DNA from: Pseudanabaena sp. PCC 7367
GTDB lineage: Bacteria > Cyanobacteriota > Cyanobacteriia > Pseudanabaenales > Pseudanabaenaceae
NCBI RefSeq assembly: GCF_000317065.1
Contig: NC_019701.1
Location: forward strand, 1,302,001-1,366,000
Length of the DNA stretch: 64,000 nucleotides
Reading direction: 5' to 3'
In this document: positions 1 through 64,000 of the stretch, piece after piece
Position numbering within the stretch: the stretch's first letter is position 1
Layout of the letters: each line of letters starts with the position of its first letter
Made by a program: the position numbers and the translations under genes
The notes under the pieces: generated by a model
Databases searched by the model: none
Told to the model about the DNA's origin: nothing
The model's input: the letters and a program-made list of their open reading frames with translations, nothing else

Positions 1-223
1 CTTCTAATATTGCAACATTCAAAATCAGCTAGTTTGTGTTTTGAACATCACATTTCAACCAAAGATTTGTTTAAGATTGGAAATCACCAATTCCTATCTT
101 ATAGTTTTCAGGTTGTGGTGACTGAGAGTGCAATTACTCATTCAACCTGTCATCTAGCACCATAAACCACTACGATTGAGCAGGTGCAGAATTATGCTAA
201 TGATTTAAGACTTGAGGAGGCTT

Positions 224-1060
224 ATGCCCACACCACTGGACTACCTACGCCATCAACCTTTCTTTGTAAAGTATATTCAACCGCGATTAGACATCACCTT
301 TGCGGCCAAGATGCAGGATATTGATTGGCGGGTTTATGTGCGATTGGTGCGGAATATTACCTGGGTCTATAAATCTGGTAATGTTGCCCCGACCCTCAAA
401 GCATTGTTTTTGGCGATCGATCAGACCTTTCAACCCAAGGTGTTTTGGGATGTGGGCGCGAATATTGGCTATTTTAGTTGGCTCTTGCTCAGCCACAGCA
501 AAGAGCTAGAAGCAGTGCTGTTTGAGCCGGATCTCGATAACATCAATCTGTTGCGAAAAACCATTGCTCAAGCAGATTTTCTGCAATCAAGGGTGCAATT
601 AATTACCAGTGCGGTCAGCGATCGACAGGGCAAGGCTAGCTTTGCGATCGATGCAATTACCGGCGCAACCGGTTCGATCGATGATTCGCGGCCAACTTTT
701 GTGCAAATGTATTATGACGCAGACCCCAGCTTCACTACCGTTGATACGGTTTCTTTGGATCAACTCTGGCAACAACAACGGGCTGGTACACCGGATCTAA
801 TTAAGATTGATATTGAAGGCAGTGAGGATAAGGCGATCGCTGGAGCCTGGGAATTGATCGAGGCTTGTCAGCCGATCCTGGTGATTGAATGTATGCACCG
901 GGAGATCATCGAACAACTGGCACAGCGAGGTTATCACATTCTGGATGCTGGCAATCCTCAGCGATCGATTAAACCAGGGATTGACCTCCTGGCAATTCCC
1001 GATCGGCATGTGGACGCGATCGATAATCTGTGTACCAATTGGCAGGAGATTCTAACCTGA
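224..1060 (+). CDS. FkbM family SAM-dependent methyltransferase
   Basis: Probable O-methyltransferase of the FkbM family, which usually methylates sugars or secondary metabolites. A SAM-binding motif I (FWDVGANIGYFSWLL) lies about a quarter of the way in. A second family motif, LIKIDIEGSEDKAI, follows near residue 200. The open frame extends to a TTG at 212, but GAGGAGG immediately precedes the ATG at 224, so I take the ATG, giving 278 residues. No membrane segment or signal peptide is seen. The downstream neighbour is an AT-rich DUF3800 gene, so the genomic context does not reveal the substrate. Family assignment is confident; the substrate is unknown. Confidence 0.85.
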   Translation: MPTPLDYLRHQPFFVKYIQPRLDITFAAKMQDIDWRVYVRLVRNITWVYKSGNVAPTLKALFLAIDQTFQPKVFWDVGANIGYFSWLLLSHSKELEAVLFEPDLDNINLLRKTIAQADFLQSRVQLITSAVSDRQGKASFAIDAITGATGSIDDSRPTFVQMYYDADPSFTTVDTVSLDQLWQQQRAGTPDLIKIDIEGSEDKAIAGAWELIEACQPILVIECMHREIIEQLAQRGYHILDAGNPQRSIKPGIDLLAIPDRHVDAIDNLCTNWQEILT

Positions 1061-1448
1061 CTGTGCATAAAGGAGCCCAACATATCAGTTACTTAACTGC
1101 GGGATTCATAGCATTATTTGATATTTTTTAATTTTGCCCTGCTGACATTGCATATTTATGTTTTTATAACCTAATACCCCTAGATGAGCACTAGATATCA
1201 AGAAATAGAGAAACGCAACACTAACTTAGCCACTATATGTAGCTTTATCTAGCCTTGAAATTATTTCACAAATGAAAATCCAAAATAGTTTGTACTAAAA
1301 GAAACCTACTCAAGATATCTACCGATTCTCAGGAAGCCGCAAGTTTATTCAGCTTTTGCGACTGGCTACTTATTATTTCCGCAAAAAATTACTTATTTGG
1401 GCAGTCAGTTATCGGAAAGAGGGGTAATGAATAAATAAAAATCAGCAA
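1061..1448. other. Intergenic region before the DUF3800 gene
   Basis: About 390 bases, visibly richer in A and T than the FkbM gene. A short perfect inverted repeat, CAGTTA-ct-TAACTG, lies just after the FkbM stop. A three-codon frame (ATGAATAAATAA) preceded by GAGGGG lies about 20 bases before the DUF3800 ATG; it may only be a displaced ribosome-binding site. No gene, tRNA or promoter could be assigned with confidence. Confidence 0.5.
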
Positions 1449-2294
1449 ATGGCACGTGAACACATAATTTATTGTGATGAATCGATCAGTAATGGCAAAT
1501 ATTTCTCCAATTTTTACGGTGGAGTGCTAGTTCGTTCTTGTGATCTAGCGATAGTTAAAAACTCAATAGAAAACAAGAAAAAGGATTTGAATATAGCAGG
1601 GGAAGTGAAATGGTCTAAAACTTCATCCGGATCTTATCTAGATAAATATATAGAACTTATGGATACCTTCTTCGACTTAGTCGAGAAGAATCTAGTTAAG
1701 GTTAGGATAATGTTTACTCACAACATTCATATCCCAACTAAACTAACAGTAGAACAACAGCAAGAGGAGTATTTTCTGCTCTACTATCAGTTTTTAAAAC
1801 ATGCGTTTGGAATTCAGCACTCAAATCCCACCCAGAATATGGTGAAAATCAGGATTTACTTAGATGTACTACCTGTTAAAAAATCTGACTTCATTGAATA
1901 CTTACACAATATCAATAACTCGTTAGAGCTTTATAAGTACAATATAGAAATTGATAAAAATCAGATAGATGAAGTTGATTCCAAAAAGCACTCAATACTT
2001 CAATGCCTAGATGTTGTCTTAGGTTCTATGCAGTTTAGGCTAAATGATTTACATAAGGCAAAACCTGAAGGGGCAAGATTTAGAGCTAAACGAACAGTCG
2101 CAAAAGAGAAGCTTTATAAACATATATCAGAAAGGATTAGAAAGATATACCCTAACTTCAACATAGGAGCTAGCACATCTAACAGAGGTGATCTAAGAAA
2201 TATATGGAATGATCCGTACCGCCACTGGTTATTTATTCCAAGGAACCATAAGGTAGACCTTTCAAAGGGAAAAAATTATTCCATAAAGAAATAA
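1449..2294 (+). CDS. DUF3800 domain protein, putative RNase H-fold nuclease
   Basis: 281 residues. The N-terminus (IIYCDES, D10-E11) followed by a glycine-rich strand, then GEVKWSK (E52, K54), YLDVLP (D139) and QCLDVVLGS (D188), matches the DUF3800 pattern. That family is thought to have an RNase H-like fold with acidic catalytic residues. DUF3800 proteins are common in mobile and defence-related regions, but no activity is firmly assigned. The gene is markedly AT-rich, lacks the HIP1 motif that saturates its neighbours apart from one CGATC near the start, and uses A/T-ending codons. This suggests recent transfer. A cloverleaf-like inverted-repeat structure begins four bases after the stop. 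The ATG at 1449 has only a weak Shine-Dalgarno sequence. Confidence 0.7.
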   Translation: MAREHIIYCDESISNGKYFSNFYGGVLVRSCDLAIVKNSIENKKKDLNIAGEVKWSKTSSGSYLDKYIELMDTFFDLVEKNLVKVRIMFTHNIHIPTKLTVEQQQEEYFLLYYQFLKHAFGIQHSNPTQNMVKIRIYLDVLPVKKSDFIEYLHNINNSLELYKYNIEIDKNQIDEVDSKKHSILQCLDVVLGSMQFRLNDLHKAKPEGARFRAKRTVAKEKLYKHISERIRKIYPNFNIGASTSNRGDLRNIWNDPYRHWLFIPRNHKVDLSKGKNYSIKK

Positions 2295-2298
2295 AGAG

Positions 2299-2367
2299 CC
2301 CCGCATCTCACTATCAGTAATGATACTGAATCCCTACGCAATGCGTAAGATTTCACAAGATGCAGGG
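2299..2367 (+). other. Cloverleaf-like nested inverted repeats after DUF3800 gene
   Basis: An outer 10-bp stem, CCCCGCATCT (2299-2308) with AGATGCAGGG (2358-2367), has one mismatch. It encloses two perfect hairpins: TCAGTA-atga-TACTGA (2314-2329) and TACGC-aat-GCGTA (2335-2347). A TTTTTT tract follows about 17 bases after the outer stem. This could be a terminator, an end structure of a mobile element, or a structured RNA. The sequence supports the fold; the role is open. Confidence 0.5.
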
Positions 2368-2432
2368 TTATCTATATTATATCTGTTTTTTGTGCTTTAG
2401 CAATATTTTTATAATCTATTATTGTAGCCTAT

Positions 2433-2561
2433 ATTATTTTGGTAGTGCTGAACAAGTAAGGATTTAGGCGATAGTTGAATATCTATAATCCAAACAAGCT
2501 AAGCTCCGAATTTCAAATCGATTGCTAATTATCCTTACTACTGCATGACTACCATTATTTT
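2433..2561. mobile_element. MITE-like element, copy 1, with 8-bp duplication
   Basis: A 113-bp element (2441-2553) starts GGTAGT and ends ACTACC. Its ends form imperfect terminal inverted repeats: GGTAGT, then eight bases, then AGTAAGGAT on both ends. It is flanked by the direct repeat ATTATTTT (2433-2440 and 2554-2561), as expected for a target-site duplication. An inverted second copy with about five differences over 112 bases lies at 6705-6828. It has no coding capacity, so it would depend on a transposase elsewhere. Confidence 0.75.
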
Positions 2562-2624
2562 AAGTTAGTAATTCCAGAGCATTTTTGAACTGTATAGCCC
2601 TTCTAGTTAGAGCTACATTTGCAT

Positions 2625-4613
2625 TTAATAGGGGCGGGGATAGGGCTTGAGGAGTCGATCGGCCTTGAACACATAAATCTGCTGGATCGCCTGGCCACCG
2701 CGCATAATTGGGATCGTGGTGACTGACGTAATAGCGTCAAAATAATCAGCATATTTAGTCGGTGGCTCCCAAAACTCCTCACTGGTAATATAAATGCCAT
2801 CTTGACCAACCCAGCGATCGGCCGCTTCCCAATAGGCAAACCCGCGCATATCATCGGTAAAGCAAGTTACTGGCGTTTGACTAATCGGCACTAATGCCAT
2901 GGCCGCTTGTCCTGCAAAGAAAAAGTTGCTGGTAAAGATAAAATCACGCTGGGCTAATAATTCAGATAGCTGGGGTGATTCTGCAAATGCCTGCCGCAAC
3001 TGCTGCACATAAAAAAGCTCGGTCGAGGCATCATTTTCTACCGGAATGGCATTAATCAGCGCATACCTACCACCCTGCTGAAATGCGCCAATGCTGATGT
3101 GAGACAGCGCGATCGCCAGCAGCAAGATTACAATCGCGCCAGAACCCCATAACCACCGCTTTACTCGTTTGGGATGTTTACGATCGGCGATCGCCATTTG
3201 CCTCCCCAGCAACAAAGTAGCAATAAAAAAACCTGGCATATGCCAACTAGGTAGAATCTGCCGATAGCCACCCATCAGCGTAAAGCCCAGAAAAATGGGC
3301 AGCGCCACGCAGAGAATTAATAATTGCTGTTGAGCTAGGAGGTCATGGCCAAGCTGAAGAGTTGGTTGATTAGGCTGATTATTAAAATGATTGAGCTGAG
3401 CTGAGATTGATTTAGGGAGCAGGCGATCGCAGTTAGCAATAGTTTTTCTGGCTTTCAACCAAACAATTAAACTTGTACCCAATACCGCTAAAACCTTTAA
3501 AGCCGATCGCCCACTCACCCACCAGAGCGGCAGCCCAAAACTAGGGAATAGATAACCAATCCCAGAAAGAAACGTGACCGCCAAACCAACCAGGTTATAG
3601 CCTGCCTGTGGTACTGCCCTGGCAGATTGGAACCGAAAAGAAGCCCAATCATGTTGATAATTCCAGATCAGCATTGGCGCGATCGCCAGCAGAAACAAAC
3701 TAATCGCCGCCAGTAACCAGGGTGACCAGAATACCCGCCGATGGTGGGGGCTGACCAGGCAAAAGATTGTTAACCCCAGACCAAACACAAACCCATGATA
3801 TTTACCCAAACAGGCTAAACCCACCAGTAAACCAATCAGGGCAATTCGGGAGGTGGGTTGATAGGTAATTTTTTTAACGCGATCAGAACGATCGGAGTAA
3901 TCAAATTGCTCAGCAGTCCAATGGTCGCTAAAAATTATTGGTTCTGCCTGGGGCGATCGCTCTAATTCAGGTTGCAATTGAGCTTTTTGTGCAGGACAAT
4001 CCAGGGACAGATTTTGTTTGGATTTTTGCTGAGGTTGGCCGCAATCATTCTGCCGCGATTGAAGATCGGGGACATTGGGGAGATCCAAAACATCTGGAAC
4101 GTCAGCAAGAGCCCAATCGCTACCTCTAACCTGATCAGGTGCATTACTAGCTTGCCGAAGCATCTGGCAATAACCACTGGGGAAAAACTCTTTGACAGCC
4201 ACATATAACGCCGCCGTACAGAAAAACAGCAAAGGACTATCGGGCAGGATCAACACGCCAAACCCAACCTGGAAAAAGGGAATTAAGGTGGCGATCGCCA
4301 GGGTCATTAAAGCAGCACGTTTGCCAAACAACCGCAGGCCAGAGGCATATAAAAAAAACAACGTGCCCGTATAGAGCAAAACCCCGCCCAGCCGAATTGA
4401 CAATTGTGTAACTGCCCCCCCACTAAGCCAAATACCGATCGCCGTCACCAGGCCAACCAAGGGCGGATGATCAAAATAAGACCAGCTAGGATAGAGCGTA
4501 TAGACGTAATAGTAAGCTTCGTCATAGCCTGGAGGCAAAAAGGCAGCGATCCCTAATCGCAGCATCAAACCGCATAGCAGTAAGGTGATCAATGCGATCG
4601 TCGATCGATTCAT
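2625..4613 (-). CDS. GT39-type membrane glycosyltransferase
   Basis: 662-residue polytopic membrane protein of the ArnT/PMT (GT39/GT83) superfamily. These proteins move a sugar from a polyprenyl-phosphate donor to a lipid, glycan or protein outside the membrane. The N-terminal signature is present: a first membrane helix, then GYDEAYYYVYTLYPSWSYFDHPPLVG with its DE pair and HPPL motif. Many hydrophobic helices follow. A hydrophilic, Q/P/D-rich insertion of about 100 residues (roughly 155-255) interrupts the membrane domain. Similar insertions occur in the other two GT39 proteins of this window. The gene lies alone on the minus strand between MITE copy 1 and a divergently transcribed permease gene. 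The acceptor is unknown. Confidence 0.8.
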   Translation of the reverse strand: MNRSTIALITLLLCGLMLRLGIAAFLPPGYDEAYYYVYTLYPSWSYFDHPPLVGLVTAIGIWLSGGAVTQLSIRLGGVLLYTGTLFFLYASGLRLFGKRAALMTLAIATLIPFFQVGFGVLILPDSPLLFFCTAALYVAVKEFFPSGYCQMLRQASNAPDQVRGSDWALADVPDVLDLPNVPDLQSRQNDCGQPQQKSKQNLSLDCPAQKAQLQPELERSPQAEPIIFSDHWTAEQFDYSDRSDRVKKITYQPTSRIALIGLLVGLACLGKYHGFVFGLGLTIFCLVSPHHRRVFWSPWLLAAISLFLLAIAPMLIWNYQHDWASFRFQSARAVPQAGYNLVGLAVTFLSGIGYLFPSFGLPLWWVSGRSALKVLAVLGTSLIVWLKARKTIANCDRLLPKSISAQLNHFNNQPNQPTLQLGHDLLAQQQLLILCVALPIFLGFTLMGGYRQILPSWHMPGFFIATLLLGRQMAIADRKHPKRVKRWLWGSGAIVILLLAIALSHISIGAFQQGGRYALINAIPVENDASTELFYVQQLRQAFAESPQLSELLAQRDFIFTSNFFFAGQAAMALVPISQTPVTCFTDDMRGFAYWEAADRWVGQDGIYITSEEFWEPPTKYADYFDAITSVTTIPIMRGGQAIQQIYVFKADRLLKPYPRPY

Positions 4614-4667
4614 TGTAGGTATGTTATATCTAAGCTATGAGTATTATGAGTGTATTTAGTCAATCGA

Positions 4668-4706
4668 TTAATTCTTGCAGCTAATTCTTGCAGCTAATTC
4701 TTGCAG
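4668..4706. repeat. Three tandem 13-bp repeats
   Basis: The 13-base unit CTAATTCTTGCAG occurs three times in direct order, the first copy with one change. It lies in the divergent intergenic region between the GT39 gene and the ABC permease gene. It is probably a slippage-derived array; it could also bind a regulator. Confidence 0.8.
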
Positions 4707-4839
4707 CATTGCCAAACTCAAAGATAGCAAAAACACTAATTTCGATCGCCTCAGCAATCTTCAATTAACTCAGCCCTGACCGCAAGCAACTACAATACAA
4801 TCGCTTGACCTTTAAACGCATCTATTAAGCATCAGTTCT

Positions 4840-5862
4840 ATGGCAACCAAAGAAATCTCACCAGTACCCAGCTTTTTCTTCAATACCACCACAGCCTATA
4901 TTTTCAAGCGATTAGGGCAAGGGGCGTTTGTGATTTTTTTGGTCTCCTTGCTCAGCTTTTTCCTGTTGAAGCTCTCACCAGGTGATTGCCTCAGCGATCT
5001 AAGGTTTGATCCTAGTATCACCAAGGAATTTATTGAGAGCGAAGAAATTCGCCTGGGCTATGACAAGCCTGTGTACATGCAATATTTCATCTGGTTGAGC
5101 AGTGCGCTGCGTGGCAATTTGGGTCAGACTTGCCAAGGTAGCATTCCGGTGTTGTCGCTGGTGGGAGCCAGAGCCGGCACTACGTTGATGCTGTCATTTG
5201 CTACGATCGTGATTACCTGGGCGATCGCAATTCCGGTGGGCATTTTCGCCGCCGTTAAACAAAACACCTGGGGCGATCGATTGGTGCAGGTGATCAGCTA
5301 TTTTTTCCAGGGATTCCCCAGCTTTGTGCTGGCAATTTTGTTGTTGATGCTGGCGCAAAATACTTCGCTGTTCCCAGTTGGTGGCCTGACTAGCATTGAC
5401 TTTAGCGACCTATCCTGGTTCGGCAAAGTGGTTGATATTGGCTATCATTTGTTTTTGCCGGTCTTAACCCTAACGATCATTAGTTTTGCGGGACTGCAAC
5501 GACTGATGCGGGGTAACCTGCTGGATGTGATGCGGCAGGACTACATTAAAACCGCCCGTGCCAAGGGTTTACCAGAAAATAAGGTGATTTATGTCCATGC
5601 TTTGCGCAATGCCTTTAATCCAATGGTGACGCTGCTAGGCTATGAATTTGGCGCTTTGCTGAGTGGCTCATTTATTACCGAGTTTTTCTTTAGTATTCCT
5701 GGTTTGGGGCGATTGCTCCTGGAGGCTGTATTTCAGCGCGACGTGAGCCTGGTGATGGCGGGACTGATGATCGGTACATTCATGCTGGTGATTGGCAATA
5801 TCTTTGCGGACTTGATGCTAAAGCTACTCGATCCCCGGATCAAACTAGAGGAAATGGATTAG
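4840..5862 (+). CDS. ABC transporter permease, DppB/OppB family
   Basis: 340-residue inner-membrane permease of the peptide/nickel (DppB/OppB) class. The six-helix pattern is evident. The EAA loop that contacts the ATPase is seen as DYIKTARAKGLPENKVIYVHALRN. The conserved start, RLGQGAFVIFLVSLLSFFLLKLSPGD, is also present. No partner permease (DppC), ATPase or binding protein lies nearby; cyanobacteria often scatter these subunits. The following lipoprotein gene starts 39 bases later but does not resemble a substrate-binding protein. The substrate may be oligopeptide or another small solute. Confidence 0.85.
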   Translation: MATKEISPVPSFFFNTTTAYIFKRLGQGAFVIFLVSLLSFFLLKLSPGDCLSDLRFDPSITKEFIESEEIRLGYDKPVYMQYFIWLSSALRGNLGQTCQGSIPVLSLVGARAGTTLMLSFATIVITWAIAIPVGIFAAVKQNTWGDRLVQVISYFFQGFPSFVLAILLLMLAQNTSLFPVGGLTSIDFSDLSWFGKVVDIGYHLFLPVLTLTIISFAGLQRLMRGNLLDVMRQDYIKTARAKGLPENKVIYVHALRNAFNPMVTLLGYEFGALLSGSFITEFFFSIPGLGRLLLEAVFQRDVSLVMAGLMIGTFMLVIGNIFADLMLKLLDPRIKLEEMD

Positions 5863-5901
5863 CACTGATGCTGAATTAAAACCTTGACTGGAAATGGACA
5901 A

Positions 5902-6531
5902 ATGAAACGATTAAACAACTTATATCCACTAGTTTTAACTATAAGTTTGGCGATCTTCTTTTTGATTGGTTGTTCACAAGCGCCACCCAATCCAACTAAT
6001 CCCGATCCAACAACAGATCAGCAAATCAAGCAAGAGGCGATCGCCCCAGCAAAACAAGTAGGTGATATTGACAATCAGTCATCTGAAGCTGACGAGTTGA
6101 CCGAACCACCGGAAGATGCCGAGATGATCGAGCAAGCGATCGCAGAAATTCCCACTGTAGTTACGATCGCCGATCAACAAGTGGGCTTGGATGTTTTCCT
6201 GTGGCGTGATTTTCAACCAATCAGTCCAGCCGACGGCAAACCGATGCTGACTTTAGTCAAGTTGGTCGAACCAGAGACAACCAAGTCGATCGACCTGGAA
6301 GGCTTAGCTGCCAAGAATTTATGGGTGTTTAATGGTGCTGACACTAATGAAGCAACTGGTGAAATTTGGGCTACTCAACTTGAGCAACAACTACCCAGCG
6401 AATATATGGCACGGCAAGGGCCAAAGTGGGAACCTGGCACTGAGGTAAATGTGGTAGTGGAGCTGGTTGATGCGGCGGAAAATGTTTATCTGCTCAAAGC
6501 GGAGCAGCAAATTATTCAACGCACCGATTAG
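5902..6531 (+). CDS. Predicted lipoprotein of unknown function
   Basis: 209 residues from the ATG at 5902 (the frame is open from a TTG at 5884). A basic N-terminus and hydrophobic segment end in the lipobox LIGC, so the protein is probably lipid-anchored. A low-complexity P/N/D/Q-rich linker runs to about residue 75, followed by a compact domain of about 130 residues (VVTIADQQVGLDVFLWRDFQP and onward). I do not recognise that domain family. It may be co-transcribed with the permease gene 39 bases upstream. Confidence 0.65.
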   Translation: MKRLNNLYPLVLTISLAIFFLIGCSQAPPNPTNPDPTTDQQIKQEAIAPAKQVGDIDNQSSEADELTEPPEDAEMIEQAIAEIPTVVTIADQQVGLDVFLWRDFQPISPADGKPMLTLVKLVEPETTKSIDLEGLAAKNLWVFNGADTNEATGEIWATQLEQQLPSEYMARQGPKWEPGTEVNVVVELVDAAENVYLLKAEQQIIQRTD

Positions 6532-6689
6532 AGTTTTTAGCTTGACTGTATAGATCATTAAAATTAAAACTTGCCAAGTTATTGTTAATCCATAAAGCTC
6601 TTGCAAAAGCTCCAGATAATAAGCAACTAAAGGATCGCAATCCCATTGATCATTTGAGCATTTGGGCAAGAAGTTTAATCTATTTATTA

Positions 6690-6843
6690 ATTATTTCTAA
6701 TCCTGGTGGTCATGTAGTAGTCATGTAGTAATAAGGATAATTAGCAATCGATTTGAAATTCGGAGCTTAGCTTGTTTGGGTTATAAATATTCAACTATCT
6801 CCTAAATCCTTACTTGTTCAGCACTACCATTATTTCTAATCCT
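6690..6843. mobile_element. MITE-like element, copy 2, inverted
   Basis: Element at 6705-6828, in the opposite orientation to copy 1 and differing at about five positions over the shared 112 bases. Its left end has an extra 11-bp duplication (CATGTAGTAGT/CATGTAGTAAT). The element is bracketed by a perfect 15-bp direct repeat ATTATTTCTAATCCT (6690-6704 and 6829-6843), read here as a target-site duplication. That is longer than the 8 bp at copy 1, although both begin ATTATTT. Confidence 0.75.
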
Positions 6844-7149
6844 TTAGGCTACCCCTGCTCTATTTAAATAACAGCTCAAATTACAATTTAACAATTACAA
6901 CATAATTACAACAAACCATCACAGTTAAAAATGCAGATCGGCTCTTGATTTGTTATGCTTCTAGATCGCAGCTAATCTTAGCCGAGTTCGCCAGATCTCC
7001 TTCAGCCTTGACTGGTCAGTTATTAGGGATCGCCTGGAGATACTGCTGGTCTAGTGATCTTTGCTCGATCGAACTCTTGAATTAGATCAGCTTGCCTGCT
7101 AAACAGAGACTCAAATACTTAATGCCCAATTAATGTCTAAATAACGCCC
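6844..7149. other. Intergenic region upstream of purH
   Basis: About 300 bases between MITE copy 2 and purH. AT-rich near the element and more typical of the genome near the gene. It presumably contains the purH promoter; I could not define -35/-10 boxes or a purine-responsive structure. Confidence 0.4.
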
Positions 7150-8718
7150 ATGACTCGTATTGCCCTACTCAGCACCTCCGACAAAACTGGCCTGGTTAAT
7201 TTGGCTCGTACCCTGGTCGAGAAATATCAATTTCAATTGATCAGTAGTGGTGGCACCGCCAAGGTTTTAGCAGAGGCGAATCTACCTGTGACCAAGGTGT
7301 CGGACTATACGGGCGCACCGGAAATTTTGGGTGGTCGGGTTAAAACCTTGCATCCCAAGGTGCATGGCGGCATTTTGGCACAAACTGATTTAGCCCAGGA
7401 TAATCAGGATTTGCAGAACAACCAAATCCAATCGATCGCCCTGGTGGTGGTGAATTTATACCCGTTCGAGCAAACGATCGCCCAGGAGCATGTATCGCTA
7501 GAAGAGGCGATCGAACAAATCGATATTGGTGGGCCCACATTGATTAGAGCAGCGGCCAAAAATCACAAACATGTCACGATTTTATCCAGCCCCGATCAAT
7601 ATGCAGCCTGTTTGGATGAGCTAGAGGCCAATGGCGGCGAAACAAGGCTTAAATTCAGGCGATCGCTTGCCCTGGCAGCCTTCCAGCATACCCAAGCCTA
7701 TGATCTGGCCATTTCTAATTATCTAACTGGCCAGTTTGGTCAGCAAGCTGAGGATGAATTAGCCAAACCTAACTATGAGTTAAGTGGTCACAACCCCAAG
7801 GTCTTGCGCTATGGCGAGAACCCCCACCAACCAGCCACCTGGTATCAATCTGGCAGTAAGGCAACGGGCTGGTCAGCGGCGCAACAACTGCAAGGGAAGG
7901 AATTAAGCTATAACAACTTGCTAGACCTGGAAGCAGCGCGGCGAATTGTGGCTGAGTTTGTGGCCGATCGCCCCAGTGCAGTGTTGGTCAAGCATAATAA
8001 CCCCTGTGGCGTGGCGATCGCTGATGATCTGGTGATCGCCTATCAAAAAGCCCTGGCCGCAGATTCGATCTCTGCTTTTGGGGGCATTGTGGCCTTGAAT
8101 CGGGCGATCGATGCGGCTACCGCAGCAAAACTCACCGAAACTTTTTTAGAATGCGTGGTTGCCCCTGCTTGTAAACCTGCCGCCCAGGAAATTTTGCAAC
8201 GTAAATCCAAATTACGGGTATTGACTCTGCCGGATCTGGCGCAAGGCACTGCTGAGAATGTGCGCTTGATTGCTGGTGGCCTGCTGGTGCAAAAGAGCGA
8301 CCAGATGCCGATTCATGTTGATGACTGGCAGATCGCCACCAAAAAACAACCCACCGCCGACCAGATGGAAGAGTTGATGTTTGCCTGGCGGGTGGTTAGA
8401 CATGTGAAATCCAATGCAATTTTAGTCAGCCGCGATCGCCAAACCCTGGGGATCGGTGCAGGGCAAATGAATCGGGTTGGGGCAGCGCAGATCGCCCTGT
8501 CGTTGGCGGCGGAAAAGCCAGGTCAAGCAATTCAGGGAGCGGTTTTGGCCAGTGATGGCTTTTTACCCTTTGATGACACAGTAAAGGCGGCAGCAGCAGC
8601 AGGTATTACGGCGATCATTCAGCCTGGGGGCAGCATCCGGGATCAAGACTCAATTCAGGCCGCTGATGAACTGGGCATGGTGATGGTTTTAACTGGTGTA
8701 CGTCACTTTTTGCATTAA
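7150..8718 (+). CDS. purH: Bifunctional AICAR transformylase/IMP cyclohydrolase
   Basis: 522 residues, the usual PurH length. It catalyses the last two steps of de novo purine synthesis, AICAR to FAICAR and FAICAR to IMP, in the cytoplasm. The N-terminal MGS-like cyclohydrolase domain (about 1-150) starts with LLSTSDKTGLVNLA and contains ISSGGTAKVL. The C-terminal transformylase domain carries the KHNNPCG motif near residue 282, which holds the catalytic Lys-His. The protein ends VRHFLH as family members do. It is not clustered with other pur genes; purC is 45 kb away in this window. Confidence 0.97.
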   Translation: MTRIALLSTSDKTGLVNLARTLVEKYQFQLISSGGTAKVLAEANLPVTKVSDYTGAPEILGGRVKTLHPKVHGGILAQTDLAQDNQDLQNNQIQSIALVVVNLYPFEQTIAQEHVSLEEAIEQIDIGGPTLIRAAAKNHKHVTILSSPDQYAACLDELEANGGETRLKFRRSLALAAFQHTQAYDLAISNYLTGQFGQQAEDELAKPNYELSGHNPKVLRYGENPHQPATWYQSGSKATGWSAAQQLQGKELSYNNLLDLEAARRIVAEFVADRPSAVLVKHNNPCGVAIADDLVIAYQKALAADSISAFGGIVALNRAIDAATAAKLTETFLECVVAPACKPAAQEILQRKSKLRVLTLPDLAQGTAENVRLIAGGLLVQKSDQMPIHVDDWQIATKKQPTADQMEELMFAWRVVRHVKSNAILVSRDRQTLGIGAGQMNRVGAAQIALSLAAEKPGQAIQGAVLASDGFLPFDDTVKAAAAAGITAIIQPGGSIRDQDSIQAADELGMVMVLTGVRHFLH

Positions 8719-8946
8719 TAATTCTCGGTGGTCTGTTCCCATAATCCAGCATCAATTCCAACCGACCATTTGGCAAGCATAGCGATCGATTGCCAATCAG
8801 TATTTGAATTTGATCATGCACATGTTTCCTAATGCTGTTTCAAGTGAGATGTTGTGCAAGAGATGTCCTGACTGATTTGATCTAGAGGCATTCAGGCAAA
8901 AGAAGTCTCTTGAAGATGCACTAACCAGATTTTCTTTACAAAAATA

Positions 8947-9558
8947 CTAGCGATCTAGTTCTGGGAAAGCCGCCTGGATTGCCTTATTAATCGCAATTCT
9001 GGTAATTAGGATCGCCGGCATAAAACCAGGGCAAATTAACAGCAGGGCGATCGCCACAATCCAAATCCCCGCCTCAATACCCAAAAAAGCTATCAAAACG
9101 CCAACTCCAGCCAAGCCATAGTAAATTAAGGCCGCGATCGTACTACCCACCAGCACTACGATCGCAACACTAGCGATCGCTGATTTGAGCCGCTGCTGGG
9201 TGCTAACTTGCTCAAGTGGGTGATGCAGTTTTTTGACCAGCCGCTGGGCAATTGCTTTACCCCAACCACCGCCGATCATCGTGCCAAGCAAAACCAAAAC
9301 GGCGATCGCACCAAGATAAACCACTGGCCAGAATAAAAAGCTGGCAATCTGACGCAAGCCAATTAATTTAGTCTGGGTGACGATCGTAAAACTAGCTACC
9401 ATCCCCAGGCTAAGCAGAATTCTGCCTGTCCAAATGCCAATTTTGGCGGTAAGCTGTCTGGCTCTGTGGCGATCGCCGATCGAAATCAAGCGTGATACTT
9501 TGGGAGACTTGACTCTAGTGTTTTGCGCGTTCGAGGCTCTTGGTGCTGGATTTCTCAC
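8947..9558 (-). CDS. Small integral membrane protein, unknown function
   Basis: 203 residues from a GTG start. A basic N-terminus of about 40 residues is followed by roughly four hydrophobic helices near 45-65, 72-95, 120-145 and 150-178. The C-terminal tail is short. No recognised family motif. The gene follows pyk on the same strand by 78 bases and may be co-transcribed with it. The N-terminal part could be shorter if translation begins at a later codon. Confidence 0.55.
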   Translation of the reverse strand: MRNPAPRASNAQNTRVKSPKVSRLISIGDRHRARQLTAKIGIWTGRILLSLGMVASFTIVTQTKLIGLRQIASFLFWPVVYLGAIAVLVLLGTMIGGGWGKAIAQRLVKKLHHPLEQVSTQQRLKSAIASVAIVVLVGSTIAALIYYGLAGVGVLIAFLGIEAGIWIVAIALLLICPGFMPAILITRIAINKAIQAAFPELDR

Positions 9559-9636
9559 GGTTAATGTTGGCGGCGATCAACTTGGGCAAGATACCACACC
9601 CAAAGCGATGGCGATCGATCGCTAGCAAAAGTAACG

Positions 9637-11070
9637 CTAGCAGTCTTCCTTGATGCCATGAATTTTAATAAAATTAGTCCCCTTCTCGCATTGAATTGGG
9701 CTACCACCAATAATTAATACCTTATCCCCCGCTTGCACTAGCTCGCATTGATGAAGGGCTGCTTCAATCCGATCGCTGAGTACCTCCACCGAATCGATCG
9801 CCCCAGTTAACAGCAACGGAATTACCCCCCACAATAAATTCAAGCGATAGTACGTGCGAATGTCGGCAGTGAAAGCAATAATCGGCACTTGCAATCGCTC
9901 CGAGGCCACCAATGCCGCCGTGTAACCACTGGTAGTAAAGGCCGCAATACAGCGCAGGTCGATCGCCTTATCGATCGTGTTGATCGCTTCGCTGATCGCA
10001 TGGGTGGCATCCCGCTCATGGGGTGGTAGGTTTATAAATTCCAAATTCTCCTCAGTCTGGGCGGCAATCCGCGCCATGATCTCCACTGCCTGGGTTGGAT
10101 ATTGACCCACTGCCGATTCACCGGACAACATCACCGCATCAGTGCCATCAATAATCGCATTGGCCACATCACTAGCTTCTGCTCTGGTGGGGCGTGGATT
10201 ATCAATCATGCTCTGGAGCATCTGGGTTGCCGTGATCACGGGAATACCCTGTTGATTACAAAGCCGAATGATCTTTTTCTGGAGCAGGGGCACTTTCTCC
10301 GGACTCATTTCCACGCCCAGATCACCCCGCGCCACCATGATGCCATCACATTCGGCCACGATCGCTTCAATGTTGTCGATCGCTTGGGGTTTCTCGATCT
10401 TGGCGATCACTGGCGTAGTCGCTGCCCCCAACTTAGTTAATAATTCCTTGAGCGATCGAATATCCTGCACTTGCCGCACAAAGCTCAACGCCACCCAATC
10501 GATCCCCTTCTCAACACCAAACTGCAAGTCCTGCTCATCTTTCTCGGTCATAGAGGGAAGCTGCAAATTTAAGCTGGGAAAATTAACCCCCTTGCGACTA
10601 GCCAGCATTCCACCTTTAACTACCTCGCATTTCACCGCCTGGTGATTAACTTCAATGACCCTTAGCTCTAGCAAGCCATCATCCAGCAAAATTTGGGTGT
10701 CTGGTTCCGCTTCGGTGGCCAGATGGGGATAGTCGATCGGAATGATGTTTTCTTCGCCGCGAAACTCTTCGATCGGCACTAAAAAATATTCGATTCCTTC
10801 TTCTAGTGGGATACCGCCATTTGGCAAATGACCAACCCGTACCTTGGGGCCTTGCAGGTCTTGCAGCAGGGTGACTGGCTTGCCTAGCTCCTGGGAGAGC
10901 TGCCGGATTGTGGCGATCGTGTTGGCATGATCCTCATAGCTACCGTGGGAAAAGTTGAGGCGAGCTACTGCCATGCCCGATTCAATTAGCTGCTTAATCA
11001 TGGCGCGGGAGCTACTAGCAGGGCCGATCGTGGCCACAATCTTGGTGCGGTGTGGCTGTGAAAATATCAT
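9637..11070 (-). CDS. pyk: Pyruvate kinase
   Basis: 477 residues. Converts phosphoenolpyruvate and ADP to pyruvate and ATP at the end of glycolysis. The start RTKIVATIGPASSSRAMIKQLIESGM is typical. The active-site region contains VIAKIEKPQAIDN and the MVARGDLGVEM metal-binding stretch, then TATQMLQSMI. This is the short form, ending after the allosteric C-domain (GGSPIQCEKGTNFIKIHGI). It lacks the extra C-terminal PEP-utiliser domain of the longer cyanobacterial pyruvate kinase. A second isozyme elsewhere is likely. Confidence 0.97.
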   Translation of the reverse strand: MIFSQPHRTKIVATIGPASSSRAMIKQLIESGMAVARLNFSHGSYEDHANTIATIRQLSQELGKPVTLLQDLQGPKVRVGHLPNGGIPLEEGIEYFLVPIEEFRGEENIIPIDYPHLATEAEPDTQILLDDGLLELRVIEVNHQAVKCEVVKGGMLASRKGVNFPSLNLQLPSMTEKDEQDLQFGVEKGIDWVALSFVRQVQDIRSLKELLTKLGAATTPVIAKIEKPQAIDNIEAIVAECDGIMVARGDLGVEMSPEKVPLLQKKIIRLCNQQGIPVITATQMLQSMIDNPRPTRAEASDVANAIIDGTDAVMLSGESAVGQYPTQAVEIMARIAAQTEENLEFINLPPHERDATHAISEAINTIDKAIDLRCIAAFTTSGYTAALVASERLQVPIIAFTADIRTYYRLNLLWGVIPLLLTGAIDSVEVLSDRIEAALHQCELVQAGDKVLIIGGSPIQCEKGTNFIKIHGIKEDC

Positions 11071-11183
11071 AATTTTTGCTTAGATTAAGAGATAAGGTAA
11101 TGAGTCTTAAACAAATAGCTTTAGGATATAGATATAGCTCACAGAAAATTCTATCCAGTCATAGCTAATAGTCTAACCTGCTA

Positions 11184-11291
11184 ATGCCTCTTGAAATCCA
11201 CAACTATATTTTGAGTGAAACACGGCTGGTGCAAATTGAAAGTCAGCCCAACCATAGCGATAGTGTTCTTGATGTTATTCAAAATGATTGA
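11184..11291 (+). CDS. Possible 35-residue small protein
   Basis: A short frame starting MPLEIHNYILSETRLVQIE and ending DVIQND at a TGA, 94 bases before the DUF4926 gene on the same strand. Codon use looks plausible, but there is no strong Shine-Dalgarno sequence and I recognise no family. It could be a small partner of the DUF4926 protein, the remnant of a longer gene, or chance. Confidence 0.25.
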   Translation: MPLEIHNYILSETRLVQIESQPNHSDSVLDVIQND

Positions 11292-11385
11292 ATGGCAAAA
11301 TAGAAGTACAATCCTTCGGAGTGGATGGCTGATCGAATTTGATTCAAAGACACCAAGATTAACAACCTGTTATCCTTTGTAGTTA

Positions 11386-11649
11386 ATGATGGCAAGAAAA
11401 ATGACAGTAAATCCCATAAATTTACTTGATGTTGTGGCATTGACAGTTGATTTGCCAGATTACAACTTATGGCGCGGACAAGTCGGCACGGTGGTTGAGA
11501 CTTTGGCGAATGGGCAGGCATTTGAAGTCGAATTTAGCGATCGAGACGGAAGGACGTTTGAATCTTTAGGATTGCGTCCAGAGGAAATCATGGTGTTACA
11601 CTTTGAGCCTGCATCGCCTGACTTGAAACCTGAAATGGCTAGAGTATAG
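11386..11649 (+). CDS. DUF4926 domain protein
   Basis: 87 residues, or 82 if translation starts at the ATG at 11401. The pattern LLDVVALTVDLP, then LWRGQVGTVVE, then FEVEFSDRDGRT is the compact SH3-like fold typical of DUF4926. Such proteins are common in cyanobacteria and often sit next to other small genes in toxin-antitoxin-like or accessory clusters; no function is established. The RsmI-like gene follows 143 bases later on the same strand. Confidence 0.75.
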   Translation: MMARKMTVNPINLLDVVALTVDLPDYNLWRGQVGTVVETLANGQAFEVEFSDRDGRTFESLGLRPEEIMVLHFEPASPDLKPEMARV

Positions 11650-11792
11650 GGCTACACAAAAACATTGTTATTATGAGCTATATCAATTGCTAGGAATAGC
11701 TATCCATTGCTAGAGGACACCAATGGAAACGCAAAAACAAACAACCGTAGTGCTAAGATCCTAGGCAGGAAATAGACAGAAATCACAAGGGA

Positions 11793-12521
11793 TTGCCACA
11801 AACAAGAGTGTTGTATTTAGTCGCTACGCCGATCGGCAATTTAGGTGATATTAGCTTACGATCGCTAGAAACCCTGCGTAATGTCGATTGCATCGCCAGT
11901 GAAGATACTCGCAAAACCGGGCGATTGCTCAAGCATTATGAAATCAAAAAGCCGCAAATCTCTTTCCATGAGCATAACGAAGCCCAGAGTGGCAATCGGA
12001 TTATGGGCTTGCTAGCCGAAGGCAAATCCGTTGCGGTGGTCACAAATGCAGGTACGCCGGGGATTTGCGATCCTGGTTTCACAATTGTCCAGAAAGCGAT
12101 CGCCGCAGAGATTGAAGTTACCATGATTCCTGGTGCAGCGGCTTTTGTGTTGGCTTTGGTATTGTCTGGACTACCGGTGCATAGCTTTACCTTTCGAGGC
12201 TTCCCACCGCGTAAATCCGGGGGCAGAAAGAACTTCTTAGGAGTCGATCGGGAAGCTCCCCACACCCTGATTTTCTATGAAAGCCCCTATCGGATCAAAG
12301 CTTTCCTGGAGGATGCGATCGAGGTGTTTGGCGATCGGCGGGCTGCCTATGCCAATGACCTGACCAAAATGTTTGAAACAATCAAGCGTGGTAGTCTTTC
12401 TGAGCTAGCGGCCACATTTACTCAAAAAGGAGCGAAAGGAGAATATGTGGTAGTGATCGCTGGTGCAGATGACCAGGAACGGCAAGATAAACTAGCCCGC
12501 CGCGAACAGGAGGCCAATTAG
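11793..12521 (+). CDS. RsmI-like 16S rRNA C1402 2'-O-methyltransferase, divergent
   Basis: 242 residues from a TTG start, shorter than the usual 270-290. Canonical RsmI 2'-O-methylates C1402 in helix 44 of 16S rRNA. Family features: [13 protein letters not shown] (TPIGNL 12-17), EDTR at 37-40, FHEHN, and the SAM-site loop at 84-95. Several normally conserved positions differ. That loop reads [12 protein letters not shown] instead of SDAGTPGISDPG, IPGAAA replaces IPGPSA, and ANDLTK (187-192) replaces the usual ARELTK. This suggests a paralogue of the housekeeping enzyme with a possibly altered target. The tgt-like gene starts 9 bases after its stop, so the two are very likely one operon. Confidence 0.8.
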
Positions 12522-12530
12522 GTTTCTATT

Positions 12531-13679
12531 ATGGATGAAGCTACATCTACAATCACTACATCCCAAAATACGCTCAAACTGCCCCACGGCGAATTGCAAT
12601 TGCCGGCCTTTTTGCCCGATGCTACCGTGGGAGTAGTGCGATCGCTGGATGCCCAAGATCTAGAACAATGCGGCATTCAAGCCCTGGTAATGAATGCTTT
12701 CCATTTGATGCAGCGGCCTGGTTCATCTACAGTTAGCGCCCTGGGTGGAATTCATCGGATGAGTGGTTGGCAACGCCCTATTTTCACTGATTCCGGCGGC
12801 TTCCAGGCTTATTCCTTAATTCGGGCTAATTCAAAATATGGCAGCATTTCCGATCGCGGTTTAATCTTCTATCCAGAGGGATCGCAACGCAAGCTCAAGC
12901 TCACGCCTGAAAAAACGATTCAATTGCAAATGGGATATGGCGCAGACCTATTATTCTGTTTGGATGACTGTACGAATGCGGAAGATAGCTTGGATGTGCA
13001 GGAAGTCTCGGTAAAACGTACGATCGCCTGGGCGAAACGTTGCAAGGCGGAATTTGTGCGATTGCTGGAACAAAAAAAAATTGACTTAAATAGTTCCGAT
13101 CGCCCCCTTCTTTTTGCGGTCTTACAGGGTGGTGGTTCCTTTGAATTACGGCGTGAATGTGCCGAAGCTCTGCTAGAAATTGGTTTTGATGGCTATGGGT
13201 TTGGTGGCTGGCCACTGGATCAGCATGGCAATTTACTAACAGATATTCTGGCTTTTTGCCGATCGCTGATTCCCAAGCAGTTCCCGATGCATGCCCTGGG
13301 GATTGGTCATCCTCAAAATGTCCTAGCTGTAGCCAGGATGGGCTATGAGCTATTCGATTGTGTGATGCCTACCCGCGATGCCAGACATGGCAGGCTATAT
13401 GCCTTTACCCGCGAACTTGATGATTTACCAGAGGCAATGGATAGTAGCTGGTTTTCCTATGTTTATGCCCAGGATAAGAAGCATATCAAAGCCAACCAGG
13501 CGATCGCTCCTTTTTGTGATGCAAGTTGCTGCCAACGATATAGCCTGGGGTATCTACATCATTTGTTTAACATCAATGATACTTTGTATTATCGACTGGC
13601 GACGATTCATAATTTGCGATTCATGGCCAGGTTGATGGAGCTGTTGAGAAAGAATTTGCGGAGGGATCAGAATATTTGA
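12531..13679 (+). CDS. TGT-like tRNA-guanine transglycosylase, divergent
   Basis: 382 residues. The fold and catalytic core of tRNA-guanine transglycosylase, which exchanges guanine-34 for a 7-deazaguanine, are clear. D87 is in FTDSGGFQ, D145 in LDDCT, Q199 in LQGG, the nucleophile D276 is in FDCVMPTR, and H360 is in TIHNLRF. Two departures stand out against the Zymomonas enzyme recalled from memory. The CxCxxC zinc motif reads C329-D-A331-S-C333-C334, so one ligand is Ala, although C333 might compensate. The substrate loop GGLAVGE is GGWPLDQ. A run of nine A (13072-13080) lies at codons 181-184. It may be a paralogue rather than the housekeeping Tgt. Confidence 0.8.
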   Translation: MDEATSTITTSQNTLKLPHGELQLPAFLPDATVGVVRSLDAQDLEQCGIQALVMNAFHLMQRPGSSTVSALGGIHRMSGWQRPIFTDSGGFQAYSLIRANSKYGSISDRGLIFYPEGSQRKLKLTPEKTIQLQMGYGADLLFCLDDCTNAEDSLDVQEVSVKRTIAWAKRCKAEFVRLLEQKKIDLNSSDRPLLFAVLQGGGSFELRRECAEALLEIGFDGYGFGGWPLDQHGNLLTDILAFCRSLIPKQFPMHALGIGHPQNVLAVARMGYELFDCVMPTRDARHGRLYAFTRELDDLPEAMDSSWFSYVYAQDKKHIKANQAIAPFCDASCCQRYSLGYLHHLFNINDTLYYRLATIHNLRFMARLMELLRKNLRRDQNI

Positions 13680-13797
13680 CAGTCAAGATATTAAAATCTT
13701 CAAGTCTATACAGTCAAGGTCAAGCGAAGACTTCAGGCGATCGGCTAAGTTCCGCTGATATTTGATTCCGAACACAATCAAAACGAATGCTTGATTT

Positions 13798-14613
13798 ATG
13801 AGTAAAGATATCAACATTGATGAATTGGTTAATACCATTCGCCAATCGAGTAAATACAAAAAATCAAATATCTGCGCAGCCACGATCCGCGATCTGATTG
13901 AAACCGAGCTTCCCCGCCACAAGCACAAAAACGAAGCGATCCAGGCGGCTAAGAAAAAACTGCATCGGATCGTTGCCCCGTACCTGGGCGATCCAGATTA
14001 TAACCAGGCGATCCAGCAGCTAGAATCAGCGATCGCTACAGGGGGACAAGAACAACTCAAAGCAACATGCACCGAAATCATGGCCAGCCATCTTTCCACC
14101 AGAGAGCGGCAGCCCCTATTAAATAACTTCTATCGTAAAATCTTTGCCCATACAGGCACACCAAATAGCATTTTAGATATTGCCTGTGCGCTGCATCCCC
14201 TTTCCTTTCCCTGGATGGAATTACCGATCGCCACTCGCTACTATGCCTACGATCTACATCAAACTAGAGTAGAATTCCTGAATCAATATTTCACCCTACA
14301 AGGATTAGAACCCTTAGCGATCGCCCAGGATATTCTGGTCAACTTCCCCAACCAATCTGCGGATCTGGCCTTTATTTTTAAGGAAGTACATCGCTTTGAA
14401 CAGCGCCAGCGCGGTTGCACATTGCCTTTACTGGATGCTCTGCAAGTTCGTTATCTGCTTATTTCCCTGCCCACCACCAGCGCCAGTGGCAAATGGGATG
14501 TAACCGATCGCTATCGGGATTTGGTCTATGGCATGATTAGCGATCGCCCCTGGCAAACGAAGGAAATAGAATTCGCTACTGAGCTTATTTTTATTATTGA
14601 TAAGCAAGCATAG
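13798..14613 (+). CDS. ArmA/RmtB/FmrO-family 16S rRNA methyltransferase homologue, diverged copy
   Basis: 271 residues. It resembles the 16S rRNA m7G1405 methyltransferases (ArmA, RmtB and the actinomycete FmrO/Sgm group), whose activity blocks 4,6-linked aminoglycosides. Visible features: an N-terminal helical domain with SSKY and RHK..AIQAAKKKLHRI, then HLSTRER (98-104). Motif I is SILDIACALHPLSFPWM (124-140), followed by YAYDLH and DLAFIFKEVHRFEQ (189-202). Relative to the second copy at 16499, motif I has A131 where Gly is expected. The SFPxRSLxGKxKGM segment is degraded to SLPTTSASGK. It may have lost or changed its target. It follows tgt by 118 bases on the same strand. Confidence 0.75.
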   Translation: MSKDINIDELVNTIRQSSKYKKSNICAATIRDLIETELPRHKHKNEAIQAAKKKLHRIVAPYLGDPDYNQAIQQLESAIATGGQEQLKATCTEIMASHLSTRERQPLLNNFYRKIFAHTGTPNSILDIACALHPLSFPWMELPIATRYYAYDLHQTRVEFLNQYFTLQGLEPLAIAQDILVNFPNQSADLAFIFKEVHRFEQRQRGCTLPLLDALQVRYLLISLPTTSASGKWDVTDRYRDLVYGMISDRPWQTKEIEFATELIFIIDKQA

Positions 14614-14665
14614 AACCTTGAGTTTACTTAACATACTGCTCTTGCTTGGCCTGCGATGATTAGAA

Positions 14666-15097
14666 TCAGCGATGATAACTCTGATGATTAATAATTGTTT
14701 GGGCTCGATAAATTTGCTCCACCAGAATCAATCGCGCTAGCTCGTGAGGAAAAGTTAGCCTGGATAGACTCAAAACTCTACGGGCAGATTGTTTTAGTGT
14801 TTCGCTTACCCCATCTTGCCCACCGATCGCAAACACCACATCCTGCGCCATCTCCTGGTTAAGCAATTGGCTCAACTCGATCGAGTCAAACATTTCGCCA
14901 TCCTCAGACAGTACAATCAGATTGTCATATTGCTTGAGCATAGCCAGAATTTTTTCTGCTTCTTTCTCCTTGCCTGTGTCTTTGATTTCTTGAATCTCCA
15001 TCCTTGGCAATCGCTTCAAGTATTCATTTACGCCCGCAGCGATCCACTTCTTTTTGATTTTGCCCACGGCAATGATTCTTGCTTTCACACCCTGCAT
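14666..15097 (-). CDS. rlmH: 23S rRNA pseudouridine-1915 N3-methyltransferase RlmH
   Basis: About 143 residues from the ATG at 15097; a GTG at 15088 would give the typical 141. The SPOUT-class enzyme methylates pseudouridine 1915 in helix 69 of 23S rRNA, at the subunit interface next to the decoding centre. Diagnostic stretches: KARIIAVGKIKKKW at the start, LSEDGEMFDS, FAIGGQDGVSE for the SAM knot, LSRLTFPHELARLILVEQIYRA and the terminal NHQSYHR. The gene converges with the ArmA-like gene at 13798, with a 52-base gap. Confidence 0.95.
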   Translation of the reverse strand: MQGVKARIIAVGKIKKKWIAAGVNEYLKRLPRMEIQEIKDTGKEKEAEKILAMLKQYDNLIVLSEDGEMFDSIELSQLLNQEMAQDVVFAIGGQDGVSETLKQSARRVLSLSRLTFPHELARLILVEQIYRAQTIINHQSYHR

Positions 15098-15131
15098 CAA
15101 TCTCAAGTATTAAAACATTAATATTTTATAT

Positions 15132-15178
15132 CAAAAACGTTTTTGTTGAGCTTCTATTCTGCATTCGAGAATATAGAA
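15132..15178. promoter_or_regulatory. Candidate operator palindromes of the AbiE-like pair
   Basis: A perfect 14-bp palindrome CAAAAACGTTTTTG (15132-15145) and a second inverted repeat, TTCTAT/ATAGAA with inner ATTCT/AGAAT (15152-15178), lie 34-80 bases before the winged-helix gene. Placement and symmetry suit autoregulation by a DNA-binding antitoxin; this is inferred, not shown. Confidence 0.4.
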
Positions 15179-15211
15179 TAGGGTTGTTTCATTTTGTTTG
15201 TGAATTTTTGA

Positions 15212-15721
15212 ATGCTAAAACCTCAAGATATTGTTGTTCTGCTAAAACTTTACATCTATCAAAGCCTAATGTGGACTTATAGCGAGCTTGCAGACGAGTT
15301 ATATATGAGTAGCTCTGTAGTTCATGCTTCGACCAAAAGGTGTATTGATAGCGGCTTATATGACATGTATTACAACCGCGTTATGAGACGACCGCTGTAT
15401 GAAGTAATTGTATATGGGGTAAAGTACATCTTCTATACACAGCCAGGAAAAATTGTGAGAGGCATCCCTACAGCCCATTCTGCTGAACCACTTAAAAGTA
15501 AAATCCTAGATGATAGTAACAAGTATGTTTGGGCTTCTCCAGATGGATGGGAACGGGGGCAGGAAATTAAACCCCTATATAAATCAGTACCAAAGGCAGT
15601 AAAGAAAGACCCGGAATTATATGCACTCCTCAGCTTAGTTGATGCCATTCGAGTAGGTAAAAGGCGAGAATATCAATTTGCTGTTGAAGAATTGAAACAA
15701 CGGCTTGGAATCAATGAATGA
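15212..15721 (+). CDS. Winged-helix protein, putative antitoxin/regulator
   Basis: 169 residues. An N-terminal winged-helix pattern (roughly 22-50: WTYSELADELYMSSSVVHAS, then IDSGLY) is followed by a domain of about 100 residues that I do not recognise. The stop overlaps the start of the next gene by eight bases (ATGAATGA), indicating translational coupling. A DNA-binding protein coupled to a nucleotidyltransferase is the layout of AbiE-type (type IV) toxin-antitoxin systems, where the first gene autorepresses. Base composition is AT-rich compared with the flanking rRNA methyltransferase genes. The function is inferred from arrangement only. Confidence 0.6.
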   Translation: MLKPQDIVVLLKLYIYQSLMWTYSELADELYMSSSVVHASTKRCIDSGLYDMYYNRVMRRPLYEVIVYGVKYIFYTQPGKIVRGIPTAHSAEPLKSKILDDSNKYVWASPDGWERGQEIKPLYKSVPKAVKKDPELYALLSLVDAIRVGKRREYQFAVEELKQRLGINE

Positions 15722-16307
15722 GCAGATTCAAATACTAGAGCAAGCAGCATCACTACTCTCAGGATTAGAGCAAACTTTTGCATTTATTGGCAGCATTACT
15801 ATTGCACTTTACCTAGAACAAGTTTCAGCATTAGAAGTCCGTCCCACGAAAGATGTTGATTGTGTTGTAAAAGCCTCTTCAAAAGCAGAATATTACTCTC
15901 TTTTCGAGCAACTAAGACAGATTGGCCTTCATGAAGATAGTAGCAGCGGTGTTATTTGTCGCTGGCGCTATCAAGAGAAACTCATTATTGATATTATGCC
16001 AACTAATCAAGAAGTATTGGGTTTTGCAAATCGATGGTATGACACTGGGTTGCAAAATTGCATACCTTATAACCTTCCTAGTGGAACTAAAATCAATATT
16101 TTCCCAGTTGCATACTTGCTGGCAACGAAGATAGAAGCGTTTGAGGGACGGGGGAACAGAGATTTTTATAGTAGTAAAGATTTTGAAGATATAGTGTCAT
16201 TAGTTAATGGATGCCTAGACCTCGAAGTAGAAATCCAGGGAGCCGATCGGGAAGTAAAGACATTCATAATTGATTGGTTTCATTCCAACTTAGAAATATT
16301 GCAATAG
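15714..16307 (+). CDS. AbiEii-like nucleotidyltransferase, putative toxin
   Basis: 197 residues from the ATG at 15714, which overlaps the upstream stop. The DNA polymerase beta-like nucleotidyltransferase signature is complete: G26-S27, then RPTKDVDCVV with D47 and D49, and IDIMP for the third acidic strand. A C-terminal LLATKIEAFEGRG...SSKDFEDIVSLVNG motif is shared by AbiEii/MNT-like proteins. AbiEii toxins transfer nucleotides to target RNAs (for example tRNA 3' ends). Whether this one does is unknown. No transposase or phage gene adjoins. An imperfect palindrome lies about 90 bases after the stop. Confidence 0.7.
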   Translation: MNEQIQILEQAASLLSGLEQTFAFIGSITIALYLEQVSALEVRPTKDVDCVVKASSKAEYYSLFEQLRQIGLHEDSSSGVICRWRYQEKLIIDIMPTNQEVLGFANRWYDTGLQNCIPYNLPSGTKINIFPVAYLLATKIEAFEGRGNRDFYSSKDFEDIVSLVNGCLDLEVEIQGADREVKTFIIDWFHSNLEILQ

Positions 16308-16395
16308 GAAGCCCCAGCTCAGCTATCTCAAAGTGAGAGAGAACTTGGGCGGCAAAAGTTTTTAGTTGATCGAATTACGAGACTATCTCAACTAA

Positions 16396-16429
16396 GCTGA
16401 AATATACCTCTGTATATCTAGGTTTCAGC
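16396..16429. promoter_or_regulatory. Imperfect palindrome upstream of second ArmA-like gene
   Basis: Outer arms GCTGAAA (16396-16402) and TTTCAGC (16423-16429) enclose ATATAC-ctct-GTATAT. It sits 69 bases before the ATG at 16499. It could be an operator, an attenuating hairpin in the leader, or a terminator for the AbiE-like pair, although no T-tract follows. Confidence 0.4.
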
Positions 16430-16498
16430 ACTTTGCAGAGAAGAATTAAGCTATATAAGTGCTCTAATCCAATCCTTAATTTAGCAGCAGCGATCGCC

Positions 16499-17320
16499 AT
16501 GTCAGAATCAGCCACCCCTGAGCAAATCGAACACCTCGATCGCCTGATCGCATCAGTTTTACAAAGCTCTAAATATAAAACGATCGCCCCTGATTTAATT
16601 CAGCAGATTGGCATACAGGAGTTAGCTAAGCAACCCAAACTAAAGGAAGCAATCAAGGCCACCAAAAATAAGCTACATCAAGTTGGCGGCGCATATTTAA
16701 GCTATGGCACTAAGTATCCCAAATGGCTGGCGGAACTGGAATCAACACAAGGCGATCGCGCTGCCTTCCTGGCCACCTGTCAGCGGATTATGGGGTTCCA
16801 TGCTTCAACCAAAGAACGATTATCAATTCTCGATCGCATTTATGCTGAGACAATGGGCACGATCGCGCCGATTAATTCTGTGCTCGATCTCGCCTGTGGA
16901 TTCAATCCTTTGGCGATTCCCTGGATGCCTTTGGCGGCGGATATGCAATATTATGCCTGTGATATTTATGGCGATATGATCGGGTTTATTAATGGTTTCA
17001 TGGCGATCGCTGGGATTAGCGGCAATGCCTGGGCTCAGAGTATTAGCAATACTTGCCCGGAGCAGGAAGTGGATCTAGCTTTGATCTTAAAAACAATTCC
17101 CTGCTTGGAACAGGTGGATAAAGGGGCAGGAACGCGACTGCTAGAGAGAATTCGCGCAAAGCATATGTTGGTATCGTTTCCAGCCAGGAGCCTGAGCGGC
17201 AAAAATAAGGGAATGGTGGCGAATTACGAGCAACGATTTTATGAGCTAATTGGCGATCGAGCTTGGCAAGTGCAGAGGTTTGGCTTTGATTCTGAGTTAT
17301 TATTTATGGTTTCAAAATGA
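16499..17320 (+). CDS. ArmA/RmtB-family 16S rRNA (guanine-1405-N7) methyltransferase homologue
   Basis: 273 residues from the ATG at 16499 (the frame is open from a TTG at 16433); ArmA and RmtB are about 250-257. Family motifs are nearly intact. They include SSKYKTIAPDLI, HASTKERL (101-108) and SVLDLACGFNPLAIPWM for SAM motif I (127-143). They continue with YACDIY (152-157), DLALILKTIPCLEQ (192-205), VSFPARSLSGKNKGM (225-239), N242-Y243 and SELLF (265-269). These match the shape of RmtB, as I recall it, along the whole length. The predicted reaction is N7 methylation of G1405 in helix 44, which gives high-level 4,6-disubstituted 2-deoxystreptamine resistance in known members. The close paralogue is 1.9 kb upstream. 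Activity in this organism is untested. Confidence 0.82.
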   Translation: MSESATPEQIEHLDRLIASVLQSSKYKTIAPDLIQQIGIQELAKQPKLKEAIKATKNKLHQVGGAYLSYGTKYPKWLAELESTQGDRAAFLATCQRIMGFHASTKERLSILDRIYAETMGTIAPINSVLDLACGFNPLAIPWMPLAADMQYYACDIYGDMIGFINGFMAIAGISGNAWAQSISNTCPEQEVDLALILKTIPCLEQVDKGAGTRLLERIRAKHMLVSFPARSLSGKNKGMVANYEQRFYELIGDRAWQVQRFGFDSELLFMVSK

Positions 17321-17484
17321 TTTATAGCCAACGATCGCACCAACATAAATTAATCCTGCTAAATTAGATCACATTTGCCGATCGATGAACTAAGCCGCAT
17401 CATCAATCAATAATTAGCGATCGGTGAGATGGTTAACTTAGATAGTTAACTGAGATGATTAACCTAGCGGGGAGTTGGTAAATA

Positions 17485-19368
17485 TTGGTTTCAAATAAAT
17501 CAAATCAAACACGCGCGATCGCCATTTTCTTGATCGCCGCGATCGCTCTGGGGATAGGGTTTCGTTTCTTTCAACTAGAGCGCAAACTATTCTGGCACGA
17601 CGAAGCCTATAGCTCTATTCGCGCCGCTGGCTATACCCGCCATGAAATAGACCAGGCCATCTTTCAAGATCGATTGATGCCAGCCTCGGAGCTACAAAAA
17701 TTCCAAAACATCAAACCGACTAGCACCGTTGCCGATACAGTTGATTCATTGGTCAAGGAAGACCCCCAGCATCCGCCGTTGTATTTTGTGCTGGGCAGAT
17801 ATTGGATGCATTGGTTTGGTGGATCGCGCACCGCTTCGCGTTCTCTCCCGGCCTTGATCTCTTTGCTGGCACTGCCATTTATGTATTTATTGGCCTGGGA
17901 GTTATTCCGATCGCGGCTGGTGGCTTTGATTTCAACCGCGCTGATCGCACTCGCCCCTTTGGAAATTCTATTCGCTCAGATCACACGGCAATATAGCCTG
18001 CTGTCGGTGTGTGTGTTGTCGAGCAGTTGGCTAATGATCAGGGCAATCAGGCGATCGCCCACCAGCAATAATCCAACCAGGGCGATCGATTGGGGTTTAT
18101 ATGTAGTTAGTAATTTAATTGGTTTATATGCCCATCCCTTTTTTGGCTTGACCCTGATCGCCCATGGGCTCTATGTCGGACTCGATTGGTTGCGTCTGGT
18201 GGCTTGGGAGCGATGGTGGCAGGGAAAAAAGAATAGATCAAACATTAATCATGGCGATCTGGAGGCTATCGGTAGGGCTAATGTTGATGATTCAGTAAAT
18301 GAAGATTTAGAAAATGAAGATTTAGAAAATCCAGAAAATTTAGACTCTAATGCGGATCAAGATGTTGAACTCTCTATTGCCGCAGAGCAGGCTGCTTTTA
18401 GTAATCATCAGCCCAATGTTGTATTGATTAGCTATAGCATCGCCGCGATCGCCACCACCTTGTTATATCTGCCCTGGTTACTGATTATTCTGGATAACTA
18501 TCAACGCGCCGCCGAAACCACCAGTTGGACGAAAGTAGCGATCGGTGCAGCCCATTTAATCCGTTCCTGGATGTTAATTTTCACTGACCTGTTCAATGAT
18601 TATGACTTTGGCTATAACAATGGTTGGACTTATCTATTTCGGTTTCCCTATGTATTGATCATGTTTCTGGCGATTGCTTTTCTGAGTCGTCGCGCCACAC
18701 TTTCTACGCGCATTTTTATCCTGACCGCTATTTTGGAACCATTTTTGATTTTGGCCTTGCCGGATTTGATTATGGGGGGCAAGCGATCGGCGGTGGCACG
18801 CTATTTAATTCCCTGCTTTCCGATTATTTTGTTGGCGGTGGGCTATTGGTTAGCAAATTTAATTGAGCCGAACTTGCTTGCTAAGACTGCTGGCATAAGT
18901 CAGAGGCGATCGCAAATACATTGGTCTCTTTTGCACAGTCAATCGGCGCGCTTGATTGGCAAGGGCTTATTAGCAGCGATCTTGACTCTGGCAGTATTTT
19001 CCAATTGGGTGAATGCCTATGCCGATACTTCCTGGACAAAGGACTTGAGCTATCACAACGCCGCGATCGCCAGACTGGTTAATGCTGCCCCTAACCCATT
19101 GCTGATTAGTGACATTGGCGATGACTATACCAACACTGGCGATCTGCTCTCACTCAGCTATATTCTCGATCCCAAGGTACAGCTTTTGCTCTTGGCCAAA
19201 CCGATCGATCCGCAGGTAATTTTGCAGCAGGTCAATGCCAATCAATTTGACGGCATTTTTGTATTCCGGCCATCCTTTGACATCCTCACTACCCTGCATG
19301 AACTTGAAGTGCCCCATGAGAATATTTTCCCACCTGGCAAACTATGGCAAATCGCACCAGCTAATTAG
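17485..19368 (+). CDS. GT39-type membrane glycosyltransferase
   Basis: 627 residues from a TTG preceded by GGGGAG. Polytopic membrane protein of the PMT/ArnT superfamily. The first helix is followed by FWHDEAYSSIRAAGY with the catalytic-type DE. A later QHPPLYFVLGRYWMHWFG carries the HPPL motif. About ten hydrophobic segments follow. A hydrophilic insertion near 245-305 is rich in N, D and E (repeated NEDLEN). It probably transfers sugars from a polyprenyl-phosphate carrier to an exported acceptor. It is transcribed away from the ArmA-like cluster, 164 bases after it. A GGCCATA/TATGGCC inverted repeat overlaps its stop codon. Confidence 0.8.
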   Translation: MVSNKSNQTRAIAIFLIAAIALGIGFRFFQLERKLFWHDEAYSSIRAAGYTRHEIDQAIFQDRLMPASELQKFQNIKPTSTVADTVDSLVKEDPQHPPLYFVLGRYWMHWFGGSRTASRSLPALISLLALPFMYLLAWELFRSRLVALISTALIALAPLEILFAQITRQYSLLSVCVLSSSWLMIRAIRRSPTSNNPTRAIDWGLYVVSNLIGLYAHPFFGLTLIAHGLYVGLDWLRLVAWERWWQGKKNRSNINHGDLEAIGRANVDDSVNEDLENEDLENPENLDSNADQDVELSIAAEQAAFSNHQPNVVLISYSIAAIATTLLYLPWLLIILDNYQRAAETTSWTKVAIGAAHLIRSWMLIFTDLFNDYDFGYNNGWTYLFRFPYVLIMFLAIAFLSRRATLSTRIFILTAILEPFLILALPDLIMGGKRSAVARYLIPCFPIILLAVGYWLANLIEPNLLAKTAGISQRRSQIHWSLLHSQSARLIGKGLLAAILTLAVFSNWVNAYADTSWTKDLSYHNAAIARLVNAAPNPLLISDIGDDYTNTGDLLSLSYILDPKVQLLLLAKPIDPQVILQQVNANQFDGIFVFRPSFDILTTLHELEVPHENIFPPGKLWQIAPAN

Positions 19369-19980
19369 GCCATAGGGCAAAATTGGGGACTGATCCATAT
19401 GGCCAGAACAAGGACAGTAGCAGGCGATCGCTGGCTTAAATAAATGTATATATTGGCTAAAATAAATGCATGTATTGCAATGGAGATTGAGATGGAGGCA
19501 GTTAAATAGCTAAATTTGGGTATTTTATCTTTACTTATGTAACTGGCTTATGTAATTGGCTATTTGCATGGGTAATTACTTATTAGCATTCGATCGATTA
19601 TCAGCAAGTAATGTTTATAGAGTTGGCGATCGCCTTTCGGCAAAACACCGTTTAGGCATCCATCCCAATCAATTATTTTGTCAGTTATTCACCTGAGAAA
19701 AACCACTAAATTAGTCACTTAACCACCAGGTCAAGATTAATGGTTTGCGATCGCCCTTAAAAGTGTTACGTTTATTTACTAGATTTACTTTTTTGAGTGT
19801 TACTGCCTACTTTGCTTACTGCCTCAGCCTGCTTCAACTAAATGACTAACTCTACTTTATGTTGGGGGCGATGTCGTTGGCATTGGCTAGAAATAAATCA
19901 TCTCAGCTCATGGCAATTAGACAGTCACAAGCAATCGCCATCAAATACAAGACTTTCAGTATTACCGGGAGGATAAGTTT
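19369..19980. other. Long upstream region of metK
   Basis: About 610 bases without a convincing gene. It contains two imperfect tandem duplications: a ~21-bp unit around AAATAAATGTATATATTGGCT, and a 13-bp unit TTATGTAACTGGC/TTATGTAATTGGC. HIP1 sites and the metK ribosome-binding site GGGAGG at its end are also seen. I looked for the conserved core of the SAM-I riboswitch and did not find it. A long 5' leader is possible. Confidence 0.5.
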
Positions 19981-21219
19981 TTGGTCAGTCGTAATCTATT
20001 TACATCCGAGTCTGTTACTGAGGGACATCCCGATAAAATTTGCGATCAAATCTCCGATACGATCGTTGATACCCTGTTGGCTAACGATCCCGCCTCGCGG
20101 ATTGCAGCCGAAGTGGTTGTTAATACCGGGTTAGTGCTAATTACCGGCGAGATTACCAGCAAAGCCCATGTGAATTTTGTGGATCTGGCCCGTCGTAAAA
20201 TTGCCGAGATTGGCTACATCGATGCCGACAATGGTTTTTCGGCCAATAGCTGCGCGGTGCTGCTGGCGATCGATGAACAATCCCCTGATATTGCCCAGGG
20301 CGTAGACCAGGCACTGGAAGCCCGTCAGGGTGAGCAATCTGACGAAGAACTAGAAGCGGTTGGCGCAGGCGATCAAGGGATTATGTTTGGCTTTGCCTGC
20401 GATGAAACACCGGAACTAATGCCCATGCCAATCGCCCTGGCGCATCGGATTTCCCGGCAACTGGCAGCGGTACGCAAAGATGACACTCTGGCTTATCTGC
20501 GGCCTGATGGTAAAACCCAGGTAACCGTAATTTATGAAGGTGGTAAGCCGATCGGCATTGATACGGTTCTAGTCTCGACCCAGCATGACCCTGAAATTTC
20601 CGGCACCAGCGATACGGCCAAAATGCAGGAGATCATTAAAGCCGATCTGTGGCAAGAGGTAGTGAAACCAGCCTTTGAAGGCACCTTCGTGCTACCCGAT
20701 CCAAATACCCGCTTTCTGGTTAATCCCACTGGCAAATTTGTGATCGGTGGCCCACAGGGCGATTCTGGCCTGACTGGTCGCAAGATTATTGTCGATACCT
20801 ATGGTGGTTATTCCCGGCATGGTGGTGGTGCTTTTTCGGGCAAAGACCCCACCAAGGTCGATCGCAGTGCGGCCTATGCCTGCCGTTATGTGGCCAAAAA
20901 TATTGTCGCGGCTGGATTGGCGGCTAAGTGTGAATTGCAAATCAGCTATGCGATCGGCGTGGCCAGACCGACCAGCTTGACGATCGAAACCTTTGGCACC
21001 AGCAAAGTAGATGAAGATGTATTGCTGAAACTGGTGCAGGACAACTTCGATCTGCGGCCTGCGGCGATCATTCAAAACTTCAACCTACGCAAGCTACCGA
21101 GTATGCGTAATGGTCGTTTCTATCAGGATGTGGCTGCCTATGGTCACCTGGGACGCACTGATCTAGATTTGCCCTGGGAGAAAACCGATAAGGTGGATGT
21201 TCTCAAGCAGGCATTGTAA
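19981..21219 (+). CDS. metK: S-adenosylmethionine synthetase
   Basis: 412 residues from a TTG start preceded by GGGAGG. Makes S-adenosylmethionine from methionine and ATP. Signatures: [20 protein letters not shown] at the N-terminus, [13 protein letters not shown], and the [20 protein letters not shown] phosphate loop. RPDGKTQVT is also present. The length is normal. It stands alone on the plus strand and is followed by a clear Rho-independent terminator. It supplies the cofactor used by the several methyltransferases in this window; that is general metabolism and not evidence of a dedicated link. Confidence 0.97.
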
Positions 21220-21264
21220 TTGCTAGTTTGAACTAGAAAAATATTCAAAATCAAATATTTAATT

Positions 21265-21302
21265 TTGCTACTGGGTGATTAATCACTCAGTGGCAATTTT
21301 TG
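21265..21302 (+). terminator. Rho-independent terminator of metK
   Basis: A stem of about 15 bp with two G-U pairs, TTGCTACTGGGTGAT paired with ATCACTCAGTGGCAA, is closed by a 2-base centre and followed by TTTTTG. It begins 46 bases after the metK stop. Confidence 0.85.
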
Positions 21303-21311
21303 TATTTATGA

Positions 21312-21977
21312 TTAAGTAAATTGCTGACCTAGGTCGATCGGGTTGTGGACAGTAATCCTTTTCTTGGAGATTGAGATCATTTTCTGGCGGCGTAAATCTC
21401 CTAATAATCGCGTGACCGTGACCCGCGTTGAGCCAATTGCCTCCGCGATCGCCTGATGGGAGAGTTTTAGATCGATCGTTACCCCTTGCTCCGATGGCGT
21501 ACCAAAATCACGGCAGAGAATTAGCAAAAAGCTGACCAAACGGGAGCCCATATCCCGGTGTGCCAGGGTCTCGATCATCATTTCCGTTTGCAGAATCCGC
21601 GACGACAGACCACGCAATAAAATCAACGGCAGTTCGGGATCTTCCTTAAGAGATTTTTCCACCTGCTCGATCGGCACCGACAACAGCTCCACCGGCGTAA
21701 AGGCCACGGAATGATAAAACCGATCGGAGCGATCGCCAGTAATCAACGACAGCACCCCAAAAATGCTATTTTCCCGCAACAGCGCCACAGTGATTTCTTC
21801 GCCTGCCTCATATACCCGCGATAACTTTACTGCCCCCCGCACCAATAGATAAAACCGCTCAGCCGGATCACCTGGGAAGAAGATCGTTTTACCACGCTCG
21901 AAAGTCTCCACCACCGGTGGATACATGCCGCCATTCATCTGACGAAATACTTCAATTAGAGAACGTTCCTGGTTCAT
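21312..21977 (-). CDS. ntcA: Global nitrogen regulator NtcA (Crp/Fnr family)
   Basis: 221 residues. Cyanobacterial transcription factor that senses 2-oxoglutarate and activates nitrogen assimilation genes at GTA-N8-TAC sites. The N-terminal cyclic-nucleotide-binding-like domain contains [22 protein letters not shown] dimerisation helix is near 110-140. The recognition helix-turn-helix (about 173-195) contains [21 protein letters not shown], identical in style to characterised NtcA proteins. It converges with metK. Its upstream region contains a perfect consensus NtcA box about 225 bases before the start, compatible with autoregulation. Confidence 0.96.
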
Positions 21978-22338
21978 CCCCTGTTAATGCTCCCTAAAAC
22001 TGACACAAACTTTTTCACATCCAGTCCAAATCATCATATTTGCCCTTAGCTAACATATATTAAGTTATATGCAGCCTGGGCAGAAACATTACACTGAGAT
22101 AAGTTACTAATATACGATCGCAAATTAGCTCCTATTCCTAGTCTAACTGGGTTTAGCAACATGCCCTCTCACACTTAATCTTACTCAATAACCACTGTTT
22201 GTATCACAGGTTACATTTATTTCAAAAATCGGCCAAAAACCCTACTGTTAACTAATATTCAAGGTAAAAGCCAGCCGCGATCGTTCCTTTTTTGCAGCTA
22301 AAATCAAGACAGATTAATTTGCAAATGGCCAAGCTAAG
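21978..22338. other. Divergent ntcA/patatin intergenic region
   Basis: About 360 bases, AT-rich, between the divergently transcribed ntcA and patatin-like genes. The main recognisable signal is the NtcA consensus box at 22201-22214. No small gene was seen. Confidence 0.6.
22201..22214. promoter_or_regulatory. NtcA-binding consensus box
   Basis: GTATCACAGGTTAC fits GTA-N8-TAC exactly. It lies 224 bases before ntcA and 125 bases before the patatin-like gene. A TAN3T element toward ntcA (TAAGAT) lies 17 bases from the box, closer than the roughly 22 bases of class II NtcA promoters. Promoter architecture is therefore uncertain. Confidence 0.6.
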
Positions 22339-23442
22339 GTGACTCATAAAAAAATTGGCCTAGCATTAGGCAGCGGTGGTGCCAGAGGTTGGGCACACAT
22401 AGGCGTAATTCAAGCCTTACTAGAAGCAGAAATTAAAATTGATTATGTGGCAGGCACTAGTATTGGTGCGTTTGTCGGTGCTTTTTATGCTGCTGGGGGG
22501 CTGAGGCAGCTCGAAGAATTTGTGCGATCGCTCGATTGGCGCACGATCGTATCGTTATTAGATCTCGAATTCCCAGATAAAGGATTACTCGATGGCGGCA
22601 AGGTCTATGAATTGTTGCAAGAACATCTATTGTCAATGCAACTCGAAGAAACCGAGGTGCCATTTCATTGCGTTGCCACTGATCTACTCAACCAACAATC
22701 AGTTACATTCAAGTCTGGTTCACTGGTGGATGCAGTGAGAGCAAGCATTTCAATTCCTGGTGTATTTACCCCATTTGAGAAAGATGGCGTTTATTACATC
22801 GATGGTGGTGTAATCAATCCGGTGCCAGTGGATGTGGTCAAGGAAATGGGCTGCGACCTGGCGATCGCTGTAAATCTCAATCATCAATATCCACAATGTC
22901 CAGATGGCGGTAATGCTAACACCAGTGTTTTAAGCGAATCTGCCAGCACCGCGAGCGATCGAGAATCTTCGCTAGAACAGCCAGAATTTCCAGAGCAACC
23001 GCAGCCAACAGATGAAAATGATACCAATCAGCCTGATCCTCAATCCTCGCAACCAGACTCACAAGCCAAAGATGCAGACCAAGCAACCCAAGACCGCGAT
23101 TTTATAGTCACAATGCGATCGCAATATGAATCGGTGCAAACGTCCTTAAGTCAAAAGATTAATAACTGGCTGCCTGAGCGTAAACAAGAATCGCCAGAAG
23201 CAAAAAACAATCAATGTCCAAATATTTTTGATGTGATCGGTAATGCAATCAATATGATGGAGCAGCAGGTAACTGAAGTGAAATTAGCGGCGCTGCCACC
23301 GGATATTTTAATTCAACCTAACCTGAGCCAATATGGTATTTTTGATTTTCATTGTGCAGAAGAGATTATTCAAGTGGGGTACGAGCAAACTAAATCACAG
23401 CTAGCGGAAATTGAAAAGATGCTTGCCGCAGATGAAGACTAG
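22339..23442 (+). CDS. Patatin-like phospholipase (RssA family)
   Basis: 367 residues from a GTG start. Serine-aspartate dyad lipase fold. The oxyanion loop GSGGARGW is at 11-18, the nucleophile S41 in GTSIG (39-43), and the catalytic Asp in DGG (155-157). A long hydrophilic insertion (roughly 190-290, rich in S, Q, P, D and N) separates the catalytic half from the conserved end, DILIQPNLSQYGIFDFHCAEEII. No signal peptide, so it is probably cytoplasmic or membrane-peripheral. It is divergent from ntcA and shares an intergenic region with an NtcA box. Its natural lipid substrate is unknown. Confidence 0.88.
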   Translation: MTHKKIGLALGSGGARGWAHIGVIQALLEAEIKIDYVAGTSIGAFVGAFYAAGGLRQLEEFVRSLDWRTIVSLLDLEFPDKGLLDGGKVYELLQEHLLSMQLEETEVPFHCVATDLLNQQSVTFKSGSLVDAVRASISIPGVFTPFEKDGVYYIDGGVINPVPVDVVKEMGCDLAIAVNLNHQYPQCPDGGNANTSVLSESASTASDRESSLEQPEFPEQPQPTDENDTNQPDPQSSQPDSQAKDADQATQDRDFIVTMRSQYESVQTSLSQKINNWLPERKQESPEAKNNQCPNIFDVIGNAINMMEQQVTEVKLAALPPDILIQPNLSQYGIFDFHCAEEIIQVGYEQTKSQLAEIEKMLAADED

Positions 23443-23635
23443 AGAAGATTAAGTAAATGGCGATCGCTATCCTGGCCTAGGAGCGATGAGCGATCGAGTT
23501 TTGACTGGGTTAGATATGAGGTTTAATTTGAAACGATCGCCAAAATCTCACCTCAAGGCTACGTTTATGCCTGCGATCAATTGCTTGAATATATCAAGAA
23601 GTATAATTTTGAGGTAGTTACTCCCCGTTGCAACC

Positions 23636-24187
23636 ATGGAAATAGTTGTCAATATCACCGACAAAGATTACCTGGAATTTCTAAAGTTGCATCGCACGAT
23701 CATGTTTCCCAGGATGTCAAAAATCATGCCCTGGTTGATCGCGGGCTTGTCGATCGTGGCGGGGATTTTGCTGGCGATCCTGATCGTTTTATATATCATC
23801 CTTGGCCGCTACGCTGAGCTATTTGAATTGCTATTCACCACCATTCTGCCAATGCTTTTGATCATTGCGCTGGTGGCACTTGCGCCGACGCTGATCTATC
23901 GCAAGCTGGCCGCAGACATGAAAAAAAGAGGTGGTGATGGTGTCCTGGGGGAGCATACGATCGCCATCAATGCCGAAGCGATCGCGGTTACTTCAGCCTA
24001 TGGCGAGGGCAGCCGCAAATGGATCGGGGTCGATCGGATCTTTGAAAATGAGCAATATCTGATCGTGATGTACACGGTGCAAATTGGTTTGATTATCCCT
24101 AAGCGTGATTTTGTCAGTGCCAGCGCCGCAGAGCAATTTGCTGCCCAGGCCAAACGCTATCTAGAAATGGCCAAGGGTTCAGGTTAG
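23636..24187 (+). CDS. YcxB-like membrane protein
   Basis: 183 residues. Two adjacent membrane helices (about 30-55 and 62-85) are followed by a soluble domain ending YTVQIGLIIPKRDFVS. That resembles the YcxB-like C-terminal domain, in which a PKR(A/D)F motif is typical. Function unknown. It precedes the CCB2/CCB4-like gene by 56 bases on the same strand. Confidence 0.6.
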   Translation: MEIVVNITDKDYLEFLKLHRTIMFPRMSKIMPWLIAGLSIVAGILLAILIVLYIILGRYAELFELLFTTILPMLLIIALVALAPTLIYRKLAADMKKRGGDGVLGEHTIAINAEAIAVTSAYGEGSRKWIGVDRIFENEQYLIVMYTVQIGLIIPKRDFVSASAAEQFAAQAKRYLEMAKGSG

Positions 24188-24243
24188 GCTGGTCTAGTAA
24201 CTTTTTTGTAACTTAAGTTTAAGCAAGATTTAAGCAAGACCAG

Positions 24244-24945
24244 ATGATTCGCTACCTGCCATTGATCGTCGGAATTATCGGCGGAACCGCCCTATTTATC
24301 AATCGCCTGCTCACCCCCATGCTCACGGAATCGCAATCCCGCTCTGATGCGATGGGTATTTTGGAAAGTGCAATTTTAATTTTAATCGCGCTGCTGTGGC
24401 AACAAGTGCAACCCAAGCCACCGGAATCGGTGCAATTAGTTGGCGCTGAAGTTTTTGAGATCGATCCATCCCTAACTCCAAACCAGCAAGCGGAACTGGC
24501 CTGGGCTTCGCATACCTTGCTCACCAATACAATCACCAAGTCGATCGTAATTTGGTATGACGATCGCATTTTGCTGCGGCGGGGCATCATGCCCAAACAG
24601 GATCAGAGTAAAAGCAAGAACGAATCCAAGATTGAACCAGGTGCAATTCTAGCCCGATCGCTCAAAACCCAGAAACCCACCTATTTAGTTAAGTTAGCCC
24701 TCTATCCAGGTCGATTGGAATTTGACTATCTACCAGAAAATACCCAGGGTGTGATCGTGCAGCCGATCGACGAGAGGGGCGCAATTATCCTGGGCGCAAA
24801 TGCACCGCGTAGCTACACCAAGCAGGATGAAAATTGGATCGCTGCGATCGCCGCAAAATTAGCCTATAGCTTAAGTGATCAGAATGATCTAGTTGAACAA
24901 CCAAATTCAATTGCGCAGCCAGAGCCAAGATCGGCAGATGATTGA
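24244..24945 (+). CDS. CCB2/CCB4-like cofactor assembly factor for cytochrome b6
   Basis: 233 residues. It resembles cyanobacterial 'cofactor assembly of complex C subunit B' proteins related to plant CCB2/CCB4, which help attach haem ci covalently to cytochrome b6. Two N-terminal membrane helices (about 2-22 and 40-57) are followed by a GAF-like soluble domain containing WASHTLLTNT and IVIWYDDRILLRRG. The end reads GAIILGANAPRSYTKQDENWIAAIAAKLA. It would act at the thylakoid membrane, with the soluble domain exposed. This gene supports a photosynthetic cyanobacterial host. Confidence 0.8.
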   Translation: MIRYLPLIVGIIGGTALFINRLLTPMLTESQSRSDAMGILESAILILIALLWQQVQPKPPESVQLVGAEVFEIDPSLTPNQQAELAWASHTLLTNTITKSIVIWYDDRILLRRGIMPKQDQSKSKNESKIEPGAILARSLKTQKPTYLVKLALYPGRLEFDYLPENTQGVIVQPIDERGAIILGANAPRSYTKQDENWIAAIAAKLAYSLSDQNDLVEQPNSIAQPEPRSADD

Positions 24946-25336
24946 GGGATTTGTAAGCTACTGATTCATGTTGGCATTGGAACTTATGCATATTGCGTCC
25001 AGTCTTTTAGATCAAAGAAGCTACCCTGAATTTTCTCGATCGCCCATATAACTTGCAAGAGGATGGACTAGAGCTAGTTTGATGACTAACTTTGCTGAGC
25101 TTATTTAAAACATGCCGGCGATCGCCATAAGACCTGCAAAAATCGCTAGAATATGCTTAAGCTAAAAGTATCAACCCAGTGAATCTGTTGCCATATCTCG
25201 CATATTTCGACTAGATGGGACTTCGTCAAAGTCAAATCGATGGGTAAATCGATGGGCAATTTGACTGGTTAAGCTATTGATAATTTTGATGTTTTAAACG
25301 GATTCAATCACGCACTATTACTAATCGGCGATCGCT
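24946..25336. other. Intergenic region before the DUF1176 lipoprotein
   Basis: About 390 bases of ordinary composition. It has a short tandem ATCGATGGGTAAATCGATGGGCAA near 25230. No gene or confident regulatory element was seen. Confidence 0.4.
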
Positions 25337-26488
25337 ATGTATAGGTTCTGGAGACGCGCTCACAATTTTTATCATGGTTCAAACCTTTTCCTAGCGCTGG
25401 GTTTGCTGAGTTTGCTGGGTTTTGCCCTGGCTAGTTGTAATGGCGCTCCAAGGCCTGGTGAAGCTAATGGTCAAGATCGCCCTGCCGACAGTTCCATCAC
25501 CCAACCTGTTACTGAGCAAAATTCAAACGAGATCCCCCAGGCACAGGAGGTTCAAGATGATGGCCAAGTAATGCCGATCGGTGGGATTGGGGCAGTTAAG
25601 GACAAAACGGTCTGTGACAATACCGGTGGTATTTTGGCCTATGCCGATACTGAAAATTATGAAATTTATATTTGTAGCGATCGCAATAATCCCACCATCC
25701 CCCGCTACTATCGAGGCATCAGCAAAACTGGTAAGGGTGGCTTGGAACTAGAAGCCAAGGGCTATAATCCGCTTCAGCAGAGCTATTACGAGTTTGTGAA
25801 CTATGACTATACCTATGTGGTGCAGATTCCTTCCACTCAGTTTCCCCAGCCAGAATTGATTGTGGAATTTCCCAACGGCGATCGCCATGTGGAAAAAATC
25901 CTTAGCTATCACACTGGCCAACAACGGGACGTAAAGCGGAATGTTGCCGATCGCACTGCTCCTTCTGCTCCCACTGAAAAGCCAACCATTCCAGTTACGG
26001 AAACTACCGAAACAGAGGTGATTAGCTATATTCACAAAAATATAGACAGTCTGGGTGTCTGCGAATATGGGTTTACGGCTGATTCTTCTAAGGATCTGTC
26101 TACGGTAGATCCGCTTGGTAATAATCGCTATATGGTACAGTTGCTCTGCTTTATGGGTGCGTACCAGGGTAGCTATAGCTTTGCGATCTATAGTGAGTCC
26201 GCCAGTGCTGGTGCCTCGGTGGATATACTCAGCCTGGATGTGTATGAACCTGATGCCTCCGGTGCAGTCAAGCCCATCAAAACCAGGGCGATCGGTGGCT
26301 TGCCTACTTTCGACCCTGGCTCGCAAATTTTGACTGTCTTTAGTAAAGGTCGAGGGCTAGGCGATTGCGGCAGTCTGGCTCATTATGAGTTAAAAAATAA
26401 TCAGTTTGAGCTGATTGAATATCGGGCTAAGTTCGATTGTGATGGTAATTATGTCGATCCTGGTGAGTATCCAGTCATCTATCCTTAA
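25337..26488 (+). CDS. DUF1176-containing lipoprotein
   Basis: 383 residues. The signal segment LFLALGLLSLLGFALASC ends in a lipobox (LASC), so a lipid-anchored envelope protein is expected. A linker of about 55 residues is followed by a domain of unknown type (about 90-200) with several cysteines and aromatics. A second domain (about 225-383) matches the DUF1176 pattern, including FDPGSQILTVFSKGRGLGDCGS and then IEYRAKFDCDG. DUF1176 proteins are periplasmic or outer-membrane-associated, with no established activity. The gene is convergent with aspA, 9 bases apart. Confidence 0.7.
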   Translation: MYRFWRRAHNFYHGSNLFLALGLLSLLGFALASCNGAPRPGEANGQDRPADSSITQPVTEQNSNEIPQAQEVQDDGQVMPIGGIGAVKDKTVCDNTGGILAYADTENYEIYICSDRNNPTIPRYYRGISKTGKGGLELEAKGYNPLQQSYYEFVNYDYTYVVQIPSTQFPQPELIVEFPNGDRHVEKILSYHTGQQRDVKRNVADRTAPSAPTEKPTIPVTETTETEVISYIHKNIDSLGVCEYGFTADSSKDLSTVDPLGNNRYMVQLLCFMGAYQGSYSFAIYSESASAGASVDILSLDVYEPDASGAVKPIKTRAIGGLPTFDPGSQILTVFSKGRGLGDCGSLAHYELKNNQFELIEYRAKFDCDGNYVDPGEYPVIYP

Positions 26489-26497
26489 ACTATTAGA

Positions 26498-27904
26498 TCA
26501 AGTTTGAGAGCGGCGGACGATCTGACTCATCTTCTCCAAGTCCAACACCTCCGCTAGTTGCACCTCAGTCATCAAACCCCGCTCCAGCACGATCTGCCGT
26601 AACGACTTACCCGTTGCCAAAGATTCCTTGGCAATATCAGCACTGTTGAGATAGCCAATGTGATTGTTCAACGCCGTCACCAGCGACAAACTCCCCTCAG
26701 CATAATCCAGGCACCGATCGCGGTTGGTGGTAATCCCAGCCACGCATTTGTCTGCCAGGGCTAGTAATGCATTGCCCAGAATCTCGATGCTATGGATCAA
26801 ATCATAGGCGATCAACGGCATCATCACATTTAGTTCCAATTGACCAGCCTGTGCCGCCACAGCGATCGCGGTATCGTAGCCAATCACCTGAAACCCCACC
26901 ATATTGATCATTTCGGCGATCACCGGATTGTATTTCCCCGGCATGATCGACGAGCCTGGTTGCACCGGAGGCAGTTGAATTTCCTTCAGGCCAGTTTTCG
27001 GCCCCGAATCCATCAAGCGCAAATCATTGGCAATCTTGATCGTGTCCTGTGCCAGGTTGCGCAATGCACTGGAAACATGCACAAACGGCGACATACTTTG
27101 CATCGCGGCCATCAGGTGGGGGGCAGGTTGCAACGGAAAACCAGTTAGCTCGCTCAGCTTGGCGGCAACCCGATCGCAATATTCAGGATGGGTATTCAGA
27201 CCAGTGCCGGAAGCACTACCACCCAGCCCCAAGTAGGTTAAATCTTCAGCAGCAAGATTAATGCGGCGCAGGTGATCGCGCATAATTTGAGCATAGGCGG
27301 CAAACTCTTCACCCAGTCTGACTGGTACAGCATCTTGCAGATGGGTACGCCCTGATTTAATCACATCTTTAAATTCATGCGCTTTTTTATCCAATTGCTC
27401 AATTAGGCGATCTAAGGCAGGATAGAGCGATCGCTGCAATGCCATCAAGCCACCGATCCTAATCGCGGTGGGGATCACATCATTGGTCGATTGGCCATAG
27501 TTAACATGATCATTGGGGCTGATGCGGTCGTAGTTGCCCTTGCGATCGCCAATTATTTCCAGGGCACGATTTGCCAGCACCTCATTTAAGTTCATGTGGT
27601 GGGAAGTGCCTGCCCCCGCTTGATATACATCAACCACAAACTGATCACGCAGTTGTCCGGCCAGGATTTCATCACAGGCTTGAGCGATCGCGGCGGCCAT
27701 ATCTTTGGGAATGCAATCTAGCTGGGCGTTAACCGTGGCGGTGGCCTTTTTGATTGTGATGCCAGCGTCTACATAGGTACTCAAGGGCTTGATGCCGCTG
27801 ATCCCAAAGTTGGCGATCGCCCTGGCGGTCTGAATGCCATAGTAGGCGGTGGTGGGGATCTCAAGCTCCCCCATTGAGTCTTTTTCAGTGCGGTAGGCAG
27901 TCAT
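26498..27904 (-). CDS. aspA: Aspartate ammonia-lyase
   Basis: 468 residues. Aspartase/fumarase superfamily enzyme converting aspartate to fumarate and ammonia. The superfamily signature GSSIMPGKYNPVIAEM is present, with Tyr in place of the common Val. Downstream text VIGYDTAIAVAAQAGQLELN and ESLATGKSLRQIVLERGLMTE fits aspartase rather than class II fumarase. GRTHLQDAVPV and SGTGLNTHPEY are also conserved. The last gene of a minus-strand run, 82 bases after the 119-residue protein gene. Fumarase activity cannot be fully excluded by eye. Confidence 0.88.
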   Translation of the reverse strand: MTAYRTEKDSMGELEIPTTAYYGIQTARAIANFGISGIKPLSTYVDAGITIKKATATVNAQLDCIPKDMAAAIAQACDEILAGQLRDQFVVDVYQAGAGTSHHMNLNEVLANRALEIIGDRKGNYDRISPNDHVNYGQSTNDVIPTAIRIGGLMALQRSLYPALDRLIEQLDKKAHEFKDVIKSGRTHLQDAVPVRLGEEFAAYAQIMRDHLRRINLAAEDLTYLGLGGSASGTGLNTHPEYCDRVAAKLSELTGFPLQPAPHLMAAMQSMSPFVHVSSALRNLAQDTIKIANDLRLMDSGPKTGLKEIQLPPVQPGSSIMPGKYNPVIAEMINMVGFQVIGYDTAIAVAAQAGQLELNVMMPLIAYDLIHSIEILGNALLALADKCVAGITTNRDRCLDYAEGSLSLVTALNNHIGYLNSADIAKESLATGKSLRQIVLERGLMTEVQLAEVLDLEKMSQIVRRSQT

Positions 27905-27986
27905 ATAATCTTTTTGGGAAATGCTACTTTAATTGCTTAGTATTTCTAGATTATTACTAATCGTTGCTAATTATGGCTAATTTGGC

Positions 27987-28346
27987 TCAAACCATCTGGA
28001 AACGGGGATTGCGTTTGAGTTTTTCCACATCAAAATGCCTCGCCCAGGCAATGAACTTATCGCTAATAATATTATTTTCTATATCCAACAAGAGCGCAAA
28101 ATAAGAATTATGCTGGCGCACTACCACCGCTGCATATTTCTTACCGCGAATTACCGCATAGTAAAAATGATCGAGCTTGAGTGAGGAGCTAAGCAGCGAT
28201 CGTAGTCCCAACGCCTGGAAGATCGTCTGTACCCAACTAATATTTTTGTCACCATCAGCCAGGGTATAGTATTCCTTCGGCAAACCACTGGGATCAAAGG
28301 TTGCGGCTCCCAATGCATATTGCTCATAGGTTACTTCTACGGCCAT
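27987..28346 (-). CDS. Conserved small protein, unknown function
   Basis: 119 residues starting MAVEVTYEQYALG. Alternating strands and helices, for example HFYYAVIRGKKYAAVVVRQHN and YFALLLDI, suggest a small alpha/beta or roadblock-like fold. I do not recognise the family. No membrane segment or signal peptide. It lies between glgP and aspA on the same strand; the terminator after glgP argues that it has its own promoter. Confidence 0.6.
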   Translation of the reverse strand: MAVEVTYEQYALGAATFDPSGLPKEYYTLADGDKNISWVQTIFQALGLRSLLSSSLKLDHFYYAVIRGKKYAAVVVRQHNSYFALLLDIENNIISDKFIAWARHFDVEKLKRNPRFQMV

Positions 28347-28569
28347 AACTAATTTTGCTCTATTCTCCTGGTTAATGCTCAGTTAATAATCAGTTAATAA
28401 CAGGTAGTCGGGATCGCCCCTGTGGTAGATATTGGATTTGGCGATCGCAGGTCAGTACCTATCAATTTTACTTAAGGGCGGACAAATCTAATAGATTTAT
28501 TAGATCGATCTCAATTGTCCTAATAGCTAATTGCCTAGACCCATTTAGCCCAACTATTTAATTATAAGA

Positions 28570-28616
28570 AATAAAAAACAACAGCCAGAATTGATATCTA
28601 AATACCTGACTGTTGC
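28570..28616 (-). terminator. Rho-independent terminator of glgP
   Basis: On the minus strand CAACAGTCAG pairs with CTGGCTGTTG (one G-U pair). The stem is followed directly by TTTTTTAT. It starts 22 bases after the glgP stop. Confidence 0.85.
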
Positions 28617-28637
28617 GAGTATAGATCTAATTTTGGC

Positions 28638-31223
28638 TTATGCCCAGTGAATCAGGCGAGGTTCATAGGAACTGCTTAGGCTGGGATGCTTAGGTAGAAT
28701 GCGCAAAGACATACCATGTAGGCCACTGCCACCATAGCTAGTCTCCGCTGCATAGACACTCACGCCATTACTGTTGCTTTGCAGCATCATTGGATATGAT
28801 TTACCATCAAGGACTTCGCCGTTTTCGGCCACAATGCCCTGGTATAGCTCTACTTCCACATCAGCAGGTTTGAGCCCAGCCAGATAAATCTCGGCCTTGA
28901 CTGCGATCGGCTGGCTGACCTTGACATCTGTGCTGTCGTTGGCATCAGTGGAAACTTCGACCGACTTGATCGTAATGGCGTGCCATTCCTGCGCCAGGTT
29001 CGCTTTCCAATGGGCTAGATGCTTAGCTTTGCCGTAGTTCTGGGTACGCAATTCACCCATCCGATCGCTGGCCTTAATATAGGCTTCTTGAGCATAATCA
29101 CGTACCATTCTGGCAGTGTTGAACATGGGTGTGTTCAGGCGGATTGAATCCTTCATCTTGTCCAGCCAACCCACAGGAATACCATCTTCACTGCGATGAT
29201 AGAACAAAGGCAGTGCGTCTTTTTCCAGGATTTCATAAATCGCGTTGGATTCGATCCGATTTTGATACTCGTGATCGTCATATTCCTCACCGAGGCCGAT
29301 CGGCCAGCCAGTATTGAAATAGTCGGCTTCAGCCCACCAACCATCTAAAATACTCAGATTAAGACAACCATGCATGGCCGCCTTCATGCCACTGGTGCCA
29401 GAGGCTTCCCTGGGGCGGCGTGGCGTATTCAGCCAGATATCACAACCGGCCAGCATCAAACCAGATACATAGGTATCGTAGTCTTCAATGAAAACAATGC
29501 TATGGCGCACATCTTCTTCGCGACTAAATCGGACAATGTCGCGGATTAGTTCTTTACCGGGGGTATCTTTGGGGTGAGCCTTGCCAGCGATCACAAATTG
29601 CAGTTTTCGATCGCTATTTTTGAGCAGCTTTTTGATCCGATTCCGATCGTACATAAACAATGTACCGCGCTTGTAGGTGGCAAACCGCCGCGCAAACCCA
29701 ACCGTTAGAGCACTAGGATCAAGCACTTCGCCAGCTTCTTTAATTTCCGCCGGTGATGCGCCCCACTTGGTCAACTGACGTTTTAAGCGCTCACGGGCAA
29801 ATAGCACCAGTTGGGCTCTTTGGCGCTCATGATTCCGCCATAGTTCTTCATCGGGAATTGTACTAACTCGTTCCCACAGTTTGTCATTAACTCCCCCTGA
29901 CGACCAGCTTGGTCCCAGGTAGCGATCGTAAAGGTTTTGGGTATCTTCAGAAACCCAGGTACGGGCATGGACCCCATTGGTAATCGAGGTGATCGGCACT
30001 TCGGCATTGGGCAACTGCGGCCATAGCCTGGTGAACATATCCCGCGATACGGCACCATGTAGTTTGCTAACCCCATTAACATAGGTGGCCATTTTGATTG
30101 CAAACACCGCCATACTGAAGTATTCCTGTTCATCTTCGGGATGCTCACGACCCAGCGCCAAGAACTGCTGCTTGGAAATACTCAGGCGATCGCAATAGCT
30201 ACCAATGTAGTACCACACCTTATCGGGCGGGAAGCGATCGATGCCAGCGGGCACAGGTGTATGGGTGGTAAAAATTTGAGTTGATTGCGCCAATTGCAGC
30301 GCTTCTTGATAGCCCAGTCCTTCTTGCTGCATCAGGGGCTCTAAGCGGGCGATCGACAAAAAGCCAGCATGCCCCTCATTCATGTGATAGGCGGTTGGTT
30401 TATACCCCAGCGCAACCAGGGCTCTGGTGCCGCCAATCCCCAGCATCATTTCCTGCCGAATCCTGACATCTATGTCACCACCATAGAGGTAGTCGGTAAT
30501 GTCTTGATCGGTGTGATTATTGGGTTCGATATTGGTATCAAGTAAATAAAGCTTGACCATACCCACCTGAATCCGCCAGATTCGGGCATAGACCTTCTTG
30601 GTGCCCAGGCTTTCATCGGGGTAATCAACACTAATGTGCAGCTCCGAACCATCGGGATTCCGCTCTAGATGCAGCGGCATATTATAGAAATCATTGATCG
30701 GGTAGCGTTCCTGCTGCCAACCATCGGGGTTTAGATATTGCTTGAAGTAGCCTTTTTGATACAACAACCCCACACCCACTAGCGGAATGCCAATGTCACT
30801 GGAGGATTTGAGGTGATCGCCAGCCAGGATACCCAAGCCACCAGAATAGATCGGTAGGCAATCGGTTAGCCCAAATTCTGCGGAGTAATAGGCATAGCAT
30901 TCACCTTCGATCGCTTGACCAGAGCGATGCTTTTGATACCAGGTGCGTTTGTTTAAATAGTCATTGAGTTGTTGATGGGCGCGATCCATCTGAGCCAGAA
31001 ACCCATCATCTTCCAGGGCTTCTTGCAAGCGCTCTTGGCTGATTGTACCCAGCATCAAAACTGGGTTGTGGCGGGTATCATCCCACAGATCTGGATCGAG
31101 ACGACGAAATAGATCTCGGATTTCAACACTCCAAGACCAGTAAAGGTTATATGCGAGTTCACGCAGAGGCTCCAGCCTCTCTGGTAGGGATGGCTTAACG
31201 TTAAATGTGCGAATCGGCCTCAT
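28638..31223 (-). CDS. glgP: Alpha-glucan phosphorylase
   Basis: 861 residues, GT35 family. Releases glucose-1-phosphate from glycogen using pyridoxal phosphate. The N-terminal DUF3417-type region (about 13-120, with LRELAYNLYWSWS) marks the AlgP-like subclass common in actinobacteria and cyanobacteria. The catalytic core contains GGLGILAGDHLKSSSDIG, HMNEGHAGFL, TTHTPVPAG, and the PLP-lysine loop ASGTSGMKAAMHG. The start ATGAGGCCGATT is clear. It lies 240 bases downstream of the MoxR-type gene and has its own terminator. Confidence 0.95.
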   Translation of the reverse strand: MRPIRTFNVKPSLPERLEPLRELAYNLYWSWSVEIRDLFRRLDPDLWDDTRHNPVLMLGTISQERLQEALEDDGFLAQMDRAHQQLNDYLNKRTWYQKHRSGQAIEGECYAYYSAEFGLTDCLPIYSGGLGILAGDHLKSSSDIGIPLVGVGLLYQKGYFKQYLNPDGWQQERYPINDFYNMPLHLERNPDGSELHISVDYPDESLGTKKVYARIWRIQVGMVKLYLLDTNIEPNNHTDQDITDYLYGGDIDVRIRQEMMLGIGGTRALVALGYKPTAYHMNEGHAGFLSIARLEPLMQQEGLGYQEALQLAQSTQIFTTHTPVPAGIDRFPPDKVWYYIGSYCDRLSISKQQFLALGREHPEDEQEYFSMAVFAIKMATYVNGVSKLHGAVSRDMFTRLWPQLPNAEVPITSITNGVHARTWVSEDTQNLYDRYLGPSWSSGGVNDKLWERVSTIPDEELWRNHERQRAQLVLFARERLKRQLTKWGASPAEIKEAGEVLDPSALTVGFARRFATYKRGTLFMYDRNRIKKLLKNSDRKLQFVIAGKAHPKDTPGKELIRDIVRFSREEDVRHSIVFIEDYDTYVSGLMLAGCDIWLNTPRRPREASGTSGMKAAMHGCLNLSILDGWWAEADYFNTGWPIGLGEEYDDHEYQNRIESNAIYEILEKDALPLFYHRSEDGIPVGWLDKMKDSIRLNTPMFNTARMVRDYAQEAYIKASDRMGELRTQNYGKAKHLAHWKANLAQEWHAITIKSVEVSTDANDSTDVKVSQPIAVKAEIYLAGLKPADVEVELYQGIVAENGEVLDGKSYPMMLQSNSNGVSVYAAETSYGGSGLHGMSLRILPKHPSLSSSYEPRLIHWA

Positions 31224-31463
31224 AGCGACTTGGGACTCTCTCTATGTTCAGTAATCAATCGATAATCAATCGATACCCGCAAATTATTTAGATTTGCAAG
31301 GTATTCAGATTAATACTAAGGGTGCTCTTGGTTTTTTGGCCGAGCTTTAATGATCCTTTTGTAAACTAGTCATGGTTTGCTGACATTTACCATTTTTAGC
31401 CCATTTTTAGTCAGATATCGCCCACATCTAAACAGCTTTAGTTCGGCAGCTTCGTGGACTTAA

Positions 31464-32735
31464 CTAGCGCAACCATTTTCTAGCCCTATAAAACTCACCC
31501 CATGCGGGCTGTTTTTTACCGCGTGATTTAACCACCACATCAAAATAATATTTCAGTTTCTTAGCGTCTTCCGGGTTGTCCTTTAACACAGCACCCACCA
31601 AATTTTTGACAATATGCTCGCCGGACATTTTGCCATTGCCGAAGTAACAGGCATCTAAACCAGCCGATACCCCCACTGCCACCGCTTCCGCCGTAGACAT
31701 GACGGTGCTGGGCTTTTCGATTACGGTTCCTTCCACCGTCCGCCCCTGGCGCAAATCATGGAAAGTAGTCACCAATAGATCGATCACATCATCGGTAATT
31801 TCTACCTTGGCCTCGGCTTGGGCTAACAAAGATTCGGTTTGGGCTTTGACTAGCTCAAGTTCCAGCTTTTGATCGGCGATCGGCAAGACGGTTTCAAAAT
31901 TAAAGCGCCGCTTCAGGGCACTGGACATATCATGGACACCGCGATCGCGGGTATTGGCAGTGGCGATCACATTAAACCCACGCTGGGCAAATACAATCCC
32001 ATGCTCGTCATTCAATTCGGGGATATGTAGCACCTTATCGGACAAAATGCTCACCAGTGCATCCTGAATTTCTGGCGGACAGCGGGTAATTTCCTCGAAC
32101 CTGGCCAATTTACCCGATTGCAACGCTCGATAGAGAGGAGATGGCACTAGGGCTTGCGGACTAGGCCCCGCCGACAACAACAGGGCAAAGTTCCAGGAAT
32201 ATTTGATTTGATCCTCGGTTGTGCCTGCCGTGCCTTGAATTGTGTTGGTAGAATCAAGGGCGATCGCTGCCGACAACAACTCCGACAACATCGATTTGGC
32301 CGTGCCGGGTTCACCCACCAGCATCAAACCGCGATTACCAGCCAGGGTGACAATACAGCGATCGATCAGCGCATCATCGCCATAATACTTCTGGGTAATG
32401 ATCGTTTCGGTTGTTTTTCCCTGCCATTGATGCTTCAACGCTTTTTGATCGGAACCCAGAATAAAGGTACGCACCGCGCGGGGGGAAAGATGCCAGTTGG
32501 GGGGCTTGGGGTTTTTGTCATTAGCTGCCAGAGCCGATAGCTCTTGGGCATAGCGCTGCTCCGCCGGAGCCCTGACGATGGTTTGATTAGGCTTATTCTC
32601 ATCAATCGATCGCTCAGCTTGATCGACTGCCTCTGTCTCGATCGCCGATGCTGTTGATGTCTTGCTGGCAGAACGTTTACTAGTTTTGCTTGCTTTGGTG
32701 GTGCTAGCAGATTTGGGGTTACTGGATCGCGGCAT
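31464..32735 (-). CDS. MoxR-type AAA+ ATPase paired with DUF4132 protein
   Basis: 423 residues. An S/K/T-rich disordered N-terminus (1-40) precedes a MoxR-class AAA+ domain. Walker A is GEPGTAKS (141-148). The Walker B region ARFEEITRCP (211-220) lacks the usual DE and has E214-E215. Sensor 1 is ATANTRD (258-264), with R276/R277 in ALKRRF. It resembles E. coli YehL, encoded next to the DUF4132 protein YehI; here too the DUF4132 gene is adjacent, 71 bases upstream on the same strand. MoxR ATPases usually remodel or activate a partner protein. The vWA partner found in other such loci is not seen here. Confidence 0.8.
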   Translation of the reverse strand: MPRSSNPKSASTTKASKTSKRSASKTSTASAIETEAVDQAERSIDENKPNQTIVRAPAEQRYAQELSALAANDKNPKPPNWHLSPRAVRTFILGSDQKALKHQWQGKTTETIITQKYYGDDALIDRCIVTLAGNRGLMLVGEPGTAKSMLSELLSAAIALDSTNTIQGTAGTTEDQIKYSWNFALLLSAGPSPQALVPSPLYRALQSGKLARFEEITRCPPEIQDALVSILSDKVLHIPELNDEHGIVFAQRGFNVIATANTRDRGVHDMSSALKRRFNFETVLPIADQKLELELVKAQTESLLAQAEAKVEITDDVIDLLVTTFHDLRQGRTVEGTVIEKPSTVMSTAEAVAVGVSAGLDACYFGNGKMSGEHIVKNLVGAVLKDNPEDAKKLKYYFDVVVKSRGKKQPAWGEFYRARKWLR

Positions 32736-32806
32736 TGCTCAGGGTTCGATTTTAAGGATCTAGTCGGAATAGCTAATTTGATTATAGAGAAGTTAAGCCA
32801 GTTTAT

Positions 32807-35800
32807 TTAATAGTAGATATCAATCTGCTTTTCCCAATCTTCCCGATAACCACTACCCTGTTCTGCCAACTGCTTCATATCATTCCAGATCTCGCTCAGC
32901 AACACGGTAGGAATTTCGTCCAGAGGAATACGATCGGCTTCGTCATAATAACCATAGTCATGCTCTGCTGCCAGGCTCCGGAAAAAGAACGATCGCAGCG
33001 CCACATCCATCTGGTCTTCGGGCAGGTAGCTACCGGAAAATTCAATCAGAGCCTCGATTCCCAGGCCAGGAAAAGCCTTGCGATATTCACTAAAACAATA
33101 TTCAGTCGATCGGCCGCGCTCATAGCCCAGCTTTTTGACCTTACTACGCAGTGAGAACGAATCCATCACATAGCCCACAAAATCAGCAACTTCGGTTTTA
33201 TTCTTGTTTTCTTCTGCCAGGATATATTGCTGCTTGCCAAACTGCTGGAATAGCGGCGTAATCTCATAATCGCTGAGGTGGGCTTGCCAGAAGGCGATCG
33301 CTTGTTGGTCTAGCAAAATATCATGGGCGATCTGGATCGTGGCATTCTCCTTAATCACCACTTCTTCATCCTCAACATCGGTAAAGCTGCCATCATCAAG
33401 GGGGCGAAAAGTGTTCACGACCTGTCCGTCTTCACATACAACCCAGACCAATCGCTGACAGAGCCGCCCCATAATTGGATGTTGATTTAAGAAAGCCTGC
33501 CAATCGCGGAAGACCCACGATCGCTGCGTACACATCGCCTCATACAATCGCTCCGTTTGCATTTTGAGCACTTGCTTTAATTGTTTCTTGGCTGCTGAGT
33601 AGGTTTTCTTCGCTGCCTTGGCCAGATCGGCATCATCGTCCTTACGATCGTTGGGTAAGGATTTCAGCACCTTACGATCGCTATCAGTGAGAATTAAATT
33701 AAGCTGACTATCCAGAACCAGCGTAAATTGCCTTGCACCATAATCAAGGGTCATTTCTGGCTTGTCTTCAAATCCAGCCGTAGGAATGGTGCGATCGCCC
33801 AGTTCGTCTGGTGTCCAGCCGTTACGCTCGGCGATCTCCTCAATGAATTTACCCGCCGCCTCTTGAATATTCTTCGATCGGAACCGCTTCGCCACCGAGA
33901 GGATATATTGAATCGCACTAAAATCTTCTACCCAGGTTAAAATCTGCAATAGAGCCATGCATTGCGCCGATCGCCTTCCATACCATTTGGTTAAATATTC
34001 CTTGGCAATCGGTACAGCGGCCACGCCACAACAAGCAGAAGCGATCGCTAAAATCCCTTTATCCTTCGTAGCACTGGTCGTAACCAGAGCAAGGCGATCT
34101 TTGAGAAATCCTTGATAAATACTTTCCTTAGTTGCTCGTCTTGCTTCCTCAAGTCCTTGCCACGTGGAATTTGCATTGTTTTGCGCATATTCTTCTACTT
34201 CCTCAATTTCTGATTGATTTAGTTCTCTTTTGTGCCAGTCTTTAAGGCCATTCAATTTCTGTTGATAATATTGTTCATATAGCACTTCAATATTTGCGGG
34301 TGCGCCTTTAAGCCATCGCTGATAGAATGCCCAAAGGGAAGCCATATCTTGTTTTGCTAGCTTTTCAGCTTCTGACTGGCTATAAGTTGGACGAGTGTCG
34401 TGGGCGATCCAGCTTTCTAAAATAAAATGTCCCAGCAGCTCCCGTTCTTCCGGCACAAAATAAGAGCTATACAACTGCACGATCGGGCTGGGCTCAACCA
34501 GCTTTTGCTTATGGGCTTTGACAATGAACCAGATAATAATATCTTTTTCGACCGGCTTACCACTATCTTGCCAATGGATTGTAGGTAATTGTTTAAATGG
34601 GAACCAGGATAATTTATCGGGAATGCCTTTCTTAAGTCCCTTTGCTGCTTCTGCCTTCAGTTCATCAATATTAATAAATTCCGTTGCCGAAACCCCTAAG
34701 CGTGACAGAATCCGCATATAGGCATCTTTGGCATTCTCATTTTTCTCAGTTTTGAGGGTTGTTTTAATTAGCTCGATCGCTGCCTCACCATCCGATCGCT
34801 CTAACCATTGAGCCGCCGCGATCCGACCAGTGACATTACTGCGATCGTTCAGGGCTGCATAGACGCGATCGTGGTAGTTGGGTAGCTTGGTTAATATTTC
34901 CTGGGCTTGGGGCGATTCTTTCTTTGAACCACCCAGGGCGATTTCCCATAGCTTAGGTTCTAGTTCGATCGGTGGAGTAGGGAATTTAGCTAAAATCTCC
35001 AATCCCAGTTCTCGAAGTGCCTGCATCCCATAGTCATAATCATAGGGACTAGACTTGACCTTTGGTGTGAATATTTCAATGAGGATATCAGTATTCTCAG
35101 CAAAATAAGGCCAGACTGCTTCATCCTCCCATTTGATCACTGCTTTTATGATCCGGTTATCATAATGTTTAAAAATCTCATACCTAATAAGATCGTTTTT
35201 AACTTCAAGGAATTTGAGCAATTGTTCTAGTTGCCTTATTCCAAACCTGTTCTTATTTCTACTGTAGTAGTGATTGAGATATCTCAGGAAACGGTAGCCG
35301 AAGTAAGCAGGTTCATCGTATTCGTCCTGTTCTATATACTTATGTTTACGGCTAGGGATTTCATCTAGGATTAGCAATAAACGAACAAGATGAATTGGCT
35401 CAAGCTCCGGCGATTCTAGAAAGCCTAATATAAGCTTTTCACATTTGCTCTCTTCGGTATAGTGAAAAGGAATTAATAATCTCCCTGATGGCTGGCAATC
35501 CTTTGCTTTCCCAGACTGCAAAACATGCCAGATTTTATTAATTTGATGATCTGGGAGCTTGTCTGGAGTCAACCTATCATTATTGGCATACATAGAGCTG
35601 GGGATTTTTTTTAAGCGATCGACATATTCAGTTACAGCCTGATCGCAATCCTTGAGCATCTGTTTAAAGGCTTCATAGACATGCTCTGGCAATGGAGCCT
35701 CTAACTTAACCTCTGGCAATGGAGGCAATTGTAATTCCTGCTTTTGTTCTGGTTCCTCTTCCTGAGCGATCGGCACAGTTAAAATCCTTTCGATCGCGCC

Positions 35801-36883
35801 CCGCACCTTCGCCGACTTCTCCTGTTCCTGGCGCTGTTCTAGAAATTCCTGCAAACCTTCTGGTTTTAGTTTTTCCAGCAAATTAATTGCATTGAGTCTA
35901 GACGCTGCGCCAGCATCGATCGCTGCCTGCTTCAGCCCTGGCAACAGCAAATCACGATGGGTAGCAAAAAGTGCTTCCGCCTGCTGCCGCACTGACTTAG
36001 AAGTACCGATCGCCATCTCAACAACTTTCTCATTCAAAGCCTCCACCAACGGCTGACAGGTAGGATAACTAAGGATCTTCAGGGCATGAATGCGAGTATA
36101 GATTTCCTTATCATGCAAAGCTTTTTGTACTACATCAAGATACTTAAGTGCAAAAGCACCAAACTGCGGATGCTGTGCTAGTAAATCGATCAACGCATTG
36201 ATAGAAGAATAATATTGATCCTCAGGGAATACGCTTTTTACTAAGACCTCTGGGTTTTCGCCCACAGTCTCCAGCATCTCCGCCAGCAGATCGAAACTTA
36301 TGAATTCAGGCAAGCCATAGTAATCATCATCGCTTGATTCATTGCCACCTGCGATCGTGCCACCAAGCATGGTAAAAGCAATACCTAGACCTAAAGATTT
36401 AGCCTGACGACGCTTCTTCTCCGTTGAGCCAGCCGCCGCATAGAGAAACGGATCAAGATGAGCTGATTTACCAAAGGGGATAGTGCCAGCCCCAAACATT
36501 GGCATCACCTGAGCTTCAGCACTATAGATTTTGGCAAGGCGACAGAAGAGGTCAACATCATTGATATTTTCTTTGCCAAACAGTTCAAATACCTTACCTC
36601 GGCACTTTTCTGCTTTCTCAACCGCTTTCTCGTAGCGATACCATTTCCGCATAGCGCTAGCAGAAGAGAAGTTTAAGCCCTGACCAAAAACCTTAACCAG
36701 TTGATCTAAAACAGTCTGTGATCCTTCTGCATCGACCAAAAAATTAATTAGCGTACGGGGCAAGTTCTGATCCATGATCCGGAAGCGATCGAAGTCTTGC
36801 GCCAATAGCTCCAGCATCTCCGCCGACAAACCTAGAGGATTAGCTAGTTCCTCTGCTTTGATCATCTGTTGCCACCATTCCAT
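32807..36883 (-). CDS. Giant DUF4132 protein (YehI/MolR-like)
   Basis: 1358 residues from the ATG at 36883, preceded by GAGGAAGGA; a GTG 18 bases earlier is also in frame. The N-terminal and middle parts are helical, with HEAT-like repeats around 205-345 and 560-760. The C-terminal DUF4132 domain (about 1060-1280) is recognisable by LVWVVCEDGQVVNTFRPLDDG and by IAHDILLDQQAIAFWQAHLSDYEI, then PLFQQFG. A helical tail follows. No membrane segments. The function of DUF4132 proteins is unknown. The tight pairing with a MoxR ATPase suggests the ATPase acts on this scaffold-sized protein. It resembles the E. coli yehL-yehI arrangement. Confidence 0.8.
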   Translation of the reverse strand: MEWWQQMIKAEELANPLGLSAEMLELLAQDFDRFRIMDQNLPRTLINFLVDAEGSQTVLDQLVKVFGQGLNFSSASAMRKWYRYEKAVEKAEKCRGKVFELFGKENINDVDLFCRLAKIYSAEAQVMPMFGAGTIPFGKSAHLDPFLYAAAGSTEKKRRQAKSLGLGIAFTMLGGTIAGGNESSDDDYYGLPEFISFDLLAEMLETVGENPEVLVKSVFPEDQYYSSINALIDLLAQHPQFGAFALKYLDVVQKALHDKEIYTRIHALKILSYPTCQPLVEALNEKVVEMAIGTSKSVRQQAEALFATHRDLLLPGLKQAAIDAGAASRLNAINLLEKLKPEGLQEFLEQRQEQEKSAKVRGAIERILTVPIAQEEEPEQKQELQLPPLPEVKLEAPLPEHVYEAFKQMLKDCDQAVTEYVDRLKKIPSSMYANNDRLTPDKLPDHQINKIWHVLQSGKAKDCQPSGRLLIPFHYTEESKCEKLILGFLESPELEPIHLVRLLLILDEIPSRKHKYIEQDEYDEPAYFGYRFLRYLNHYYSRNKNRFGIRQLEQLLKFLEVKNDLIRYEIFKHYDNRIIKAVIKWEDEAVWPYFAENTDILIEIFTPKVKSSPYDYDYGMQALRELGLEILAKFPTPPIELEPKLWEIALGGSKKESPQAQEILTKLPNYHDRVYAALNDRSNVTGRIAAAQWLERSDGEAAIELIKTTLKTEKNENAKDAYMRILSRLGVSATEFINIDELKAEAAKGLKKGIPDKLSWFPFKQLPTIHWQDSGKPVEKDIIIWFIVKAHKQKLVEPSPIVQLYSSYFVPEERELLGHFILESWIAHDTRPTYSQSEAEKLAKQDMASLWAFYQRWLKGAPANIEVLYEQYYQQKLNGLKDWHKRELNQSEIEEVEEYAQNNANSTWQGLEEARRATKESIYQGFLKDRLALVTTSATKDKGILAIASACCGVAAVPIAKEYLTKWYGRRSAQCMALLQILTWVEDFSAIQYILSVAKRFRSKNIQEAAGKFIEEIAERNGWTPDELGDRTIPTAGFEDKPEMTLDYGARQFTLVLDSQLNLILTDSDRKVLKSLPNDRKDDDADLAKAAKKTYSAAKKQLKQVLKMQTERLYEAMCTQRSWVFRDWQAFLNQHPIMGRLCQRLVWVVCEDGQVVNTFRPLDDGSFTDVEDEEVVIKENATIQIAHDILLDQQAIAFWQAHLSDYEITPLFQQFGKQQYILAEENKNKTEVADFVGYVMDSFSLRSKVKKLGYERGRSTEYCFSEYRKAFPGLGIEALIEFSGSYLPEDQMDVALRSFFFRSLAAEHDYGYYDEADRIPLDEIPTVLLSEIWNDMKQLAEQGSGYREDWEKQIDIYY

Positions 36884-37183
36884 AGATCCTTCCTCTCCCA
36901 CTAATCTATAAAAAATGCCTGTACTAGTCGATCGCGTTCATCTATGCCATTAAACTACTAGCAGTTTCAGCCAAAATCCCATCTAAAATATAGGATCAGC
37001 ATACCCAACTAGCCCCAGCTTAGATCCAGTTTTTTGTGATTAAAAACCAGTATTTAGGGCAAGGGTAAATCCACCAGGGCGATCGCTTCTTTGCAAACAT
37101 TATATAGATTGTTGTAACAAATATCTATTTTTGTCAAGGGGAAGAACAAATCAAGTTGTATTTGTTTTTGGCTCAGCTCAGAC

Positions 37184-38050
37184 TCAAACTTTACCAAAAC
37201 GCCGATCGCGCTTTTGAAACGAAATCAACGCCCGATAAAACTGAGTTAGGTCAAATTCAGGCCAGAGCGCCTCTGTAAAATAGATTTCCGTATAGGCCAA
37301 CTGCCACAGTAAAAAATTACTCAAGCGCATTTCGCCGCTGGTGCGAATCAACAAATCGGGATTGCCAATTTCAGAAGTATATAAATGCTGCTCAAAGAGT
37401 TCCTCAGTGATCGCTGTGGGCGAGAGGTTCTGGGCTTGAGCAAGTTCTACCACCTTCTGGCAAGCACTGACGATCTCATGCCGGCCACCATAGTTGATCG
37501 CCACAGTAAAGTTAACCGCGCGGTTATTGGCAGTTGCCACCATTGCTTTTTCAATCGCCGATCGCAGAGAGACAGGCAAAGGGTTGAGATCGCCCACAAA
37601 CCTGATTCGCACCCCTTCTCGCTCCATTTGTTCTAGCTCACGGCGGATCATCCGCTCAAACAATCGCATCAAGAAGCCTACTTCTTCGCGTGGTCTGCGC
37701 CAATTCTCGGTTGAGAAGGCATAGACTGTAAAATATTTAATTCCTAAATCTTTGCAACAGCGCAGAATATTTTTAACCGTGATTACGCCCTGACGATGGC
37801 CCACTGCTCTAGGTAGGCCGCGCTGCTCTGCCCAACGACCGTTTCCATCCATAATCGCCGCCACGTGGTTTGGCAATCGCCCTAGGGCTATTTCTGGCTG
37901 CATTGTTTGTTGATTCATAGTTGACCAGGCATCATAGACATCTTGGGTATTTGGGGGTTGAGCGATCGCCTGATATGCTAATCCCAGTTCTGGCAATGGC
38001 ATTACTTCTTGAAAATCTTGCATTTCCATAAACTTCTGTACTTCCGACAT
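37184..38050 (-). CDS. uppS: Isoprenyl transferase (undecaprenyl diphosphate synthase)
   Basis: 288 residues from the ATG at 38050, which follows GGGAGGGAGAACTA. The open frame runs 67 codons further upstream into the previous gene, but that part is not conserved-looking. Cis-prenyltransferase making the C55 lipid carrier for cell-wall and glycan synthesis. Core motifs: HVAAIMDGNGRWAEQRGLPR (catalytic Asp), GHRQGV, YAFSTENWRRP, NYGGRHEI, and DLLIRTSGEMRLSNFLLWQLAYTE. The product is the kind of carrier the GT39 enzymes depend on. It is 41 bases after the ferritin-like gene, probably co-transcribed. Confidence 0.95.
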   Translation of the reverse strand: MSEVQKFMEMQDFQEVMPLPELGLAYQAIAQPPNTQDVYDAWSTMNQQTMQPEIALGRLPNHVAAIMDGNGRWAEQRGLPRAVGHRQGVITVKNILRCCKDLGIKYFTVYAFSTENWRRPREEVGFLMRLFERMIRRELEQMEREGVRIRFVGDLNPLPVSLRSAIEKAMVATANNRAVNFTVAINYGGRHEIVSACQKVVELAQAQNLSPTAITEELFEQHLYTSEIGNPDLLIRTSGEMRLSNFLLWQLAYTEIYFTEALWPEFDLTQFYRALISFQKRDRRFGKV

Positions 38051-38091
38051 TAGTTCTCCCTCCCGCTTGGATTTTGATTCGTATAATTCGC

Positions 38092-39270
38092 TTAATTTGC
38101 TTGCTGCGATTGATTTGCCAATGGCGGAATGCCAAACAAATCTTGTAAATATATATCGCTCAGACTTCTGCTCCAGCATCGCAATCGCCACAGCACGATC
38201 ACAAACACCCAGATTAGTTCTAAGCGATTTGGCCATGACCAGCTTCGCCAACCCACCAGACCCATTACGTGGGTGAAGGTATCAAATAAATTATTAGTCG
38301 GCGGACGAAAGGTTCTGGTTGAATTTCGATCGCATTGCTGATCAGAATCAGTCGATCGCAAGATCTCTTGGCTAGGGGCGATCGGTTTTGGCTCAGATTC
38401 TGATGTTCTCAAGTTTACCCACCAGGATCGCTTGATTTGAGCTAGGCCGATCGTAAATAAGCGACCAAAAATCGGGGTGAGAGCAACCCTGGAGCCAGGG
38501 AAAGCCCAGAGCCCAAAGCCCAAAAACTTGGTCATATGATTGACTTCATCGCGGAATAGTTCCACCATCAAATCCCGCAATGCACCAGTAGAATGAGCCA
38601 TCAACCACAAATACAGGCAGGTTGCGCCATATTCCGTGGTGGTGCGATGCAAGCCATGTCGAAATAGATCCTGATGACGATCGCCAGAGGGCTTATATTC
38701 CTTGGCGCGAAGTTTAATGGATTGTGGTGGCTGCCCTGCTAGTTGTTTATAAAGTCGGCGTAATACTGGCGCGTGTTGGCGTTCTTCTTTTTCCCATAAG
38801 CCCATCTCAACTAATGTTCCATCTGCCGATCGCATACCACCAACAAACCTGGCCATCTCTGGATAAAGCTGTTGTAGATATTGCCAACTGGTGTGGGAAT
38901 AGGAATGAATTGGCGCTTCAATGTTCATGCAGCCCTGCAAAACGGCCAGATAAACCTGGGGGGTAATGCCGATAATCAAACTAGGGTCGATCGCTTGCCA
39001 ATTGATTAGCTGCCAGGGTCGCATTTGTGGTTGTTGGAATTGAGCTGGCAAGTCTTCCAGGCGATCGCTTAGTTGCCGAAACGAAAGAAAATTATTTAAC
39101 AGGGAGTGAATCTTAAGCAAAGGCGAATCAACTGGTTCAGGTTGCTCGCTACCAGTCTTTATCGGGAGCTGATTCTTGAGAGGAACCGCTGGTTGCGAAT
39201 CGCAGATAGTTCCCTCAGGGTTAGCGATCGTGGCGCTATTCTGGCCGGATCGGTGGATCTGACTTGGCAT
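38092..39270 (-). CDS. Ferritin-like di-iron protein
   Basis: 392 residues. A four-helix di-iron site can be laid out: E118 (MNIEAP), E163 and H166 (EKEERQHA), E213 (TTTEYG), E242 and H245 (RDEVNHM). That is the four-Glu, two-His set of ferritin-like oxygenases and acyl-ACP desaturase-like proteins. A hydrophobic stretch near 350-370 may be a membrane anchor. The first 45 residues are low-complexity. The substrate is unknown. Probable operon with uppS, and possibly with the 59-residue frame 29 bases upstream. Confidence 0.65.
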   Translation of the reverse strand: MPSQIHRSGQNSATIANPEGTICDSQPAVPLKNQLPIKTGSEQPEPVDSPLLKIHSLLNNFLSFRQLSDRLEDLPAQFQQPQMRPWQLINWQAIDPSLIIGITPQVYLAVLQGCMNIEAPIHSYSHTSWQYLQQLYPEMARFVGGMRSADGTLVEMGLWEKEERQHAPVLRRLYKQLAGQPPQSIKLRAKEYKPSGDRHQDLFRHGLHRTTTEYGATCLYLWLMAHSTGALRDLMVELFRDEVNHMTKFLGFGLWAFPGSRVALTPIFGRLFTIGLAQIKRSWWVNLRTSESEPKPIAPSQEILRSTDSDQQCDRNSTRTFRPPTNNLFDTFTHVMGLVGWRSWSWPNRLELIWVFVIVLWRLRCWSRSLSDIYLQDLFGIPPLANQSQQAN

Positions 39271-39299
39271 TATCTATTTCTCTTTCTAGTAAGTAGCTG

Positions 39300-39479
39300 T
39301 TACTGGATCTTGAGTTTGAGTTTGAATTTGAAGTTGAATTTAATAAATGTTGGAGAATAGAGGGAACAGAGGCCTGCAGGGTTGGGGTAATTCTGTTTAG
39401 CAGCCAGAGAATACCCTTGGCTTAATAAAATAAATGGGGGTGAGGGAAGAGTAGCAATGAGCGCTAGGGCAAATTTCAT
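39300..39479 (-). CDS. Possible 59-residue small protein
   Basis: A minus-strand frame starting MKFALALIATLPSPPFILLS with an ideal Shine-Dalgarno sequence (AAAGGAGGAGTTCT before ATG), one of the strongest in the window. The N-terminal half is hydrophobic and signal-like. The C-terminus is an alternating F/K/L tail (KFNFKFKLKLKIQ). It ends 29 bases before the ferritin-like gene on the same strand, so it may be a leader peptide or a small membrane protein. The repetitive tail comes from a TTTGAG/TTTGAA DNA run, which weakens the case. Confidence 0.35.
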   Translation of the reverse strand: MKFALALIATLPSPPFILLSQGYSLAAKQNYPNPAGLCSLYSPTFIKFNFKFKLKLKIQ

Positions 39480-39811
39480 AGAACTCCTCCTTTTCGCTAA
39501 TTCGCTTTTTCCAGGTGGATACTTATGAGCAATTACTTATGGGCAATTAACGGATGCCTGCATGTATTAGCTAATCAAATCATTCCTGATTTGTCAGTCG
39601 GAAGAGGTCGGCAATTCCTGGCTACTTAGCGGTTTACGACAAACTCAAAGTCGGTAAAAGTAGGATCAGGTAGGATCTCAACTGATTTAAAGCGTTTTTA
39701 ACTGATTTAAATGAGGCGATCGACCTAGACCAAGCCACAATCGGGTACAGTGAACTTACGAACGCTCTAGATCGGTAAAGTTGTTAGCTTAGTTAGATTG
39801 ATTCAGGTTGC
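39480..39811. other. Intergenic region upstream of NB-ARC gene
   Basis: About 330 bases between divergent transcription units. It has short repeats (ACTTATGAGCAATT/ACTTATGGGCAATT, and AACTGATTTAAA twice). No gene or certain promoter was recognised. Confidence 0.4.
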
Positions 39812-42592
39812 TTGAACCATTCACCCCAGGATTTACCATCCCCGTTAGGGAATCAATTCGGAAGCGATCGCGCAGTATTTGCGGTAGAGGATGCGATCGC
39901 CACAATTGATGCAATCCTGTTTATGCACAAGGGTAAACATCTGGATGATTTACAAAGTACAATCCTGCGGCATTCCTGGGATGGCGATCGCTATGGGGAA
40001 ATCGCCGATCGCTATGGTTGCACCGAGGGACATGCTAAGGATATGGGATCGCAACTCTGGCGGCTTCTCTCTAGCACTTTGGGGGTAAAGGTCAACAAAA
40101 GGAATTTACAAACCGCGCTCAAACGTTATCTAGGCAAGCATTTGCGCCAGGATTTAGGTTATGCGATCGCCCAGGGTCAAGCTTACTTACAATCTGATCA
40201 TGGCCAAGCGATTCCTAACCCAGTAATTGCAAATGCTGAGGTGCCAGAGAATCAGTCTATTGCTCAAAATACAACGAATCATGTAAGTCACGAAACTGCT
40301 AATCCTCATTTCGTGGGTCGCAGTGGCGCGATCGCCTATCTAGATCACCTCAGCAGCCTGGGTACGAAAGTGATTTTGATCCAGGCTCAGGGCGGAGTCG
40401 GCAAAACCACCCTGGCAAGGCAGTATTTACAGCAAAAATTTGCTCAAGTGCTGGAATTTGCGATCGCCAAAGAAACCAGTAATATTACTTCGATCGAAAG
40501 CTTAATTGAGGAACGCTTACAGCAACTTGGCCTGGAACCTGGCCGCGAGTTTGGCATTTCCCTCGATCGACTCAAGCAAAAGCTGGCACAAACCCCGATC
40601 GGCATCTTAATTGACAACCTGGAGCCCGCCCTCGATCGCCACGGTAAGTTGATCGCGCCCCATCGTGGCTATGTGGAACTGCTGGTCACTCTGTCAGCCC
40701 CAACAGTGCGGTCATTAACTTTAATTACTAGCCGCGATCGGCTCTCGGAATCAGCGATCAAACTGCGTCGCTATTTGTTGCCGGGGTTAGCACTTTCCAC
40801 CTGGCAATCTTATTTTGCTAACTATTTGCCTAAGCTACGTCCTTTCAGACCAGCCGATCAAGTCGATCAATTTGATCGGTATGGGGAGCTAGATCTAGAT
40901 CAACTTAGCCTCGACACGATCGCCCAGATGCACCAATCCTATGGCGGCAATGCCAAGGCGATGGACATTCTTTGCAGTGCGATCGGCCATGATTTTGATG
41001 GCGATGTGGTGGGTTATTGGCAGGAGTTTCAATCTGCACCATTAGCACAGCGGGATTTGGCCAACCTGGTGACCAGCCAATTCGATCGCTTATGCAGTCT
41101 GGATCTTGCGGCCTATCGATTGCTCTGTCGCCTTGGTTGCTATCGCTATCAGGATGTTTCTACTATTCCCAGTGAAGCTGTTTTAGCATTGTTATGGGAT
41201 GCCTCAATCAATCAAGTTAATCAAACCAATCAAGCCAGCCAACCAGGCCAGCAACGCCGCCTAATTGAATCACTGCGCGATCGCTCGTTAATTGAACATC
41301 ATCGGGGCTCCTACTGGCTGCATCCAATTATTCGGGCAGAGGCGATCGCCAGACTCAGGCAGGCTAATTATGAAACTAGTAACATTGAACCTAATTCAGA
41401 ATTAGAGCTAGCCCATCGTGCCGCCGCCAAATTCTGGACAGACAGCACCAACACGATCGATACAGTCGAAGATGCGCTACGTTGCTTTGAAGCTTACTAT
41501 CATTACCTGGCGATCGAGGACTATGAAGCTGCCGCCGCCGTCATTTTGCAACGCCGCCACACCAAATCAACGGGGATCGAAAGACTGGGCCGCACTTTCT
41601 ATAAATTGGGCTTGCTCAAACAGATGATCACCGCGATCGCCCAGATCATTGATAAAATCCAATCCGCCTATCATCTCAGTGGCCTATATGGCATCTGGGG
41701 GGTGTTATATCGCCTATCTGGGCAAATTCATGCCGCGATCGAATGTCATCAAAAATCAGCCGCGATCGCCAAGCGACATCTGGATCGACTGGCAGGGCAA
41801 TCGGCAGCAACAAATCCAACAAAGGAAACAGTCAGTAACCAGGTTGAGTTGGCAGAACAAGTAGAAACAGTAGAACAATTAAAGCGATCGTCAGCACAGC
41901 TTGAACTCCTCAACCTCAAAAATTGGCAACAACATGCGCTGTTGAATATTGGCATTTGCCAGATCGAGTTGTGGGAGCTAGAAGCCGCTAAGCAAACCTT
42001 TACCCAACTCAATAGCCACAATCGCCAGCAACTGATCGCTGAGGATCTGGCCGAGCTATATAACCCTTCCGTTGATGTGTTCTCGGCCTATGTGCATTCC
42101 TGCCTGGGCGATCGCCCAACTGCGCTTAAGTTTATTCATGATTTCGATCGTAAATTGCATCAAAATATCAGCCTGGGCACTGGGCATCGGTTTCTATTTC
42201 TGGGCTTGGCCTACAAAAACCTGGGTGAAATTGAACCCGCCTTTAATATGCTGAACCGGGCGATCGATTATGCCAATCAACATCACTACACCCAGGTTAA
42301 AGCCAATGCCATCAGTGGCCTAGCAGCACTAGAGCGATCTCAGCACAACTATCAAACTGCCCTGACACATCATCAAATGGCGATCGAGCTACTGGCGCAA
42401 ATTGGCACTAAATGCGATCTGGCCGAAGCCTACTATCAACTTGGTCACACCTACGCCGCCCAAAATGACCAACCACAGAGCAGGGCTAGCCACAATCAGG
42501 CAATTAAGCTATTTCAAGAAATGCAAGCACCCCAGCAAATCAAAAAAGTCCAGCGGGCTTTGGTTCAAATTGATAGCTCGACTAACAATTAA
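39812..42592 (+). CDS. NB-ARC STAND ATPase with vMAP-type HTH and TPR repeats
   Basis: 926 residues from a TTG start. Order of parts: an N-terminal helix-turn-helix of the vWA-MoxR-associated (vMAP) type (about 20-110: LDDLQSTILRHSWDGDRYGE, then QLWRLLSSTLG). An NB-ARC ATPase follows with P-loop GGVGKTT at 194-200 and the Walker B-like GILIDNLEPALD. Then come a winged-helix region and TPR-like helices in the last 350 residues. STAND proteins act as ligand-triggered switches, and in cyanobacteria such architectures are common in signalling and predicted conflict systems. No effector domain is attached. A trypsin- or caspase-like partner is not adjacent. The gene is convergent with the next, with stops two bases apart. 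Confidence 0.82.
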   Translation: MNHSPQDLPSPLGNQFGSDRAVFAVEDAIATIDAILFMHKGKHLDDLQSTILRHSWDGDRYGEIADRYGCTEGHAKDMGSQLWRLLSSTLGVKVNKRNLQTALKRYLGKHLRQDLGYAIAQGQAYLQSDHGQAIPNPVIANAEVPENQSIAQNTTNHVSHETANPHFVGRSGAIAYLDHLSSLGTKVILIQAQGGVGKTTLARQYLQQKFAQVLEFAIAKETSNITSIESLIEERLQQLGLEPGREFGISLDRLKQKLAQTPIGILIDNLEPALDRHGKLIAPHRGYVELLVTLSAPTVRSLTLITSRDRLSESAIKLRRYLLPGLALSTWQSYFANYLPKLRPFRPADQVDQFDRYGELDLDQLSLDTIAQMHQSYGGNAKAMDILCSAIGHDFDGDVVGYWQEFQSAPLAQRDLANLVTSQFDRLCSLDLAAYRLLCRLGCYRYQDVSTIPSEAVLALLWDASINQVNQTNQASQPGQQRRLIESLRDRSLIEHHRGSYWLHPIIRAEAIARLRQANYETSNIEPNSELELAHRAAAKFWTDSTNTIDTVEDALRCFEAYYHYLAIEDYEAAAAVILQRRHTKSTGIERLGRTFYKLGLLKQMITAIAQIIDKIQSAYHLSGLYGIWGVLYRLSGQIHAAIECHQKSAAIAKRHLDRLAGQSAATNPTKETVSNQVELAEQVETVEQLKRSSAQLELLNLKNWQQHALLNIGICQIELWELEAAKQTFTQLNSHNRQQLIAEDLAELYNPSVDVFSAYVHSCLGDRPTALKFIHDFDRKLHQNISLGTGHRFLFLGLAYKNLGEIEPAFNMLNRAIDYANQHHYTQVKANAISGLAALERSQHNYQTALTHHQMAIELLAQIGTKCDLAEAYYQLGHTYAAQNDQPQSRASHNQAIKLFQEMQAPQQIKKVQRALVQIDSSTNN

Positions 42593-42594
42593 AT

Positions 42595-44196
42595 CTAAAT
42601 CCAGTTAAACCAGTTCAGGGGCACATACCGCGACCACATCCGGTGGTAAAAAGCCTCGAACGAAATATCAATTCCCAACCAGATCGGCATAAAGAAAATT
42701 TGCGTACCCACCACCGCCAGAATAATTATGGCAAATGCGCCATAGCGCCACCATTGCGATCGTACATTTCGCACTCTTGCCCATAGCTTTAGCAATAAAT
42801 CCATCAAGTTAGACTTATTTGGATTCTTTTGATCAATAAGCTGTGGATCAGTAATTTCCCCAGCGTTCTGCTCAGTTTGCGTTTCAATATTCGTCTCAAT
42901 CATTAATTCGGCAGATTCGGCAGATTCAGCCAATCCAGCCTTTTGACTAACACCCTCAGGCAGCAATCGATCGAGCAAGATCGCCAGCGCCATGAAACTA
43001 AACACCGCCGCGCTCATGTAGTGATAAATAAATAAACAGCGCGACACCAGCAACCAGGGCAAATAATTAGCGCTATAGCCAATCAGGACATAGGCATCCA
43101 TTGCCCGAAAACGGCGCAAGCCCTGCGCAGTCAGGGTAATTATGGCCAGGGTTGAAAACCACCACAAAACCGGATTGCCGATCGCATGGACATCAATAAC
43201 ATGCTTTGTCTCTTCGACGTAGTGATAGTAATAACCGATCGGACGGCTGGCGATCGGCCAGGATAGCCAGCTTGAACAATAGGGGTGGGAGTTCATCCCC
43301 ATCACGGCGCTGTTGTGGTTATAGTCCCAAATATCCTGGTTAAAAGCCACAAACGATCGCCAGGTATAAACCAACCAGTTAGCAATATTGGGATTATCCC
43401 TGAGTTGGGCAATATCCAGGGTGGGAGCATACAAAATAATATGCGGTAGCCATTGCAGTTCATAGAACAAAGCCGGAGCGATCGCCAACCAGAGTAAATA
43501 TTGCCACCAATCCAGGGTTTTGATTTTGTCCAGAATGCCCAGATCTTGACAGAGTTCCGGCTTCAGCCAACTATTCACCCACACTAGCGCCACCAATACC
43601 AGACTCATTAACCAGAAGCCCAGGCCATTCCATTTTGCCGCCGCACTTGCCCCCAGCATAATTCCCGCACTAGTTAAGTAGAGAGTGCGAGTTATGCCTT
43701 TGCGCTCCAGAGCGGCCAGGGACAGAACCAGAGCCGCCAGGCCAAATGCCACCAGAAAAACATTGATCAAGCCAAACCGGGATTCTACCAGGAACAAACC
43801 ATCGGTGACGGTGAGAGCGCCAGTAATTAGCGCCAGCCGCCATTTGCCACTAAAACGATAGGCCACCCCGATCGCCAACAGGGGAATAATTGCGCCGACG
43901 ATCGCACTGGCCAGCCGATAGCCCCAGGGATTATGCCCCAATGCCATGATCGTTACGGCAATCAGGTATTTTGCCAGGGGGGGATGTCCATCCCGAAAGG
44001 GGGTGGCGGTTAAATATTCTTCGGCATGTTTGGGGAAATATACTTCATCAAATACAGGATATTCAATCGTATCAAGGTGCCAGAGCCTCAGCCCCAGGGC
44101 GATCGCAAAGATCACCAGGCTACCGATTAATAATCGTTGATCCCAGTTAAAGGGCGATCGGGGTTGTTTAGTTTGAATTGTGTTTTCGGCGATCAT
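42595..44196 (-). CDS. PMT-family (GT39) mannosyltransferase
   Basis: 533 residues from the ATG at 44196 (a GTG nine bases earlier is in frame). Closest of the three GT39 proteins to protein O-mannosyltransferases. After the first helix comes YPVFDEVYFPKHAEEYLTAT, then FRDGHPPLAKYLIA. The conserved PMT segment SHPYCSSWLSWPI with YYHYVEETKHV is seen midway. It transfers mannose from a polyprenyl-phosphate-mannose donor to exported proteins or glycans. A hydrophilic insert (about 430-475) separates the last helices. It converges with the NB-ARC gene. The C-terminus reads FYHRMWSRYVPLNWFNWI. Confidence 0.88.
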   Translation of the reverse strand: MIAENTIQTKQPRSPFNWDQRLLIGSLVIFAIALGLRLWHLDTIEYPVFDEVYFPKHAEEYLTATPFRDGHPPLAKYLIAVTIMALGHNPWGYRLASAIVGAIIPLLAIGVAYRFSGKWRLALITGALTVTDGLFLVESRFGLINVFLVAFGLAALVLSLAALERKGITRTLYLTSAGIMLGASAAAKWNGLGFWLMSLVLVALVWVNSWLKPELCQDLGILDKIKTLDWWQYLLWLAIAPALFYELQWLPHIILYAPTLDIAQLRDNPNIANWLVYTWRSFVAFNQDIWDYNHNSAVMGMNSHPYCSSWLSWPIASRPIGYYYHYVEETKHVIDVHAIGNPVLWWFSTLAIITLTAQGLRRFRAMDAYVLIGYSANYLPWLLVSRCLFIYHYMSAAVFSFMALAILLDRLLPEGVSQKAGLAESAESAELMIETNIETQTEQNAGEITDPQLIDQKNPNKSNLMDLLLKLWARVRNVRSQWWRYGAFAIIILAVVGTQIFFMPIWLGIDISFEAFYHRMWSRYVPLNWFNWI

Positions 44197-44248
44197 ACAT
44201 GGCACTATCCCTGGTTAACTCGATCGACTGCTGAAATAATTGAGTTAA

Positions 44249-44965
44249 TTATATTTCTTCTGCTATATCCAGTTTAGCCGGATGCAGATTTTGAGGCGGA
44301 TCTGGATATTCTTCTGAATACTTAGTTAGGCGATCCTGCTGGTAAAAAGTTCCCGCCGCGATCACCAATGCCACTAGCGTACTCGCCAAAGTTAATGGCA
44401 ACAAATCATGCTTAGTAACCGCTGCCATCCCTGCACTACCCAACCACACATAGGGCAGCAAACCGATCGGTGTACCGGCGATCGTGCCAAGTAAATAATC
44501 ACGTCGCTTGACCTGGCTCAGCCCCGCCGCAAAACTGACAATTCCATAGGGAATCAGGGGCAACAATCGCGCCGCAAAGGTATAGGCCAAACCATTGGTG
44601 GCAAGCTGTTGATTCAGATCGGTCAGTTGGGGCATTTTGGCCTGGATCTTTTCGCTCCCTGAATAACCCAAATAGCGGGTTAGCGCAAACCCCAGAATTG
44701 CGGAAATGATCGCCGCCACGGTGGTGAGTAAAATTCCTTCGGTCACCCCAAACAAAGCCCCACCCGCCAGATTAAATGCGGTAGAAGGCAAGATCAACAA
44801 GGTAGCGATCGCATAGGCAAAAATGAATACCACCCGCCCCCATGTTCCCGCCTGCTGCACCAGCTCAATGATCTGCTCGAACCGATCGAAGTTGGCCAGG
44901 GTGAGGCCACCGATCGCAATACTGATTACCAGCAAGATGGAAATAGTTTTAGACGGTTGCAGCAT
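44249..44965 (-). CDS. TVP38/TMEM64 family membrane protein
   Basis: 238 residues, about six membrane segments, with the VTT (SNARE-associated) domain at about 50-190. Typical pieces: GRVVFIFAYAIATLLILPST, FNLAGGALFG, RLLPLIPYGIVSFAAGL and GTIAGTPIGLLPYVWLGSA. Related DedA/TVP38 proteins are lipid scramblase-like or transporter-like; the substrate here is unknown. It lies 52 bases upstream of the GT39 gene on the same strand, so the two may be co-transcribed. Confidence 0.88.
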   Translation of the reverse strand: MLQPSKTISILLVISIAIGGLTLANFDRFEQIIELVQQAGTWGRVVFIFAYAIATLLILPSTAFNLAGGALFGVTEGILLTTVAAIISAILGFALTRYLGYSGSEKIQAKMPQLTDLNQQLATNGLAYTFAARLLPLIPYGIVSFAAGLSQVKRRDYLLGTIAGTPIGLLPYVWLGSAGMAAVTKHDLLPLTLASTLVALVIAAGTFYQQDRLTKYSEEYPDPPQNLHPAKLDIAEEI

Positions 44966-45277
44966 TTATGTTTGGTCTATTTGAGGCTATTTAGATCTGT
45001 TTGAATTGGTCGAGTAGTAGAGGTTTATGAGGGAAAAACTTCTAGATTTTGCATAAAGGCAGCTTGAGTTGGTCTCGATCCGATCGCCAAGTACCACAAG
45101 TATCATCACATGATCATCGCTGGGTCTATGAGCTAGAGCGATTATGCCCATTCGGCTAGCTTAGATTAAGCAATAGTCGATCGATCTACCGCTAAAAGCT
45201 TGATCTCTGATGCCTTAGATTCGAGATAGAAAATTAGATAGTTAGCGATCGCTCCATTTATACCCTATTCATCGCCC
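44966..45277. other. Intergenic region, nothing recognised
   Basis: About 310 bases of ordinary composition with several CGATCG sites. I see no gene, terminator or repeat that I can support. Confidence 0.4.
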
Positions 45278-45907
45278 CTATGGCTCACTAACCACAATCT
45301 CGATCCGGCGGTTTTTGCGACGGTTCTCAGCAGAATTATTAACCTCGATCGGTTGACTCCCCCCATAGCCCAGCGCAATCCAGTAATAGGTTTCTGTGCC
45401 ACGCAATCGACTCAGATAGTCCCTCACTGCCACCGCCCGCTGATAGGACAGCTCCAGGGAATCGCTTTCCAGGGCTTGGCCATCATTGTCCATATGCCCC
45501 AAAATACTGATTTTTTTACCTGGTTCCAAGGGCAGTTCGGCCGCAACTTGATCCAGAATTTGATGGCTAGCAGGATCTAGGTCAGCCCGATCGCCCTCAA
45601 ACAGCACATCAGCAGCAAGGGTGAATTTTTGATCTTCCTGGCGCATCAAACGACCAAGCTTGATCGGTGGCACCAAATCCGGCTTGACGATCGCCAGGCT
45701 AATGCCAACAACAGTAGCGATCGACATGCCCACCCCCAGCACAATTAATCTGAAGAAAAAAGCAAAAATGCTCCCCAACAGGCTACCGGATTCTTTTGGC
45801 GGTGGCGGCGGTGGATTGTCTATATTGCCGCTGTATGACGACGGCGGACTGGGCGCTGGAGTTGGTGGCAACTCTGGTTCAGGGTTAGCAGATGGTTGGT
45901 CTGACAC
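45278..45907 (-). CDS. OmpA-domain membrane-anchored protein
   Basis: 209 residues from a GTG start with GGGAG just upstream. A proline-rich N-terminus (about 1-42) is followed by one membrane helix (about 46-70) and a C-terminal OmpA-like peptidoglycan-binding domain (95-209). The domain shows DLDPASHQILDQVAAEL, ISILGHMDNDG, SYQRAVAVRDYLSR and NRRIEIVVSEP. It probably tethers the envelope to peptidoglycan. It lies 43 bases downstream of ruvA on the same strand, which may be an operon by position only. Confidence 0.85.
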   Translation of the reverse strand: MSDQPSANPEPELPPTPAPSPPSSYSGNIDNPPPPPPKESGSLLGSIFAFFFRLIVLGVGMSIATVVGISLAIVKPDLVPPIKLGRLMRQEDQKFTLAADVLFEGDRADLDPASHQILDQVAAELPLEPGKKISILGHMDNDGQALESDSLELSYQRAVAVRDYLSRLRGTETYYWIALGYGGSQPIEVNNSAENRRKNRRIEIVVSEP

Positions 45908-45950
45908 AATGGCACTCCCTCAATTAGCTCTATCACTCTAAAACATTAGC

Positions 45951-46583
45951 TTAAGTTTTGCTCAGCCAGCCGATCGCTGCTTTTAACCAGGCTTCCACGT
46001 CTTTACTGTTGACCAGATCAGGTGAAGTGGCGATCGCCCCCAGCGCCGCATTAATTTCCTTGGCCGTATAACCAAATGCTAGCAAAGCCATTTCTAGATC
46101 TTCCTGCACTGCCGACACCACTGGATTGACCACCCCCGCATGTTGCCGCCAATCGGCTAGTTTCGATCGCAACTCCAATGAAATCCGCTCTGCTGTTTTT
46201 TTTCCCACCCCCGGAGTCAGGCTCAGCACCCTGGCATTACCGGTCACGATCGCTTTTACTAAATCCTGCAGCCCTAAAGTATTAAGCAAGGCGATCGCCA
46301 TTTGCGTGCCCAACCCCGATACACTAATTAACTGGCGAAATAAATCTCGCTCCGCGGCGGCCAGAAATCCAAACAAGACCATCTGATCTTCGCGCACCTG
46401 TAAGTGGGTATAAATGGTGGCTTCGGTGCCGGAGGCTGCCAGGTTCTCGATCGCATTGTTGGTAATGATCAAGTCGTAGCCAACTCCTTGCACATCCAGG
46501 GTCAAAATCGAAGAGGTCGCCGACTTACGCGAGGATTCACTGGCGCGAATACCGGCGATCGTCCCGCGCAGATAACCAATCAT
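45951..46583 (-). CDS. ruvA: Holliday junction branch migration protein RuvA
   Basis: 210 residues. Binds four-way junctions and loads RuvB. Domain I (OB fold, 1-75) starts MIGYLRGTIAG. Domain II has two helix-hairpin-helix motifs, LISVSGLGTQMAIALLN and LSLTPGVGKKTAERISLEL. Domain III (about 162-205) is the RuvB-contacting helical bundle, with MALLAFGYTAKEINAAL. No ruvB or ruvC nearby, which is usual for cyanobacteria. Confidence 0.95.
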   Translation of the reverse strand: MIGYLRGTIAGIRASESSRKSATSSILTLDVQGVGYDLIITNNAIENLAASGTEATIYTHLQVREDQMVLFGFLAAAERDLFRQLISVSGLGTQMAIALLNTLGLQDLVKAIVTGNARVLSLTPGVGKKTAERISLELRSKLADWRQHAGVVNPVVSAVQEDLEMALLAFGYTAKEINAALGAIATSPDLVNSKDVEAWLKAAIGWLSKT

Positions 46584-46856
46584 GGCCGCATCTCAATAGG
46601 TTCGGTAGGTAATATAGTTGATCGCAATAATCGCAATAAATGGTCGCTAGCTTAAAACTTAATCCGAATTTCTACTTCAGCAAGTGCAGGTATATTTCAA
46701 GTCTCTATCGCTAATTCTAAAATTCTAATTAAGGCATAGAATAATTCTAATTAAGACATAGAAGTCTCACCAAGCAGGATTACCTTGATCTAAGACTTGA
46801 TCTAAAAACTGCTGTGATTGTCAAAATCGTGAACTTAGGAAATTAATTAGTTCAGC

Positions 46857-48578
46857 TTAGCGCGACAGGGGCGGAAACTGAGGTAGTTTCACCGCCGCCA
46901 GAGAAGCAAGGGATTTCCGATCGCTGCCTTTGATCGTTGGCGCTGGCACCGTTGGATCAATGGCATTACTTGGGGCATTACTTGGGGCATTACTTGGGGC
47001 ATTACTTGGGGCATTACTTGGGGCATTACTAGGGGCATTATTAGGGGCGCTATTAGAACTAACAGAACTAACAGGGCTACCAACCTTGCTATTGTTCAGG
47101 TCTTGAATAAACTTGGGTGCAGCTACCCTGGGAATGGCCACAATCCCCGCATAGTTATAGCTGCTGTGGTTATAGGGGGCTGGGTTGGGTTGTTGCGGAG
47201 TCGTCGGATTTACAGGAGTAGGGGTCGATCGCTCTGGCTCGGTAAATGCTAGCTCTGATTCCAACTCATTATCCTGTTCGGCTATTAGATTTAGATTAGA
47301 ATTCAGCTCAGGCGCAAAGGGCTGATCGCTGGTGGTTGCAAAAACCTGGGCTTGGGCTAAGGCAATTACCGCCTCGATCTCAGGATTGCTGGTCAAAGTA
47401 GCTGGGCTCTTACTCAAATCATTGCTTAAATCAAAATCAGCGATCGTCGTGGCAAAAGGATTAAGCTCATGAACCGCTGGCGCTTCCGGTTCAGATTCTG
47501 CAACATCTGATGTTTGCCCTGATGTTTGCTCTGATGTTTGAATTAATGTTTTGCCTAAATCAACATCGTTGTAATCATTCACCTTAGCGATCGTCTCGGC
47601 GATCGATTCACTCAAGCTTTCCAGGGCTGATTCAATCGCTTCAATTTCCGCAGCATCACTAATCTGAGCAGAATTTAGATCAACTGAATTGGTAGCTGGC
47701 TCTGTTGGCTGGCGATCGATCACTTCAATTCCCATATTTCCCATATTGGCAAAGGCTGGCTCCATTGGGTTAGGAAAACTGGTGCGATCGAGGAGGGGTT
47801 GATCGAGCTGAATCTCATGGCCATCAAAACTATCAGCCAGGGATATGGGTGAATCCAAGCATCGCTCTAGGGCGGCTTTGAGTTGGGAGTTATGGTGCTT
47901 CTGGCGCTTGAGGCGATTGCGGAGTTCCTGGCGATCGCAATTAATCTGCGTAATCTCTGCCTCTTTCTGGCGGAGCGTTTGCTCTAGTTCAGCAATCCGC
48001 ATCTGCATCGAGTTTTGCCAGGTTTCTTGCTTTTCAATCAGTTGTTCGGTCAGGTGAAGCTTTGATTGGGTTTGGTCAAGCTGCGCTTTTAATTGAGCTA
48101 CTGTTTGAGATGCTTCGACTGGCTCACCTGAATCAGCCTCAAGGTGTTGATTAGTAATATTTGTAGCCAATTTACGATCCTCACCTGTAGTTAATGTTAA
48201 TGATGCGTTGGTAATGGGTGGCAGAGATTCGATCGCTGATTCTGCTTGCTCTGGCTTGGCGATCGGCTTGTCTCTAGGTAGTTCAGATAATGCTGTAACC
48301 TCTGCATCTGAATCCATATCTAAATCTAAATCTGCCATCGCCCCCGTCAAACTAGTAGCGCTAGGGGAAGCCACAACTGTTGGTTTGGATTCATGCGGTG
48401 CAACATTGGCCTCAGCCTCACTAGCCATTGCGGCAATAGTCTCGTTTTCATTTAACTCATTTGCCTGCGGAGACGTTTGTAACGTATGTACCGTATGTTC
48501 AGAGCGATCGCCACCCACGGCGGGCAGTTCTGAGGTCTTGGATTCTGGAGCAGAATTATTAAACTCAGCCTGACTCAT
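46857..48578 (-). CDS. Coiled-coil protein with NAPS tandem repeats
   Basis: 573 residues, largely disordered and acidic. A coiled coil of about 85 residues (about 160-245: AQLKAQLDQTQSKLHLTEQL, then RIAELEQTLRQKEAEI and LKRQKHHNSQLKAAL) is the only structured part. A long S/T/E-rich region follows, and near the C-terminus there are six to seven copies of Asn-Ala-Pro-Ser. It ends VKLPQFPPLSR. No membrane segment or signal. A scaffold or filament-associated role is possible but unsupported. Confidence 0.65.
   Translation of the reverse strand: MSQAEFNNSAPESKTSELPAVGGDRSEHTVHTLQTSPQANELNENETIAAMASEAEANVAPHESKPTVVASPSATSLTGAMADLDLDMDSDAEVTALSELPRDKPIAKPEQAESAIESLPPITNASLTLTTGEDRKLATNITNQHLEADSGEPVEASQTVAQLKAQLDQTQSKLHLTEQLIEKQETWQNSMQMRIAELEQTLRQKEAEITQINCDRQELRNRLKRQKHHNSQLKAALERCLDSPISLADSFDGHEIQLDQPLLDRTSFPNPMEPAFANMGNMGIEVIDRQPTEPATNSVDLNSAQISDAAEIEAIESALESLSESIAETIAKVNDYNDVDLGKTLIQTSEQTSGQTSDVAESEPEAPAVHELNPFATTIADFDLSNDLSKSPATLTSNPEIEAVIALAQAQVFATTSDQPFAPELNSNLNLIAEQDNELESELAFTEPERSTPTPVNPTTPQQPNPAPYNHSSYNYAGIVAIPRVAAPKFIQDLNNSKVGSPVSSVSSNSAPNNAPSNAPSNAPSNAPSNAPSNAPSNAIDPTVPAPTIKGSDRKSLASLAAVKLPQFPPLSR
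46961..47046. repeat. 12-bp tandem repeat inside coiled-coil gene
   Basis: GGGGCATTACTT repeats six to seven times, with decay at both edges (ATGGCATTACTT, GGGGCATTATTA). In the gene it encodes NAPS units in frame, so copy changes lengthen or shorten the protein by four residues without breaking it. Confidence 0.9.
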
Positions 48579-49288
48579 AACCAGCCTTTAACCTAACAAC
48601 ATTAACGACATTAATTTACTTGCAAATCCTAGCTTAGAAATTGCTATTTGTGACTGCAAGGTATCCAAAATACAAGAAATTTGCAACTTTTTCTGTGACG
48701 ATTGTTTCGATTTACAAAGGAATAGAGCTATTTATCTATGCCTCACAAGCCCTCTATTAGGATAAATCTATTCTTGTTTGTTAATTACTAAATCAATATT
48801 TGAATTTACATATGGTCTGCCAATTAACTTACATTATTCATGGCGAGATATTTAAATGTATAAGCCAATTACAGAGTCAATTCCTAGATCAATTACGGAG
48901 CCAATCACTGGGTTAATTTACCTTTGCATAAGCTTACACTAACTAAAAGTTACGATCGGAATACGATCGGAAATAGTTAAATTGTGATCAGCAAATAAAT
49001 TGCATTGACTTATAACTTTGCTCGGCTAAATGCCCTTATTCATCAATCTCCATCAATATTCATCAATTTCCCAGATAGAACTAAATATTGTTTGGGTCAA
49101 GCCAAGTCAATTTACTTACACTGCATTACTTAATACCTAGACCTAAATACCTAGACCTATGTGAATATGCTTAGGAAATATGCTTAGGAAATATGCTTAG
49201 CAAAAAGGCTTAGTAAGTATGTCTGGTTTAGTGATAGGAATATGGCTCACTCGATCGCGTTAATTATTGAGAACTAAAAACAGAAGCT
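48579..49288. other. Long divergent intergenic region upstream of nadK
   Basis: About 710 bases, AT-rich, between a minus-strand gene and nadK. It holds a 14-bp direct repeat (AATACCTAGACCTA, near 49133-49160) and the 13-bp array described separately. Only frames under 20 codons were found. It may hold promoters of both genes or a small RNA; none could be identified. Confidence 0.45.
49162..49213. repeat. Four tandem 13-bp repeats upstream of nadK
   Basis: Unit GAAATATGCTTAG, with copies TGAATATGCTTAG, two perfect units, and a degenerate CAAAAAGGCTTAG. It lies 76-127 bases before the nadK start. Confidence 0.8.
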
Positions 49289-50221
49289 GTGGACTTAAAA
49301 AGCATCATAATTGCCTACAAGGCGGGAAGCCAGATTAGCCATGACTGGGCCGATCGGTGTAGCCAGGAACTAGAAGAGCTTGGTTGCAAGGTTTTGATGG
49401 GGCCTAGTGGGGTTGAGGATAATCCCTATCCAGTATTTATTGAATCGATGACCCGTGGTATCGATCTGGCTCTGGTGTTGGGGGGAGATGGCTCTACCTT
49501 GGGAGCAGCCCGCTATTTAGCCTCACAATCGGTGCCGATCCTGGCGATCAACACCGGCGGGCATCTGGGCTTTTTGACCCAGGCGATCGAGGACTTTCAA
49601 GACACCAAATCAGTTTGGCAGCGGCTGCAAAGTGACATGTTTGCGATCGAAGAGCGGATGATGCTCCAGGCCAGCGTAGTAACCGTGGATAGTAGTTGTG
49701 CAATCCCACCACGCCAAAATTTTGGCCCTTTTTATTGCCTCAATGAAATGTGCATCAAGCCAGGCTCTCCCGATCGGATGAGTACGGCCACATTGGAATT
49801 AGAAATAGATGGTGAAGTGGTCGATCAATTTCAAGGTGATGGCTTGATTGTGTCTTCACCCACTGGCTCTACTTCCTACACGGTGGCTGCCAATGGCCCG
49901 ATTGTGCATCCCGGCATGGAGGCGATCGCCATTACACCAATTTGTCCGCTGAGCCTGTCGAGTCGGGCTTTGATCCTGCCGCCTCGCACCATAGTAAGGA
50001 TTTGGCCGTTGGCTGATTATGATATGACCATGAAGTTGTGGATGGATGGGGTGCTGGCAACCACAGTGCTACCGGGGCAACGGGTAGATATTTGCATGTC
50101 CAGCTTTCCGGCTCAATTTATTGTGCTGCGGGAGGATAGCTCTTTTTATAATTCTTTGCGCGAAAAACTGCTGTGGACAGGCACCAGAATTAGATATGAG
50201 AATGAATTTCGGAGTGAATGA
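49289..50221 (+). CDS. nadK: NAD kinase
   Basis: 310 residues from a GTG start. Phosphorylates NAD to NADP. Motifs: LVLGGDGSTLGAARYL (GGDGST at 65-70), NTGGHLGFLTQAIED, NEMCIKPG, DGLIVSSPTGSTSYTVAANGPIVHP, and ICPLSLSSRALILP. Cyanobacteria usually carry two NAD kinases; this appears to be one of them. It converges with the HEAT-repeat gene. Confidence 0.95.
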   Translation: MDLKSIIIAYKAGSQISHDWADRCSQELEELGCKVLMGPSGVEDNPYPVFIESMTRGIDLALVLGGDGSTLGAARYLASQSVPILAINTGGHLGFLTQAIEDFQDTKSVWQRLQSDMFAIEERMMLQASVVTVDSSCAIPPRQNFGPFYCLNEMCIKPGSPDRMSTATLELEIDGEVVDQFQGDGLIVSSPTGSTSYTVAANGPIVHPGMEAIAITPICPLSLSSRALILPPRTIVRIWPLADYDMTMKLWMDGVLATTVLPGQRVDICMSSFPAQFIVLREDSSFYNSLREKLLWTGTRIRYENEFRSE

Positions 50222-50292
50222 GCAAAGTTGATTACTTAATAATCTGGTAAATCTGGTAAATCTGGGCGCTTTCACTAATTACTCTAGTTACT

Positions 50293-51222
50293 TTATGCCT
50301 TTGAATTGGGGCTTTTGAATGGGGGCTTTTTCACCGACTCAACCACAACCACCTTTGCTGGAGCCTGATAATACTGCAGTCTGGCGATCGCACCACTAGC
50401 ACTCCTGACGATTGATCGATGGGGAGATTTTAAGGCTGGCATGAGAAAATCAAGTACCCGATCGGACTTAATTTGCCCCAAGGCATCGATCGCAGTCTGG
50501 CGGACAGTTACACTCCGATCGCGGCTGAGCTTACCCAACACAGCGATCGCCATTTCTGCCTGGGGGCTTAAGCTCTTGAGGCTGGCTAACTTACCCAAGG
50601 ATTCTGCCACCAGATTACGAGTAACCGCATCCTGGTGATAGGCATATTTGATTAAGGCGGGAATGCGAGCCTGATTTCTACTATTTGCCCAAACTTGAAT
50701 TTGGGAGTTGATCTGGGGCTTGGGAGTCAGATCCGCAGCAAAGGTGGCAGAAGGTGAAGTACCTGCGCTAGTTTGGGGCGGATGCTGGGGCAAGGCATCG
50801 ATCGGGCTGGTTGAATTAGTAGCTGGTTCAACAGGCTCAGTTACTTCAGGTGCTTCAGGTGCTTCAGATGCTTCAGGTGTGCCGATCGCACTAGCTGCAT
50901 ACTTAGCAATTAGATCGCTGGTTTGGGGCTTATGTTTTTGAGGTGTAGCAATTAAACCAGCAGCATATTGAGCAATCAGTGGGCTAGTTATGGGCGGTCG
51001 CTGGCCTGTAGCCAAGGCAATCTCATCAGAGGTCTCCGTATGAAACTTAACGCGATGCTGATTGCGCATGGTTTGTTCATGCTCGATGTCATCAACCAGG
51101 CGATCGAGTTTCTTTTGATATTTTTGTTCAATTTTCTGCAAGCGCCGCTCTAGCACCACATGGTTGATCGCCAGGGTAGACATAAAAAACATTAGCAACA
51201 TTACACCCAGAGTTGCGCCCAT
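50293..51222 (-). CDS. Membrane-anchored HEAT-repeat protein
   Basis: 309 residues. One N-terminal membrane helix (2-22: GATLGVMLLMFFMS) is followed by a short coiled coil (25-55) and a disordered P/T/E-rich stretch with APE repeats (about 110-165). A C-terminal HEAT/PBS-lyase repeat block (190-290) follows, with LIKYAYHQDAVTRNLVAESLG, VLGKLSRDRSVTVRQTAIDALG and PHRSIVRSASGAIARL. Probably a protein-interaction scaffold. The partner is unknown. Confidence 0.75.
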   Translation of the reverse strand: MGATLGVMLLMFFMSTLAINHVVLERRLQKIEQKYQKKLDRLVDDIEHEQTMRNQHRVKFHTETSDEIALATGQRPPITSPLIAQYAAGLIATPQKHKPQTSDLIAKYAASAIGTPEASEAPEAPEVTEPVEPATNSTSPIDALPQHPPQTSAGTSPSATFAADLTPKPQINSQIQVWANSRNQARIPALIKYAYHQDAVTRNLVAESLGKLASLKSLSPQAEMAIAVLGKLSRDRSVTVRQTAIDALGQIKSDRVLDFLMPALKSPHRSIVRSASGAIARLQYYQAPAKVVVVESVKKPPFKSPNSKA

Positions 51223-51291
51223 TGATTCAAAAGCTCCATCAACTATAGCTACTACGACTTAATCCGATTGACTGCCAGGCTATTTATCTAT

Positions 51292-51330
51292 GCTGTTAAG
51301 GCTGTTAAGGGCTGTTAAGGCTGTTAAGGC
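51292..51330. repeat. Four tandem GCTGTTAAG repeats
   Basis: A 9-10-base unit GCTGTTAAG(G) is repeated four times between the HEAT-repeat gene and the cyclophilin gene. Likely slippage-derived. Confidence 0.8.
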
Positions 51331-51545
51331 ATAACTAAACATAATCCCATCATAATGCGGCAGGCCAAGATTACTGGGTTTATCGGCAGGTCAACTAAAA
51401 AATATGTACCACTGAATGGCTGGATTTTCTAGTCTTAGCCATTTAGCAAATCAATAAAATCGCGCCGATCTAGAACTTGGGTAACTAAATGTCTTAGCAT
51501 TTGAATAGCTACTTAGTTGCGATCTCAAATTACGATGTCAAAGTA

Positions 51546-52760
51546 ATGCTTAAAAAAATACGTTTAAACTTTTTGTCCTCTACCAACCAGCAATCCAAAT
51601 TTGCTCGGTCGAGAGCAGCTAGACCAAATCAGCCAATAATGGCGATCGCGATCGCTGTGCTCCTATCGCTGGCAGTGCTGGTTCAGCCGCTAGCTTTTGC
51701 TTTTGCCGCGACAGAAATTCCTATTACTCTGGGTATTCATCAGCGGGAACAACCCTTAATCGCCGCTTTGCCTAGTAAAAGTGCGATCAAGGATGCTGAT
51801 ACCCTGTTGCGCAACGCTCTACCAATCAAAAACGAGCAAATCCGCAAGATTCAATCCCTGCTTGAAGCAATGCCCAAACAAGCTAACCTGAAGCGATGGC
51901 GGAGTCTGGGTTCAGAAATAGTCAAAATCACAAATCAAACTAACAAGAATAAAGACAAGATTTTGGCCAGTGTGCCTGCGGTAAACAAAGATGCAGCGAC
52001 ACAAGACCTCGAAAACCTGCTCGATACGCTTACCCCATTGCGTGAGGCGATCGAATCCCAGAACCGCGACGGCATCAAAGCCGAGGTAGAAAATGCCCTC
52101 AGTTATGTGGGCAAAATCGAAGCAGACATGGTGGCGGAATTTCCCTTCACTGTGCCGGCCAAATATGACAACTTCCCCCAACTCAAGGGTAGAGCCCTAG
52201 TTGAGCTAACCACTGAACTGGGCAAGCTGGATATTGTGGTGGATGGCTATAGCTCTCCGGTTAATGGGGGTCAGTTTGTTGATCTGGTGCAGCAGGGTTT
52301 TTATGATGGCCTCAGCTTCAATCGCGCCGATGATAATTATTTTCTGCAAGCGGGCGATCCCCCTGGTGATGCCGATGGCTACGTCGATCCCAAAACTGGC
52401 GAGATCCGCACCGTGCCGCTGGAAATCAAAATCCCTACTCAGGATGTACCAATTTATGAATTCACCCTTTCGGATGTGGGCGAAGCACTAACTTTGCCTG
52501 TATTACCTTTTTCGGTATTTGGCACAGTGGCGATGGCCAGACCCCCTGGTCAACCCAATGGTGCTTCTTCTCAGTTTTTCATCTATCTATTTGATTCGGA
52601 CTTGACCCCGGCTGGTTTGAATTTGATCGATGGTAATTTTACGGTGATTGGCTATGTGGTGGAAGGCGATCGGATTTTGCCCAACCTCAAGCTAGGCGAC
52701 AAGATTGTGTCGATGAAGGTGCTCTCTGGAGCTGAGAACCTGGTACAACCAAAGTCATAA
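51546..52760 (+). CDS. Cyclophilin-type peptidyl-prolyl isomerase, TLP40-like
   Basis: 404 residues from the ATG at 51546 (a TTG 45 bases upstream is in frame). A basic N-terminus and a hydrophobic export segment (about residues 32-58, MAIAIAVLLSLAVLVQPLAF) indicate lumenal or periplasmic location. An all-helical PsbQ-like region (about 75-195) precedes a cyclophilin domain (about 215-395). That domain has GGQFVDLVQQGFYDGLSFNR, FLQAGDPPGDADG, VFGTVAMARPPGQPNGASSQFFI and DGNFTVIGYVVEGDRIL. The layout matches thylakoid TLP38/TLP40 proteins linked to photosystem II turnover. A strong terminator follows. Confidence 0.9.
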   Translation: MLKKIRLNFLSSTNQQSKFARSRAARPNQPIMAIAIAVLLSLAVLVQPLAFAFAATEIPITLGIHQREQPLIAALPSKSAIKDADTLLRNALPIKNEQIRKIQSLLEAMPKQANLKRWRSLGSEIVKITNQTNKNKDKILASVPAVNKDAATQDLENLLDTLTPLREAIESQNRDGIKAEVENALSYVGKIEADMVAEFPFTVPAKYDNFPQLKGRALVELTTELGKLDIVVDGYSSPVNGGQFVDLVQQGFYDGLSFNRADDNYFLQAGDPPGDADGYVDPKTGEIRTVPLEIKIPTQDVPIYEFTLSDVGEALTLPVLPFSVFGTVAMARPPGQPNGASSQFFIYLFDSDLTPAGLNLIDGNFTVIGYVVEGDRILPNLKLGDKIVSMKVLSGAENLVQPKS

Positions 52761-52804
52761 TCATTTTGAGCTGAATCAGCTAGATCGATAAATTGTTAAA
52801 CTTA

Positions 52805-52853
52805 AACCCTTTCCTGGTAGTTTGTTGCTGGGGAAGGGTTTGTGTGTATTTTT
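52805..52853 (+). terminator. Rho-independent terminator of cyclophilin gene
   Basis: AACCCTTTCC (52805-52814) pairs with GGGAAGGGTT (52831-52840) including one G-U pair. A TATTTTT tract follows after about nine bases. It begins 45 bases after the stop. Confidence 0.75.
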
Positions 52854-52939
52854 AATATTTTGCGATCGCTGACAATCGCTCTGATCACTTTGATTAATTT
52901 GATTAATTTGATTAGTTTGCTTAATAACTCAAGTTGCCA

Positions 52940-53764
52940 ATGAACTTAACCGATGCAATCTTGCTTTTAATCGCAGCGATCATGGCCGGGGCGCTAAATG
53001 CGATCGCGGGTGGGGGCAGCTTTTTCTCGTTTCCGGCTTTGATTTTTGTCGGAATTACACCAATCAGTGCCAATGCCACAAGTACGGTGGCGCTGTGGCC
53101 AGGGATTATTGCCAGTGCGATCGCCTATCGGGGCAAGTTTAGTTGGCAATGGCGGCAATTGGTATTAATTGGTCTGGTGAGCATGGTTGGTGGTGTGGCT
53201 GGGGCATTGTTGCTGTTGCGCACGTCCGATCAGCTGTTTCGGCAAATTCTGCCCTATTTGATGCTGGCGGCAACTTTGTTGTTTACCTTTGGTAAGTCGC
53301 TTACTAATCGGGTGGCAACTTATCTGGCCGGCCGGAGTAAGCATATCGATCGCAGAGATATTACAAATCATCCTGTTGCGTTGGCAGAACAATCGAATGC
53401 AGGATATGGCGCTAGTTGGTGGGCTTTGCCGTTATTTTTGGCGATCGCGGTTTATGGTGGTTTCTTTGGCGGTGGGCTAGGAATTTTGCTGCTGGCCAGC
53501 CTCACGATCCTGGGAATGGAAAACATTAACCAGATGAATGCGATCAAAACGTTGCTGAATGCCTGTATTAATGGCATGGCGATCGCCCAATTTGCGATCA
53601 GTAACGTGGTGTTTTGGCCGCAGGCGGCATTGATGGCGATCGGTGCGATCGTCGGTGGTTATCTTTCTGCCCATTATGCCCAGCGGTTAAAGGCAATCTG
53701 GGTAAGGCGGTTTGTGATTGTGGTGGCGTTTGGGTTGACGGGGTATTTTTTCGTGAGGGGTTAA
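52940..53764 (+). CDS. TSUP/TauE-SafE family permease
   Basis: 274 residues from the ATG at 52940 (a TTG six bases earlier is in frame). About eight membrane helices. The family start AGALNAIAGGGSFFSFPALIFVGI and the second-half repeat YGGFFGGGLGILLLASLTILG are clear. Such proteins export sulphite, sulphonates or other sulphur anions. The substrate cannot be told from sequence. The neighbour purC starts 72 bases later on the same strand. Confidence 0.9.
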   Translation: MNLTDAILLLIAAIMAGALNAIAGGGSFFSFPALIFVGITPISANATSTVALWPGIIASAIAYRGKFSWQWRQLVLIGLVSMVGGVAGALLLLRTSDQLFRQILPYLMLAATLLFTFGKSLTNRVATYLAGRSKHIDRRDITNHPVALAEQSNAGYGASWWALPLFLAIAVYGGFFGGGLGILLLASLTILGMENINQMNAIKTLLNACINGMAIAQFAISNVVFWPQAALMAIGAIVGGYLSAHYAQRLKAIWVRRFVIVVAFGLTGYFFVRG

Positions 53765-53836
53765 CAACAAGAAGCGATCGCCCGAACCTGTTAAATTGAA
53801 TGAGTTATTAGAGCTAATAATTTTTTCATAGCAACC

Positions 53837-54607
53837 ATGACAGGCACCAGCGATCTCAGTGATTCAAGCAACCCAATTCAGCTCGGCGCACAACTCTACG
53901 CAGGCAAAGCCAAAATCCTCTATGCCACCAGCGATCCCAATGTGTTGCTGGCCTACTACAAAGACGATGCCACCGCCTTCAATGCCCAAAAACGGGGCAC
54001 GATCGCCAACAAGGGCGAGGTAAACTGCGCGATCGCCACTAATTTATTTAAATATCTAGAATCCAAGGGCATTGCCACCCACCTGATTGAACAAGTCACA
54101 ACCGATCGGCAGACCATCAAGGCAGTGAAAATTTTGCCCCTGGAAGTGGTAGTGCGCAATATTGCCGCTGGTAGTTTGGTTAAACGTACTGGCCTAGAGT
54201 TGGGGACAAAGTTAAACCAGGCGATCGTTGAGTTTTACTATAAAAAAGACGAATTGGGCGATCCTCTCTTCACTGATGCTCATATTGCTTTGCTGGAATT
54301 GGCTACCCCAGAGCAACTACAACAACTGCGCAAACTGGGTTTAGAAGTCAATCAGCATTTGCAAGCTTTTTTTAATCAATGCGATCTCACCCTGGTTGAT
54401 TTCAAGCTGGAGTTTGGCCTTGATCAGCAGGGCAATATTTTACTTGCCGATGAAATCAGCCCCGACACCTGTAGGTTATGGGATCAGCGCACCGATAATC
54501 CCAGCGATCGGGTGCTGGATAAGGATCGTTTTCGCCAGGATTTGGGCAATGTCGCTGCCGCCTATCAAGAAGTTATGACCCGCATTCAGGCCGCTTTTGC
54601 CAATTAA
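53837..54607 (+). CDS. purC: SAICAR synthetase
   Basis: 256 residues. Joins aspartate to CAIR in de novo purine synthesis. Starts with the ATP-binding GAQLYAGKAKILYATSDPNVLLAYYKDDATAF. It then shows KILPLEVVVRNIAAGSL and FKLEFGLDQQGNILLADEISPDTCRLWD, which is diagnostic. Normal length for a bacterial monofunctional PurC. Confidence 0.97.
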   Translation: MTGTSDLSDSSNPIQLGAQLYAGKAKILYATSDPNVLLAYYKDDATAFNAQKRGTIANKGEVNCAIATNLFKYLESKGIATHLIEQVTTDRQTIKAVKILPLEVVVRNIAAGSLVKRTGLELGTKLNQAIVEFYYKKDELGDPLFTDAHIALLELATPEQLQQLRKLGLEVNQHLQAFFNQCDLTLVDFKLEFGLDQQGNILLADEISPDTCRLWDQRTDNPSDRVLDKDRFRQDLGNVAAAYQEVMTRIQAAFAN

Positions 54608-55317
54608 TACCCCCGATCGCCCTGAAAAAACTAGCCTAATTAGCCGCTAATGGGGGATACTATGTAATTATCCCCATGATCTAAACTCAATTAACTGCCT
54701 GAGTCATCTTCTCCCCCTAGATCGCCGATTAAGCTTCTCCCTCACAAGTTAGCTAAGCTATGGGCAGTTGGGTAGGATCGAAGGATTAACTCCTGATTTT
54801 CCTAGCCAGCATAGTGATTGACTTGCACTTCCCGCTAGAACCACAGTTCTTGGTGGAGGTTGATAGTTATTGACTATTAATCACGATTAAAGTCCTGTGA
54901 ATGTTAAAGCATGGCTTGGGCATTGCGATCGTTAGTTGAATTAAAACTTGGGGCATAGAGCCTTTGTGTGAATGATCAAAGCCTAATCAGCTAAGTTAAA
55001 TTTGTAACTTAAGCGAAAAATCATGATGGTTTGCAACGAAAATTCTGGCTAATTAAATTTCAGTTAGCTGAATCTCAATAACCAAAATTGGTGGTTTGGT
55101 TTACCACTAAACGCAGATCATCCGATTTCAAGTTGCGGCGATCGCTAAATCTCAATAATATATAGACTTGCTGATTCCAGGTGGTCAAAAGAATCGATTA
55201 ATAACCCAACAGTCCTTTAATCAGGTTTACTAATACTAAACTAAACTAATAAGTTCTTGTTGCGTTTCGGCGGTTCAATCCCGATAATCAATCTAGTTGG
55301 TGTGTGGCTTTATTAAT
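54608..55317. other. Long intergenic region upstream of the Omp85 gene
   Basis: About 700 bases. A hairpin GGGGATA/TATCCCC (54653-54675) lies 45 bases after purC; it lacks a T-tract but may end the purC transcript. The rest shows only very short frames. A GGCGGTTCAATCCCG stretch near 55269 looks like a T-arm at first sight but does not pair. No gene recognised. Confidence 0.45.
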
Positions 55318-57537
55318 ATGCGTTTAACTCTGCTTGCCTTGACTACCCTAATTTACTCAACCTCAGTGGCGGTAATAGTGCCATCGCGGGTCGAGGCAAC
55401 CGAACCAGACACGGCAATCGCTGGGATTACGGAAATCTCTGAAGTTGAAGTCGATCAGGTCGCTGATCAAAATATTGCCGAGATCGAAGGCACTCAACCA
55501 ATTGAGACAACTAGTGAGCTATTCAATGAACCATTGGTTTTAACTCAGGTCAGCCAAAATACCACACCTGCCACTGAAGATGAAGATGATGAAGATACAG
55601 ATGCTCCGGCTGAACCTACTGAATCTACTGAAAGTCCAGAGAGTCCAGATCGCCCAGACAGTCCTGGCTCAAGCCCAACGGAAACAGAACCGCCTCAAGC
55701 CACCGAAGATATTCCAGTTTTGATCGGTGAGGTATTGGTGGTCACGCCAGCAGGGACATCCCTACCAACCGATCTGGAAAATGAAGTCTACCAGGCGATC
55801 GATACTACGCCAGGACGCACCACCACCCGCAAACAACTACAAGCAGACATTGAATCGGTTTTTGGCACTGGCTATTTTAGTAATGTGCAAGCGCAACCAG
55901 AAGACACCGACATTGGCGTAAGAGTCACCTTTGTGGTGCAGCCATATCCAGTGCTCAGGGCAATTACAACCGAGGGCACTCAAGTATTAGATGCGGGCAT
56001 CGAAGATCCCGAAACCGGCGAGACGATCGCCAAGTCGGAAGTGCTGAACAATATTTTCGGCGATCAAGTTGGCAAAACCGCTAACCTCCGCTTCATCCAA
56101 GAGGGAGTCGAAGAATTAGAACAGTTCTATCAAGATCGCGGCTATGTATTGGCTCAGGTAGTACCCGATGGAGTCAGGCTATCCCCCGATGGCACAGTGA
56201 CCCTGAGCGTGGCAGAAGGGGAAATCGAAGCGATTACAGTGGCCTTTTTGAATGAAGAAGGTCAGACCACCAATGAAGACGGCACCATCGTGGAAGGTCG
56301 CACCCATGATTACATTGTCACCCGTGAGCTGAGTTTGCAGCCCGGCGAGGTATTTAACCGCAACACTGTCCAAGATGACCTGCAACAGGTGTTCAATCTA
56401 GGGATTTTTGACGATGTGAACCTGGGGCTGTCTCCTGGTGAAGACCCACGCAAAGTGATCGTGACCGTGAATGTGCAAGAGCGCAATACCGGATCGATCG
56501 CGGTTGGGGCTGGGATTAGCTCCGCTTCTGGGCTATTTGGTACAGTCAGCTTCCAGCAGCAAAACCTGGGCGGCAACAACCAGAAACTGGGCTTGGATAT
56601 TCAAGTTGGTGAACGCGAGCTACTATTCGATCTCAACTTCACCGATCCCTGGATTGCTGGCGATCCCCATAAAACCTCTTTTACTGCCAATATTTTTAAT
56701 CGTCGCCTGTTTAGCTTTATCTTTGATGACCCAGACGATCTGGTCTCGAATGTTGGTGTGGGGCCAGATGACGACACCCCAAGGGAAAATCGACTGGGGT
56801 TTGGGTTTGGCTTCTCACGCCCATTAGACGACAATACAACTGCTTCGGTGGGCTTCCGCTATGAGCGGGTCAGGATCACCGACGACGACAATAATACCTT
56901 TGCCTTTGATAACAGCGGCAACAAATTATCGGTAAGTGATTCGGGCAAAGATGATTTGTTCTTATTTCAAACAGCCGTAGCCAGGGATTTGCGCAATGAC
57001 CCAGTTGCACCCACCAGTGGCTCGGTGTTACGACTTGCCAATGAGGTCGCGGCTCCATTTGGCAGTGGCTCAATTTTCTTCAATCGAATTCGAGCCAGCT
57101 ATAGCTTCTATCTGCCAGTCCAGTTTACTAATTTCAATGAAGGCCCACAGGCTCTGGCTTTTAATGCCCAAATTGGTACGATTCTGGGTGATGCCCCTCC
57201 CTATGAAGCTTTTAGCCTTGGTGGTAGCAGCACGGTACGGGGCTGGGATCAGGGCGCGATCGGTGCGGGTAAGAGTTTTGCACTGCTGTCAGCAGAATAT
57301 CGCTTCCCGATTATCTCAATCCTGAATGGCGTGGTATTTGGTGATGTGGGTACTACGTTTGGTACTGATAACGACGTGATTGGGAGGCCTTCGGTGGTCA
57401 GAGATAAACCCGGTACGGGTGCTGGCTATGGTGTGGGGGTGCGGATTCGATCACCACTAGGGGCAATCCGGATCGACTATGGTTTTGCCAGTGATGGTGG
57501 TAATCAGTTTAGTTTTGGCCTGGGCGAGAAGTTCTAA
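55318..57537 (+). CDS. Omp85/BamA-family outer membrane protein
   Basis: 739 residues from the ATG at 55318 (a TTG 21 bases upstream is in frame). Signal peptide (MRLTLLALTTLIYSTSVAVI), then a disordered acidic and proline-rich stretch to about 140. POTRA domains follow, up to three (about 145-410), then a C-terminal beta barrel. The barrel includes NTGSIAVGAGISSASGLFGT and the L6 lock motif VRGW in SSTVRGWDQGAIGAG. It ends FSFGLGEKF with a terminal Phe, as in outer membrane barrels. Inserts outer-membrane proteins. The proline-rich linker before POTRA1 is typical of cyanobacterial Omp85. Confidence 0.93.
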   Translation: MRLTLLALTTLIYSTSVAVIVPSRVEATEPDTAIAGITEISEVEVDQVADQNIAEIEGTQPIETTSELFNEPLVLTQVSQNTTPATEDEDDEDTDAPAEPTESTESPESPDRPDSPGSSPTETEPPQATEDIPVLIGEVLVVTPAGTSLPTDLENEVYQAIDTTPGRTTTRKQLQADIESVFGTGYFSNVQAQPEDTDIGVRVTFVVQPYPVLRAITTEGTQVLDAGIEDPETGETIAKSEVLNNIFGDQVGKTANLRFIQEGVEELEQFYQDRGYVLAQVVPDGVRLSPDGTVTLSVAEGEIEAITVAFLNEEGQTTNEDGTIVEGRTHDYIVTRELSLQPGEVFNRNTVQDDLQQVFNLGIFDDVNLGLSPGEDPRKVIVTVNVQERNTGSIAVGAGISSASGLFGTVSFQQQNLGGNNQKLGLDIQVGERELLFDLNFTDPWIAGDPHKTSFTANIFNRRLFSFIFDDPDDLVSNVGVGPDDDTPRENRLGFGFGFSRPLDDNTTASVGFRYERVRITDDDNNTFAFDNSGNKLSVSDSGKDDLFLFQTAVARDLRNDPVAPTSGSVLRLANEVAAPFGSGSIFFNRIRASYSFYLPVQFTNFNEGPQALAFNAQIGTILGDAPPYEAFSLGGSSTVRGWDQGAIGAGKSFALLSAEYRFPIISILNGVVFGDVGTTFGTDNDVIGRPSVVRDKPGTGAGYGVGVRIRSPLGAIRIDYGFASDGGNQFSFGLGEKF

Positions 57538-57585
57538 GTTTTTTAGTTTTTTCTCTATTTAATTTAATTAAGCAGCTAATCAGCC

Positions 57586-58617
57586 TTAATCAGCCAAGGC
57601 CATCCGCTCCATCAGATAGCACAAGCAATCCTGGCGGATAATTTCCGGCTTCAGCGTCAGCATCGAGGGCATCAATGGCGCAGCGGTAACAATTTGCTGA
57701 TCGATCGTTTTGAAATAGCGATCGGCCACATTTTCACCCTGCTCATTTTGGACGTCTAGATATCTTTTGCTGGCTTCCCCATTGGAGCGCACATAACACA
57801 GGGAAGTATTGACTGGCAGTTCTTGAAAGTTCAGCCGATCTAAATCGATCGGAAAACACAGATCGATCGCAATTGGTTCACAGGCTGGATCGCCAAAGCC
57901 AAAACTAATATGCTCAGGGATTTTAACGATCGCCACGGTGTGAAATAAATCAATATCGGTGACAGGCGTAGTTGGGATTGTATCCAGAGCCAGACAGGTT
58001 TCTAAATAATTCAGCGCATGCCTGGTTCCCTCTGGCTTACCCGGTTGGCCACATTCGAGCGTAATCGAGGGGCACATCTCGGCAAAAGCCATGGTAAGCA
58101 GCGTGTTGGGTGAGGTGAAATAAACAATACTATGGCCAAATAAATTTGCTAAATGCAAAGACCGTCGATCGCACTGGCTAATACAACCATAGTGAGGATT
58201 GCGGCCAGTGTTGTTGTGAATATCGATCGAAGCAAACACCCCCCGCGATCGCATATCTGCTAACACCTGCTGCGCCATCTCTTGCTCCGGCGTATGGCCA
58301 GGTTGCCAGATCCGATTGTAGTCCGGTTGATGCTCTAGGTGGCGCTTTTGATGCTTGGCAGCAGCAACATTGCCAATAAACAGCGATAGGGCACGCGGTA
58401 GGGGCTGATTGGCATATTTGGTGAGTAGCTGCTGGATCGCTCTCCAGCCAGTAGTTTCATTGCCATGCAAAAGGACTGAGACAAATAAGGGGGGCTCCTT
58501 CTGACCTGGGAAGTGAATTAAGGTAGGGCCGCTTAATTGTTGATGTAACTCGGTGGCATTGAGTTCGAGCAAGCTTTTGAGCAATCTGGGGGGCAATGAG
58601 TTGAGAGTAGTGAGCAT
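57586..58617 (-). CDS. AstE/aspartoacylase-like zinc peptidase (M14 family)
   Basis: 343 residues. Zinc-binding residues of the succinylglutamate desuccinylase/aspartoacylase group are visible: H51 and E54 in LLHGNETTG, H134 in SIDIHNNTG, and the catalytic-type E188 in ITLECGQPG. No signal peptide, so probably cytoplasmic. It would remove an acyl or amino-acid group from a small substrate; the exact one is unknown. It is convergent with the Omp85 gene, with a 48-base gap. Confidence 0.8.
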   Translation of the reverse strand: MLTTLNSLPPRLLKSLLELNATELHQQLSGPTLIHFPGQKEPPLFVSVLLHGNETTGWRAIQQLLTKYANQPLPRALSLFIGNVAAAKHQKRHLEHQPDYNRIWQPGHTPEQEMAQQVLADMRSRGVFASIDIHNNTGRNPHYGCISQCDRRSLHLANLFGHSIVYFTSPNTLLTMAFAEMCPSITLECGQPGKPEGTRHALNYLETCLALDTIPTTPVTDIDLFHTVAIVKIPEHISFGFGDPACEPIAIDLCFPIDLDRLNFQELPVNTSLCYVRSNGEASKRYLDVQNEQGENVADRYFKTIDQQIVTAAPLMPSMLTLKPEIIRQDCLCYLMERMALAD

Positions 58618-58829
58618 GTTGGCTGGATAGGGCGATCGTGGTAATGAAGATATGGCTTTAATTACCAGGGATACAAATTATTAGCATTATTAGCAATAAA
58701 TAGCATAAACGATCGCCAGCTTCCCAACTACCTGAACCGGGATTATGGCGATCGCTTGCCTTGGCACTAATTAGCAGGACTTAGTTGTTAACTAAATAAT
58801 CCTGAGCGAGTCTATACTTTGCTCAATCA

Positions 58830-60230
58830 CTAGTCGCCCGTAATCGCCATACTATCGATCCACACTCTGGGGCTGACCCCTCTGGGCGTAACCTTGGCAG
58901 TTGGTTCAATGTAGGCGATCGACTTAAGCAAATCCAGAATATCACCTGCCACCGTGGCCGATTCAATGCTGGTGCGATCGCCCTTATTTACGATCCAGCC
59001 CTTGAATGGTAAGGATAAAGACCCTTGCAAGGCATTGACCCCAGCATGGAGCGCTTGCAATTCATCAATGAAAACCACATTTTCCAACTTAGCCAGATCG
59101 TAGGCCGCATTTTCTGTCTCACCGGGTAACACATGCAAGAAACTAGGACTCACCGATACCTTGGCTCCCATGGTGGCATGACCAGTGGGCTTGGCATTGA
59201 GGCGCTTTGCCGTACCAGCGCTGTGCAAAAAGTTAGTTAGCTTCCCAGCCGTAATCACTGGCACCCGGCGGGTGGGTGTACCTTCACCATCAAAGGCACT
59301 GGCGGCCACATTGCCAGAATGCAACTCATCATCAAACACCGAGAGCGCCGGACTGGCTATCTCATTGCCGATCGATTCGGGCGTAGATAGGCTTTGCTTA
59401 TCGAGAATATTCTGGGCATTAAACAAATTCGAGAAGGCATAGAGCAAACTCAAAAAGGCTTTGGCAGAAAATACAACTTTATATTTACCGGTAGTAATTT
59501 TCTGATAGTTATAGTGGCTGATCGTTTTTTCCTTAGTTTCCTCAATGCAACCACGAATATCTAAGCCATCCAGGCCAATACTGAGGCGATAGGCGCTACC
59601 ACTACGCGGTTTTTTGCCGCCTGCTTCGGTGGTTTGGGCATACAAAAACAACGTGGTGACGCTGTGAGCTTCCTGGCGCTTGGCTCCGGCACTATTGAGA
59701 TAAAAATGGATAACATCCTTTTGAGACATGCCGTTATAGGGCACAGCCTCGATCGCCTCGTGGGCTTCAACCAGTTCTTTTTCGGCTGATAGCAGAATAT
59801 CCAATAGGGATTGAATGGGCGCAGAATCAGCAATTTGCTCTTTATGCTCAATCCGTTCCAGGGCTGCCGGATCGAGGGGGGCGATCGCTTCGGGGCTGAA
59901 ATCAGGCACATGCTCAGTTACGCCAAAGGCACTGGCTTCAGCAGCGGTTTTGAGGGCTAGCTCCAGCCCAGCCGGATCGATGTCGGTGGTGGAAGTCACG
60001 CCGACCGTATTTTGCTTACTCCAGACCCGCACCGTGATGCTAGAGCGATTGGAGGCTCCTACCTGCTTGGGCGATCCCTCATAAACATCAGCTTCGGTTT
60101 CATCCACGGTCGATCCATAGATGTCGTATTTGCTAATGCCCAGCCGATCGGCGATCGTTTTCACCTGATTGGCAAGATCGTCAATATTAAGGGTTGATTT
60201 TGTTGTTTCTCTGGCAATGGTTGCTGTCAT
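58830..60230 (-). CDS. TldD/PmbA family metalloprotease subunit TldE
   Basis: 466 residues. The non-zinc partner (TldE/PmbA) of the TldD/TldE protease that cleaves unfolded peptides in a nanocompartment-like heterodimer. Recognisable pieces: LGISKYDIYGSTVDETEADV, RVWSKQNTVGVTSTTD, SGNVAASAFDGEGTPTRRVP and GTAKRLNAKPTGHATMG. It lacks HExxxH, as expected. The tldD gene is upstream on the same strand, separated by 422 bases rather than directly adjoining. Confidence 0.88.
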   Translation of the reverse strand: MTATIARETTKSTLNIDDLANQVKTIADRLGISKYDIYGSTVDETEADVYEGSPKQVGASNRSSITVRVWSKQNTVGVTSTTDIDPAGLELALKTAAEASAFGVTEHVPDFSPEAIAPLDPAALERIEHKEQIADSAPIQSLLDILLSAEKELVEAHEAIEAVPYNGMSQKDVIHFYLNSAGAKRQEAHSVTTLFLYAQTTEAGGKKPRSGSAYRLSIGLDGLDIRGCIEETKEKTISHYNYQKITTGKYKVVFSAKAFLSLLYAFSNLFNAQNILDKQSLSTPESIGNEIASPALSVFDDELHSGNVAASAFDGEGTPTRRVPVITAGKLTNFLHSAGTAKRLNAKPTGHATMGAKVSVSPSFLHVLPGETENAAYDLAKLENVVFIDELQALHAGVNALQGSLSLPFKGWIVNKGDRTSIESATVAGDILDLLKSIAYIEPTAKVTPRGVSPRVWIDSMAITGD

Positions 60231-60652
60231 TGTTTAATTATTTAGGCTAGTTATGAGGATTTAATTACTTAGAAATTACTTAGAAATTACTTAGAAATTG
60301 CTTAGAGGTGGATGATTCGATTTCGTTGTAGTTGCTATGGCCACTCGATCTAGCTGAGTTTAAGAATATTTCTAGCTAACAAGCTGCATAAATATTGCTA
60401 AAAATCTTGGTGTTGAATCTTAGCCAAATTAGTTAACTGGGAGCTTGGGCGATCGCTGATTAATCACAAGTAATCATTCAATACGATCGCAATGATCCAG
60501 CAACTAAGGTCATTGGCAAGGGGGATTAATGGACTGCTGGCATAAATTCTAAATCTAGAGTTTTGGCTCTGATTCGATCGCCACAATTTTAGACTTGCAG
60601 AACAGATCTAGTGAATATGCGCCAGCCTATCAATCCCAAGCCCAATTTAGCT
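60231..60652. other. tldD-tldE spacer with tandem repeats
   Basis: About 420 bases. At 60264-60307 the 11-base unit ATTACTTAGAA occurs four times, the last copy degenerate (ATTGCTTAGAG), just upstream of tldE. The remainder has HIP1 sites and no gene. Confidence 0.7.
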
Positions 60653-62152
60653 CTAGCGACCACCCACAGTAATTGAATCTACTTTTAGGTGGGGTTGACC
60701 AACCGTGACATAAATACTGCCGCTGATCGAACCGCAGAAACCAGCCGCCAGATCAATATCCGCTGAACACATCGAAATTTTATTCATGATGTCCTTGGCC
60801 TCCCCAATCAAAGTAGCGCCCTTGAGGGGCTTGGTGACCTTACCATTTTCAATGAGATAAGCTTCATCCACCGCAAAGTTGAATTGGCCAGTACCACCAA
60901 CACTACCGCCGCCCATCTTCTTGCAATAGATGCCCTTATCGATCGAAGCAAACAAATCATCGACCGCATATTCACCAGGGGCAATATAGGTATTACGCAT
61001 CCGACTGGCGGCAGGATAGGCAAAGTTCTGACGACGACCGCTACCGGTGCGGGGGTGGCCAGTACGGATCGAACCAGCCCGATCGCTAATGAAATTCTTC
61101 AAAATGCCGTTCTCAATTAGCAAAGTGCGTTGCGCCGGCATCCCTTCATCATCCATGTCGATCGTGCCAAAGGCATTATTACTCAAGCCTTCATCCCAAG
61201 CGGTTAGGCTTTCATGGGCGATCTGCTCGCCTTTTTTATCGATGAATGGCGTAGTTTTACTCTCGATCTGGGTGGTTTCCAACAAATGGCCGCAGGCTTC
61301 ATGGAAAATCACACCGCCAAATTTGTTTGCCATCACGATCGGGTAGGTGCCCGATTCCACATAATCGGCATAGAGCATCTTACCGGCCGATTCGGATACT
61401 TCTTCTGCATCGGTGTCATATTGCCAACCGCGCAAAAACTCTGGTTCGCCGGTGCTGCCATTGCGTTTGTTGATCGAAGATCGATTTGTACCATCAGCAC
61501 AAAGCAGACTATAGCCCACTGACTGAGTCAGGCGAATATCCCTGGCAAAAGTGCCATCACTGGCAGCCACCAAAACCTCTTGCCAATCGCGGAAATAACT
61601 GGAACGGCGCGATTGTACATGGCTGGCTCGTTTAGCAAGGGCTCCATTGGCCTGCAACAAAATCTCGCCCATTTCCTGCATCGAGCTACAACCTACCAAC
61701 CAGTTTTCTTTATTGTTAATATTATTAATTTGATTACCACCGATCGCCGTGTAATCACGCAGCAGCTCCAGATTAACCGTAGGAATATAGGCAGTGGGTG
61801 CGGGTAAGCTCAGCCCCAAAATTGAGATCGCTTTTTCCAGGGCAGCTTTCAGCCCCGCAAAGGAGACATCATTAGTGCTGACATAGCAATCGGCCTTGCC
61901 CTTGAATACTCGCACGCCAGCGCCAGTGGAAAGACGGGGTGAAATACTGGTGATCGAGTCATCTTCGGCCAGACAACTAACAAAATTGACACGCTCCAGG
62001 AAAAATTCCACAAAATCAGCACCAGCAGCCCTACCTAAGCCCAATAAAGTTGATAGGGTATCTTCCCAGCTAGCATCCAAACGGGTAATCACATTTTGAT
62101 ATTGCAGGGTGGGAATTTCTTGGGTACGCAGGAGTGGGGTAGTTGCGATCAT
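60653..62152 (-). CDS. tldD: TldD metalloprotease, catalytic subunit
   Basis: 499 residues. Zinc protease of the TldD/PmbA family. The metal motif HEACGH is at 284-289 in [15 protein letters not shown] cysteine in [13 protein letters not shown] is near the C-terminus. [15 protein letters not shown] and [20 protein letters not shown] are typical. Works with TldE to trim unfolded peptides and some ribosomally made peptide precursors. Start ATG at 62152. Confidence 0.9.
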
Positions 62153-62453
62153 TTATGTCCTCTTGGTTCTATATATTTAGATTCTACAAAATGCTGGGAT
62201 TAGCTGGTGACGATCGCACCGTTTCCTAGGCCAGTTTAAGCTTAAATATTTCCCCAGACATAGATAGCAAGAGCATTATACAAGCCTTATGCTAGGCTCA
62301 GCCATACTGGTGATCAGCATTTACAAGCTATGGCTTACCTATGTCTTACCGAAGATCGCATGAAGGCCAGATATATAATATATATTGACATATCGGCTGT
62401 AGGCCAGCGATCGCCTGCCAAAAAACCAATCCTAACCCTATTAATTATTAATT
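62153..62453. other. Intergenic region, nothing recognised
   Basis: About 300 AT-rich bases between the ComFB gene and tldD (same strand). A TATATAATATATATT stretch near 62372 is simple-sequence. No gene or confident terminator. Confidence 0.4.
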
Positions 62454-63806
62454 CTAGATACTGGCATGACCATTGAGGCTGGCGATCACCCCATCATCTG
62501 CCATCTCTGGGCGGGTATAAGTTAGGGGAGTGGCTAGTAAGGGGTAATGCAATTCAATACAGGCCACCGAGGGAATTCGCTGGAGGGTTTTGCGAGCGAC
62601 CAGGCGGGGATTATCCGCCAACCAACCAAAGGTTTGCCAATTATTTGCTTTCATCAGTAAAACATCACCCTGGCTGCTTTCAATCAATGACATATCCGCA
62701 TCCCCAGGCTTCAATCGCAATGATTTATAGATTTTGCCAACGGTTTTCCAGCGGTTGCGCCAGTCTGGCCCCATCGTGCGGGCAGCTTCGAGGGCTTCTT
62801 CAACCATAATTGCCACATTTCGCCAGGTAATATCATCCCGTTGCAGCAACGATCGCAGCTCAGATAATGATTTATCCTGCTCCAGGTCAAACCTAGTAAA
62901 GGGCAATGGCCCAACCAGACGTTTAGGGGTTTTACTCAAGGTCAAGATCGCTTGCACCACGGCCGATTCTATTTCGTCGGCTAGCTCAAGGTGGGCACGC
63001 TGTTGCTGCCGTTTATAGCCCTGGGCAGAGGTCGCATACATCGGTGGCAATCGATTCAGGGCATAGGCAGCCACATCCTCGCCCTTAACCTGCCTGGACA
63101 CCAGGCTGCTCAGGCGCTTAAGCTGTTCTTCAGATTCTGTCAGTACCAGCTTTTCAAGCACATTGGTGATCCCATAGTCCGCGTTAAGCATATAGGAATC
63201 AAAGTCATCACGATCGGCCAGATCACCACTTGGATATTCCTCGGCGATCGCGGCTACCGAGTTGACATGATTGCTGGCATGATTAAAATCAAGCTTGCGT
63301 TCGCGCCAGGTACTTTGCCGAAACTTGGCTCGTTTTAGATAATCTTTAATGTCGCTAACCTGCTTGCGGGTACGACTGACATAGGAGTGGGGGCTAAGGC
63401 TGCCATATCTTACCCCCTCCAGTGCCACAAAGGTTGCCTGGGGTACTTCTGCCCAATTCATATGGGGCTTATTGAATATTTTTTGGAGTTGCGCCAGGGC
63501 GTGGGCGGGTGATGAGATATCTACACCGGAAAGCGGTGTCACTTCACGATCGCTATCTCTGCTCACATTCATCATCGCCTTTTGGACAGCACTAATCACC
63601 TTGGGGCGCATTTCGCTATGAGCACGCTTACGTTGCTGTAGCCAGCCACGATCGGTACTGGCATACATTGGTGGCAGTAGATTTAGCGCATAGGCAGCAA
63701 CATCGCTCAATTCAATACTTTGTGAAATACTATTCCCCAAGCGTTGCAGTTGGTGTTTGGCTTCTTCTACTACCAGATCCTCAATGGTATTTTTGAGGCT
63801 GACCAT
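62454..63806 (-). CDS. Tandem ComFB-domain protein
   Basis: 450 residues with two ComFB-like domains. The first (about 5-95) has ELSDVAAYALNLLPPMYASTDRGWLQQ. The second (about 210-305) has VKGEDVAAYALNRLPPMYATSAQGYKRQ. Cyanobacterial ComFB proteins have been reported as cyclic-dinucleotide receptors affecting motility and competence. The link region (about 95-205) and a C-terminal region of about 130 residues are helical and of unknown role. Most cyanobacterial ComFB proteins carry one domain, so this duplication is notable. No membrane segment. Confidence 0.85.
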   Translation of the reverse strand: MVSLKNTIEDLVVEEAKHQLQRLGNSISQSIELSDVAAYALNLLPPMYASTDRGWLQQRKRAHSEMRPKVISAVQKAMMNVSRDSDREVTPLSGVDISSPAHALAQLQKIFNKPHMNWAEVPQATFVALEGVRYGSLSPHSYVSRTRKQVSDIKDYLKRAKFRQSTWRERKLDFNHASNHVNSVAAIAEEYPSGDLADRDDFDSYMLNADYGITNVLEKLVLTESEEQLKRLSSLVSRQVKGEDVAAYALNRLPPMYATSAQGYKRQQQRAHLELADEIESAVVQAILTLSKTPKRLVGPLPFTRFDLEQDKSLSELRSLLQRDDITWRNVAIMVEEALEAARTMGPDWRNRWKTVGKIYKSLRLKPGDADMSLIESSQGDVLLMKANNWQTFGWLADNPRLVARKTLQRIPSVACIELHYPLLATPLTYTRPEMADDGVIASLNGHASI

Positions 63807-64000
63807 ATGATGTTTAGTTCACAAATAACAGATGATGAGTAGCAAACTAATGAAACCGGGCATTTTTTGTATTTTCCATGCCTGTCCTCTGGTTTCACTT
63901 CAATGAATCCCTGTGCCAGTCTCAATGATTTTCAATACTTCTAGAGCAACAAGTCTATGTAACGTATAGAATACAGTCTTTTCTTGAGCGATCGCTTCAG

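Follow-up and report, generated by a model that had tools for sequence, protein, structure and literature searches.

The inverted pair of 113-bp repeats in the window, i.e. the whole 64-kb stretch of Pseudanabaena sp. PCC 7367 DNA analysed here, is almost certainly the product of independent insertions of a non-autonomous MITE, whose 23-26 bp ends the InsAB' transposase of a resident IS1-family insertion sequence (IS) would recognise in trans. The 113-bp element is a real MITE, and its family is a new one within an established kind. The MITE reading, already proposed in the first-pass annotation, is upheld by about 30 copies in the genome, by flanking repeats specific to each copy, and by the presence of a full-length parent that shares its termini. 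The window lies in the 4.557-Mb chromosome of a 4.89-Mb genome comprising two contigs.

The two copies in the window are 96% complementary over 113 nt, and form the sole repeat of at least 40 nt within it. The coordinates first assigned to the copies are exact to the base, and the presence of three genes in the bracketed 4.1-kb segment was confirmed. The pair, its flanking repeats and the bracketed genes are arranged as follows:

2433-2440, no strand: left target-site duplication of copy 1, ATTATTTT, 8 bp
2441-2553, + strand: MITE copy 1, 113 bp, with IRL at 2441-2463, core at about 2464-2527 and IRR at about 2528-2553
2554-2561, no strand: right target-site duplication of copy 1, ATTATTTT, 8 bp
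2625-4613, - strand: PMT_2-type (dolichyl-phosphate-mannose-protein mannosyltransferase-like) membrane protein, a passenger outside the element
4840-5862, + strand: ABC transporter inner-membrane permease (BPD_transp_1), passenger
5884-6531, + strand: 215-aa protein, lipoprotein-like at its start (ATG at 5902) and without a Pfam match, passenger
6690-6704, no strand: left flanking duplication of copy 2, ATTATTTCTAATCCT, unusually long with 15 bp
6705-6828, - strand: MITE copy 2, 124 bp, whose right end (6705 side) consists of two copies of an 11-bp terminal module
6829-6843, no strand: right flanking duplication of copy 2, ATTATTTCTAATCCT, 15 bp

Between the copies about five differences had been noted, and the count gave five substitutions; in addition, copy 2 carries an 11-bp duplication at its right end. 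The matching imperfect terminal inverted repeats were also recovered, as the pattern GGTAGT-N8-AGTAAGGAT fits both ends of the element; in copy 1 the arms (2440-2463 and 2531-2554) are 79% complementary. The bounding direct repeats correspond to ATTATTTT round copy 1 and ATTATTTCTAATCCT round copy 2. The 113-bp element possesses no transposase gene, and its length is insufficient to encode one. The flanking duplication of copy 2 (window 6690-6843) has 15 bp, while in nearly all other MITE copies the duplication has 8 bp.

MITE copies were counted through searches of the genome. The search with a 115-nt query, consisting of the 113-bp element and one flanking base per side, revealed 30 matches of substantial length with 83-100% identity, all of them chromosomal. 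The first-pass annotation had proposed a genome-wide search with the consensus, and had considered the case of a repeat with only these two copies whose flanks belong to a larger shared repeat; about 30 copies were found instead of two, and their flanks differ. Further copies, diverged or nested, are L040, L148, and L149. The 27 copies of at least 111 nt share a mean pairwise identity of 93.5%, and include one identical trio plus two more identical pairs. The identical MITEs L001, L002, and L003 occupy different sites and carry different duplications. Copies with 100% identity and intact duplications suggest recent movement, and the transposase is presumably active today. The IRL pattern, with up to three mismatches, occurs at 64 places, and a reversed control pattern at none.

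Other short elements were also found. L040 (approximately 3516485-3516717, L040:485-718) is an old 233-bp MITE copy interrupted by another short element with the ends GATGTGCAACTA and TAGTTGCACAT, apparently from a different MITE family. A second MITE of 91 bp, L145 (1665112-1665202), has similar ends and an 8-bp duplication, AAATAATG. The 95-bp L041 (3437345-3437439) is chimeric, with the left 43 bp taken from the 113-bp MITE and joined to the right half of the 91-bp MITE.

A full-length parent sharing these termini, which the first-pass annotation had suggested looking for, was found in the same genome as a 783-bp IS1-family IS with 11 near-identical copies. Short matches to the last 26 bp of the MITE led to nine occurrences of this repeat; two further copies, as well as two copies of a sister IS with 84% identity, came from a protein search. 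The parent IS encodes an InsA-like Zn-ribbon protein (Pfam PF03811, 1e-7) and an InsB'-like DDE transposase (DDE_Tnp_IS1; Pfam PF03400, 2e-20). The two frames are -1 apart and meet at a stretch of eight A, and the transposase genes lie on the strand opposite to the IRL-to-IRR reading of the IS. Members of the IS1 family, including cyanobacterial ones such as ISMae3 of Microcystis, encode InsA and InsB' with a -1 frameshift. The parent IS resembles this family in the combination of PF03811 and PF03400, in the -1 frame change at A8, and in its 8-bp duplications, whereas the 113-bp element lacks a transposase and has a core matching neither IS. Plasmid relatives of the parent IS, with 65-68% DNA identity, are annotated as 'IS1 family transposase'. 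One IS copy, L036 (2290761-2291542), possesses seven A and not eight at the frameshift site, which alters the frame relation between InsA and InsB'.

The relation between MITE and IS is restricted to the ends. The tips of the parent IS begin with GGTAGTGCT; the MITE agrees with the parent at 21/23 positions of IRL and 25/26 of IRR, and with the sister IS at 22/23 and 22/26, respectively. Neither IS has the exact ends of the MITE (one to four mismatches per end), and an extinct relative may have been the real source. The MITE core gave no match in the parent or sister IS, where only the ends align, and the comparison with 80 loci of IS1 relatives yielded weak matches only and no convincing source. 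Judged from these alignments, the present IS copies are not the origin of the 65-bp core. The MITE interior is thus not an internal deletion of the parent, a feature that is usual, but not required, for parentage. The MITE is very probably moved by this ordinary IS1-family IS of the same genome.

Target-site duplications connect both elements. Exact duplications of at least 7 bp were present at 20 out of the 30 MITE copies, all of 8 bp except two (7 and 15 bp), and ten copies lacked a clean duplication; the duplicated sequences vary from copy to copy. When the left flank of one copy was compared with the right flank of another as a chance control, exact matches of at least 7 bp occurred in 3 of 702 pairs, and therefore the flanking repeats are not due to chance. 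Exact duplications of at least 7 bp were also detected at eight of the 13 ISs, nearly all of them of 8 bp. The equal length of the duplications in MITE and IS provides independent support for a shared transposase.

The first-pass annotation had further suggested that a shared transposase could mobilise the segment as a composite unit. It is extremely unlikely that the pair and the 4.1 kb between the copies are a composite transposon, moved as one unit by its outer ends, despite the inverted arrangement with IRL ends outward, the agreement of the outer flanks ATTATTTT and ATTATTTC at 7/8 positions, and the existence of IS1-like composites with 8-bp duplications (PMC6382973). In one IS1-type composite, two ISAba3-like copies surround 8.5 kb and an 8-bp duplication flanks the whole unit (PMC6382973). 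Similar to such composites, the window contains two copies of an IS1-type element round genes. However, each window copy has its own matching duplication, since its inner and outer flanks are identical (8/8 positions in copy 1 and 15/15 in copy 2), and a duplication specific to the whole two-copy unit was absent. The outer-flank agreement is unremarkable, as AT-rich targets yield 7-bp coincidences (3/702 pairs). The ABC permease, found in 36 of 38 family genomes (own included) with 60-71% identity across the family, is not recently imported cargo. Because the flanks of each copy match each other, the copies represent two independent insertions.

The same duplications bear on the other suggestion of the first-pass annotation, that recombination between the inverted copies could flip the 4.1-kb segment. 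Such a flip, which would act as a switch, either slow or regulated, is permitted by the geometry, and has a counterpart in the same genome. The parent-IS copies L038 (approximately 1688916-1689698, +) and L037 (approximately 1705199-1705981, -) are inverted, 15.5 kb apart, and their 8-bp duplications, GATTCATA and TATTTATT, are reciprocally swapped; read from these flanks, the two copies are the scar of an inversion of the intervening segment. At the window pair, however, the duplications keep the unswapped, parental arrangement, so no net inversion has taken place since insertion. Swapped duplications occur at no MITE pair in the genome, the repeats measure no more than about 113 bp, a dedicated recombinase next to the copies was not found, and the bracketed genes are ordinary, which makes the flip highly unlikely. 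Gene order is silent on movement of the segment, since purH and the permease are far apart or on different contigs in family relatives. A composite hop would leave one duplication round the unit and an inversion would swap the inner flanks; neither is present, and hence both readings are unsupported here. Composite transposon and invertible segment were rejected for this locus based on the individual duplications.

A partial exchange of flanks was observed elsewhere in the genome. The copies L049 (3758193-3758975) and L050 (4370747-4371529), in the same orientation and 612 kb apart, share the flank TATAGTTA, the left of one being the right of the other, which corresponds to half of a rearrangement scar.

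The right tip of the MITE is modular. The 11-bp unit GCATGACTACT is absent in L011, occurs once in most copies, and twice in L005 and copy 2. L011 ends 11 bp earlier (TTACTACT), still with an 8-bp duplication, and the extended ends of L005 and copy 2 are directly abutted by their duplications. A G-to-A change is present in both 11-bp units of copy 2 and absent from L005, which suggests that the two extensions arose separately. It is possible, but rather doubtful, that the IS1-type transposase tolerates alternative, helically phased end positions, with the element shortening or lengthening its end while moving. The longer right ends may also originate via slippage after insertion.

Regarding the genomic context, copy 1 sits between convergent genes, and copy 2 is located approximately 320 bp upstream of purH. 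After in silico removal of the element, none of the 30 MITE copies interrupted an open reading frame (ORF) of at least 90 aa, although such ORFs make up 81% of the window; ORFs were called by a simple script, by which short genes could be missed. This placement would fit a domesticated host feature, such as a conserved intergenic RNA or a terminator hairpin, that was dispersed by transposition and retained for its function, and the RNA of copy 1 folds better than shuffled sequences (z -3.8 on the + strand). Yet copy 2 folds no better than shuffles (z -1.1 and +0.4), and the imperfect terminal inverted repeats give such a fold anyway. The position relative to genes varies (convergent, tandem, divergent), the element is absent from 144 relatives, and selection against gene disruption accounts for the intergenic placement. 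A host function is therefore very unlikely as the explanation, and independent MITE insertion remains the preferred reading.

Just to the left of copy 1, the window encodes a DUF3800 protein (PF12686, 1449-2294); members of this family often occur in the vicinity of mobile or defence genes. The stretch that separates the divergent genes for the glycosyltransferase and the permease contains AATTCTTGCAGCT three times in tandem (window 4667-4707).

No match to the MITE was found in the 144 relatives, the nearest of which belong to the same family but another genus, nor in plasmids. The MITE end had no exact match in named genomes, a search that possibly left out records near the source genome. 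The 17-nt end motif occurs in five viral contigs, which at such length is no evidence. A literature search that reached few subscription papers revealed no publication on a MITE in this strain, nor on an IS1-driven cyanobacterial MITE, the latter being weak evidence of novelty.

IS-mobilised MITEs are known from other bacteria, such as a 187-bp MITE of Microcystis tied to ISL3 (PMC11448079), and MITEAba12, mobilised by an IS in trans (PMC6382973). Similar to these, the 113-bp MITE is short and non-coding, possesses terminal inverted repeats, is dispersed in multiple copies, and has duplications of the same length as those of its presumed parent IS. It differs in its sequence, core and host lineage, and in that the presumed parent belongs to the IS1 family.

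In the proposed mechanism, the InsAB' transposase would recognise the 23-26 bp ends of the MITE in trans and cut at the GGTAGT.../...ACTACC tips. The 113-bp unit would then enter AT-rich sites with duplication of 8 bp of the target, and the surviving copies would be mostly intergenic. The pair in the window would surround three ordinary genes by coincidence, with no sign of joint action, and the understanding of these genes is unchanged. The strain offers a clean and complete case in which an IS1-driven MITE and its presumed autonomous partner share one cyanobacterial chromosome; identical copies suggest that activity was recent, and swapped duplications make the scar of an inversion between parent copies readable. 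This would make it a convenient model for the recruitment, by IS1-type transposases, of non-autonomous elements with foreign cores.

What the first reader, a model, noticed from the sequence alone, without database searches (positions are those of the whole stretch)
13798..17320. Two ArmA/RmtB-family 16S rRNA methyltransferase homologues 1.9 kb apart
Both proteins share the ordered motifs of the m7G1405 methyltransferases that give high-level aminoglycoside resistance. These are an SSKY helix, HxSTxER, motif I ...LDxAC..(N/H)PL..PWM, DLA.I.K....EQ, and a C-terminal SFPxRSL segment. Known members come from aminoglycoside producers and mobile resistance elements. A duplicated chromosomal pair in a cyanobacterium is unexpected and could represent an ancient reservoir of this resistance type or a native ribosome modification. 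Motif comparison is read directly; the RmtB reference is from memory.
Basis: partly seen in the sequence, partly recalled or inferred. Interest (0 to 1): 0.88.

Follow-up and report, generated by a model that had tools for sequence, protein, structure and literature searches.

The report
Decoding-centre modification island with divergent transglycosylase
The two genes are not a resistance duplicate: they are two long-separated paralogues of the 16S rRNA G1405 methyltransferase, acquired from Chloroflexota with a divergent base-swapping enzyme that is found only in genomes carrying this methyltransferase family and also sits beside several hospital resistance genes of that family, which suggests an undescribed two-step modification of the ribosome's decoding site.

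Summary
Both ORFs are real, at the stated coordinates, and are the only FmrO (PF07091) genes in the genome. B (16433/16499-17320) keeps every RmtB/Sgm/RmtC motif. A (13798-14613) belongs to a separate, conserved paralogue clade that keeps the SAM site but has lost the target-base loop (K-x-x-G-M-x-x-N-Y) and gained invariant R157, E196 and R199. The pair came from Chloroflexota, where the usual gene row is rsmI - tgt-like - B - A - rsmF-like - rsmE-like, mostly enzymes of the 16S decoding centre. The window keeps rsmI, the tgt-like gene, A, rlmH and B. The tgt-like gene ('TGT2', 12531-13679) is the key: a monophyletic TGT paralogue with all catalytic residues, but with the preQ1 peptide switch (L231-A232...E235) replaced by W/F-P and E235 lost. 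In 400 Chloroflexota genomes TGT2 occurs in 71, all with FmrO, and in none of the 323 without it; in cyanobacteria, only in the two genomes with FmrO. All 16 plasmid copies directly precede rmtB2, rmtD, rmtE2 or rmtG. Most likely B makes m7G1405 and TGT2 exchanges a base in the same site, perhaps m7G1405 itself; A acts downstream. The coupling is shown; the chemistry is inferred.

The parts
11793..12521 (+). rsmI, 16S rRNA C1402 2'-O-methyltransferase, Chloroflexota type; the only rsmI in this genome
   Evidence: TIGR00096 218 bits over cut-off 167.9; 72% identity to G403 (Chloroflexota) against 43-47% to five cyanobacterial relatives; tree places it among Chloroflexota, 98/81
12531..13679 (+). 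TGT2: divergent tRNA-guanine-transglycosylase paralogue, catalytic residues kept, W227-P228 in place of Leu231-Ala232
   Evidence: PF01702 297.5 bits; below TIGR00430 cut-off (295.7 against 306.75); the genome's canonical Tgt is elsewhere (C2:852914-853966, 515 bits); clade 100/100 and residue table; AF2 pLDDT 91.6, best fold match Z. mobilis TGT, TM 0.83
13798..14613 (+). A: FmrO-fold paralogue, member of a 44-member clade that lost the G1405 target loop
   Evidence: AF2 pLDDT 93.4, best fold match Sgm 3lcu, TM 0.85
14666..15106 (-). rlmH, 23S rRNA pseudouridine-1915 N3-methyltransferase; found here and in G111, not in five relatives of the same family
   Evidence: PF02590 150.8 bits; distribution; also beside rsmI in Chloroflexota locus L045
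15212..16307 (+). candidate anti-phage pair PDC-M21A/PDC-M21B lying between A and B; judged an insertion, not part of the module
   Evidence: PADLOC 152.9 and 176 bits
16433..17320 (+). B: canonical FmrO/Rmt-type 16S rRNA (G1405-N7) methyltransferase homologue (likely start ATG 16499)
   Evidence: 54-56% identity to the nearest Chloroflexota proteins

Best explanation
The pair belongs to a horizontally acquired, Chloroflexota-type chromosomal module that modifies the ribosomal decoding centre. Inferred order: B methylates N7 of 16S G1405. TGT2, a base-exchange enzyme whose preQ1/guanine peptide switch has been replaced by an aromatic residue plus proline, then acts in the same site, most simply on m7G1405, whose cationic base is a good leaving group, swapping it for another base (a 7-deazaguanine, or plain guanine as an eraser). 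A, a methyltransferase with an intact SAM site but a rebuilt target pocket, works on a later or neighbouring substrate. RsmI (C1402) and, in Chloroflexota, RsmF-like and RsmE-like enzymes act on the same site. Shown: family membership, gene-row conservation, nested presence, residue changes, plasmid linkage, rsmI replacement. Inferred: 16S as TGT2's substrate, m7G1405 as its base, and A's reaction.
For: Nested presence: in the same 400 Chloroflexota genomes FmrO is in 77 and TGT2 in 71, all 71 with FmrO; Fisher p 2.7e-72, not corrected for relatedness. All 10 A-carrying genomes of that sample have both. A is always accompanied by B (44 of 44). In several genomes TGT2 and FmrO are far apart yet both present. 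In cyanobacteria the same two genomes carry both (2 of 390; 2 of 380). Neighbours are rsmI, RsmF-like, RsmE-like and a queuosine-precursor transporter. TGT2 lies within 300 bp of FmrO in 94 of 126 loci, also in the reversed order S-TGT2. TGT2 and FmrO trees are congruent, Mantel r 0.825, 0 of 2000 permutations. 16 of 16 plasmid TGT2 genes precede rmtB2, rmtD1/D2, rmtE2 or rmtG. W/F-P with E235 lost in all 27 aligned TGT2 while D102, D156, Q203, D280 and zinc ligands stay (D102 not readable in the truncated rmtE2 copy); Ala232 NH contacts guanine N7 and Glu235 controls the flip (PMC3660597). rsmI replaced in both cyanobacteria.
Against: No biochemical evidence. Cloned Rmt enzymes give resistance without TGT2 (own knowledge), so the m7G mark does not need it. 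Six Chloroflexota genomes have FmrO without TGT2, one of them (G596) on a single contig of about 2.9 Mb. TGT2 could act on tRNA. Co-occurrence partly reflects shared descent. Chloroflexota FmrO proteins tested score below the NCBI equivalog cut-off of 250 bits (192-241).
Confidence: 0.6

Rival explanations
1. Ordinary aminoglycoside resistance: A and B are acquired or intrinsic resistance genes and the neighbouring tgt is a passenger.
For: B keeps all G1405 methyltransferase motifs; the family gives high-level resistance (PMC9311965); the review already notes rmtG in an operon with rsmH and tgt.
Against: Chromosomal rows with housekeeping rRNA enzymes in Chloroflexota; TGT2 never without FmrO and congruent with it; A lost the target loop; no known resistance or mobile-element gene recognised in the flanks read.
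Confidence: 0.15
2. TGT2 acts on a tRNA, not on rRNA; the operon tunes decoding by modifying both tRNA wobble bases and the 16S decoding site.
For: All characterised RNA-acting TGTs use tRNA (own knowledge); catalytic and zinc residues are kept; the other known chemistry in the row concerns decoding.
Against: Each of the ten TGT2 genomes checked has a separate TGT gene, in nine a full canonical Tgt (in G111 only a fragment); the dependence on FmrO is absolute in the sample and would be unexplained.
Confidence: 0.2
3. A is a non-catalytic partner: A and B form a heterodimeric G1405 methyltransferase, as in Trm6/Trm61-type pairs.
For: A never without B; genes mostly adjacent, often overlapping; target loop lost in all 44.
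Against: SAM-site residues R104, D127, D152, D178 and K195 are conserved in A, which is unusual for a dead subunit; many B genes work without A.
Confidence: 0.2

Closest known systems
16S rRNA (G1405-N7) methyltransferases: Sgm, RmtB, RmtC, RmtF, ArmA (PF07091, NF000466)
   Same: B: fold family, SAM motif and target loop; A: fold (Foldseek Sgm TM 0.85) and SAM motif
   Different: B scores 230 of the 250 bits required by NF000466; A scores 180.5 and lacks the GM target loop; both sit in a chromosomal rRNA-modification row
Bacterial tRNA-guanine transglycosylase Tgt (TIGR00430)
   Same: TGT2: fold (TM 0.83), D102, D156, Q203, D280, zinc ligands
   Different: Leu231-Ala232 replaced by Trp/Phe-Pro and Glu235 lost in every member; co-occurs only with FmrO; about 32% identity to the same genome's canonical Tgt
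rmtG plasmid operon rsmH-tgt-rmtG-rsmI' (Passarelli-Araujo 2019, cited in PMC9311965)
   Same: Same pair: its tgt is a TGT2 (GGWPLG) directly before rmtG, with rsmH before and a truncated rsmI after
   Different: Described only as a gene context of rmtG; not, in the text read, as a distinct TGT paralogue or a general partner across RmtB2/D/E2/G and Chloroflexota

Membership tests
16S rRNA (G1405-N7) methyltransferase (for B) | PF07091 match over cut-off | tested here: met
   189.2 bits, cut-off 27
16S rRNA (G1405-N7) methyltransferase (for B) | SAM motif and K-x-x-G-M-x-x-N-Y target loop | tested here: met
16S rRNA (G1405-N7) methyltransferase (for B) | NCBI equivalog cut-off NF000466 (250 bits) | tested here: not met
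   230.2 bits; Chloroflexota homologues 192-241
16S rRNA (G1405-N7) methyltransferase (for B) | methylates G1405 of 30S subunits | not testable with these tools
   needs mass spectrometry
16S rRNA (G1405-N7) methyltransferase (for A) | target loop K-x-x-G-M-x-x-N-Y | tested here: not met
   the one-residue gap is in all 44 and the G-M pair is not kept
FmrO fold superfamily, PF07091 (for A) | profile match and fold | tested here: met
   all 44 members match PF07091; Sgm TM 0.85
tRNA guanosine-34 transglycosylase Tgt (for TGT2) | catalytic and zinc residues | tested here: met
   D102, Q107, D156, Q203, D280, R286, three Cys and His conserved; the window copy lacks the second Cys of CxCxxC
tRNA guanosine-34 transglycosylase Tgt (for TGT2) | preQ1 peptide switch Leu231-Ala232 with Glu235 | tested here: not met
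   W/F-P and no E235 in all 27 aligned
tRNA guanosine-34 transglycosylase Tgt (for TGT2) | TIGR00430 cut-off 306.75 | tested here: not met
   295.7 bits
acquired resistance gene cassette | known resistance or mobile-element genes alongside | tested here: not met
   none recognised in the flanks read; a candidate defence pair lies between A and B
aminoglycoside-producer self-resistance | aminoglycoside biosynthesis genes nearby | not tested
   none recognised in about 9-23 kb of the window; genome-wide search not made

The most novel reading that the evidence does not exclude
TGT2 is a transglycosylase that acts on ribosomal RNA and takes m7G1405 as its outgoing base ('methylate, then exchange'), so that m7G1405, known as a resistance mark, is natively an activated intermediate (or a mark that can be erased) on the way to a new nucleoside in the decoding centre, which paralogue A modifies further.
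Probability: 0.3. Interest if true: 0.95.

Novelty: new variant of a known kind. Interest (0 to 1): 0.82.

Why it matters
The natural function and origin of the ArmA/Rmt resistance enzymes is an open question. A partner enzyme tied to the family across Chloroflexota, two cyanobacteria and four clinical Rmt types points to a housekeeping ribosome-modification pathway as the ancestral role and makes it testable on cultured organisms (Longilinea, Thermanaerothrix, Dictyobacter). If TGT2 works on rRNA it would be the first such transglycosylase to my knowledge; if it removes m7G it would be a natural counter to this resistance mark.

Tried and rejected
Recent duplication: rejected (A and B about 35% identical, separate clades). 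Cyanobacterial inheritance: rejected (2 of 390 genomes). Viral contigs: no FmrO; viral TGTs are canonical. A 16S sequence signature for TGT2 carriers: none; the decoding site is universal and G1405 is encoded. The window genome's own 16S could not be read (no match by model or pattern, probably withheld). Native position of rsmI: no shared neighbours with relatives, so in-place replacement is not supported. Papers on cyanobacterial or Chloroflexota G1405 methylation: none found; TGT paralogues acting on rRNA: none found.

Full report
Observation. Both ORFs are present and are the only PF07091 proteins of the genome. B aligns with Sgm over 267 residues and keeps the conserved motifs of the family, including the loop SFPxRSLxGKxKGMxxNY. 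A keeps the N-terminal helix motif, HxSTRER and the SAM motif, but reads CALHPL and SLPTTSASGKWDVTDRY.

A is a distinct paralogue. A scan of bacterial and archaeal genomes returned 80 loci, mostly Chloroflexota. In many, a B-type gene is directly followed by a second FmrO gene that matches A rather than B. A tree of 177 sequences puts A in a clade of 44 with SH-aLRT 100. Within it A60, R157, E196 and R199 are invariant, as are the SAM-site residues R104, D127, D178 and K195 (D152 nearly so), while a one-residue gap falls at the target loop in every member. Every genome or locus with A also has B. Numbering against RmtC puts the lost residues at M245 and N248; that these contact flipped G1405 is from memory of the RmtC-30S work, not checked.

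The surroundings. Clustering neighbours of 43 A loci shows a conserved row: rsmI - tgt-like - B - A - RsmF-like - RsmE-like, with a queuosine-precursor transporter nearby in 15. The known targets of these enzymes, C1402, G1405, C1407 and U1498, all lie in the decoding centre. In the window rsmI, the tgt-like gene and A remain in order; rlmH (whose target, 23S Psi1915, lies in helix 69 facing h44; own knowledge) and a candidate defence pair lie between A and B.

TGT2. The tgt-like gene is a second TGT: ten module-bearing genomes each hold it plus a separate TGT gene, in nine a full canonical Tgt and in G111 only a fragment; a relative without FmrO has the canonical gene alone. With a TGT2 profile the score gap is clear (362-654 bits against at most 314). 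In one sample of 400 Chloroflexota genomes: both genes 71, FmrO only 6, TGT2 only 0, neither 323. In cyanobacteria the two FmrO genomes are the two TGT2 genomes. In several genomes the genes are far apart, and in one clade the order is reversed, so linkage alone does not explain the pattern. Trees of the two proteins agree (Mantel r 0.825, 0 of 2000). Relatedness was not corrected for in the Fisher test.

Plasmids. tblastn of TGT2 against plasmids gave 16 records clearly above canonical Tgt. In all 16 the gene lies directly upstream of a 16S methyltransferase gene: rmtB2 (2, with a metallophosphoesterase between), rmtD1/D2 (2), rmtG (8), rmtE2 (4, TGT2 truncated). The intact rmtG copies show rsmH - TGT2 - rmtG - truncated rsmI, a fragment of the same kind of row from another donor. 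A review mentions rsmH, tgt and 'rsmL' with rmtG. Most plasmids with rmtB or armA have no TGT2, so it is not needed for resistance.

Transfer. In the window genome and in G111 the only rsmI is of Chloroflexota type (tree 98/81), whereas five relatives carry a native one. rlmH is in both and not found in the five relatives. The two cyanobacterial TGT2 proteins are sisters (86/93), which fits one entry followed by exchange; the FmrO proteins do not show this.

Mechanism. TGT2 keeps the nucleophile and base-binding residues, but Leu231-Ala232 became Trp/Phe-Pro and Glu235 is lost in all aligned members. In Z. mobilis TGT the Ala232 NH reaches guanine N7 through water and the peptide flips, backed by Glu235, to accept preQ1 (PMC3660597). 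Proline cannot give that NH; an aromatic residue beside N7 is what cap-binding proteins use for m7G (own knowledge). With the nested pattern A within TGT2 within FmrO, this suggests the order methylate (B), exchange (TGT2), modify (A). This is inference; G1405 is encoded as usual in carriers and no chemistry was measured.

Verdict. The new element is the TGT2-FmrO coupling.

Noticed in passing
window 15212-16307: Candidate anti-phage defence pair PDC-M21A/PDC-M21B inserted between A and B.
   Followed up: partly
L282 5995-8736, L283 5977-7824, L285 4052-5561, L287 1970-5102: Clinical plasmids carry TGT2 directly before rmtB2, rmtD, rmtE2 and rmtG; rmtG has rsmH before and truncated rsmI after; a metallophosphoesterase lies between TGT2 and rmtB2.
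   Followed up: yes
L122, L123, L128, L159, L160, L165, L170-L172: A separate FmrO group ('S') in which the order is FmrO then TGT2, opposite to the usual.
   Followed up: partly
L158 4945-5793 (G596): FmrO without TGT2 on a contig of about 2.9 Mb; very long branch (3.66), as if freed from constraint.
   Followed up: no
window 14666-15106: rlmH present here and in G111 but not found in five relatives of the same family.
   Followed up: partly
L088 6193-6918 and 12030-12722: Many Anaerolineae rows hold two rsmI genes of two deeply separated types.
   Followed up: no
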